35,388 bases of DNA, taken from assembly GCA_021323795.1 (NCBI GenBank), contig JAJPKH010000127.1:1-35388 (forward strand), given 5' to 3'. The position numbers and the translations under genes were made by a program. The first letter of the stretch is position 1. Each line of letters opens with the position of its first letter. This document shows positions 1 through 35,388 of the stretch, in pieces. This stretch comes from Acidiferrobacteraceae bacterium. GTDB lineage: Bacteria > Pseudomonadota > Gammaproteobacteria > Acidiferrobacterales > Sulfurifustaceae. Under the pieces are notes generated by a model that did not search any database, was not told the origin of the DNA, and saw only the letters and a list, made by a program, of their open reading frames with translations.

Positions 1-503
1 GCCGCCTCCGGCGTGAAGTTCCCCAAGCTCGATCCGGGAAAGAATACCAGCCGCTTCATGCCGGGCGGCGGATAACTCAAGGCCAGCGGTTGCGAAAAAT
101 CCGCACACGCCGCATGCACCGCGAGCCAGGGAAAATCCTGCGCCAGGCGGCGCGTCGCCACTCGCAGAAAATCGCGCGAGATATCGATACCGAGATAAGC
201 AACCGGGCGCAGCGCATCCAACAACAGCCGCACCTTCTCGGAGGCGCCGCTGCCGAGCTCGACCAGCACGGAGCCGGGCGCCGTGCGGCGCGCGATGTCG
301 CGCGCGCACGCGCGCAGAATCGCCGTTTCCGTGCGTGTAAGGTAATACTCCGGCAGCCGGCAGATCGCCTCGAAGAGCTCCGAGCCGCGGACATCGTAGA
401 AATATTTGGGCGCGAGACTGCGTGCTTCGAGCCCCGCGAGCAGCTCCGCGACCACATCCGGCTCGCGCCCGAGCTCGTCGTAAAAGCGGATGGCGGGCTT
501 CAC
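1..503 (-). CDS. egtD: L-histidine N-alpha-methyltransferase EgtD (partial, N-terminal part)
   Basis: This is the first 167 codons of a gene that continues beyond the left window edge. EgtD trimethylates histidine to hercynine with S-adenosylmethionine, the first step of ergothioneine synthesis. The translation shows the family segments PKYFYDVRGSELFEAIC (about residues 33-49) and LPEYYLTRTE, then the SAM-binding LVELGSGASEK, YLGIDIS, and FFPGSSLGNFTP near the window edge. The start is a GTG at 501-503 that overlaps the TGA of egtB (GTGA, 4 nt), so translation is probably coupled. The order egtB then egtD and the tight overlap fix the pathway assignment. The C-terminal half cannot be judged. 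Confidence 0.9.
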   Translation of the reverse strand, partial: MKPAIRFYDELGREPDVVAELLAGLEARSLAPKYFYDVRGSELFEAICRLPEYYLTRTETAILRACARDIARRTAPGSVLVELGSGASEKVRLLLDALRPVAYLGIDISRDFLRVATRRLAQDFPWLAVHAACADFSQPLALSYPPPGMKRLVFFPGSSLGNFTPEA

Positions 504-1780
504 GCGCTATCCGCCAGGCGGATCCCCGCAAACTGCCAGCGCGTCGGGGGGTAGAAGAAATTGCGGTAGGTCGCGCGCAAGTGCGACTGCGGGCTCGCGC
601 AAGAGCCGCCGCGCAGCACGCGCTGGTTGCACATGAACTTGCCGTTGTACTCCCCGAGCGCTCCCGGCAAGGGGCGGTAGCCCGGGTACGGCGCGTAATC
701 GCTCGCGGTCCACTCCCAGACGTCGCCGAAGAATTGGCTAGCGCCCGCACCCGTCGCCGGCGCCGGATGCAATCGGCCGGCTTCGCAGAAATTGCCCGCT
801 ACCGGTAAATTCGCGGCGGCGGTTTCCCATTCGGCTTCCGTCGGCAGCCGCTTCCCCGCCCAGCGCGCGTACGCGTCCGCTTCGTAAAGACTGACATGGC
901 AAACCGGCGCGTCACTGCGCACGGGCCGCATACCGGCAAGGGTGTACATCCACCAATCGCCGTCCTGCTGCTCCCAATAAAGCGGCGCGCGCCATTTCTG
1001 TTCGTTCACGTCGCGCCAGCCGTCGGACAACCAAAGCTCAGGGCGCTCGTAGCCGTCGTCGGCCATGAAGGCGAGATATTCGCCGTTGGTGACGAGCCGC
1101 GATCCGAGCCGAAAATTCTCCAGGTACGTTCGGTGGCGAGACGTTTCGTTGTCGAAAGCGAAATCGTCGCCGCCATAGCCGATCTCGTGCATGCCACCCG
1201 CGCATTCCAGCCACCGCAGCGGCGCCGCGGTGGCGGACGCGGTATCGGTGCTCGGCCGGTACGCCGGTCTCAGCGGGTTCAGCGCAAAGATGTGCTTGAT
1301 GTCGGTCAACAACAACTCCTGATGCTGCTGTTCGTGATGCAGCCCGAGCGTCGCGCGCGCGCTCACCGCTTGCGCGTTTTCCGCGCGGCAATGCCCCAGC
1401 AATTCCGTCATCGCGCCATCGACGTGCGCGCGATAGCGATAAATTTCCTCCACGGTCGGTCGCGCGAGCAAGCCGCGCTGCGCGCGCGGATAGGGCGAAC
1501 CGACCGTCTGGTAATAGGAGTTGAAGAGGAAGTCGTATTGCGGATGAAAAACGCTATAGCGCGCGGCGTAGGGGCGCAGCAGGAACGTTTCGAAAAACCA
1601 CGTCGTGTGCGCGAGATGCCATTTGGGCGGGCTCACGTCGGGCATCGACTGGATGACGTAGTCTTCGACCGCGAGCGGCCGGCACAACGCCTCCGTTTGC
1701 CGACGGACCTCGACGTAACGCGCGCGGAGTCCGGCCGGATTCGCCGCACCGGTCGGTGCCGAGACACGCACTGTGCTCAT
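500..1780 (-). CDS. egtB: Ergothioneine biosynthesis protein EgtB (hercynine sulfoxide synthase)
   Basis: A 426-residue non-heme iron enzyme that joins hercynine to a cysteine or gamma-glutamylcysteine thiol with O2. The N-terminal DinB-like domain carries the predicted iron ligands: WHLAH around residues 54-58 and H149-x3-H153 in HHEQQHQE. The C-terminal FGE-sulfatase-type domain begins at GGMHEIGYGG and ends with VLRGGSCASP, RATYRNFF and FAGIRLA. I chose the ATG at 1780 over an in-frame ATG at 1810. It has a GAGAGGG ribosome-binding site about 6 nt upstream, whereas the 1810 codon lies inside the likely -10 box. It is the first gene of the egtB-egtD operon. The sequence does not tell me which thiol substrate is used. 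Confidence 0.92.
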   Translation of the reverse strand: MSTVRVSAPTGAANPAGLRARYVEVRRQTEALCRPLAVEDYVIQSMPDVSPPKWHLAHTTWFFETFLLRPYAARYSVFHPQYDFLFNSYYQTVGSPYPRAQRGLLARPTVEEIYRYRAHVDGAMTELLGHCRAENAQAVSARATLGLHHEQQHQELLLTDIKHIFALNPLRPAYRPSTDTASATAAPLRWLECAGGMHEIGYGGDDFAFDNETSRHRTYLENFRLGSRLVTNGEYLAFMADDGYERPELWLSDGWRDVNEQKWRAPLYWEQQDGDWWMYTLAGMRPVRSDAPVCHVSLYEADAYARWAGKRLPTEAEWETAAANLPVAGNFCEAGRLHPAPATGAGASQFFGDVWEWTASDYAPYPGYRPLPGALGEYNGKFMCNQRVLRGGSCASPQSHLRATYRNFFYPPTRWQFAGIRLADSA

Positions 1781-1808
1781 GCCGCACCCTCTCGTCCGTG
1801 GGCTAGGC

Positions 1809-1836
1809 ATTAAAACACAGTTCGACGCGGCGCCAA
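1809..1836 (-). promoter_or_regulatory. Candidate sigma-70 promoter of egtB-egtD
   Basis: On the minus strand, TTGGCG (1831-1836) and TTTAAT (1809-1814) are separated by 16 nt. They match the -35 and -10 consensus at 4/6 and 5/6 positions. Transcription would start near 1802, giving a short leader that includes the GAGAGGG site before the ATG at 1780. The palindrome at 1853-1879 lies 16 nt upstream of the -35 box. Confidence 0.5.
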
Positions 1837-1852
1837 ACCCGGCAAATCGGCA

Positions 1853-1879
1853 GGTAGTGTCTCAAACTGAGACACTACC
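1853..1879. promoter_or_regulatory. 27-bp perfect palindrome upstream of egtB, flanked by 8-bp direct repeats
   Basis: GGTAGTGTCTCA, a 3-nt centre AAC, then TGAGACACTACC form a 12-bp perfect inverted repeat. The octamer AATCGGCA abuts it on both sides (1845-1852 and 1880-1887). The centre lies about 64 bp upstream of the inferred egtB transcription start, which would suit an activator site. No T-tract follows on either strand, so it does not look like an intrinsic terminator for the upstream peptidase gene. I do not recognise the cognate regulator. Confidence 0.55.
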
Positions 1880-1899
1880 AATCGGCAAAAACCCGTGTC

Positions 1900-3824
1900 C
1901 TATATAAAGGGATCGGCCACGCGATCATCGACCTCGGTAACAAAGCCGAACACGCGCCCGTAAAAGTAAAGCTCCGTCTCGAGCGCGCGCCGCACGTTCT
2001 CGGCACGGCGAAAGCCATGCTGCTCGCCGGGAAAGAGCAGGTACGCCACCGCGATGCCCCGCGCGCGCAGCGCCTGCACCAAGCGCTCGGTCTGTTCGGG
2101 CGGCACCACGCGGTCTTCGGCTCCCTGGAAAAATATCGTCGGACAATTCAACCGGTCGGCGTAATGGATCGGCGAGCGTTCGCGGTAGCGCTCGCGCGCC
2201 GCCGGGTAAGGACCGATAAGGCGTTCGAGATAGCGCGACTCGAATTTATGCGTGTCGCGCGCGAGCAGCTCGAGATCGCTGATGCCGTAGTGGCTCGCGC
2301 CGGCGCGAAAGAATCGATGAAACGTCAGCGCGCAAAGCGCGGTGTAACCGCCGGCGCTGCCGCCGCGAATCGCCGAGCGCGCTCCGTCCACTTCTCCCTG
2401 GCGGACCAGATAACGCGCGCCCTCGATGCAGTCTTCGACGTCGGCGATGCCCCACGCGCCGTCCAGACGCCGGCGATAGGCCCGTCCGTAACCGGTCGAG
2501 CCGCGATAGTTCACGTCGAGCACGGCGAAGCCGCGACTCGTCCAATACTGCACCTTGAGATTGAGCGCGCCGCTCGCGGCGGCGGTCGGACCGCCGTGGC
2601 TCATGACGATAAGCGGCGGGTGCTCGCCGGCCGCTGCCACGAAGTCGCGATTCTTCGGACGATAGAAAAACGCATGCGCCCGCTCCCCGCCTCCGGTCGC
2701 ATAATCGATCGCGGAGGCGACGGAAAAATAACCGACGTCCAGATCGAGCGTCGCCGATGGCCGCAGCACACGCGTTCGATCGGCGGCAAGATCGAGCTCG
2801 ATGACCGCCGGCAGCGCCGCCGGCCGGCGCCGATGAACACGGCGCGCTCGCCGCTCGCCTGCACGTAACCGATATCCGTGTACGGCAGCGGCAACGTGCG
2901 CGATGCGCCACCGGCGAGCTCGAGCAGCCCGAGCCGCCAGGCACCGTTTTCGTTGCAGGCGCATACGATGCGGCTGTTCCCGGCGAACGCATACGTCGAG
3001 AGACCGAACACCCATGGCGGTCCGCCGAACTCGGCGGACCGCGGCCACAGGGGGTCGATCACGCCGGCGCCGCAACGATAGAGATTCCACCAGCCGCTTC
3101 GATCGGAAACGAAATAGAGCGCACCGTCCGGCGCGAAGACCGGCTGGACGACGGACTCGTCGGGACCGCCCGCCACCTGCTGCACATGCTCGAGCGCTCC
3201 GGCGGCGTCGATATCCGCCACATAGAGGTCGGTCCCGTCCCACGGCATGTTCGGATGGTCCCACGCGAGGAACGCAAGTCGCCGGCCATCGGGGCTCAAG
3301 CGGGGCGCGGCATAGAAATCGCGCCCGCTCGCGAGCGTTACCGGCGCGGACGAATTCCGGGCATCGACGGCGACGATCGACTGTGCGGGCGCGCCGCTCG
3401 CGCGATGGTCCTCGCAAACCGCGAGCACGCGCTCGCGCGCACGATCGACGACGAGATCGGCGTAACGCCGGGCATCCGCCGGAGTGATGGCAACCGGGGC
3501 CGCCGGCGGCGTTAACCGGTAGATGCGTTGATCGGCGTTGTTGACGAAATAAATAACGCCGTCCGCGACGGTAAAAGCACCGCCGCCGTATTCATTGACC
3601 CGCGAGCGCGCGCTGTACGGCGGCGGCAGCATGTCTTCCAGCCCGGGCGCAGCGTACCGAACGATCGCGTTGCGCCCGCCTTCGGCGCCGCGCAGCTCGC
3701 TCCAGTACACGTCGTTTCCATCGAGCCATACACTGCTGAGGCCGACCGTATCCGCGGCGATCACGTCCGCGGTGACAGGCGATTTCCACGATCCATACGG
3801 TTGCTGAAGCGATCGCGACACCAT
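1900..3824 (-). pseudogene. S9-family prolyl-oligopeptidase-like peptidase, interrupted by a frameshift
   Basis: The protein family consists of an N-terminal beta-propeller and a C-terminal alpha/beta-hydrolase peptidase (acylaminoacyl-peptidase/DPP type, about 640 residues). The propeller half reads from the ATG at 3824 ([46 protein letters not shown]) to FIGAG near 2823. The catalytic half continues in another frame from PAVIELDL near 2811 to the TAG at 1900. The hydrolase triad is visible: Ser in GGSAGGYT, Asp in GAEDRVVPP and His in GEQHGF. The frame change corresponds to one missing base (or two extra) in the GC-rich stretch 2815-2831. Both halves are otherwise intact, so a sequencing error or very recent mutation is as likely as an old pseudogene. 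The gene starts 7 nt after the yjbQ-like gene and probably shares its transcript. Confidence 0.85.
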
Positions 3825-3831
3825 CTTTATT

Positions 3832-4239
3832 TTACGCGGCGATGTGTATCACGACTTCCCGCCGACCGCCGCAGTGCCGATGCTCCCACAGATAAACGCC
3901 CTGCCACGTGCCGAGCACAAGGCGCCCGTCGTTGATGGGTATGGACAGCGTCACCGCCGTCAGCGCGCTCTTGATATGCGCCGGCATGTCGTCCGGCCCT
4001 TCGGTGCGATGCGTGTAAAGCGGATCGTCCTCCGGCACCAGGCGGTTGAGCCACCGCTCGAGGTCGCGCCGCGCGGAGGGGTCGGCGTTCTCCTGGATCA
4101 GCAGACTCGCCGAGGTGTGGCGCAAAAAGAGCGTGCATAGCCCTTCGCGCAGACCGGCGCTGCGTACCGCCGCTTCGATTTCCTGTGTGACCTCGTGCAG
4201 CCCTTGCTGCCGAGTCGTAACAACGATCTGCTTCAGCAT
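3832..4239 (-). CDS. yjbQ: YjbQ/UPF0047-family protein
   Basis: A 135-residue protein with the hallmarks of the UPF0047 (YjbQ) family: LFLRHTSASLLIQENADP near residues 38-54, THRTEGPDDMPAHIK in the middle, and GTWQGVYLWEHR near the C terminus. Conserved histidines in these segments form the predicted metal/ligand site. Members are often annotated as secondary thiamine-phosphate synthases because of weak activity seen for E. coli YjbQ; the physiological role is not settled. Length matches the family. It is divergent from slyD, with 98 nt between the starts, and is followed by the frameshifted peptidase gene. Confidence 0.88.
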   Translation of the reverse strand: MLKQIVVTTRQQGLHEVTQEIEAAVRSAGLREGLCTLFLRHTSASLLIQENADPSARRDLERWLNRLVPEDDPLYTHRTEGPDDMPAHIKSALTAVTLSIPINDGRLVLGTWQGVYLWEHRHCGGRREVVIHIAA

Positions 4240-4337
4240 ATGCGTCCGTTCCGCGACACCGGTTCGTCTCGGCCTCTCGTGCCGGTCGGCTCCGTGGGTT
4301 ATAGTAAATGGCTTACTCCACTCGATAGGACTCCCCG

Positions 4338-4820
4338 ATGAAAACCGCGGCTAATATGGTCGTCAGCTTCCATTACACGCTTAAAGACGACGAGGGTGAA
4401 GTGCTCGACAGCTCGAGCGGGCGCGAACCGCTGACCTATTTGCACGGGCACGGAAACATCATCCCGGGGCTCGAAAAGGCGCTCGAAGGCACAACGGTCG
4501 GTCACCGCTCGCATGTCGCCGTCGGCGCGGCGGAAGGCTACGGCGAGACGAATCCCGATCTCGTCTTCGAAGCACCGCGGGAGCAGTTCCCCTCCGACAT
4601 GAAGCTCGAGGCGGGCACGCGCGTGTACGCGGAAGGACCCGAGGGACCGGTCTCGTTTACCGTGGTGCGTCTGACCGATAGCGGCGCGGTGCTCGACGGT
4701 AATCATCCATTAGCCGGCAAGGACCTTCATTTCGACGTGGAAGTGGTCGAGATCCGTCCCGCAACGACGGAAGAGCTGGCACACGGTCATGTGCACGGCG
4801 AGGGTGGTCATCACCACTAG
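4338..4820 (+). CDS. slyD: FKBP-type peptidyl-prolyl cis-trans isomerase, SlyD-like
   Basis: A 160-residue cytoplasmic FKBP-type isomerase and folding helper. The FKBP strands are split by an insert-in-flap domain as in SlyD: VVSFHYTLKDDEGEVLDSS at the start, LTYLHGHGNIIPGLEKALEG (residues 32-51), VGAAEGYGETNPDLVFEAPREQF (the flap insert), and DGNHPLAGKDLHFDVEVVEI near the end. The tail (AHGHVHGEGGHHH) is His-rich but short and lacks the long Cys/His tail of E. coli SlyD, so metal binding would be simpler. The ATG at 4338 is preceded by an AGGA site. A weak -10-like TATAGT lies at 4300-4305, but I see no convincing -35. Confidence 0.92.
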   Translation: MKTAANMVVSFHYTLKDDEGEVLDSSSGREPLTYLHGHGNIIPGLEKALEGTTVGHRSHVAVGAAEGYGETNPDLVFEAPREQFPSDMKLEAGTRVYAEGPEGPVSFTVVRLTDSGAVLDGNHPLAGKDLHFDVEVVEIRPATTEELAHGHVHGEGGHHH

Positions 4821-4839
4821 CAGCGGGGCGCCCGCGCAC

Positions 4840-4867
4840 TGTACAGAATAACCCGATCGGATATACT
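4840..4867 (+). promoter_or_regulatory. Candidate promoter of the cold-shock gene
   Basis: TGTACA (4840-4845) and TATACT (4862-4867) are separated by 16 nt and match the -35/-10 consensus at 4/6 and 5/6. Transcription would start near 4874 and leave a leader of about 110 nt before the csp ATG at 4986. A long structured leader is common in cspA-family mRNAs, but I did not establish a specific fold here. Confidence 0.45.
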
Positions 4868-4985
4868 GGATTTGCAGCTTCGTGCTGCCGTGTTGGCAGG
4901 TCGGTGTTTTGCAGTCCTTCGCGAAATTCCCGCCGGTGCAGCATCGTTTTAGTACCTTCGTCAATCGAGTGAGGTAACTTCTGTA

Positions 4986-5189
4986 ATGCGTACTGGTACC
5001 GTGAAGTGGTTTAACGAAGCCAAAGGGTTCGGCTTCATATCGCCGCAGGACGGCAGCGCGGACGTATTCGTTCACTACTCCGTTATTCAGGGCTCGGGGT
5101 TCAAGAAGCTCGCGGAGGGGCAGAGCGTGGAGTTCGAAGCTGAAAAAGGTCCGAAGGGCATGCAAGCCACCCTCGTAAAACCGCTTTAA
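4986..5189 (+). CDS. Cold-shock protein, CspA family
   Basis: A 67-residue single cold-shock domain that binds single-stranded RNA and DNA. The N-terminal [15 protein letters not shown] includes the RNP1-type motif (KGFGFI, residues 14-19), and DVFVHYSVI holds the RNP2-type motif; a Tyr stands where many members have Phe. [13 protein letters not shown] ends the domain as expected. Length equals the family norm. It has its own candidate promoter and a strong intrinsic terminator directly downstream, so it is probably monocistronic. Which csp paralogue this is cannot be decided. Confidence 0.95.
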
Positions 5190-5222
5190 TAAAAACCGGA
5201 GGGAGGCGACAAGAATCTTGAA

Positions 5223-5245
5223 ACCCCGCACGCGCGGGGTTTTTT
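5223..5245 (+). terminator. Intrinsic terminator after the cold-shock gene
   Basis: ACCCCGC (5223-5229), loop ACGC, GCGGGGT (5234-5240), then a run of six T (5240-5245). This is a classical Rho-independent terminator, 34 nt after the csp stop. Confidence 0.9.
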
Positions 5246-5328
5246 GTTTGGGAGGCGCGGGCTAACTCCCACCCGCGCCAGGATTCAACTTCTCGAACTA
5301 TCGCCTCACGCGAGCGCGCGACGACGGC

Positions 5329-6561
5329 TCAACGCTGCGTTTCGACTTTGCCGGTCGCGAGATTGACCCTTTCCTTTCTGCTCAGCTCGCGCGACAACAC
5401 CCAGCCCTTCGGCGTTAGCTTGTACAAGAAACTCGTCTGCATAACCTGACCGTCACCTACCTTGTAACCCACTTCGGCCACGCCGATCTTGTGCTTTTCG
5501 CTGTAACGGGTGGTGAGCTCCGTGGTATTGAGTGAACGGCCGGGAAGACGCTTTTTCACGTCCGCCTCTATCCGCTTCGCCGCGAGATACGGAAACAGCC
5601 GCTCGGGTGGCTCGTTAGGACCGGGGATCTTGTAGGGATGCGCTTCCGCAAGCTGGTCGGGACGTAACGTCCCCGTCACCTTCCACGCTCCTTGTTCCTT
5701 GGCGAACTGGAACTTTTGCGCGGTCGCGGGCGCGTCGCCGACCCGATATTCGAGCTCCACATAGCCGGTGGGCGGGTTGCCCGCCGCCCCGCCGTAACGT
5801 CCCTGGCGGAACACCAGATCGTTGATCGGCTTGTCGGGATCGTCCTTCAGAACCTCGCGCAACGCCAGATACTGCAACGTATCGATTGCGTCGGCGGCGA
5901 GATCCGGTTTGCCGTCGATGAAGCGGAAACCACGCACGTCCGCCGTAAAGGTTCCGGCAATCTGACTTTTGTCCTCGTCGGGTAGAATGAGATATATCTT
6001 GCCCGGCACCTTGCGATCCTGCTCGCGCGCGAACTCGAGCTGCAAGGTGTACTTATCGCTGAAGTCGCGCTGCCGCGGCGCCTTCTGCCCGTTCTCCTGC
6101 CAACGGATGCGAATGAGCGGCGTATCGGCAGCGGCGGCCTGATTGCTTATCTTGAAGCTGCGCTCGGCCGGCACGGTCCACGGTTTCGTGTTCAGAAAGA
6201 GTTTCACTTCCGTCGCGAGCGGCTCCTTGCCCTGGCGCAACGTCAGTACGCCATTCTCGATCTCGGCGGTCTCAACCACAAAAGCCGCTTTCTGAATTTC
6301 ACCACGTGCAGGTTGCGACGGTATGACCGGCGCGTCTTGCCGGGGCTTACTCTCCGCGGCCGGTCTGGGCTGGGCCGCCGGGGGAGTCGCTTTCGCCACC
6401 GGCTTCGGGGGCGGCGCTTTCGGCGCGTTGTCGGCCCCGCCGATAAGATCCGCAAGGAAGCCGAGACCACCGTCTTGCTGATACAGGAACGCACCGGCGC
6501 CGCCGATGACCAGCAGCACGAGCAAAAAGATCTGGATAACGCTTTTCCGGTTAAGAGCCAA
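5329..6561 (-). CDS. Membrane-anchored protein of unknown function
   Basis: A 410-residue protein I do not recognise. One N-terminal membrane segment (about residues 8-27, IQIFLLVLLVIGGAGAFLYQ) is followed by a Pro/Ala/Lys-rich linker (about 45-85, repeated KPPP/PAAQP-type stretches) and a larger hydrophilic, probably periplasmic region. The linker resembles those of proteins spanning from inner membrane to periplasm, but this is inference. The start is a TTG at 6559-6561 with GGGAGG 8 nt upstream; no ATG with a comparable site is near. It is divergent from the methyltransferase gene at 6733. No cysteine-rich or catalytic motif stands out. Confidence 0.75.
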   Translation of the reverse strand: MALNRKSVIQIFLLVLLVIGGAGAFLYQQDGGLGFLADLIGGADNAPKAPPPKPVAKATPPAAQPRPAAESKPRQDAPVIPSQPARGEIQKAAFVVETAEIENGVLTLRQGKEPLATEVKLFLNTKPWTVPAERSFKISNQAAAADTPLIRIRWQENGQKAPRQRDFSDKYTLQLEFAREQDRKVPGKIYLILPDEDKSQIAGTFTADVRGFRFIDGKPDLAADAIDTLQYLALREVLKDDPDKPINDLVFRQGRYGGAAGNPPTGYVELEYRVGDAPATAQKFQFAKEQGAWKVTGTLRPDQLAEAHPYKIPGPNEPPERLFPYLAAKRIEADVKKRLPGRSLNTTELTTRYSEKHKIGVAEVGYKVGDGQVMQTSFLYKLTPKGWVLSRELSRKERVNLATGKVETQR

Positions 6562-6732
6562 AGTCGCAGCCTCCCTGGGAATTTGCGCGGCGGGGTTTCA
6601 ATAATCTCCCCAAGTTTAGCGCAACAATGGCGAGGTTTGGGAACCAAGTTATTGTTGCCGCGGTGGGAATTGCGGGAAGTCGGGCCTTCCATGTAGCATC
6701 GAGTCAAAGAGGAAGGGGTAAGGGTTCAAGAC

Positions 6733-7986
6733 ATGAAAAACGAAAAGACCGGGGCGCTCACTATTCCGGCGACGGACGATATACGCGCCGCCGGCGTGTC
6801 CGGCCTCGATCGGCGACTCGCCCGACGGGTGCTCGAGCTACTGGACCAGCCAACCTTGGGCGTTGTGCTCTGGGATGGGCACGAAATCGCGCTGCCTTCC
6901 ACAACGCCTTCCCTGAAAGCGCATATCCGCGACCGCGGCGCGTTTTACGGGCTGGTGCGCAATCCCTCGCTCCACTTCGGCGATCTGTACAGCGTGGGTC
7001 GCGTCGAAGTGGAAGGCGATCTTGTCGAATTCCTGATCGCCGTTTACGACGGCATGGGAGAGAAAGGCCGCAAGAGCGTGCTGCGGCGTTTACATAAATT
7101 GCTCACGCCGCGCCCGCGCGCCAATACGTTGAACGAGTCGCGCGCCAACATCCATCATCACTACGATATAGGCAATTCGTTCTACGAGTTGTGGCTCGAT
7201 AGCGAGTATCAGCAATACACCTGCGCCTACTTCCCCGATCCGACCATGACCCTCGAACAAGCGCAAGTCGCCAAGCTCGAGCACATCTGCCGCAAACTCG
7301 AATTGAAACCCGGCGACCGTGTCGTCGAAGCGGGTTGCGGCTGGGGCGGGCTCGCGCGCTACATGGCTCGGGTGCACGGGGCGCATGTGCGGGCGTATAA
7401 CATCTCGCGCGAACAAGTCGCGTATGCGCGCGAGCGCGCGCGTGCCGAAGGGCTCGCCGATCGCATCGAGTACATCGAAGACGACTACCGCAACATGTCC
7501 GGCGAATACGACAAGTTCGTCTCCGTCGGAATGCTGGAACATGTCGGTCCCGATCACTACCGGGAGCTCGGCGGCGTCATCAACCGCGTGCTCACGGCGA
7601 ACGGTCGAGGCCTGATTCACAGCATCGGGCGCAACAAACCCGAGCTGATGAACGCCTGGATCGAAAAACGCATCTTCCCCGGCGCTTATCCGCCCACGCT
7701 GCGCGAGATGATGAACATCTTCGAGCCACAGAACCTGTCGGTGCTCGATGTCGAAAACCTGCGGCTGCACTACGCGCGGACGCTGCGCCATTGGCTGGCC
7801 CGGTTCGAGAGCCATGCCGATAAAATCGAGTCGATGTTCGACCGCTCCTTCGTGCGCGCCTGGCGTCTTTACCTCGCCGGCTCCATCGCGGCGTTCCTCA
7901 CGGGATCGCTGCAGCTCTTCCAGGTGGTCTTCGCACGGCCACGCGACAATCAGCTGCTTCCGTCGCGGGCGCATTTGTACAAATGA
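6733..7986 (+). CDS. Cyclopropane-fatty-acyl-phospholipid synthase family methyltransferase
   Basis: A 417-residue SAM-dependent enzyme of the CFA synthase family, which adds a methylene bridge to unsaturated acyl chains in membrane phospholipids. Visible family marks are NESRANIHHHYDIGNSFYELWLD (residues 134-156), YTCAYFPDP with the conserved Cys164, the SAM loop VVEAGCGWGGLARYMA (197-212), and SVGMLEHVG. GAYPPTLREMM and ARTLRHWLARFE follow in the C-terminal part. The start follows GAGGAAGGGG. The gene runs convergently into the TetR gene, with 1 nt between stop codons. Length fits CFA synthase; a related methyltransferase acting on another lipid cannot be excluded. Confidence 0.88.
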   Translation: MKNEKTGALTIPATDDIRAAGVSGLDRRLARRVLELLDQPTLGVVLWDGHEIALPSTTPSLKAHIRDRGAFYGLVRNPSLHFGDLYSVGRVEVEGDLVEFLIAVYDGMGEKGRKSVLRRLHKLLTPRPRANTLNESRANIHHHYDIGNSFYELWLDSEYQQYTCAYFPDPTMTLEQAQVAKLEHICRKLELKPGDRVVEAGCGWGGLARYMARVHGAHVRAYNISREQVAYARERARAEGLADRIEYIEDDYRNMSGEYDKFVSVGMLEHVGPDHYRELGGVINRVLTANGRGLIHSIGRNKPELMNAWIEKRIFPGAYPPTLREMMNIFEPQNLSVLDVENLRLHYARTLRHWLARFESHADKIESMFDRSFVRAWRLYLAGSIAAFLTGSLQLFQVVFARPRDNQLLPSRAHLYK

Positions 7987-7987
7987 T

Positions 7988-8569
7988 CTAGAGCGGCGGC
8001 GCAGGAATCAACCCAGCCAAACATTCCGCGCGGTCGAGCTGCCAGCTCAACAAGGCGCGCGTGCGGGCGGCGTCGAGGGAATCGTCGTACATCCAGCAAA
8101 GAAAGGTCGCGAGATAAATGCCGGTGAGCGCGGCCTCTTCGATGGCTCTCCACGGCAGAACGGCTTTGCGGCCGGCGGCCTCCCGCATCCACTGCACGGT
8201 GCGGCTGACACGGAGTAATCCATTCAGCTGGTAGTGCACGTGTCCGGGCTCGAGCTTGTTCGCAATCATCTGGCGCGTCACGCGCCGATGCGAAGCAAGC
8301 GCCGCCAGCCAGGACAGCAGCGCGCGCTCGGTGCGCTCTCGGGCCGACAGCGCCGAGTAATCGGGCCGCGCCGCGTCTTCCAGCATCGCCGCGTCCGCGC
8401 GGTCGAACCACGCATCGACGATGTCTTCTTTCTCGCGGAAATGCGCCCGTACCTCGTTGAGCGTCACGGCGAGCGCGGCGGCGATATCGTGTAGACGCAC
8501 CTCCTCCCACGACGTTTGTTCCGCCCGGGCGAGCGCGGCGTCGACGATAGCATCCCGCGTGATAGCCAT
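7988..8569 (-). CDS. TetR/AcrR-family transcriptional regulator
   Basis: A 193-residue protein with a TetR-type N-terminal helix-turn-helix: ITRDAIVDAALARAEQTSWEEVRLHDIAAALAV followed by NEVRAHFREKEDIVDAWFDRAD. The rest is an all-helical ligand/dimer domain without a recognisable specificity motif. The predicted recognition helix (LNEVRAHF) is less canonical than usual. The gene converges on the CFA-synthase-like gene and may act on lipid or envelope genes, but this is only positional inference. Confidence 0.85.
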   Translation of the reverse strand: MAITRDAIVDAALARAEQTSWEEVRLHDIAAALAVTLNEVRAHFREKEDIVDAWFDRADAAMLEDAARPDYSALSARERTERALLSWLAALASHRRVTRQMIANKLEPGHVHYQLNGLLRVSRTVQWMREAAGRKAVLPWRAIEEAALTGIYLATFLCWMYDDSLDAARTRALLSWQLDRAECLAGLIPAPPL

Positions 8570-8651
8570 GCGTTCCTCGGTCTCATTCCTGAGAGCGGAT
8601 ACCCTACGGCGCGATCAGCAGGCTACGGGCCGGTTCCCGTCCGAGCCGCCG

Positions 8652-9503
8652 TTACACCGATTGGCGAATAACGGCTTCGACCATGGCGACGCGCAGCAAT
8701 TCGCTATCCACGATCTCCGGCAGGAGATAGCGCACGCGAAAGAGCTTGGCCGCCCGGCGACAGGCCGCGCGTTCGAGCGCCGCGCGCGTATCACGCGCAA
8801 GGTCGGTGTGGGTGAGCAAATTCGCCGCGTGCCATTCGTGATAGTCGCGCACGAGCCGGGTTTCCTGCTCGCTGCCCCATTCGGCGCGCAGCAGGAGCTC
8901 CGGGAAGGACGGATACGCCAGCCGCCGCCCGGCCAGAGCGGTATCGAGCCCGGGCATTTGGAGACCCTCGCCGCCGCCGTCGTCGCCCCGGCGGAACCAC
9001 TGCGCCTGCGGACGCGATCCGGCCGCGCGCTGCACGCAGCGATCGAGCACGCTGCGGTGTGGCATGTGCGACGCCTGGCCATCGGAACGGCCGAGGCTCG
9101 GCGCGAAAAAATCGTCGTCGCCCGCCAGCGCCGCGCGCCAGCCGAGCGCAACTGCCTGGGGCGGCGCCCGGTCCGGCAGCGTCGTCGCGAGCAGCGCGAG
9201 CGGCAATCGGTCGCTCGCACCGAGCAGCCACAGCTCCAGCCGGTCCGCGAGAGGAAAAGGCAGCGCGGGACGTTCGCGCAGGGCCTGGATAATCGGCTGC
9301 GTGCGCTCGGTCTCGATCAAGCTTCCATGGCCGTCGGCGCGCCAAACGCCGTAACTCGAGAAGCGCGTGCGTTGATTCAGAAATTGCACGCGCCAGCGCA
9401 AACCATCGGCGCTCATCGCGCGAAAACCAGGACACTCGGCAACCTGAACCGTGCCCTGGTACGGAGACAGGCGGCGCAAACTATAGTAGCGCGCGCCCTG
9501 CAT
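8652..9503 (-). CDS. Conserved protein of unknown function, coupled to xerC
   Basis: A 283-residue protein I cannot assign. The reading frame is open up to 9845, but the upstream part is antisense-like low-complexity sequence lying over xerC. The ATG at 9501-9503 overlaps the xerC TGA as TGATG, which argues for this start. The N-terminal part reads YYSLRRLSPYQGTVQVAE and WRVQFLNQR..FSSYGVW. The middle has ALPFPLADRLELWLLGASDRLPLALLATTL, and the C-terminal half is helical and charged (LVRDYHEWHAANLLTHTDLARDTRAALERAA). There is no signal peptide or membrane segment. It replaces the HAD-family gene (yigB) that often follows xerC in enterobacteria. Confidence 0.75.
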   Translation of the reverse strand: MQGARYYSLRRLSPYQGTVQVAECPGFRAMSADGLRWRVQFLNQRTRFSSYGVWRADGHGSLIETERTQPIIQALRERPALPFPLADRLELWLLGASDRLPLALLATTLPDRAPPQAVALGWRAALAGDDDFFAPSLGRSDGQASHMPHRSVLDRCVQRAAGSRPQAQWFRRGDDGGGEGLQMPGLDTALAGRRLAYPSFPELLLRAEWGSEQETRLVRDYHEWHAANLLTHTDLARDTRAALERAACRRAAKLFRVRYLLPEIVDSELLRVAMVEAVIRQSV

Positions 9504-10411
9504 CAACGCGTGCCGGACGGCTTGCGCTTGCGCGCGCGAGGATGCGCTTGGTCGTAGACCTTGGCGAGATGCTGAAAATCGAGATGCGTATAAACTTGCG
9601 TCGTGGCGATGCTGGCGTGACCGAGCATCTCCTGCACGGCTCGCAAATCCCCGCTCGACTCGAGCACGTGCGAGGCGAACGAGTGCCGCAACATGTGCGG
9701 ATGCACCGGCTGGCCGATTCCCTGGGCGCGCGCCCGATGCGCGACGATGCGCTCCACGTCGCGTCCACTCAGGCGTCGACCGCGCGGCGACAGGAAGACC
9801 GCCGTTTCGCCCGGCGCGGCCCATCGCGAACGCTCGGCGAACCATTTCTCGAGCGCCGCCAGCGCCGACTTCCCCACCGGCACCACGCGCACTTTGCTGC
9901 CTTTGCCCGAGACTCTTACCGTGCCGTCCGCCAACAGATCGTCACGATTAAGGGCGCACACTTCGGCGAGCCGCAATCCGGACGAATAAAGAAGCTCGAG
10001 CAACGCGCGATCGCGCACGGCGGTCTCGTCGCTTGCCGCGATCTCGACCAGGCGCGTCGCCTCGTCCGCGCTCAAGCTTTTCGGCAAACGCCGCCCCGAT
10101 TTCGGCGCGCCGATGCCGGCGGCCGGATCGCGCGTCACGACGCGCTCGCGCAGCAAATAGCGGTAGAACGAACGTACCGCGGAGAGATGTCGCTGGATGC
10201 TGCGCCCGGAAAGCCCGCCCTGATGCAGCTGCCCGACGTGGAGCCGCAAGTGCGCCGGATCGAGGCCTTGCCAGTCCGTTATGCCGCGCCGCCGGCAGAA
10301 ATCACAGAGCCGCTCCAGATCGCGACCATAGTTGGCTACCGTCAACCGCGACAGCCGCCGCTCATTACTGAGATAACTTTGAAATTGACGAATCGATGTG
10401 TCGAGCGACAC
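9503..10411 (-). CDS. xerC: Tyrosine recombinase XerC
   Basis: A 302-residue site-specific recombinase that acts with XerD at dif to resolve chromosome dimers. The N-terminal SAM-like core-binding domain spans about residues 1-90 (FQSYLSNERRLSRLTVANYGRDL). The catalytic domain shows Arg147 in SSGLRLAEV, Lys170 in SGKGSKVRVVPV, His239-x-x-Arg242 in HPHMLRHSFASH, His265 in LGHASIATTQVYTH and the nucleophile Tyr274. The start is taken as the GTG at 10409-10411 (VSLDTSIRQF), because a longer open frame to 10663 lies antisense-like over the DUF484 gene. Gene order downstream of dapF and DUF484 favours XerC over XerD. Confidence 0.93.
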   Translation of the reverse strand: MSLDTSIRQFQSYLSNERRLSRLTVANYGRDLERLCDFCRRRGITDWQGLDPAHLRLHVGQLHQGGLSGRSIQRHLSAVRSFYRYLLRERVVTRDPAAGIGAPKSGRRLPKSLSADEATRLVEIAASDETAVRDRALLELLYSSGLRLAEVCALNRDDLLADGTVRVSGKGSKVRVVPVGKSALAALEKWFAERSRWAAPGETAVFLSPRGRRLSGRDVERIVAHRARAQGIGQPVHPHMLRHSFASHVLESSGDLRAVQEMLGHASIATTQVYTHLDFQHLAKVYDQAHPRARKRKPSGTR

Positions 10412-10434
10412 GGGCGGGATGATAGGGCCTGCCC

Positions 10435-11139
10435 TCAACCGGTGGGAGCGAAGCGGGCGATACTGTGCATCAGGATATCGCCGAGCTTCGCGAGATAAAC
10501 CGTGCCCATTTCGGCGTGGAAGCGACGCGCATCGTGACTGCCGAGCGCGAGGAGCCCGAAGGCGCCCTGGGCACCGAGCGCAATAAGCGCGGCCGAGCGA
10601 ACTTCCGCGGCGTTCGCGCCGAACAGGTATTTCATTAAGCTCTCGTCGAAGCGGGAACCACAAACCGGTTTGCCCGCGCCATACTCCCGCAGCACGCTTT
10701 TCAGGCGCGCATCGTCCCCCATGAACTCGGAACGAGTAAAAGCCGCGTTGCCTTCGCCGTGACAGAGAATCGCCACGACGTCGATGCGAAACTCGCGGCG
10801 CAGCATCTCGTAAGCGTTGTCGAAAACATCGTCGAGCGACGCGCTATCCGCCATGGCGATCGCGAAGCGGTGCAGGCGCGCCGCCAGGACGTCGTTTTCG
10901 CGGGCGATGGCGAGGAGCTCGCGCAATTGCTGGCGCAAGGAGTCGTTTTCGTCGCGCAGAACCCGCACCTGGCGCTCGATCAGTGAAGTGGCGGCGCCCG
11001 CTTCGTGCCGCAGCGCGAGCTTGGCTAATGTATCGGGATGGCGCAGAAAGAAGTCGGGATGCTCTTCGAGATAACGGGAAACCGCGTCTTCCCAGGACAG
11101 CTCGCTCTCTTTGTCGCCGCTCGATACCTTTTGCGTCAT
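10435..11139 (-). CDS. DUF484 family protein
   Basis: A 234-residue cytoplasmic protein of the DUF484 family, usually found between dapF and xerC in gammaproteobacteria. It has the typical N-terminal SWEDAVSRYLEEHPDFFLRHPDTLAKL (residues 15-40), followed by a coiled-coil-like LIERQVRVLRDENDSLRQQLREL, and a GAF-like C-terminal domain ending in RFHAEMGTVYLAKLGDILMHSI. The family's biochemical role is not established. The gene ends 23 nt before the xerC start and begins 95 nt after dapF. Confidence 0.9.
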   Translation of the reverse strand: MTQKVSSGDKESELSWEDAVSRYLEEHPDFFLRHPDTLAKLALRHEAGAATSLIERQVRVLRDENDSLRQQLRELLAIARENDVLAARLHRFAIAMADSASLDDVFDNAYEMLRREFRIDVVAILCHGEGNAAFTRSEFMGDDARLKSVLREYGAGKPVCGSRFDESLMKYLFGANAAEVRSAALIALGAQGAFGLLALGSHDARRFHAEMGTVYLAKLGDILMHSIARFAPTG

Positions 11140-11234
11140 AGCGCGCCTCTATGATGATGAGCCGGAAAAATCCGTCCCCGGCTCGTTTTTCCGCAGCATC
11201 CCGGTGTCGCACGAGGACTGACGACAGTTGGTCA

Positions 11235-12071
11235 TCAATCGGCCAGCTCCATCGTACCTTCGAACACGGAACGCGCCGGTCCGGCGAGCCACACCGGCTC
11301 CCCCTCGCCCGCCCACGTCACGGATAACGATCCGCCGAGCAGGGCCACGTCGACCGTTTCGTCGAGCATACCGCGCAGACGGCCCGCCACCACTGCCGCG
11401 CAGGCACCGCTGCCGCATCCCAGCGTTTCGCCGGCGCCGCGCTCCCACACGCGCAGGCGAATGTGACGGCGATCGATCACTTGCATGTATCCGGCATTGA
11501 CGCGTTTCGGGAAGCGCGAGTGTCGCTCCAGGCGCGGGCCTTGCGTCGCCACCGGCGCCGCCTGTACGTCCGGCACCACCTGCACCGCATGCGGATTTCC
11601 CATCGACAATACGCTCGCCTGCACCTTGTCGCCATCCACGTCCAAATCATAGACGAGCGCCCGCCTTTCGGCGATGAAGGGAACGTCGCGCGGCTCGAAA
11701 CGCGGCGCGCCCATTTGCACCACCACTCGTCCGTCGGACAGCACGCGAGGGCGAATGCGTCCGCCCAGCGTTTCCACGACCAGCTCGTCTTTGCGGGTCA
11801 GGCCCTTGTCCCGCACAAAACGCGCGAAACAGCGGGCGCCGTTTCCGCACTGCTCCACCTCGCCGCCGTCGGCGTTGAAAATGCGGTAACGGAAATCGGC
11901 GTCGCCGCCCTGGGGCCGCTCCACTAGGAGCACCTGATCGCAGCCGACGCCGAAATGGCGATCGGCGAGCTGGCGCACGCGGCCCTCGGACAGCGTGATG
12001 GGACGACTAAAACCGTCGATCACCACGAAATCGTTCCCCGTCCCTTCCATCTTCGTGAATTCGACCCGCAT
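11235..12071 (-). CDS. dapF: Diaminopimelate epimerase DapF
   Basis: A 278-residue PLP-independent racemase converting LL- to meso-diaminopimelate for lysine and peptidoglycan. Two catalytic cysteines are in place: Cys75 in EQCGNGARC and Cys219 in TLGCGSGACAA. Other family marks are FTKMEGTGNDFVVID at the N terminus and LSMGNPHAV near residue 155. Length is typical. It lies downstream of lysA on the same strand, but a small plus-strand gene and about 356 nt separate the two, so it may have its own promoter. Confidence 0.97.
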   Translation of the reverse strand: MRVEFTKMEGTGNDFVVIDGFSRPITLSEGRVRQLADRHFGVGCDQVLLVERPQGGDADFRYRIFNADGGEVEQCGNGARCFARFVRDKGLTRKDELVVETLGGRIRPRVLSDGRVVVQMGAPRFEPRDVPFIAERRALVYDLDVDGDKVQASVLSMGNPHAVQVVPDVQAAPVATQGPRLERHSRFPKRVNAGYMQVIDRRHIRLRVWERGAGETLGCGSGACAAVVAGRLRGMLDETVDVALLGGSLSVTWAGEGEPVWLAGPARSVFEGTMELAD

Positions 12072-12129
12072 AGTTTAAGCTTACCCGCTGCGCCGCCGGG
12101 GATAAACCGCTATCAGGGCGCCGACGACA

Positions 12130-12420
12130 ATGAAGACTTTCCTGCTCAGGCGTTTTCACGCCCTCAAGACGACGGAACGTCACTGGCTGCGCAAAACCAT
12201 GGGAGTGCTTCTGGTCATCGGGGGCCTGCTCGGCTTTCTGCCGGTCCTCGGTTATTGGATGCTTCCGTTGGGGCTCGCGTTGCTGGCGGTCGATTTCGCA
12301 TTCGTTCGCCGCTTCAACCGTCGCGCATTGGTTTGGTGGGAACGGAGGCGTCGCCAAATAAACGGGGAGCACCGCGACAACACCGGCGACAACCCGTCGC
12401 GCGCGAGGAAACGCCCTTAA
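12130..12420 (+). CDS. Small conserved membrane protein of unknown function
   Basis: A 96-residue protein with a basic N terminus (LLRRFHALKTTERHWLRK), a hydrophobic hairpin at about residues 24-54 (VLLVIGGLLGFLPVLGYWMLP then LGLALLAVD), and a basic Arg-rich C-terminal tail. The GFLPVLGYWMLPLGL segment is reminiscent of widespread small two-helix membrane proteins in proteobacteria, but I know no function. It sits on the opposite strand between lysA and dapF, with its stop converging on lysA 7 nt away. Confidence 0.7.
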   Translation: MKTFLLRRFHALKTTERHWLRKTMGVLLVIGGLLGFLPVLGYWMLPLGLALLAVDFAFVRRFNRRALVWWERRRRQINGEHRDNTGDNPSRARKRP

Positions 12421-12427
12421 GCTCGCC

Positions 12428-13699
12428 TTAAGGATCCGGCGGCAGCCGCGACTCGAGCGCGAGCAAGTCCGCCACCGTCTCGCGCCGGCGGACCACGCAA
12501 TAGCGGTCGCCCTCCACGAGCACCTCCGGAGCGCGCGGGCGGGCGTTATAGTTCGAGCTCATCGTCGCGGCATAGGCGCCGGCGGAAGCGACGGCGAGCA
12601 AGTCGCCCTCCTCGATGGCGAGCGCGCGGCCGTGTCCCAGGAAGTCCCCGCTCTCGCAGACCGGCCCGACGATGTCGTAGACCGTGCTCGATTTATCGGT
12701 TCTGAGCTGCACCGGCCCGATATCGTGCCAGGCGTCGTAGAGCGCCGGGCGCAACAGGTCATTCATCGCGGCATCGACGATCGCGAAGTTACGCTCGGCG
12801 CCGTGCTTGAGGTACAACGTGCGCGTAAGCAGTACTCCCGCGTTTCCGACAACCGACCTGCCGGGCTCGATCATGAGTCGCAACGACTGGTAGCGGGCGC
12901 CGAATCGCTCGAGCGCCCCGAGGAGCGCCAGCACGTAGTCATGCGGTTCGGGCGGTTGTTCGTCGGCGTAGCGGATACCGAGACCGCCCCCCATGTCCAG
13001 ATGCTCGAGCGCGACGCCCTCATCCATCAGCTCGCCGGCGAGATCGAGCACGCGCTCGAGCGCCGTGACGACCGGAGCAACGTCGTCGAGGCGCGAGCCG
13101 ATGTGAAAGGCGACGCCCTTTACCTCGATATTCGGAAGACCGGCGGCACGGCGATAAACGTCGGCGGCCTGCGCGATGTCGATGCCGAACTTGCTCTGCT
13201 TGAGCCCCGTCGCGATATACGGATGGGTCATGGGATCGACATCGGGATTGACGCGCAAACTCAACGGCGCCTGCTTGCCGAGATGCGCGGCCACGCGATT
13301 CAATACGTCGAGCTCGCTCGCCGATTCCACGTTGAAGCAGCCTATCCCCACCTCGAGCGCCCGTCGCATCTCCGGTTCACTCTTGCCGACGCCCGAGAAC
13401 ACGACTTTGGTCGGATCACCGCCCGCCGCCAGCACGCGCTCGAGCTCCCCGACCGACGTGATGTCAAAACCGGAACCGAGGCGCGCCAGCACCTCAAGCA
13501 CGGCGAGGTTTGAATTCGCCTTTAAGGCATAACACACCAAGTGCTCGCGCCCCCCGAACGCTTCATCGAACGCATGCCAACGTTCCTCGATGTGGGCCCG
13601 CGAGTACACGTAGCAGGGCGTACCGACTTCGTCGGCAAGCGCAGCGAGGTCGACTCCTTCGGCATAGAGCCGACCGTGCCTGTAGGCAAACGGATTCAA
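12428..13699 (-). CDS. lysA: Diaminopimelate decarboxylase LysA
   Basis: A 423-residue fold-type III PLP enzyme making L-lysine from meso-diaminopimelate. The PLP lysine is Lys60 in YALKANSN. Other family segments are GSGFDITSVGELER, NVESASELD, FGIDIAQA, FHIGSRL, LDMGGGLGI, IEPGRSVV and the substrate-site PVCESGDFL. The start is set at the TTG 13697-13699 (NPFAYRHGRLYAEGV), which has AGGA 6 nt upstream and overlaps the lptM stop as TTGA. An ATG further upstream (13801) would run through lptM in another frame and is rejected. Confidence 0.95.
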   Translation of the reverse strand: MNPFAYRHGRLYAEGVDLAALADEVGTPCYVYSRAHIEERWHAFDEAFGGREHLVCYALKANSNLAVLEVLARLGSGFDITSVGELERVLAAGGDPTKVVFSGVGKSEPEMRRALEVGIGCFNVESASELDVLNRVAAHLGKQAPLSLRVNPDVDPMTHPYIATGLKQSKFGIDIAQAADVYRRAAGLPNIEVKGVAFHIGSRLDDVAPVVTALERVLDLAGELMDEGVALEHLDMGGGLGIRYADEQPPEPHDYVLALLGALERFGARYQSLRLMIEPGRSVVGNAGVLLTRTLYLKHGAERNFAIVDAAMNDLLRPALYDAWHDIGPVQLRTDKSSTVYDIVGPVCESGDFLGHGRALAIEEGDLLAVASAGAYAATMSSNYNARPRAPEVLVEGDRYCVVRRRETVADLLALESRLPPDP

Positions 13700-13869
13700 C
13701 GGATATCCTGATCGGCAGTGGTGGTTATCGGTGGCTGCTTCGTCGCAGAAGCGGGAGCCGCCGCCTCGGTAGGCAAATACAGTGGCCCTTTTTTCCCGCA
13801 ACTCACCAGCGGCGCAATCCCCACGCTCACAAAGAGAATCGCGACGCCAATCCTGCTTACACGAAACAA
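13696..13869 (-). CDS. lptM: LPS-assembly small lipoprotein LptM (YifL family)
   Basis: A 57-residue lipoprotein that starts with TTG. It has a signal peptide (residues 1-23, FRVSRIGVAILFVSVGIAPLVS), a lipobox LVSC with Cys24, then the family motif CGKKGPLYLP and a short Pro/Thr/Ala tail ending TTADQDIR. LptM helps maturation of the outer-membrane LPS translocon LptD/LptE. An in-frame TAG two codons before the TTG limits the start. GGGA lies 7 nt upstream. The TGA stop overlaps the lysA TTG (TTGA). Position directly before lysA is the conserved gammaproteobacterial arrangement. Confidence 0.88.
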   Translation of the reverse strand: MFRVSRIGVAILFVSVGIAPLVSCGKKGPLYLPTEAAAPASATKQPPITTTADQDIR

Positions 13870-14110
13870 GACCTATTCCCTTTATGACGGAGGGCCAAGC
13901 TTAACCGGCGGCGACAACGGTATCCACTGGCAGCGACGCCAGCTTTTAATCAAGACTAATGCCAAAGGTCCGCACGCTTTCTATACTTAAAGAGACGCCC
14001 GCGGCAGCAAGGCCGCACTGTCTCCTCGGCGAAGCGAGGAACGAGCGCGGATTTTTGGATGCCCACGGTGTCCAACTTAAAAAGGTCAAACACCACTACG
14101 TGGAGGTGTC

Positions 14111-14647
14111 ATGCGCTTGCCGTCGCTCCAGCAGTTTTTCCGCCACCAGCTGCAACAGGGTTTTCAGGCGTGCGGGCTGAACCCAGCGGCGGGAACCATC
14201 GAATACGTCAGCGAGGTGCTTGCCCAATTCGCCCATGCACGCGTATTCCATTCCCTGCGGGACGACGAAGGCCGGCCGCTCGAATACATCATCGATATGC
14301 TGGTCGCTTGGCAACAAGCGCAAGAAGGAAGGAACGGGCGGCGCGACGTGGCCCGGGAAGGGGCAATCGTGCGCTACATCGGCGATTACGCGCTTTTTAT
14401 GAGCGGCCTCTTCCGGGAACGGGTAAAAGCGCGCGGAGAGCTCGGCTACTACGTGGCTCACGGGCGCAACGCCTTCTGGCGCTCGGCGGACTACGAGGCA
14501 AACCCGGCGCGGCGCCAAACCTACCGGCGCCTGTATCAGGATTTCAGCCCGATCTCCGACATCCTCGACTATCTGCGCCGCGTGCAGTTTCCCCTCGAGG
14601 GCCGTCGCAGCTCGGATAATCTGCTGGCCGCCTACTGGCGGGTGTAA
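14111..14647 (+). CDS. Conserved protein of unknown function
   Basis: A 178-residue soluble, mostly helical protein without signal peptide. GGAGG stands 5 nt before the ATG. Notable segments are the N-terminal LPSLQQFFRHQLQQGFQACGLNP, YVSEVLAQFAHARVF, YIIDMLVAWQQAQ, RYIGDYALFMSGLFRERV (aromatic-rich) and LYQDFSPISDILDYLRRVQFPL. I do not recognise the family. It is divergent from lptM-lysA, and its 3' end overlaps the opposite-strand gene at 14632 by 16 nt. The 241-nt gap upstream (13870-14110) shows no convincing promoter or RNA. Confidence 0.75.
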   Translation: MRLPSLQQFFRHQLQQGFQACGLNPAAGTIEYVSEVLAQFAHARVFHSLRDDEGRPLEYIIDMLVAWQQAQEGRNGRRDVAREGAIVRYIGDYALFMSGLFRERVKARGELGYYVAHGRNAFWRSADYEANPARRQTYRRLYQDFSPISDILDYLRRVQFPLEGRRSSDNLLAAYWRV

Positions 14648-14829
14648 CGCTCCCAGATCAAGCGGCGCCGATCGATGCCCGATCTGCGCTCTTTCTCATC
14701 CGCTCGCGGGTCCCATCGCAACGAACCGCGTCGATCCACCCCGCGGCGACGATCCTGCCGCCGCCGCTCGTAATAGATCGGGCGGCGCTGCTCGCGATCC
14801 CCGGTACTGTCATCCCAGCCTTCCCCCAT
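14632..14829 (-). CDS. Small Arg/Asp-rich protein with RRxxxDRR repeats
   Basis: A 65-residue, highly charged protein: RRQDRRRGVDRRGS in the middle and RRSGIDRRRLIWERY at the end, with an acidic start (MGEGWDDSTGDREQ). The DRR-containing repeats suggest a binding surface for nucleic acid or acidic partners, but this is inference. A G-rich ribosome-binding site (GGGGGG) precedes the ATG, and an unusually AT-rich stretch follows upstream (14848-14870). It converges on the gene ending at 14647. Coding status is moderately supported. Confidence 0.5.
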   Translation of the reverse strand: MGEGWDDSTGDREQRRPIYYERRRQDRRRGVDRRGSLRWDPRADEKERRSGIDRRRLIWERYTRQ

Positions 14830-15091
14830 CGCCCCCCCTTTCTATATCTAATTAGTTAAATTGTTGCCTGGAGCTTCCATAATGTACCACGTCGTCCGGC
14901 TGCGTTGCCCCCTGGCCGGTCAACCGACCTTCCCGCCGCACGTTGTTTCCTGAAAGAAACCGAGAAGCTACCGTGAAAATGCCCAGACGGCCGCTTTTGC
15001 CCCGGGGGTTCCCGATTGGCTGGACCCACCCAACCGCCGCGTCGAGAATAGCGGTGCCCGGCATGAGCAGAAGGACAGGCGTTGAGCCCTG

Positions 15092-15691
15092 ATGGCACAC
15101 GTCGAATCGACAAGAAGGATCGAGATTAGCAGCCTGGCAACGAGGAGATCGACGCTGGACTCCAAGCAGGTGCTGGATCGTTTTCTCGCGGGCATCGAGC
15201 GGCGCGCATTCGTCATGGCGCGTGTTGCGACGGGCAGCACCGAAGAGGCGCTCGACATCGTGCAAGACGCGATGTTGCAGCTCGTCCAACACTACAGCGG
15301 GCGAGAAGAACGCGAGTGGGCGCCGCTGTTCCATCGGATACTGCAACGGCGCATCTACGACTGGTATCGGCGCACGCGCGTGCGCAACCGCTGGCGCCAT
15401 TGGTTCAGCCGAGAGGACGAGGAGAGCGGGGACCCGCTCGAAAATTTTCCGGACCCCGCGATGGTGGACCCGGCGGAGCTGAACGCCACGGACCGCACGA
15501 TGGCCGCGCTCAAAGCGGCGGTCGCGCAGTTGCCGCTGCGCCAACAACAGGCGTTTCTGTTACGTACCTGGGAAGGAATGGACGTCGAGGAAACCGCACG
15601 CGCCATGGGGTGCTCTGCCGGGAGCGTCAAAACGCATTATTCGCGCGCGGTGCATACGCTGAGAGAACGATTGAAGGATCATTGGCAATGA
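15092..15691 (+). CDS. ECF-type RNA polymerase sigma factor
   Basis: A 199-residue sigma-70 family protein with only regions 2 and 4. Region 2 is FLAGIERRAFVMARVATGSTEEALDIVQDAMLQLV (about residues 32-66) with HRILQRRIYDWYRR as the 2.3/2.4 segment. Region 4 is LPLRQQQAFLLRTWEGMDVEETARAMGCSAGSVKTHYSRAVHTL (about 147-190). The ATG at 15092 has a weak ribosome-binding site, and TTG at 15161 (DSKQVLDRF) could be the true start. Its stop overlaps the next gene (ATGA). The two following envelope-type genes suggest regulation by a membrane anti-sigma protein. The 262 nt upstream (14830-15091) hold no feature I can name. Confidence 0.9.
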   Translation: MAHVESTRRIEISSLATRRSTLDSKQVLDRFLAGIERRAFVMARVATGSTEEALDIVQDAMLQLVQHYSGREEREWAPLFHRILQRRIYDWYRRTRVRNRWRHWFSREDEESGDPLENFPDPAMVDPAELNATDRTMAALKAAVAQLPLRQQQAFLLRTWEGMDVEETARAMGCSAGSVKTHYSRAVHTLRERLKDHWQ

Positions 15692-16047
15692 GGACACCCA
15701 CCGAACAAGAACTGCAAGAGGCCGCGCGTCGGCTGCTGCAAAAGAGCGAGCTTGAGTGTGATGACTTCACCGTGGCGCGCCTGCGCGCGGCCCGGCTGCG
15801 CGCCCTCGAGGCGAGGCGCCGGCCATTCCTCCTGTCGTGGCAGGCGCTCGGTGGCATCGCGACGGCCGGGATCGCGGCGGCCCTCGCCGGGGTGCTGTGG
15901 CTTAAAGCACCTTCCGATTTGCCGGGCCCCCGCGGTAGTGAAACCCCGGTCGCGGACATCGAACTACTGACGACAAAGGAAAGTCCCGATTTTTATACCG
16001 AGCTCGATTTCTACGACTGGTTGGCGAGCGAAGCGGATGCGAGCTGA
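15688..16047 (+). CDS. Putative membrane anti-sigma factor
   Basis: A 119-residue protein starting 4 nt inside the sigma-factor gene. The cytoplasmic N-terminal part is helical (TEQELQEAARRLLQKSELECDDFTVARLRAARLRALEARR). One membrane segment spans about residues 46-71 (ALGGIATAGIAAALAGVLWL), and a short acidic periplasmic tail ends in DIELLTTKESPDFYTELDFYDWLASEAD. Position and topology resemble DUF3619-type genes next to ECF sigma factors. No zinc-binding anti-sigma motif (HxxxCxxC) is present. Anti-sigma function is inferred from operon position only. Confidence 0.65.
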   Translation: MRTPTEQELQEAARRLLQKSELECDDFTVARLRAARLRALEARRRPFLLSWQALGGIATAGIAAALAGVLWLKAPSDLPGPRGSETPVADIELLTTKESPDFYTELDFYDWLASEADAS

Positions 16048-16543
16048 GCAGGGACCATGCCGAACGGTGGGACGTTATTTAATGGTCGCCTCCCTCGCCT
16101 GCCTTTGGTCCGCCGGCATTGTTGCGGCCGAGGGCTCCATTCCGTGGGAGCAATTGAGCCCGCAGGAACAGCAAACGCTAAAACCCTTTCAGCAACGCTG
16201 GTCGCAACTGCCCGCCGAGCGCCAGCAGCGCCTGCGCCAAGGCGCGGCGCGCTGGCAACAGATGACGCCGGAGGATCGGGAGCGCGCGCGCCAGCGGTTT
16301 TCCCGCTGGCAGCAGATGTCTCCCGAAGAGCGGGCGCGCGCGCGCGAACGCTATGAGCGCTTCAAGCAACTGCCGCCCGAGGAACAGCAACGATTGCGGC
16401 AGCAACACGAGCGCTTCAAGAGCCTGCCGCCCGAGGAGCGCGAACGGCTGCGGGAACGTTGGCGCAGCATGTCGCCGGAAGAGCGCAAACAATTCCGCGA
16501 AGAACACCGGCCGCCCGGGCCGGGCGGCCGAGCGGGACGTTAA
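16037..16543 (+). CDS. DUF3106-type periplasmic repeat protein
   Basis: A 168-residue exported protein. The signal peptide covers about residues 1-31 (RYLMVASLACLWSAGIVAA). The mature part is six to seven tandem repeats, mostly of 18 residues, with the pattern LxPEExxRxRxxxxRW/F (for example QQMTPEDRERARQRFSRW). It ends in a Pro/Gly/Arg-rich tail. Such DUF3106 proteins commonly follow an ECF sigma factor and a small membrane protein; their function is unknown. The gene overlaps the preceding one by 11 nt, so all three are probably co-translated. Its TAA overlaps the convergent MazG-like stop (TTAA). Confidence 0.85.
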   Translation: MRAEQGPCRTVGRYLMVASLACLWSAGIVAAEGSIPWEQLSPQEQQTLKPFQQRWSQLPAERQQRLRQGAARWQQMTPEDRERARQRFSRWQQMSPEERARARERYERFKQLPPEEQQRLRQQHERFKSLPPEERERLRERWRSMSPEERKQFREEHRPPGPGGRAGR

Positions 16544-16893
16544 GAAGGCCGGTACTTGGTCGCCCGGCCGCGCACGGCGTCGGCGGGATATTTCCCTTCG
16601 TTGATGGCGATTTTGCGGTCCGCGGCCGCGAGCAGGTCGATTCCCAACCGATCGGCCAGTTGAACGAGGTAGAGAAGAACGTCCGCCATTTCCTGCTCGA
16701 CCGCATCGCGCTGCTCCGGGGACAAGGCCCGACTTTCTTCCGCCGTGAGCCATTGGAACCGCTCGACGAGTTCTCCGGCCTCGACGATGAGCGCCATGGC
16801 GAGATTCTTCGGCGTATGAAATTGCTCCCAATCGCGCGCCCGCGCGAACTCCTCGAGCCGCCGGCGTATGTCTTCGAGCGTACGTGGGCTCAT
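16540..16893 (-). CDS. MazG-like nucleotide pyrophosphohydrolase
   Basis: A 117-residue all-helical NTP pyrophosphohydrolase of the MazG/RS21-C6 (dCTPase-like) type. Metal-binding acidic motifs are visible: EAGELVERFQWL (residues 38-49) and EQEMADVLLYLVQLADRLGID (about 65-85). DRKIAINEGKYP follows, as is usual in this family. The ATG at 16893 overlaps the diguanylate-cyclase stop (ATGA); a longer open frame to 17055 is rejected because it lies over that gene. Likely role is cleansing of abnormal (d)NTPs; the preferred nucleotide is unknown. Confidence 0.88.
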   Translation of the reverse strand: MSPRTLEDIRRRLEEFARARDWEQFHTPKNLAMALIVEAGELVERFQWLTAEESRALSPEQRDAVEQEMADVLLYLVQLADRLGIDLLAAADRKIAINEGKYPADAVRGRATKYRPS

Positions 16894-18032
16894 GCGATGG
16901 CGGCTCCGTCCGCCCGCCGGATCTCGCCTCCGCGGCCCACCACTTTTCCGCGGTACATGGCGGCGTCGACCGCTTTGAGCAGCGTATCGAGATCCGCGCC
17001 GTCCTCCGGCGCGAGAGCGATCCCTATCGTCACACTCAAGCGTGCGCTTCCGCAAGCGGCAGCCGCCACCGCCGCCTGCAGGCGCCTGGCGACAACCGCG
17101 GCGTGCTCGAGACTGGTCTCGGGCAGAACAACCACGAACTCATCCCCGCCGAAACGCGCCACGATGTCCGCACTTCGCACTTGCGCCGCGATCCCGCGCG
17201 CCACCTCCTGCAATATGCGATCACCGGCGTCGTGCCCGTGTGCGTCGTTTACCGCCTTGAACCCGTCGAGATCGGCGAACAACACCGCAAGCGGCGCGCC
17301 CTGAATGGCCAGGGAACGGAACAGGGCGCTGGTGCGCTCCTGCAGTCCGCGGCGGTTCAGCAAACCGGTTAATGCGTCGTTACAGCTCGCGATCTCGAGG
17401 TTGCGCCGCGCGCGCTCGACGTTTTTCATCAGCGCATAGGAATAGAGAACGATAATGCTGATAAACAATATGAAGAAAATGCTGGTCACCGAGAGATGCG
17501 CGAGGTAATCCGACGCCCGCAGGCCGAACACGACGGCGGCGAGCGCGAAACTCGCGAGCACGGTCTCGGCGAAAGCACGCAACCCATAGCGCATGCCATT
17601 GCCCAGGGTAATGACGACGTACACCAGATAGCCCGGCGACATGACGTTGGTATCGACGAACACCGCCGCCGAAACGCCGATCACATCCGTCAACATCGCA
17701 AGGCGCAGCCGCAGCGGCGAAGCCACGTGCCGCCGGGCGTGCAGCATGAAGACGGTGGTGAGCGCCAGATAAACGATACAGACGACGTTGATAAAGGGAA
17801 GATAAGCGTGGGGCTCGCGCACCACCGAGTCACCGAAATTGAAGTAAGCAAGCCCGAGCGCGCAGAAAAGGTAACGGGTGATAAATTGGGTGCGTTGCTC
17901 GTCCCAGGTCGCCGTGCGCAATCGGTCCGCTTCCCGGCGCAGATGCGTGCGGCGCTCGCCGCCGCGTCGATCCGCGGCGCGCCGGCCGAGGTTGCGCGCC
18001 GGCTCGCCGCTTGCCCAACGCGCCTTGGCCAT
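16890..18032 (-). CDS. Membrane-bound GGDEF diguanylate cyclase
   Basis: A 380-residue enzyme expected to make cyclic di-GMP from two GTP. A basic cytoplasmic N terminus (residues 1-45, many RR pairs) leads into about six membrane segments between residues 52 and 202. The GGDEF domain starts at NDALTGLLNRRGL (about 218-230). The catalytic GGDEF is at 295-299, and the inhibitory RxxD site (Arg286-Asp289) sits 5 residues before it, so product inhibition is likely. The gene starts 8 nt after argH and overlaps the MazG-like gene. The sensory signal for the membrane part is not evident. Confidence 0.92.
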   Translation of the reverse strand: MAKARWASGEPARNLGRRAADRRGGERRTHLRREADRLRTATWDEQRTQFITRYLFCALGLAYFNFGDSVVREPHAYLPFINVVCIVYLALTTVFMLHARRHVASPLRLRLAMLTDVIGVSAAVFVDTNVMSPGYLVYVVITLGNGMRYGLRAFAETVLASFALAAVVFGLRASDYLAHLSVTSIFFILFISIIVLYSYALMKNVERARRNLEIASCNDALTGLLNRRGLQERTSALFRSLAIQGAPLAVLFADLDGFKAVNDAHGHDAGDRILQEVARGIAAQVRSADIVARFGGDEFVVVLPETSLEHAAVVARRLQAAVAAAACGSARLSVTIGIALAPEDGADLDTLLKAVDAAMYRGKVVGRGGEIRRADGAAIA

Positions 18033-18040
18033 GGACGCGC

Positions 18041-19429
18041 TTAGCCGTCTTGCGCCAAGCGCCGGCGCGCCTGCGCCGCCGCGGCGCGCACTTCATCGGG
18101 CGCCGTGCCGCCGACGTGGCGACGCGCCTTCACCGACCCCGAAGGCGCAAGAACGTCGTATACGTCGGCCGCAATCCGCTTGTCGCAGGCTTGCAGCTCA
18201 CCGAGCGCAAGTTGCGCAAGATCGCGGCCGCTCGCGAGCCCGACCCGCACGGCGCGCCCGACGATTTCATGGGCATCGCGAAACGGAACGCCTTTACGCA
18301 CGAGATAATCGGCGAGATCGGTCGCGGTGGCGTAACCCTCGCCCGCCGCCTGCGCCAAGCGCTCGCGGCGGACGCTCAGCGTTTCGACCAGCCCCGCGTA
18401 CACCCTCAGGCAGATCAGCGTGGTGTCGAGGGTATCGAAGACCGGCAATTTGTCTTCCTGATTGTCGCGGTTGTAAGCGAGCGGCTGCGCCTTCATGAGG
18501 GTCAGCAGCGCGACGAGGTGGCCTTGCACGCGCGCGCTCTTGCCCCGCACCAGCTCCGGGACGTCCGGGTTCTTTTTCTGCGGCATGATGGATGATCCCG
18601 TGCAGTACGCGTCGGCGAGCTCGACGAAACCGAAGAGCGGCGAGGACCAGAGCACCAGCTCCTCCGACATGCGCGACAGATGCATCATGAGCACGGCGCA
18701 CGCGCCGACGAATTCGATCGCGAAGTCGCGGTCGGAAACGGCGTCGAGCGAATTCCGCGCGACGTCATCGAAGCCGAGCAGCTTTGCGGTGTACGCGCGG
18801 TCGATCGGGTAACTGGTGCCGGCCAGCGCGGCGGAACCCAGCGGCAGGACGTTCACGCGGCGGCGCACATCGCGCAGACGCTCGCCGTCGCGCGCCAGCA
18901 TCTCGAACCAGGCAAGCAGATGGTGGCCGAACGTCACGGGCTGCGCGATCTGCAAGTGCGTGAAGCCCGGCATGATCGTGTCCGCCTCGCTTTCCGCGCG
19001 GGCGACGATCGCCGTCTGCAAATGCTTCAGCGCGTCGCGCAACGCATCGATACCATCGCGCAGGTAGAGGCGCAAGTCGGTCGCCACCTGATCGTTGCGC
19101 GAGCGCGCCGTATGCAGTTTCTTTCCGACCTCGCCCACATGCTCGATCAGCCGCGCCTCGATGTTCGTGTGCACGTCCTCTAGCTCGCTCTTCCAGTCGA
19201 AACGACCGGCGTCGATTTCCGCCTCGATCCGCTCGAGCCCTTGAACGATCTGGTCGCGCTCGGCCGGCGTCAGCACGCCGACATGCGCGAGCATGCGCAC
19301 GTGCGCGATAGAGCCGAGGATGTCGTAGTGATACAGCCGACGATCAAAATCGACCGAAGCGGTGAAGCTGGCGACCAGGGCATCGGTCGCCTCGCCGAAC
19401 CGGCCGCCCCATAACTTGCCTTTTGTCAT
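18041..19429 (-). CDS. argH: Argininosuccinate lyase ArgH
   Basis: A 462-residue enzyme that splits argininosuccinate into arginine and fumarate, the last step of arginine synthesis. Family segments are [24 protein letters not shown] at the start, [51 protein letters not shown] and the signature [16 protein letters not shown], whose Ser is catalytic. Length is normal. It is the first gene of the argH / diguanylate cyclase / MazG-like minus-strand run. Divergence from the AlgZ/AlgR-like genes matches the Pseudomonas argH-algZ-algR order. Confidence 0.97.
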
Positions 19430-19559
19430 TTTGCGATGCGCATGATGCTGAGAATGATGACGGACGCCCGTTCAAATGCTCGTCGCCGTCCATCCGTGAC
19501 GGCCCCCCGATCATCGGTAAGAGATTGTTGTCGCCCCGCCTCCGGACTATGTTTGCAGT

Positions 19560-19657
19560 AGCAACACGTTGCCTGATTCGGACTCTCCTTTGTGCACCCC
19601 CACCCCGAATTCCGGATCAGGTCTTCAGGCCCCCGTCTCGTACGGGGGTTTTTTTTT
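19560..19657 (+). ncRNA. Candidate small RNA between argH and the first sensor kinase
   Basis: A strong plus-strand terminator ends a region with no plausible plus-strand gene between the divergent argH start (19429) and 19630, so a short RNA is implied. A 10-bp stem, CCTGATTCGG (19572-19581) with CCGGATCAGG (19612-19621, one G-U pair), encloses a 30-nt C-rich loop. That loop contains CUCCUUUG and CACCCCCACCCC. The 5' end is a guess from a weak promoter (TTGTTG 19525-19530, 17 nt, TATGTT 19548-19553). I do not recognise it as 6S RNA, SRP RNA or another known family. Confidence 0.4.
19630..19657 (+). terminator. Strong intrinsic terminator
   Basis: CCCCCGT (19630-19636), loop CTCGT, ACGGGGG (19642-19648), then nine T (19649-19657). 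It points in the plus direction only. The remaining gap to the kinase start (19658-19886) holds a CGCGCCA/TGGCGCG hairpin at 19764-19781 and isolated TATACT boxes at 19682 and 19746 without convincing -35 partners. Confidence 0.88.
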
Positions 19658-19886
19658 GGATGCCGCGGAGCCAGCGCGCAGTATACTGGACCCACCTGCT
19701 TATAGAATAATCACGCCACGCGGGTCGATGCTAATCCGCTGAATCTATACTTGAACTGCGGGGCGCGCCACCCATGGCGCGATTTGTTGCAAGGCCCAAT
19801 GCCGCTACGTTTTAAATCGCGGCGGGATTCCTCTGACGGGTGCACGCCACTTCCGCGCGGTGACTTTTAGTAGATAAACGGACGCG

Positions 19887-20975
19887 ATGCCGCGAGGCAA
19901 AACGGGCGAACACGAGCGTATGCCACACGCACAAACGCACGAACGACATTTTCTACCGGATTTCGGATCCTTCGGCATGGCGATCCGGTTCATCTTTCTC
20001 GCCGAGATGATCGCCATCATCATCACCATCGGACGCAACCCCGTGTTCGATGAACAGGCGTGGCAGGACCTGAACCTCTTGTCCGCCTTCGCGATTTCGA
20101 TCTCGATGTGCAGCGTCGTCATTTTGAAACTCGCCGCGCCGCTGCTGCGGCGCACCTCCGTCGCGTTCGGCTCGGTGTTGGTGATACTGCTGCTGCTCCT
20201 CGTGACGGCGATCGGCACGGACGGCATGATCTTCGCGCTGCACGACCTCGGCCTGATTCCGGAGCGCTGGCCGGCGTGGCGCGAGTCGCTCATCATCCGC
20301 AGCCTCATGGTCGCGCTCATCATCGGGGTGCTCGGCGTGCGTTACTTCATCGCGCAGCATCAGGCGGAAGTCGAAGGCCGCGCGCAGCAGGAGGCGCGCA
20401 TGCAGGCGCTGCAATCGCGCATTCGGCCGCATTTTCTCTTCAACAGCCTGAACAGCGTGGCCAGCCTCACGCGCAGCAACCCGGAGAAGGGCGAGGCCGT
20501 GCTGCACGACCTCGCGGATCTCTTCCGCGTACTTCTCGCCGATGCGCGTAAGCTCGTCCCGCTTTCGGCGGAGCGCGAGATCTCGCGCCAGTATCTCGAG
20601 ATCGAGAAGATCCGCCTGGGCGACCGCCTGCACGTGCAATGGAACGTGAGTCCCAATATCCCGCGCTCGGCGCTCATTCCGGCCTTGACCCTGCAGCCGA
20701 TATTGGAGAACGCGATTTACCACGGTATTGAACCGCGCTTCGCAGGCGGAATGATCAAAATCGACATGTGGGCCGAGGGAGAAACGCTCAATATTCTGAT
20801 CAGCAATCCGCTGCCCGATGTCCGCAAAGACACGCGCGGCAAAGGCAACAAGATTGCACAGGAAAACACCCGCCAGCGCCTCATCACACAGTTCGGCTCG
20901 GCGGCAAGCCTGGCGGCGTTCGAAGAGGGCGGGCAGTACCACGTTAAAATCAAAATGCCGATCGTGAGGGGGTGA
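19887..20975 (+). CDS. AlgZ/FimS-like LytS-type sensor histidine kinase (copy 1)
   Basis: A 362-residue membrane kinase. Four or so membrane segments lie between residues about 30 and 155, followed by a His_kinase domain with QALQSRIRPHFLFNSLNSVASL (His182 is the predicted phospho-site) and an N-box LTLQPILENAIYHGI. The usual DNG and GxGLxN nucleotide-binding boxes are replaced by SNPLP and GNKIAQENTRQRL, as I recall for the atypical AlgZ/FimS group. The N-terminal HERHFLPDFGS motif recurs in copy 2. An ATG at 19920 is an equally possible start. The partner is presumably the AlgR-like regulator at 22521. Confidence 0.87.
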   Translation: MPRGKTGEHERMPHAQTHERHFLPDFGSFGMAIRFIFLAEMIAIIITIGRNPVFDEQAWQDLNLLSAFAISISMCSVVILKLAAPLLRRTSVAFGSVLVILLLLLVTAIGTDGMIFALHDLGLIPERWPAWRESLIIRSLMVALIIGVLGVRYFIAQHQAEVEGRAQQEARMQALQSRIRPHFLFNSLNSVASLTRSNPEKGEAVLHDLADLFRVLLADARKLVPLSAEREISRQYLEIEKIRLGDRLHVQWNVSPNIPRSALIPALTLQPILENAIYHGIEPRFAGGMIKIDMWAEGETLNILISNPLPDVRKDTRGKGNKIAQENTRQRLITQFGSAASLAAFEEGGQYHVKIKMPIVRG

Positions 20976-20984
20976 GGCCGGGAA

Positions 20985-21112
20985 TTCGCCAATGCACTTA
21001 ACGTGGATTGGCGCGGCCGAACGGGCTGGCCAGGAGGCCAGCCCCCCCGATTTCGCGCGAAGCAGGGATAGCGCAGCGCGAAACAGCCGGAGTTTTCGCG
21101 AATGCACTTAAC
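20985..21112. repeat. Direct repeat pair bounding a hairpin module between the kinase genes
   Basis: TTCGC(C/G)AATGCACTTAAC occurs at 20985-21002 and again at 21095-21112, exactly 110 bp apart with one mismatch in 18. Between the copies are two hairpins: GGGCTGGCC/AGGA/GGCCAGCCC (21023-21044) and TTTCGCGC ... GCGCGAAA (21051-21083). CGCGAAA at 21077-21083 can also pair with TTTCGCG at 21094-21100, giving an alternative fold. The arrangement resembles a modular intergenic repeat. Confidence 0.6.
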
Positions 21113-21265
21113 ACGTCAGCAAAAAACGGCCACGGAGGGCCGGGCTGAGGGTTATCCAAGACACAGGCGATGCGCCACGGATGGTGGGGCCGAATTTCAG
21201 CGACGCGGCGGCACGCGTAATCTGCGTTCGCGCCGCCGGACACCCGCCCCGGAGGGCCGGGCGGG
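21023..21265 (+). other. Array of hairpins with GGA in the apical loop
   Basis: The 418-nt spacer 20976-21393 holds no gene I believe in. It carries several short hairpins: loop AGGA on a 9-bp stem (21023-21044), loop ACGGAG on CGGCC/GGCCG (21127-21142), loop ACGGAT on CGCC/GGTG (21173-21186), and loop CGGA on GCCC/GGGC inside a CCCGCCC/GGGCGGG arm (21243-21265). A CCGGA also lies in the loop of CGCGAAA/TTTCGCG (21077-21100). GGA in hairpin loops is the binding signature of CsrA/RsmA proteins; a REP-like repeat is the alternative. Confidence 0.4.
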
Positions 21266-21393
21266 GACCCGCGAGGCTACAAAAGCCGCGCCAGAGCTGC
21301 CGGGCAAGACCGTGGAGACCGGCATTACGAGAACCGATGTCAGGCGACGGATCACTGACTACAGTGAAGAGATGAGGATTACAAGGTACAAAC

Positions 21394-22524
21394 GTGGAAC
21401 TCCTAACGGTTCGCCATAACGTTCAGGCATGGCTGCGCGCCGCGAGCGACTTCGTGGGCTTGAGCCAGCCAACGGCGGAACCGGCGGAGACGGACGACGG
21501 TTTCCTGCCGGACTTCTGTTCCGCGCCGGTGGTGCTGAATGTCGTGATCATCGCGGAAATGTTCGCGTTCATGGCGACGCTCATCACGCGCCGGATTTCG
21601 GTGAACATCCTCGAAGACCTGCTGTTGATCTCGCTGTTCGTGCAATGGGTGGCGATCACGAGTGTCGCCGCGCTGTGTTACGCCCGTCGATACCTGAACC
21701 GTTTGCCCAAGGCGCGGGCGCTCGGCATGGCGTATGCGCTGCTACTGCTGGTGACGCTCCTGGTCAGCGAAGCGGCCGTCTGGGTGCTATACCTGCTCGG
21801 TCGCATCAGCACGCCGCGGCCCGAGTGGCACTTGTACTTCCACATTCAGAACTTCACGGTCAGCCTGCTGGTCAACGGCCTCGCGCTGCGTTACGTTCTC
21901 GCCAAGCACGAGCTGCGTCAGCGCACGCTGTCGGAAGCGCGCGCCAAGATTCAGGCGCTGCAATCGCGCATCCGCCCGCATTTCGTGTTCAACAGCCTGA
22001 ACATCATCGCGAGCCTCACGCGCAACGAACCGGCGCGCGCCGAAGCCGCCGTCGAGGATATGGCGGATCTTTTTCGCATGATGCTGTCTGAGGACGAACA
22101 GCTGGTGCCGGTTAAGAAGGAAATCGACGTCGCCAAGAAATACCTGGCGCTCGAGAATTTACGGCTCGATCAGCGTCTACACGTCGAATGGGACGTCGGC
22201 ACGTTTCCGCGCAAAGCCGCGGTGCCGGTGCTCACGCTGCAGCCGTTACTGGAAAACGCAGTGCGCCATGGAATCGAGGCGCTGCCAACGGGAGGAACCG
22301 TTGCCGTCAAGCTCTGGGAAGAGAACGGCAACATACATATACGCGTGGACAATCCTTATCCCACGAAATCGAAGACCCGACCGGATACTCCCAGCCGCTC
22401 GCTCGACAACATCCGCCAGCGGCTGCAAAGCCACTACGGCGAAACCGCACAACTCGAGGCGCGGGGGGAAAACGGTCAGTTCAGCGTGACGGTGGTCATC
22501 CCGATGCGCGGAGGAAACGTATGA
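21394..22524 (+). CDS. AlgZ/FimS-like LytS-type sensor histidine kinase (copy 2)
   Basis: A 376-residue paralogue of the kinase ending at 20975. It starts with GTG, with AAGG 7 nt upstream. The N-terminal DDGFLPDFCSAPVVLNVVIIAEM leads into four or so membrane segments (about residues 45-170). The kinase core reads QALQSRIRPHFVFNSLNIIASL (His196) and LTLQPLLENAVRHGIE. Again DNP and SRSLDNIRQRL stand in place of canonical G-boxes. The TGA overlaps the regulator's ATG (ATGA), so this copy is translationally coupled to the AlgR-like gene and is probably the primary partner. Confidence 0.9.
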   Translation: MELLTVRHNVQAWLRAASDFVGLSQPTAEPAETDDGFLPDFCSAPVVLNVVIIAEMFAFMATLITRRISVNILEDLLLISLFVQWVAITSVAALCYARRYLNRLPKARALGMAYALLLLVTLLVSEAAVWVLYLLGRISTPRPEWHLYFHIQNFTVSLLVNGLALRYVLAKHELRQRTLSEARAKIQALQSRIRPHFVFNSLNIIASLTRNEPARAEAAVEDMADLFRMMLSEDEQLVPVKKEIDVAKKYLALENLRLDQRLHVEWDVGTFPRKAAVPVLTLQPLLENAVRHGIEALPTGGTVAVKLWEENGNIHIRVDNPYPTKSKTRPDTPSRSLDNIRQRLQSHYGETAQLEARGENGQFSVTVVIPMRGGNV

Positions 22525-23276
22525 GAGTGCTGATCGTAGACGATGAAAAGCTGGCGCGTGACCGCTTGCGCGAGCTGCTGGCAGATATCGGCGGTTATAC
22601 CGTCATCGGCGAGGCCATGAACGGCGCCGAAGCGGTGGAGAAGGCGTCGGAGCTGAACCCTGACGTTCTGCTCATGGATATTCGCATGCCCGGCATGGAC
22701 GGGCTCGAGGCGGCGATGCATTTGATGGGCATGGAGCACCCGCCGAGCGTGATTTTCACGACGGCCTACGACCAGCACGCGCTCGACGCGTTCGACGTCA
22801 ACGCCGTCGATTACCTGCTGAAGCCGATTCGCAAGGACCGCCTGGCGAACGCGCTCACCAAGGCGCGCAAGCTCACCATGAAGCAGGTGCAGGAGCTGCA
22901 CCACGCGCGCAAGGAAATGCCGACACGCACGCACATCAGCGTGCATCTGCGCGGCAACATCCGGCTGGTGCCGGTACCGGAAATTATTTACTTCCTCGCC
23001 GACAGCAAGTACGTCGTGATACGCACGACCAACGAAGAGCATCTGATCGAAGACTCGCTGGTCAATCTGGAAAAGGAATTCGGCGACCGGTTCCTGCGCG
23101 TGCACCGCAACGCCCTGGTCGCCACGCAGTTCATCAAAGGCATCGAGAAAAGCCCCGCGGGAACGTGGCAGGTGAACCTGCGCGGCGTCGACAAGAAACT
23201 CGACGTGAGCCGGCGACACACCGCGTCCGTGCGACGCTGGGCGCGTAATCGGCCGGCGGTCGCGGCGACGGGGTAG
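22521..23276 (+). CDS. AlgR-like LytTR-family response regulator
   Basis: A 251-residue regulator. The receiver domain (about 1-120) has the acidic pocket VDDE, phospho-acceptor Asp53 in LLMDIRMPGMDG, Thr in FTTAYD and Lys in DYLLKPI. The LytTR DNA-binding domain (about 138-245) has IYFLADSKYVVIRT, EDSLVNLEKEFGDRFLRVHRNALV and LDVSRRHTASVRRW. GGAGG lies 5 nt before the ATG. Homologues in Pseudomonas (AlgR) control alginate, twitching and other surface traits. Position between an AlgZ-like kinase and hemC is the conserved one, but I leave the gene symbol blank because regulon identity is unknown. Confidence 0.92.
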   Translation: MRVLIVDDEKLARDRLRELLADIGGYTVIGEAMNGAEAVEKASELNPDVLLMDIRMPGMDGLEAAMHLMGMEHPPSVIFTTAYDQHALDAFDVNAVDYLLKPIRKDRLANALTKARKLTMKQVQELHHARKEMPTRTHISVHLRGNIRLVPVPEIIYFLADSKYVVIRTTNEEHLIEDSLVNLEKEFGDRFLRVHRNALVATQFIKGIEKSPAGTWQVNLRGVDKKLDVSRRHTASVRRWARNRPAVAATG

Positions 23277-23283
23277 CGGTGTC

Positions 23284-23304
23284 AACCGCCCTTCGCGGGC
23301 GGTT
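23284..23304 (+). terminator. Hairpin after the regulator gene, weak terminator candidate
   Basis: AACCGCCC (23284-23291), loop TTCGC, GGGCGGTT (23297-23304), 8 nt after the response-regulator stop. No T-tract follows, so it may only stabilise the 3' end. Confidence 0.4.
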
Positions 23305-23412
23305 AGTCGAATCGTAATAAATGTAATAAATTGCACTTGCGGTTCCCGACCCGCTCCCGGCATCCGCCGCCCGCGTCATTCGCACATCCTGTGCAGCACC
23401 GCAGGTCGGGAT

Positions 23413-23440
23413 ACTTTCTTTTGCTTCGCCAAAAGAAAGT
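23413..23440. repeat. Perfect 11-bp inverted repeat in the regulator-hemC gap
   Basis: ACTTTCTTTTG (23413-23423), loop CTTCGC, CAAAAGAAAGT (23430-23440). Near-identical TTTCTTTTG...CAAAAGAAA hairpins recur in intergenic regions of beta- and gammaproteobacteria, where they may act as bidirectional terminators or mobile palindromes. It lies in a 338-nt gene-free stretch (23277-23614). Confidence 0.65.
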
Positions 23441-23518
23441 CGCTTGCCGTGGGTCGGCGACTCACAAGTAACATTTAATACATCGACCGGTTATTACATC
23501 GACAAGTAACTACATCCA

Positions 23519-23538
23519 CGAGCGCCGAGCGGCGCTCG
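23519..23538. repeat. Hairpin upstream of hemC
   Basis: CGAGCGCC (23519-23526), loop GAGC, GGCGCTCG (23531-23538). It precedes a TATAAT box at 23577-23582, the likely -10 of hemC, for which I see no good -35. Short direct repeats (AAGTAAC twice, ACATCGAC twice) lie just upstream at 23465-23510. Confidence 0.4.
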
Positions 23539-23614
23539 ATCCTCTTATCCGCCCAGCGCATCCGAACCACATCCCTTATAATTCCCTTTCGCCGCCTGAG
23601 GACACGCGCCGCCC

Positions 23615-24541
23615 ATGACTACCCTCCGCATCGGCACTCGTAAAAGCCCGCTCGCCCTCTGGCAAGCCGAGCACGTGCGCGCGCTACTGCTCGAGCGCAC
23701 ACCATCGCTTCATGTCGAGCTGATCAAAATCACGACCGAAGGCGATCGAATCCTCGACCGTCCGCTGGCGAGCGCCGGCGGCAAGGGGCTTTTCATCAAG
23801 GAGCTTGAGCAGGCGCTGTTCGACGGACGCATCGATCTCGCCGTTCACTCGATGAAAGACCTCACGGTCACCTTGCCGGAGGGGTTGCACATCGCGGCGG
23901 TGCTCGAGCGCGCCGACCCGCGCGACGCCTTCGTTTCCGGTCGTTATCGGCGCCTGGACGATCTTCCCGCCGGCGCGCGTATCGGCACGTCGAGCCTGCG
24001 GCGCCAATGTCAGCTGCGCGCCCGTTTTCCCCGCTATGACGTGGTGAATCTGCGCGGCAACGTCAACACGCGACTTGCCAAGCTCGACGCGGGCGAATTC
24101 GACGCGTTGATCCTCGCCATCGCGGGACTGGAGCGGCTCGGTTTGCGCCAGCGCGTGCGCGAAGGGCTCGATCCCGCGGTGAGCCTTCCGGCCGTGGCGC
24201 AGGGAGCGATTTGCATCGAGTCGCGTCGCGACGACGCGGCGACCAACGGATATCTTGCGCCGCTCGACCATGCGCAGACGCGCCGTTGCACCGCCGCCGA
24301 GCGGGCGTTGAATGCGGAGCTGCAAGGCGGCTGTCAATTACCGATCGCGGCTTACGCGGAACTACATGGCGACACCCTGCATTTGCGCGCGCTGGTCGGC
24401 GACCCGGAGGGCCGCGAGATTCTGCAGGCGGCGGGCCACGGTCCCGTCGCCGAGCCCGAGGCGCTTGGCAAGCGCATCGCGAAAGAGCTGCTGGCGCGCG
24501 GCGCCGGCGCGCTCATCGAAAAGGCTCACCGCCGTGCCTGA
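23615..24541 (+). CDS. hemC: Porphobilinogen deaminase HemC
   Basis: A 308-residue cytoplasmic enzyme that polymerises four porphobilinogens to hydroxymethylbilane. It shows LRIGTRKSPLALWQAEHV at the start, DRPLASAGGKGLFIKELEQAL, DLAVHSMKDL with catalytic Asp82, RIGTSSLRRQCQL and VNLRGNVNTRL. Cys240 in ELQGGCQLPIA carries the dipyrromethane cofactor. Length matches the family. It heads a hemC-hemD-hemX-hemY run, and its 3' end overlaps hemD by 8 nt. Confidence 0.97.
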   Translation: MTTLRIGTRKSPLALWQAEHVRALLLERTPSLHVELIKITTEGDRILDRPLASAGGKGLFIKELEQALFDGRIDLAVHSMKDLTVTLPEGLHIAAVLERADPRDAFVSGRYRRLDDLPAGARIGTSSLRRQCQLRARFPRYDVVNLRGNVNTRLAKLDAGEFDALILAIAGLERLGLRQRVREGLDPAVSLPAVAQGAICIESRRDDAATNGYLAPLDHAQTRRCTAAERALNAELQGGCQLPIAAYAELHGDTLHLRALVGDPEGREILQAAGHGPVAEPEALGKRIAKELLARGAGALIEKAHRRA

Positions 24542-25340
24542 GAGCGGGCCCGGTAAACAGACGCTGCGCGGGATCGGTGTCCTCGTCACGCGTCCGGCCT
24601 ACCAAGCGATCAACCTGGCGCGGCTCATAGAACAAGCGGGTGGCAGCGCCATTCTCTTTCCTACAATCGATATTGTTCCGCCGGCGGACCCTGCCCGCTT
24701 GCTGGCGCTGCTTGACCGGCTCGCGGAGTTCGATCTCGCCATTTTCGTAAGTCCCAATGCGGTCGAGCAGACCTTCGGATGGCTGCGATCGCAACGCCGG
24801 TCGTGGCCGGCGGAGCTGCGCGCCGCCTGCGTCGGTCCGGGAAGCGCCCGCGCACTGGCCCAGGCGGGCATTCGGGACGTGCTGGTTCCCGCGGTCGGCG
24901 CCGACAGCGAAGCATTGCTCACGCTGCCCGCGTTGCAGGCCGTGGCGGGAAAACGCGTCGTTATCTTTCGCGGAGGCGGCGGACGCGAGTTGCTCGCGGA
25001 TACCCTGAAACAGCGCGGGGCGACGGTGACTTACGCCGAATGCTACCGGCGCGCGCGCCCCACGGCGGACACGGCGAAGCTGGTCGATACCTGGCGGAAC
25101 GATCGAATTCACGTCGTGAGCATCACCAGCACCGACGGCTTGCGCAATCTTTACGGGATGCTGGGCGATACGGATCGCGGCTGGCTGCTGCACACCCCGG
25201 TGGTCGTGGTGAGCAAGGCGCAAGCCGCCGAATGCCGGCGACTCGGTTTCGCGAACGAGGCCCTGATCGCGACCGCGGGCAGCGACGAGGCTATACTGGA
25301 GACAATCAAAGCGTGGCGGCTAGGCCGTTTTTCCCTATAA
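24534..25340 (+). CDS. hemD: Uroporphyrinogen-III synthase HemD
   Basis: A 268-residue enzyme that closes and inverts ring D of hydroxymethylbilane. The start is set at GTG 24534 (PESGPGKQTLRGIGVLVTRP), inside the hemC end; a longer frame upstream lies over hemC and is rejected. Recognisable segments are GVLVTRPAYQAINLARLIEQAGG, FPTIDI, FDLAIFVSPNAVEQTF, VGPGSARAL, VVIFRGGGGRELLADTLKQRGA and ITSTDGLRNLY. The family is poorly conserved, so position after hemC is important evidence. hemX follows after 56 nt. Confidence 0.92.
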   Translation: MPESGPGKQTLRGIGVLVTRPAYQAINLARLIEQAGGSAILFPTIDIVPPADPARLLALLDRLAEFDLAIFVSPNAVEQTFGWLRSQRRSWPAELRAACVGPGSARALAQAGIRDVLVPAVGADSEALLTLPALQAVAGKRVVIFRGGGGRELLADTLKQRGATVTYAECYRRARPTADTAKLVDTWRNDRIHVVSITSTDGLRNLYGMLGDTDRGWLLHTPVVVVSKAQAAECRRLGFANEALIATAGSDEAILETIKAWRLGRFSL

Positions 25341-25396
25341 TCGTTTTCCTCGCCCGCAGGGAACAGTGCAGAGTTCTTCTGTCCGCCTGACAAAAC

Positions 25397-26440
25397 ATGG
25401 ATACCGAAGAAGATACCTCCCCGGAAAGGCGCCAAACGGCGCGCGACCGGCGTCGCAAAGGTTCGCCGCCGCCTCGCAGCGGCCGCGTTTCAGGCGGCCT
25501 CGCGCTCATCCTCGCCGCGGTCGCGCTGCTGCTCACCGGTTACCTTTGGTACACCCTCATTTACGAACGGCCGGAGCTGGTCCAGATCGACTTACCGCGC
25601 ACGCTTGCGGATCTTGAGCGCAGCACGGGCGAGCTGAAGACCTCGCTCGACGATGCGGAAGATCAGATCGGCTCACTTTCCGAGACGCAGAACACACTGA
25701 AAACCGCGGTGGACAAAATGCAGGCGGAGCTCGGGCGCAACCAGGCGCAGTGGGTCGTAAGCGAGGCCGAGCAGTTGCTCGCGATCGCCAACCGCCGCTT
25801 GCAGCTCGCGCGCGACGTCGGCTCGGCGCTCGGCGCGCTGCGTGCGGCCGATCGGCAGCTCGAGCTGCTTGCCAGCCCGGGTCTGCTGCCCGTGCGTCGC
25901 GAAATCGCGCGGGAAATTTCCCAACTCGAGGCGCTCGAGCGTACCGATGTCGCCGGCATTTCCCTGCGGCTCGGAAATCTCGCCGACGGCGTGGATCAGT
26001 TGCCGCTCGCGCCCGAAATGCGCACCGCCGAGCAGACCGCGGCCGCGCAAGTCGCCGAGGCCGGACGCGAAAACGGCAAAAGCGCGGCGCCGAGCGCCTG
26101 GAAAGACTTGTTGAGCCTCGTGCGCATACGCCGCTACGACAACGCGCCGCGTCCACCGCTCCCGCCCGAACAGCAGTATTACGCGCGCGAGAACTTCCGG
26201 CTCATGCTCTATGGCGCGCAGAACGCGCTGCTACAGGGCAATGCGTCCACCTACCAGCAAAACCTGAAGACCGCGAGCCGCTGGATCGGAGATTATTTCG
26301 ACCGCAGCACCCCCGCCGTCGCCGCCGCGCAGGCGGAGCTCGAGAAAATGCGCAGCACGCCGGTGATGGGACAACTGCCGGACATCTCGCCGTCGCTCGA
26401 AATGCTGCGCAAAGCGTCCGGCCGGCGGTCAGAATCATGA
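25397..26440 (+). CDS. hemX: HemX-like membrane protein
   Basis: A 347-residue protein with a basic N terminus, one membrane segment (about residues 34-55, LALILAAVALLLTGYLWYTLIY), a coiled coil (about 65-115, LERSTGELKTSLDDAEDQIGSLSETQ) and a helical domain with WVVSEAEQLLAIANRRLQLARD. RENFRLMLYGAQNALLQGN and NLKTASRWIGDYFD follow. It is called a uroporphyrinogen-III C-methyltransferase in some annotations, but no SAM motif is present here; that name rests on family tradition. Its stop overlaps hemY (ATGA). Confidence 0.88.
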   Translation: MDTEEDTSPERRQTARDRRRKGSPPPRSGRVSGGLALILAAVALLLTGYLWYTLIYERPELVQIDLPRTLADLERSTGELKTSLDDAEDQIGSLSETQNTLKTAVDKMQAELGRNQAQWVVSEAEQLLAIANRRLQLARDVGSALGALRAADRQLELLASPGLLPVRREIAREISQLEALERTDVAGISLRLGNLADGVDQLPLAPEMRTAEQTAAAQVAEAGRENGKSAAPSAWKDLLSLVRIRRYDNAPRPPLPPEQQYYARENFRLMLYGAQNALLQGNASTYQQNLKTASRWIGDYFDRSTPAVAAAQAELEKMRSTPVMGQLPDISPSLEMLRKASGRRSES

Positions 26441-27687
26441 GGCTCGTTTTTGTCATCATCGGCGTGCTGCTCGCCGCGATTCTACTGACGCTCGCGGTGC
26501 TGAAAGATCCGGGTTACGTCCTGATCGCACGCATGCCGTGGAGCGCCGAGATGTCGCTCCCGGTGTTCGTGCTGCTCGCGCTCGTCGGCGTAACGGCTTT
26601 TTATCTCCTCATTTACTTCATCGTCCGGCTCGTGCGCATCCCGCGCGACGTCGCGCGCTGGCGCGTTCGCCGCGTGCAACGCCAAGGCCGCGAGGGACTC
26701 TATCAGGGACTTCTCAAGCTCGCCGAAGGCAATTGGGTGGAGGCGGAAGCGCAGTTACTCGCGAGCATGCGCGGTTCCGAGATGCCGGTACTGAGCTATC
26801 TCGGCGCCGCCTGCGTCAATCAGGGCCAGGGAAATCTCGAGAAGCGCGATGAGTATCTGGCGGCCGCGCACCGGGCGGCGCCGCAACATCATCTCGCCAT
26901 CGGCATGACGCAAGCGAACCTGCAATACCTCGCGCACCAGTCGGAACAAGCACTGGCGACGCTGACCGAGCTGCGCGGGCTGGCGCCGAAGCACAAACAT
27001 GTGCTGCGGCTGCTGGCGCAGCTCTATCTTGAGTTGCGCGATTGGACCAACCTCGCCGATCTGATACCGCAGCTGCGGCAGCAAAGCGTCATGACGACGC
27101 GCGAAATCGACGCCCTCGAACTGCGCGCCCATCGCGAGCTCCTGGTGCTGACACTGCCCTCGGGGTCCCTGGAACCACTGCAGAAGGCATGGAACGCCGT
27201 CCCCAAACATTTGCGACGACACCCCGCGTTCGTCGCCATTTATGCGCGGCAGTTGATCCAGCAAAACGAGATGGAGGCCGCCGAACCGCTGCTGCGCGCC
27301 GCGATCGAACAGGAATGGGACGAAACCTTGGCCGAGCTTTATGGACTGGCGCGCGGCGAACAGCCGCAGGAACAGCTGGAAACCGCCGAGTCGTGGCTCA
27401 CGCTTTATCCGGAAAATCCCAAGCTTCTACTGACGCTCGGTCGTCTCGCGATACGCAGCGGCCAGGACCAGAAAGCGGTGGGCTATCTCGAGCGGTGCGT
27501 GAGCCTGCGCGGCCCGGCCGACGCGTACCGCGAGCTGGGCGCTTTGCTCGAGCGCCTCGGCGAGAAAGACCGGGCGCTCGCCTGCTATCGTCGCGGCACG
27601 GAGGTTTCGGCGGAAGAAGCGCGCCTGGTACCGGCCGCTCCGCGCACCGGCGCTAGTTTCACTTTGCGCCCACGCGTGGTCCACTAA
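26437..27687 (+). CDS. hemY: HemY-like TPR membrane protein
   Basis: A 416-residue protein. Two N-terminal membrane segments (about residues 3-21 and 42-63) are followed by a TPR-rich region: GLLKLAEGNWVEAEAQLLASM, YLAAAHRAAPQH, ALATLTELRGLAPKHKHVLRLLAQLYLELRDW and LLLTLGRLAIRSGQDQKAVGYLERCVSL. This is the proteobacterial HemY of the hemCDXY cluster. It is unrelated to the Bacillus protoporphyrinogen oxidase that shares the name. The molecular role is unclear, perhaps scaffolding. No clear terminator follows in the 83 nt before the convergent lipoprotein gene. Confidence 0.92.
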   Translation: MRLVFVIIGVLLAAILLTLAVLKDPGYVLIARMPWSAEMSLPVFVLLALVGVTAFYLLIYFIVRLVRIPRDVARWRVRRVQRQGREGLYQGLLKLAEGNWVEAEAQLLASMRGSEMPVLSYLGAACVNQGQGNLEKRDEYLAAAHRAAPQHHLAIGMTQANLQYLAHQSEQALATLTELRGLAPKHKHVLRLLAQLYLELRDWTNLADLIPQLRQQSVMTTREIDALELRAHRELLVLTLPSGSLEPLQKAWNAVPKHLRRHPAFVAIYARQLIQQNEMEAAEPLLRAAIEQEWDETLAELYGLARGEQPQEQLETAESWLTLYPENPKLLLTLGRLAIRSGQDQKAVGYLERCVSLRGPADAYRELGALLERLGEKDRALACYRRGTEVSAEEARLVPAAPRTGASFTLRPRVVH

Positions 27688-27770
27688 GCAAAACTTTCCT
27701 GGACCTTCCCAACTCGCGCCGCGCTCGTGCCGTACAGAGCGAGCGATAGGCCGCCTTCCGGCATCCGGCG

Positions 27771-27956
27771 TTATTTTGTTTCGGCCTGTTCGGCCTCGTC
27801 CGCGCGCCGCTCGGCGGCCTGACGGACCTGCCCCTCGACGGCCCGCGCCTTCTGCAGCGCCTTCAGTTGCGGATCGAACACGGTGCGCGCCGGGGGCTTG
27901 TCCTCGCAAGCGGCCAGCACACATAGCAAGATTAACGCTACTCCTACAGCCCTCAT
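27771..27956 (-). CDS. Small lipoprotein of unknown function
   Basis: A 61-residue lipoprotein. The signal peptide (AVGVALILLCVLAAC) ends in lipobox LAAC, with Cys17 as the acylated residue. The mature part is short and helical (FDPQLKALQKARAVEGQVRQAAERRADEAEQAE). The ATG at 27956 has a perfect GGAGG 6 nt upstream; an in-frame ATG at 27980 lacks one. It follows the reductase gene by 28 nt and is probably co-transcribed. I know no function. Confidence 0.8.
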   Translation of the reverse strand: MRAVGVALILLCVLAACEDKPPARTVFDPQLKALQKARAVEGQVRQAAERRADEAEQAETK

Positions 27957-27984
27957 CGCTTCCTCCTTCACCCGGCGCACGACG

Positions 27985-29040
27985 CTACGGGGTCACGTGG
28001 GCGAACTCGAAGGAATCATAGTACAAACTACTCTCCGCGAGCCCGCGCGCCAGAAAGGTCGCACGAATCGCTTCGATCATCGGTGGCGGCCCGCTGGCGT
28101 ACACCTCCCGCCCGCGCAAATCCGGGTGGTCGAGAAGCGCCGCTTCGTGCACCCAGCCGGTACGACCCTCCCAGGCATCTTCGGGGCGCGGTTCGGATAG
28201 AACCGGCGTGTAACGAAATTGCGGCTGCTCCTGCTGCCAGCGCAGCGCCAATTCGTGCATGTACAAATCGCGCCGCGAGCGCGCGCCCCAGTAGAAGTGC
28301 ATCGCCGGCTGCACCGCGCGGCCTAACGCGTCCTCGACGATCGACTTGATCGGCGCGAAACCCGTGCCGCCCGCGATCAACAGGATCGGCTGATCGGCGC
28401 TTTGCGGCGTTGCCGACGCCGTTTCGCCCGTGCGCAGAAAAAACGTGCCGAGCGGGCCGCGAAAGCGCAGCAAGTCCTTTTCCTTAAGCTCGCCGAAAAC
28501 GAAATTGGTGAACTTGCCGTCGGGCACGCGGCGCACATGGATCTCGAGCACATTGTCTTGCCGCGGCGGATTGGCGAGCGAGAAGCTGCGCCGGCCGCCG
28601 TCCCGCAGCAGCATGTCGATGTACTGTCCGGCCAGAAAACGGAAGCGCTCGTTCTGCGGCAGCTTGAGCGACAGCACCATCACGTCGTGCGCGACTCGAT
28701 CCATTTTGATCACGCGACAGGGCAGCGTCTTGATTTCGATATCGGCCGGCGCGGCGATTTCCCGCGCCTCGATCACGAGATCGCTCAACGGCCGCGCTTG
28801 GCACAGCAGCACCTTCCCCGCCGCGCGCTCGCCGGCGGACAGCGCCTTCTCTTCATAAACGCCGTCGTCGACATTCCCGGAAATGATCCTGCCCTTGCAC
28901 GTGCCGCACGAACCGCTGCGGCAGCTGTAAGGCAGTACCACGCCTTGACGCAAGGCGCCCGCGAGCACGCTTTCACCTTCCTCGACGGTGAATTCGCGGC
29001 CGCTGCGTTCGATGCGGATATGGTAAGTTTTGCCGGTCAT
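27985..29040 (-). CDS. 2Fe-2S ferredoxin / FAD-NAD(P)H reductase fusion (CDP-6-deoxy-glucoseen reductase-like)
   Basis: A 351-residue electron-transfer flavoprotein. The N-terminal plant-type ferredoxin domain has the cluster ligands Cys40, Cys45, Cys48 (CRSGSCGTC) and Cys80 (VLLCQAR). The FAD domain shows RRSFSLANPP (about residue 150), and the NAD(P)H domain has LLIAGGTGFAPIKSIVEDAL, FYWGARSRRDLY and VYASGPPPMIEA. Homologues are commonly labelled CDP-6-deoxy-delta-3,4-glucoseen reductase, but no dideoxysugar genes are nearby, so the partner is unknown. A hairpin directly abuts the ATG (29041-29070), and no ribosome-binding site is visible. Confidence 0.9.
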   Translation of the reverse strand: MTGKTYHIRIERSGREFTVEEGESVLAGALRQGVVLPYSCRSGSCGTCKGRIISGNVDDGVYEEKALSAGERAAGKVLLCQARPLSDLVIEAREIAAPADIEIKTLPCRVIKMDRVAHDVMVLSLKLPQNERFRFLAGQYIDMLLRDGGRRSFSLANPPRQDNVLEIHVRRVPDGKFTNFVFGELKEKDLLRFRGPLGTFFLRTGETASATPQSADQPILLIAGGTGFAPIKSIVEDALGRAVQPAMHFYWGARSRRDLYMHELALRWQQEQPQFRYTPVLSEPRPEDAWEGRTGWVHEAALLDHPDLRGREVYASGPPPMIEAIRATFLARGLAESSLYYDSFEFAHVTP

Positions 29041-29070
29041 TCGAAGCGCGCTTGATACGCGCGCATTCGA
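29041..29070 (-). promoter_or_regulatory. Leader hairpin abutting the reductase start codon
   Basis: On the minus strand TCGAA-T-GCGCGC, loop GTATCAA, then GCGCGC-TTCGA directly precede the ATG: 11 pairs with one bulged T. The hairpin contains its own ATG opening a 9-codon frame (MRAYQARFE) whose TGA overlaps the reductase ATG. Confidence 0.45.
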
Positions 29071-29132
29071 TTATCGCCGAATCCGGCGCGGGGAGAAACT
29101 CATTGGAAAGCGTGATTGAAAAAAACGACGCG

Positions 29133-29714
29133 CTAAATCCAATCGACGCCATGCACCTGTTGCCAGATGCGCACGGCGCGGTCGGCCCGATTCTGCCGCA
29201 GCGCTTCCTGCGCCGCCGCCCGGCACTCGGCCTCGTCGCCGCACTCAAAACCGTCGATGCGATGCATTAAGCGTGTCTCGGTCCGCTCGTATTGCTCGCC
29301 GCTCCATTCGAAGCGGTTGTAACTGGTATAGCTGTCCGCCAGCTCGAGTCGCGAGTACACGGTGGGAAACTTGTCGCCGTCGCGCTCCAGTCGCAGCTGC
29401 CCGGTGACCGCGAGCAGCGTGCGCGTGGCGCCGTTGCGCTCGCGCGCGACGAGCCAGCTGCGGCAACCCTCGGGGGCGCACGCTTCGCGCTCGACCAGAA
29501 AGAGCTCGCTGCGGGCGGCGCGCCCGATCCACCGGGAACGGTAATTCACGCTGCTACAAGGCGGCCGCGCGGCTGAGATCGTAACGGTGGTGCAGTCGTT
29601 CAACACATCGGCGGGGAGTTCTGCGGCCTTGAGCTCCGGGTCCGAGGATTCACCCGCTCCCGTCCATAAGAGGGCGGATACGGCCAGGGCGGCGATGTAG
29701 TTGGAGTAGCGCAT
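29133..29714 (-). CDS. Secreted protein of unknown function
   Basis: A 193-residue protein with a signal peptide (about residues 1-18, YIAALAVSALLWTGAGES). It has five cysteines in the mature part, including a pair in EACAPEGC and another in FECGDEAEC, which suggests periplasmic disulfides. The ATG at 29714 has AGGA 9 nt upstream; a longer frame reaching 29867 is rejected because its extra residues look non-coding. The domain is not recognised. It lies 92 nt upstream of the reductase gene on the same strand. Confidence 0.7.
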   Translation of the reverse strand: MRYSNYIAALAVSALLWTGAGESSDPELKAAELPADVLNDCTTVTISAARPPCSSVNYRSRWIGRAARSELFLVEREACAPEGCRSWLVARERNGATRTLLAVTGQLRLERDGDKFPTVYSRLELADSYTSYNRFEWSGEQYERTETRLMHRIDGFECGDEAECRAAAQEALRQNRADRAVRIWQQVHGVDWI

Positions 29715-29798
29715 GGCAGCTTTTCCTGCCGAAAAGGAGGCACATTCCATGCCAAACGGGATGATCTTGGCCGAGTGGAAACCGCCGCGACCACAGGA

Positions 29799-29827
29799 TT
29801 GACAATCGACGCCACCACGCCTTAAAT
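29799..29827 (+). promoter_or_regulatory. Candidate sigma-70 promoter of the ABC-transporter operon
   Basis: A perfect TTGACA (29799-29804), a 17-nt spacer and TTAAAT (29822-29827, 4/6) lie upstream of the ABC ATPase gene. The start of transcription would be near 29834, about 36 nt before the ATG at 29870. Confidence 0.6.
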
Positions 29828-29869
29828 GCGCGCCTGACCTAAGCCCTCGTTTTATTGAATAAATCATCC

Positions 29870-30823
29870 ATGGCAGGAACCGTCCTCGCGGAGGTCCAGA
29901 ACCTCTCTCGCTATTACGGCAGCCTCAGGGCGGTCAACGACGTGAGCTTTACGGTTCATCAGGGCGAAATTCTCGGCTTTCTCGGCCCGAACGGCGCCGG
30001 CAAGACCACCACCATGCAGATCCTTTCCGGCAATCTCGCGCCGAGCAGCGGCCGGGTACGGATCGGCGATCACGATCTCCTCGCCGAACCGAAGGCGGCG
30101 AAGCGAGCGCTCGGTTATTTGCCGGAGCAGCCGCCGCTCTATCGCGATCTCACGGTCGACGAATATCTCGATTATTGCGCGGCGCTGCATCGCATCGCGC
30201 GCGGTCGCCGCCGCGAAGCGCGCGAAGCCGCGAAGGCCAAGTGCGGGCTGACCGATACGGGCCGGCGCCTGATCGGCAATTTATCCAAAGGCTATCAGCA
30301 GCGCGTCGGCATCGCGCAGGCGATCATCCATCTGCCGCCGCTCGTGATCCTCGATGAGCCCACCATCGGCCTCGATCCGATTCAGATCCGCGAGATCCGC
30401 GCGCTCATCCGTGAGCTCGGCAAGGATCACGCGGTGATTCTCTCGACGCACATTCTTCCCGAAGTCCAAGCGACCTGCGATCGCGTCCAGATCATCAGCA
30501 AGGGGAATCTCGTGCTGAGCGACACGATCGACGGTCTGGCGCGCCACCTGAAATCGGCGGCGTTGCTCGTTGCGTTCCGGCAGACACCGGCGATCGAGGA
30601 AATCGAGCGATTGCCCGGTGTGCGCTCCGCCGCGGTGCAGGAAGACGGCCGCCTACGCGTGCAGCACGATCCCGGTCTGGACCCGACCGAACATATCGTG
30701 CGGGTCGCGACCGAACGCAACTGGGGGCTCAAGGAAATCGCGCCGGAGCGCGCCTCGCTCGAGCAGATCTTCGTCGAGCTGACGACGACGGAACCGGCGG
30801 CGCCGGAGCCAGGGAACGCGTGA
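29870..30823 (+). CDS. ABC transporter ATP-binding protein, GldA-like
   Basis: A 317-residue cytoplasmic ATPase. Walker A is GPNGAGKTTT (about residues 39-48), the signature is LSKGYQQRVGIAQA, Walker B is LVILDEPTIGLDP and the switch His is in STHILPEV. The C-terminal extension is typical of ABC-2 type exporters. The ATG at 29870 is preferred; TTG at 29855 is possible, and neither has a clear ribosome-binding site. It is followed by a permease, a GldG-like protein and a DUF4340 protein, the gldA-gldF-gldG layout also found in non-gliding proteobacteria. The substrate is unknown. Confidence 0.92.
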   Translation: MAGTVLAEVQNLSRYYGSLRAVNDVSFTVHQGEILGFLGPNGAGKTTTMQILSGNLAPSSGRVRIGDHDLLAEPKAAKRALGYLPEQPPLYRDLTVDEYLDYCAALHRIARGRRREAREAAKAKCGLTDTGRRLIGNLSKGYQQRVGIAQAIIHLPPLVILDEPTIGLDPIQIREIRALIRELGKDHAVILSTHILPEVQATCDRVQIISKGNLVLSDTIDGLARHLKSAALLVAFRQTPAIEEIERLPGVRSAAVQEDGRLRVQHDPGLDPTEHIVRVATERNWGLKEIAPERASLEQIFVELTTTEPAAPEPGNA

Positions 30824-31572
30824 TGATCTTCACCATCGCCTGGCGCGAGCTCAAAAGTCTGTTCTTGTCGCCCCTCGCGTGGTCGGTACTCGCCGCGCTG
30901 CAGGCGATTCTCGCGCTGATGTTTCTCGGCCGCGTCGAGTTGCTGCAGCAGTTTCAGGGACAACTCCTCGCCATGGAAAACGCGCCCGGCACCACCGAGA
31001 TCGTCGTTCCCGAACTGTTCGGCAACGCCGCCGTCATCCTGCTCTTGATCGTGCCGTTGCTCACCATGCGGCTGGTCTCGGAAGAACGCCGCAATCGCAC
31101 CCTGCCGCTGCTCTTCAGCGCGCCGATATCGATGACCGAGATCGTGCTTGGAAAATATCTCGGGGTGCTGCTGTTCCTGCTGCTCGTCGTCGCGCTCATC
31201 GCGCTGATGCCGTTGTCGCTCCTCGCCGGCGGCACGCTCGATTTCGGTCTGCTCGGCTCGGCGCTCCTCGGCCTCGCGCTCGCGCTCGCCGGCTTCGCCG
31301 CGATCGGCCTCTTTATGTCGACGCTGACGCAGTATCCGGCCGTCGCCGCCATCGGCGGCTTCGGTCTATTACTGCTCTTCTGGATTCTCGATGCGAGCGG
31401 TCAGGGCGACGCGCGCGCGAATGTCCTCGCGTATTTGTCCATCTTCAATCATTACCAGCCGTTCCTGCGCGGCGTGTTCGATACCGGCGACGCGGTTTAT
31501 TACGGTCTGCTGGTGGCGGCCTTCCTCGGCTTGAGTATCCGGCGGCTCGACGCCGACCGCCTCGGAGGCTGA
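30823..31572 (+). CDS. ABC-2 type permease, GldF-like
   Basis: A 249-residue integral membrane protein with about six membrane segments: SPLAWSVLAALQAILALMF, AAVILLLIVPLLTM, YLGVLLFLLLVVALIAL, SALLGLALALAGFAAIGLF, AVAAIGGFGLLLLFWIL and a last one near YYGLLVAAFLGLSI. The segment VSEERRNRTLPLLFSAPIS is typical of ABC-2 permeases. The ATG at 30823 overlaps the ATPase stop as TGATG; GTG at 30820 would add one residue. It pairs with the ATPase upstream. Confidence 0.9.
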   Translation: MIFTIAWRELKSLFLSPLAWSVLAALQAILALMFLGRVELLQQFQGQLLAMENAPGTTEIVVPELFGNAAVILLLIVPLLTMRLVSEERRNRTLPLLFSAPISMTEIVLGKYLGVLLFLLLVVALIALMPLSLLAGGTLDFGLLGSALLGLALALAGFAAIGLFMSTLTQYPAVAAIGGFGLLLLFWILDASGQGDARANVLAYLSIFNHYQPFLRGVFDTGDAVYYGLLVAAFLGLSIRRLDADRLGG

Positions 31573-31578
31573 ACCGCC

Positions 31579-32928
31579 ATGTATCACACGTCGCGCGCCA
31601 AGTGGCAACTGCGCATCGCCAACCTGATATTCGTCGTGCTGTTTCTCGTTGCCATCGGCTTGCTCCAATGGGCCAGCCGCGAGTTTCACTGGCAGTTCGA
31701 CTGGACGCAGAATCGCCGCTACTCGCTGTCGCCGGCAAGCGTCGCCGCCGTGGAGCGGCTCCAGGGTCCGGTGACGATAACCGCCTACGCGAGCGAGCGT
31801 GGTACGACGCGCCAGGCGATTCGCGACGTCGTCGGCCGTTATCAACAGCACAAGCCCGACCTGAAACTCGAGTTCGTCGATCCGGACAAAGAGCCCGAGC
31901 GCACGCGTTCCGCCGGCGTGCAGTTCGACGGCGAGATGGTCATCGCCCATGGCGACGCGCACGAAAGCGTGCCGCCGACCGCGCTCACCGAGGAGAACTT
32001 GACGAACGCCTTCACGCGCCTCGGCCACCGCGGCGATCGCTGGCTGGTGTTCCTTTCCGGTCACGGCGAGCGCAGCCCCGAGCGCCAAGCGAATTTCGAT
32101 CTTTCCACCTGGTCCGCGCAACTGCGCAAGCGCGGCTTCAAAACCCGCACGCTGGCCCTCGGTGAAAATCCCCAAATCCCCGAGAATACCAGCGTGCTCG
32201 TGCTGGCCAGTCCGCGCACGCGTTTGCTGAGCGGCGAGATCAAGACGCTCGAGGCCTACGTGAAGCGCGGCGGCAACCTCTTGTGGCTGGTCGATCCCGC
32301 GCCACCGGCGGGGCTCGAGCGCATCGGCGAGCTGATCGGCGTCGAGCTGCAGCCGGGCGTGATCGTCGATCCGACGTCGCAAATGATCGCGGGAGACCCG
32401 ACGGCAGTCGTCGCCACGCGCTACGGCTCGCATCCGATCGTGCGCAACTTCACCGAAACGACGGTCTTTCCCCAGGCCGCGGGATTAAGCCTGCGGCTGC
32501 CGGAAGGATGGAAGAGCCAGGTTCTGCTCGACACCCGTCCGAGCGCGTGGTCGGAAACCGGCCGATTGGACGGCGCGGTAAAGTTCGACAAAGGCAAGGA
32601 CGTGCCGGGACCGCTCACGTTCGGCGTCGCGTTGACGCGCAGCCTCGAAGGCGGCCGCGAGCAGCGCGTCGTCGTCATCGGCGACGGCGATTTTCTCTCC
32701 AACAGCATCATCGCCAACGGCGGCAATCTCGAGCTCGGCATGAGTATCGCGAACTGGCTGTCGCAGGACGACGCTTACGTGAACATTCCCGTTCGCACCG
32801 CGCGCGACCGCGGCTTGAACCTCTCGAACAACACCCAAATCGCCATCGGCGGCATTTTCCTCGTAGCGTTGCCGCTCGCGTTCCTCGCTAGCGGCATCGC
32901 CATCTGGTGGCGCCGGCGCAGACGTTAA
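31579..32928 (+). CDS. GldG-like ABC transporter auxiliary protein
   Basis: A 449-residue membrane protein. An N-terminal membrane anchor (about residues 13-31, LIFVVLFLVAIGLLQWA) is followed by QNRRYSLSPASVAAVERLQGPVTITAYAS, the usual opening of GldG/ABC-type auxiliary proteins. A large periplasmic part contains LVFLSGHGERSP, LLSGEIKTLEAYVKRGGNLLWLVDP and VVVIGDGDFLSNSII. A C-terminal membrane segment (about 425-442) ends in WWRRRRR. The gene lies 6 nt after the permease, and its TAA overlaps the next ATG (TAATG). Confidence 0.88.
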   Translation: MYHTSRAKWQLRIANLIFVVLFLVAIGLLQWASREFHWQFDWTQNRRYSLSPASVAAVERLQGPVTITAYASERGTTRQAIRDVVGRYQQHKPDLKLEFVDPDKEPERTRSAGVQFDGEMVIAHGDAHESVPPTALTEENLTNAFTRLGHRGDRWLVFLSGHGERSPERQANFDLSTWSAQLRKRGFKTRTLALGENPQIPENTSVLVLASPRTRLLSGEIKTLEAYVKRGGNLLWLVDPAPPAGLERIGELIGVELQPGVIVDPTSQMIAGDPTAVVATRYGSHPIVRNFTETTVFPQAAGLSLRLPEGWKSQVLLDTRPSAWSETGRLDGAVKFDKGKDVPGPLTFGVALTRSLEGGREQRVVVIGDGDFLSNSIIANGGNLELGMSIANWLSQDDAYVNIPVRTARDRGLNLSNNTQIAIGGIFLVALPLAFLASGIAIWWRRRRR

Positions 32929-33842
32929 TGAACGAACCCTCGGATCGCCCTGCCGCTGCAACGCGCGACGAATCGCGCAATCCGCTCGTGCGCCGCTGGC
33001 TGCTCAACCTCGCGTTACTGCTGGTCGTCATTCTGCTGGCCGTTTTCGCCTGGTATCGCTCCGCGCATCCGCCCAAGGAAGCGCAACCCGCGCTGACGGA
33101 GCTCGATCCCGAAGCGGTACGCCGCGTCGAAATCGAGCGCACGAATCAACCGCTTGTCGTCCTGGAACGCGGCGAGGGCGGCTGGCGCCTTACCGCGCCG
33201 CTCCAGGCGCGCGCCGACAGCTTCGCGGTCGATGCGCTCCTGCGGCTCGCGCGTGCGCCGATCGAAGCGACCGTCGCCGCCGACGGCGACCTCGCGCGCT
33301 ACGGCCTCGCGCGGCCGACGCTCGTGGTGCGCTTCGATGGCGCCGCGATCCGCTTCGGCGAGATGCACCCGTTGAAGGACGACCACTACGTGCAATACGG
33401 CTCCGCGGTTCATCTGATCTCCAGCCGCTACTACGCCCAAGCCGCGGCGAAATACACCAACTTGATCGACGGCCGCCTGATCGAGCCCGGGCGCAAACCG
33501 GTGTCCTTCAAGTTGCCGGGCTTCGCGCTGACGCAAAAGGACGGCACGTGGCAGCGGCAACCGGAAATTGCCTCCCTGTCGTCGGATCGCATCAACGCTT
33601 TCGTGGACGATTGGCGCCACAGCCGGGCATTGCAGGTGGAAAAATATTCCGGTCGCAAAGCAATGGATCACGTGATCATTACGTTCGAGGATGAGCCCGG
33701 CCATAAGACGACCCTCGACCTCGGCGTCATCGCGCGCACCCCGGAACTCGTGCTCGCGCGGCCGGATGAAGGACTGGAATATCATTTTCCCGAAGAAGCG
33801 GGGCAGCGTTTGTTCACGCTGAACGCCGATAATCCGAAATAA
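32928..33842 (+). CDS. DUF4340 domain-containing protein
   Basis: A 304-residue protein with one N-terminal membrane segment (about residues 24-43, LLNLALLLVVILLAVFAWY) and a periplasmic DUF4340-type region. That region shows VRRVEIERTNQPLVVLERGEGGWRL and FAVDALLRLARAP, with LARYGLARPTLVVRF further on. Such proteins regularly follow gldG-like genes and are thought to be part of the same envelope complex. The start overlaps the upstream stop by 1 nt (TAATG). No function beyond the context is known to me. Confidence 0.88.
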   Translation: MNEPSDRPAAATRDESRNPLVRRWLLNLALLLVVILLAVFAWYRSAHPPKEAQPALTELDPEAVRRVEIERTNQPLVVLERGEGGWRLTAPLQARADSFAVDALLRLARAPIEATVAADGDLARYGLARPTLVVRFDGAAIRFGEMHPLKDDHYVQYGSAVHLISSRYYAQAAAKYTNLIDGRLIEPGRKPVSFKLPGFALTQKDGTWQRQPEIASLSSDRINAFVDDWRHSRALQVEKYSGRKAMDHVIITFEDEPGHKTTLDLGVIARTPELVLARPDEGLEYHFPEEAGQRLFTLNADNPK

Positions 33843-33869
33843 CGGCGTCGCGCCGCCTGCTGCCGCTCC

Positions 33870-34685
33870 ATGCCTGAACTCCCGGAAGTCGAAACGACCT
33901 GCCGCGGCATCGAGCCTCATCTCGTCAACCAACGCATCGACCGCGTGGTGGTGCGGGACGCCCGGCTGCGCTGGCGCGTACCGAAAGCGCTCGCGACCGA
34001 GCTGCCCGGCCAACGCATCCGCGCGGTCGCGCGACGCGCGAAATATCTGCTGCTGACCGCGGACACGGGCACCGTCATCCTGCATCTCGGCATGTCGGGG
34101 CGCCTGCGCGTCCTCGACGCGACCGAGCCGCCGGCCAAACACGATCACATCGACATCGTGCTCACCAACGGCCGGTGCTTGCGGCTGCGCGACCCACGCC
34201 GCTTCGGCGCGGTGCTGTGGACGCAAGGCGCCCCCGCCGAGCACAAACTGCTCGCCAACCTCGGGCCGGAACCCTTGGAAGCGGGGTTTTCGGGCGAGTA
34301 CTTGCACCGGATAACGCGGGGACGCAAACGCGCCGTCCGCGATGTCCTGCTCGATTCGAGCGTGGTCGCCGGCGTCGGCAACATCTACGCCAATGAAGCC
34401 CTGTTCGGTGCCGGCATACGTCCGACCCGTGCGGCCGGCAGCCTGTCCGCGGCTGAGTGTGAACGGCTGGTACGAGCCGTTCGCGCGACGCTAAAGCGCG
34501 CTATCCGGGCGGGTGGGACGACGTTCCGCGACTATCGCCGCAGCGACGGGCAGCCGGGCTATTTCCAGCTTTCGCTCAAGGTCTACGGGCGCGATGGCGA
34601 GCGCTGCCGCACCTGTCGAGCGCCGATCCGGCTGCAACGCCTGGGTCAGCGCTCGACGTTCTATTGCCGCCGTTGCCAGCGCTGA
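33870..34685 (+). CDS. mutM: Formamidopyrimidine-DNA glycosylase MutM (Fpg)
   Basis: A 271-residue base-excision repair enzyme that removes 8-oxoguanine and ring-opened purines and nicks the abasic site. The N terminus PELPEVETTCRGI carries the catalytic Pro and Glu. ILHLGMSGRL and HDHIDIVLTNGRCLRLRDPRRFGA follow, with SSVVAGVGNIYANEALFGAGI in the helix-two-turn-helix and a C-terminal zinc finger with four Cys (CRTC ... CRRC). Length is typical. It lies 27 nt after the DUF4340 gene and may be co-transcribed. Confidence 0.96.
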   Translation: MPELPEVETTCRGIEPHLVNQRIDRVVVRDARLRWRVPKALATELPGQRIRAVARRAKYLLLTADTGTVILHLGMSGRLRVLDATEPPAKHDHIDIVLTNGRCLRLRDPRRFGAVLWTQGAPAEHKLLANLGPEPLEAGFSGEYLHRITRGRKRAVRDVLLDSSVVAGVGNIYANEALFGAGIRPTRAAGSLSAAECERLVRAVRATLKRAIRAGGTTFRDYRRSDGQPGYFQLSLKVYGRDGERCRTCRAPIRLQRLGQRSTFYCRRCQR

Positions 34686-34867
34686 ATGGGTATTTCCGGA
34701 GAATTTCGACGATCGGGCTCGTCGCGCTTTTACGGGATAAATTTCCTCGACTAGACTTTCTGGAGGGTTGCAACAGGGGCATCGCCCGAGGCCCACTCCT
34801 CGGGGAAAAAGATGTGGCACGCATTCTGCTTTATTAAAAACAATTCTTTATAAAGGAAGGCTTCCTC

Positions 34868-35388
34868 ATGAGCTTGGAGCAGGAATTCGAGCAGTACAGC
34901 GGCTGGCGCCAAACGCTGGCCGGCGGCATCACTGACTTCAAGCAATGGCTCAAGGAGCAGGAACTCTCCGACACCCAAGTCGATCAGCGCCTCCACCAGG
35001 TGCTCGGAACGCTGCGGGACGACAAGCTCTACATCGCCTTCGTCGCCGAGTTCTCGCGCGGCAAGTCCGAACTGATCAACGCCATATTTTTCGCCCAGCT
35101 CGGCTCGCGCATCCTGCCTTCGAGCGCCGGTCGCACGACCATGTGCCCCACCGAATTGCTGCACGATGCGACGCGCCCGCCGGAGCTGCGGCTGCTGCCG
35201 ATCGAAACCCGCCGCACCGGCACGACGATCGCCGAGTTCCGCACGTTCCCGGACGAGTGGCAGGTATTTCCACTCGATATCAAATCGGCGGAATCCATGG
35301 CGCTGGCGCTGCAGCACATCACCGAAGTAAAGGAAGTCGCGCGTGACGTCGCCCAGGCGCTCGGCCTGCACGTCGCGGAAGATGAAAC
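34868..35388 (+). CDS. Dynamin-family GTPase (partial, N-terminal part)
   Basis: The first 173 codons of a gene cut by the right window edge. A helical start (SLEQEFEQYSGWRQTLAGGITDFKQWL) is followed by the G1 loop AEFSRGKSELINAIF (residues 60-74). There Ala60 stands at the first Gly position of the GxxxxGKS motif. A G2-like SSAGRTTMCPTELL follows. Bacterial dynamin-like proteins of this kind act at membranes; the specific role is unknown. GGAAGG stands 7 nt before the ATG. The 182-nt gap upstream (34686-34867) ends in an AT-rich stretch with a TATAAA box at 34849 but no good -35. Confidence 0.85.
   Translation, partial: MSLEQEFEQYSGWRQTLAGGITDFKQWLKEQELSDTQVDQRLHQVLGTLRDDKLYIAFVAEFSRGKSELINAIFFAQLGSRILPSSAGRTTMCPTELLHDATRPPELRLLPIETRRTGTTIAEFRTFPDEWQVFPLDIKSAESMALALQHITEVKEVARDVAQALGLHVAEDE

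Follow-up and report, generated by a model that had tools for sequence, protein, structure and literature searches.

The window analyzed here is a 35,388-nt stretch of an Acidiferrobacteraceae genome, and within it 418 nt separate two paralogous kinase genes, hairpins being densely packed from the stop of kinase 1 (20975) to the start of kinase 2 (21394). The closest relatives of the MAG from which it comes place it among the gammaproteobacteria, in the Acidiferrobacterales / 'Candidatus Muproteobacteria' group. The genes belong to a string composed of argH (on the opposite strand), the two kinases, an AlgR-type regulator, hemC, and hemD, and the argH-algZ-algR-hemC-hemD order is one that we take to be Pseudomonas-like. 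What is this array, and does it bind CsrA? An initial annotation, made from the sequence, had offered two readings, a CsrA/RsmA-binding RNA and a family of REP-like intergenic modules, and both are right in part: the array is made of a REP-like repeat that carries seemingly paired CsrA sites. The interpretation that we favor, with somewhat more confidence than doubt, is that the array consists of insertions of a small dispersed repeat between kinase genes that once almost touched, and that a single CsrA dimer would bind the RNA of two of its hairpins, HP2 and HP3.

The hairpin array and the kinase junction

Five GGA triplets on the forward strand of 21023-21265 occupy loops of 4-7 nt, each closed by four or more Watson-Crick pairs, compared to a mean of 0.46 in dinucleotide shuffles, none of which (0 of 500) reaches five. 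The claim that at least four hairpins display GGA-type loops is therefore correct and well above chance. The coordinates originally assigned to the array hold for these GGA hairpins, but its true start lies further upstream, with the first repeat copy at 20971 (Table 1). Similarly, the proposal that the loops carry the CsrA signature is sound for ACGGAG and ACGGAT, which fit the ANGGAN hexaloop, but not for the strongest hairpin, CC-AGGA-GG, and only two of the five GGA hairpins in the window have ANGGAN hexaloops. The 431-nt stretch folds better than its shuffles on the forward (z -2.9) and reverse (z -3.5) strands alike, so that the strand cannot be chosen on folding energy alone. A separate hairpin, GCCGTC-ACGGATG-GACGGC, is located in the gap between argH and kinase 1 (19485-19503, reverse strand); on that strand it precedes argH, and its loop displays ACGGAT.

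Table 1. Features of the array and of the neighboring genes in the window
Feature	Positions	Strand	Basis
Kinase 1, AlgZ/LytS-type, PF06580	19887-20975	+	Pfam E 3e-23; tblastn to relatives
Repeat copy 1: GGTGAG head, HP1, GAACG spacer, HP2	20971-21049	+	Covariance model R1, 83.4 bits, E 1e-13; fold z -4.4
HP1 of copy 1: 5-bp outer helix, 6-nt 5' bulge, 11-position inner helix (one mismatch), UUAAC loop	20976-21018	+	Fold -22.6 kcal/mol; covariation in 12 copies
HP2 of copy 1: 9-bp stem with an AGGA tetraloop, no ANGGAN hexaloop	21023-21044	+	Fold -20.1 kcal/mol
Hairpin with AGGGATA in an inner loop	21051-21083	+	Similar sequence 3' of HP2 in other copies (L004-L006); fold
Second HP1, truncated, left half only (GCCGGAGTTTTCGCGAATGCACTTAAC)	21086-21112	+	Direct repeat D2
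HP2 of older copy: CGGCC-ACGGAG-GGCCG, canonical ANGGAN hexaloop on 5 bp, GGA at 21134	21127-21142	+	Sequence and fold
HP3 of older copy: CGCC-ACGGAT-GGTG, ANGGAN hexaloop, GGA at 21179	21172-21186	+	Sequence; congener junction (L290)
Third HP1-like hairpin, degenerate (GGCGG...CCGCC)	21207-21237	+	Fold; no R1 match, assigned by eye
HP2-like hairpin with CGGA, degenerate, competing pairings possible	21243-21265	+	Fold
Kinase 2, second AlgZ/LytS-type paralogue	21394-22524	+	Pfam E 1e-23; 39% identity to kinase 1
AlgR/LytTR response regulator, same gene string	22521-23276	+	PF00072 and PF04397

Comparison with related genomes shows how the junction came to be so long. In ten relatives with both kinases, kinase 2 begins 4 to ~17 nt after kinase 1 ends, these gaps having been read by eye with one start codon uncertain, and more genomes of the family display a near-gapless junction too. 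Because the kinases of these relatives nearly touch, the 418-nt array is an insertion, and the suggestion that it is a private or conserved leader of kinase 2 is not sustained by the 4-17 nt gaps of other genera. The first repeat copy encloses the TGA stop of kinase 1 (20973-20975); the TGA of the GGTGAG head is itself the stop codon, as it is for further genes that we have seen. In a congener (G033) the junction measures ~155 nt and holds a decayed HP1 and, after it, HP2 and HP3 with their GGAs 45 nt apart, and for this reason the insertion probably predates the split of the two species and was present in their ancestor, the lineage of the window probably having acquired further copies afterwards. 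No flanking direct repeat was recognized at the window copy.

A dispersed repeat of three hairpins

Pieces of the array recur at intergenic places elsewhere in the same genome. A genome-wide search for the modules, which the initial annotation had proposed as a check, finds 29-34 copies in the source MAG (3.35 Mb) when a covariance model is used, and the same approach detects the repeat in 19 of 20 genomes of its family, with up to 55 copies each, and in 22 of 369 sampled gammaproteobacterial genomes. The hairpins are thus copies of a dispersed repeat, as the REP-like alternative had anticipated. The element is non-coding, ~100-130 nt in size, and composed of three hairpins. HP1 is a bulged palindrome. 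In the family at large its outer helix has 5 bp and its inner helix 11 bp, a 6-nt bulge interrupts the 5' side, and the loop is UUAAC, with a variant that has GUCCRGUGGAC at the tip; GAACG and HP2 follow, and HP2 and HP3 present C-ANGGAN-G hexaloops on freely varying stems. When HP1 and HP2 of 12 copies are aligned, 96% of cells are paired and 17 of 24 pairs have changed on both sides, which none of 500 shuffles matches. We found no paper describing the element in the open-access literature, and no matches were obtained in viral contigs (one exact pattern) or plasmids (one query). The TAACTGA repeats of Beggiatoaceae (PMC4679880) were judged different by their description alone.

Many insertions lie in tRNA genes, either sense in the D-loop (AGCTCAGTTGG^A) or antisense in the T-arm (GG^ATTCGAACC), and in the latter case the tRNA transcript would expose UCC rather than GGA. 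Others lie in the first codons of protein genes. At such insertions a direct repeat restores the end of the gene. The direct repeat is formed by the flank that ends in GG ahead of GTGAG, which recurs 3' of the element: the scoring threshold is reached at 31 of 117 junctions compared to 12-13 at shifted junctions (p 0.004 against 13), which leaves ~20 copies above background. These direct repeats span ~17-50 nt, longer values coming from tandem units, and are present beside about a fifth of the copies, often at tRNA genes. From these repeats we infer target-site duplication by transposition. Copies also occur in groups. In one complete genome (locus L320, G075:C1, ~1015894-1017225), seven tandem units of ~145 bp, each comprising HP1-HP2-HP3 and the 5' part of a tRNA-Met gene, are followed by the intact tRNA-Met and by inverted copies. 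At two loci of genome G049 (L238 and L192), the units repeated in tandem measure 215 and 207 bp and duplicate, together with the element, the beginning of rng (RNase E/G family) and of a response-regulator gene, respectively, and in genus g10 (L222-L226, L200, L201, L257) two inverted copies are found ~150 bp apart, typically one of GGCGAAGCGG type and one of GGCGAGCCGGAA type.

Paired CsrA-type loops

The source genome encodes two PF02599 genes, so that a missing CsrA homologue, which the initial annotation had named as fatal to CsrA binding, is not the situation here. The canonical CsrA gene adjoins lysC, and its product (CsrA1) aligns over 57 residues to solved CsrA/RsmA/RsmE chains; the second, divergent protein (L002, C159:5540-5731) has 70 residues with an insertion, and is encoded near helix-turn-helix-like and lytic-transglycosylase-like genes. 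High-affinity CsrA/RsmE sites are ANGGAX hexaloops placed directly on a stem (PMC4005645). Among 112 distinct matches to the repeat, ~98 have a clear HP2, GGA is in the loop of 65 of these, and 59 of the 65 are ANGGAN hexaloops on 28 different stems; in the window, the hairpins at 21127-21142 and 21172-21186 have this form and the AGGA hairpin at 21023 does not. Downstream of HP2 we count 26 ANGGAN hairpins, assigned as HP3, compared to 0-5 for most other loop patterns, the count of 37 for.TCC.T being due to inverted partner copies. In 56 of 59 cases the GGAs of HP2 and HP3 are spaced 43-46 nt apart, mostly 44-45 nt, and in the window 45 nt, although this constancy may stem from common descent instead of function. 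A CsrA dimer is able to bridge two sites that are 10-63 nt apart, and very stable stems are rare in SELEX-selected CsrA ligands (PMC7652899), the latter a point against CsrA binding here.

The loops are kept in more distant copies as well. In other gammaproteobacterial families ANGGAN appears in HP2 and HP3 of most inspected loci on unrelated stems, the spacing being 28 or 44-45 nt, and in four genera the two loops at the rng site remain ANGGAN with different N positions, as judged by eye. Other copies have lost them or carry something else. A second HP2 class, ~24 copies of which many come from the MAG's own genus, shows GATTTT-like loops, which are no CsrA site and make up about a quarter of HP2 copies. 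Only 11 of 27 analyzed copies in the window's own genome have two ANGGAN hairpins, and at a pstB-phoU-like junction in that genome (genes named by eye from sequence) both loops are lost. In congener G033 (L242-L256), the HP2 class with GATTTT- or GGTTTT-like loops on GGGTGC stems predominates.

Within a 706-kb sample of the MAG, the density of C-ANGGAN-G hairpins (stem of 5 bp or more) is 13 times higher in intergenic DNA than in coding DNA (p 5e-7), a ratio that may be inflated because the sampled stretches include contigs picked by motif matches. The pattern GCCANGGATGGC is only mildly enriched (11 vs 2 for the reversed control) because the stems vary. GGA-loop hairpins in general are modestly over-represented in intergenic DNA (16.5% vs 10.2%), and the enrichment resides in the repeat family. 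Moreover, one-sided pair changes yield G-U rather than A-C in HP2 (18:6, p 0.02) and are nearly balanced in HP1 (19:16), a small bias in an alignment fitted to an RNA model that itself favors G-U, and one that hints at RNA-level selection on HP2.

Taken as a whole, the proposal that the array is a CsrA-binding RNA is strengthened by the presence of CsrA and by the retention in the family of the CsrA/RsmE hexaloop at constant spacing, but it applies to only two loops of the window. The best support, in our assessment, is that loop letters, closure, and spacing coincide with a site defined experimentally elsewhere, and we infer that HP2 and HP3 may be bound jointly in RNA by one CsrA dimer. Any copy transcribed within an operon or a tRNA transcript would then provide a landing site for CsrA through HP2-HP3. 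At the kinase junction, a dimer clamping HP2-HP3 of the intercistronic RNA would create an RNA-protein knot behind the kinase 1 stop and ahead of the kinase 2 start, which might uncouple or modulate translation of kinase 2, and all transcribed copies jointly would form a distributed sink for part of the CsrA. The GTGAG head and HP1 probably have a role in spread of the element. Such a dimer on HP2-HP3 combined with the distributed sink appears to be the most likely mechanism for the window, and control of kinase 2 by CsrA is a possible, predicted consequence.

The orientation of copies relative to genes bears on whether these sites are read as RNA. Gene context was available for 94 copies: in 60 the upstream gene runs on the same strand as the copy and in 34 on the opposite strand (p 0.01), and the classes comprise 44 tandem sense, 27 antisense, 16 convergent, and 7 divergent; genes ending within 20 nt of a copy number 14 in the same sense and none in the opposite one. 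These counts and p-values are approximate, since genes were called by a home-made codon scorer and copies that share a locus do not count as independent. With about a third of the copies antisense to the upstream gene, an explanation by host regulation alone is too narrow. The initial annotation had held that the same modules at many untranscribed loci would refute the CsrA reading, and the 34 antisense copies, which may be untranscribed, go part of the way towards this.

A purely selfish DNA repeat, in which the hairpins, GGA loops included, are recognized as single-stranded DNA by some transposase and the likeness to CsrA sites is coincidental, is in our view an unlikely explanation. The excess of direct repeats at GG^GTGAG is what it expects, as are tandem and inverted copies, the occurrence of both orientations, and the small overall number of G-U pairs. 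It does not account for the correspondence to an independently defined protein site (A-GGA letters with free N, C-G closure, and spacing of 28 or 44-45 nt), for the confinement of the G-U bias to HP2, or for the preponderance of same-sense upstream genes.

To return to the paired CsrA sites, a selfish-looking repeat may spread such sites into genomes and tRNA genes, since its copies typically carry two CsrA-type hairpins at a fixed distance. A broader proposal, which we put forward tentatively, is that a mobile, RNA-structured element disperses CsrA-dimer sites at fixed spacing, prefers the D-loop and T-arm of tRNA genes, duplicates the gene end so that the target survives, and rewires or titrates the Csr network, possibly spreading through an RNA stage.

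Csr titration is usually attributed to a few dedicated small RNAs. If the repeat carries paired CsrA sites, an insertion can rewire the Csr network, and copy number becomes a determinant of free CsrA. In addition, the family constitutes a series in which nature has varied the stems and N positions of CsrA-type hairpins, and it presents a mobile-looking element whose direct repeats at tRNA genes are long.

Mobilization and relation to known systems

We tested RAYT, reverse transcriptase, and Cas1 genes for association with copies, and none is associated. Reverse transcriptase and Cas1 are absent from most copy-rich genomes and are unconvincing as mobilizers, as is RAYT, for which copy numbers seem correlated but whose genes lack flanking copies. 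That the array belongs to a REP/BIME family mobilized by a RAYT transposase (PF01797) is very improbable on these data: the palindromes are dispersed and extragenic, and genomes of the family without RAYT have 0-6 copies compared to up to 55 in those with one, but a copy lies within ~1.5 kb of only 1 of 30 RAYT loci, which is the chance level, the head is GGTGAG with a 6-nt bulge instead of GTAG, there are three hairpins and not one, and long flanking direct repeats are unexpected for this transposase class (PMC2817692).

Equally improbable is the dedicated CsrB/RsmZ-type titrating RNA that the initial annotation had envisaged between the kinases, because the five GGA-loop hairpins in 243 nt that speak for it include only two ANGGAN hexaloops, the same kind of module occurs at ~30 loci, and no Rfam family matches at gathering score. 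A scan of 20900-21450 against Rfam to E <= 10 returns no Csr family and only chance-level matches, for example 6C on the reverse strand, and the covariance model of TwoAYGGAY (RF01731) has no match in the same interval up to E 10.

The repeat nevertheless shares features with several known systems. Like CsrB, CsrC, and RsmX/Y/Z, it has several hairpins with ANGGAN loops and could, as predicted here, offer two sites to a CsrA dimer; unlike these small RNAs it exists as dozens of dispersed copies of two sites each, includes the additional bulged palindrome HP1, and has no Rfam match in the window. CsrA sites have been predicted on the TwoAYGGAY RNA motif (PMC4333381), which has been proposed to bind CsrA. 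Its two hairpins with AYGGAY-like loops are similar to those described here, whereas the present element is a mobile-looking repeat with HP1 that the Rfam model does not match in the window. REP and BIME elements are likewise extragenic palindromes in tandem and inverted pairs, but our repeat has neither the GTAG head nor a RAYT neighbor, and instead possesses ~17-50 nt direct repeats and ANGGAN hairpins. With MITEs and other non-autonomous repeats it has in common that it is short, non-coding, dispersed, and flanked by direct repeats (in the ~20 copies above background), although the single unit has no terminal inverted repeats, its direct repeats are long and variable in length, and the checks on RAYT, reverse transcriptase, and Cas1 genes brought no parent transposon to light. 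Finally, the 178-bp repeats of E. coli tyrT/rttR differ in that their sequence is unrelated by eye and no ANGGAN pair is seen at the one E. coli locus compared. They are nonetheless similar in that the units lie at a tRNA gene and repeat its 3' end, and the E. coli K-12 rttR junction (L344), GG^ATT in the T-arm of the tRNA, is the place at which the antisense insertions of this family occur.
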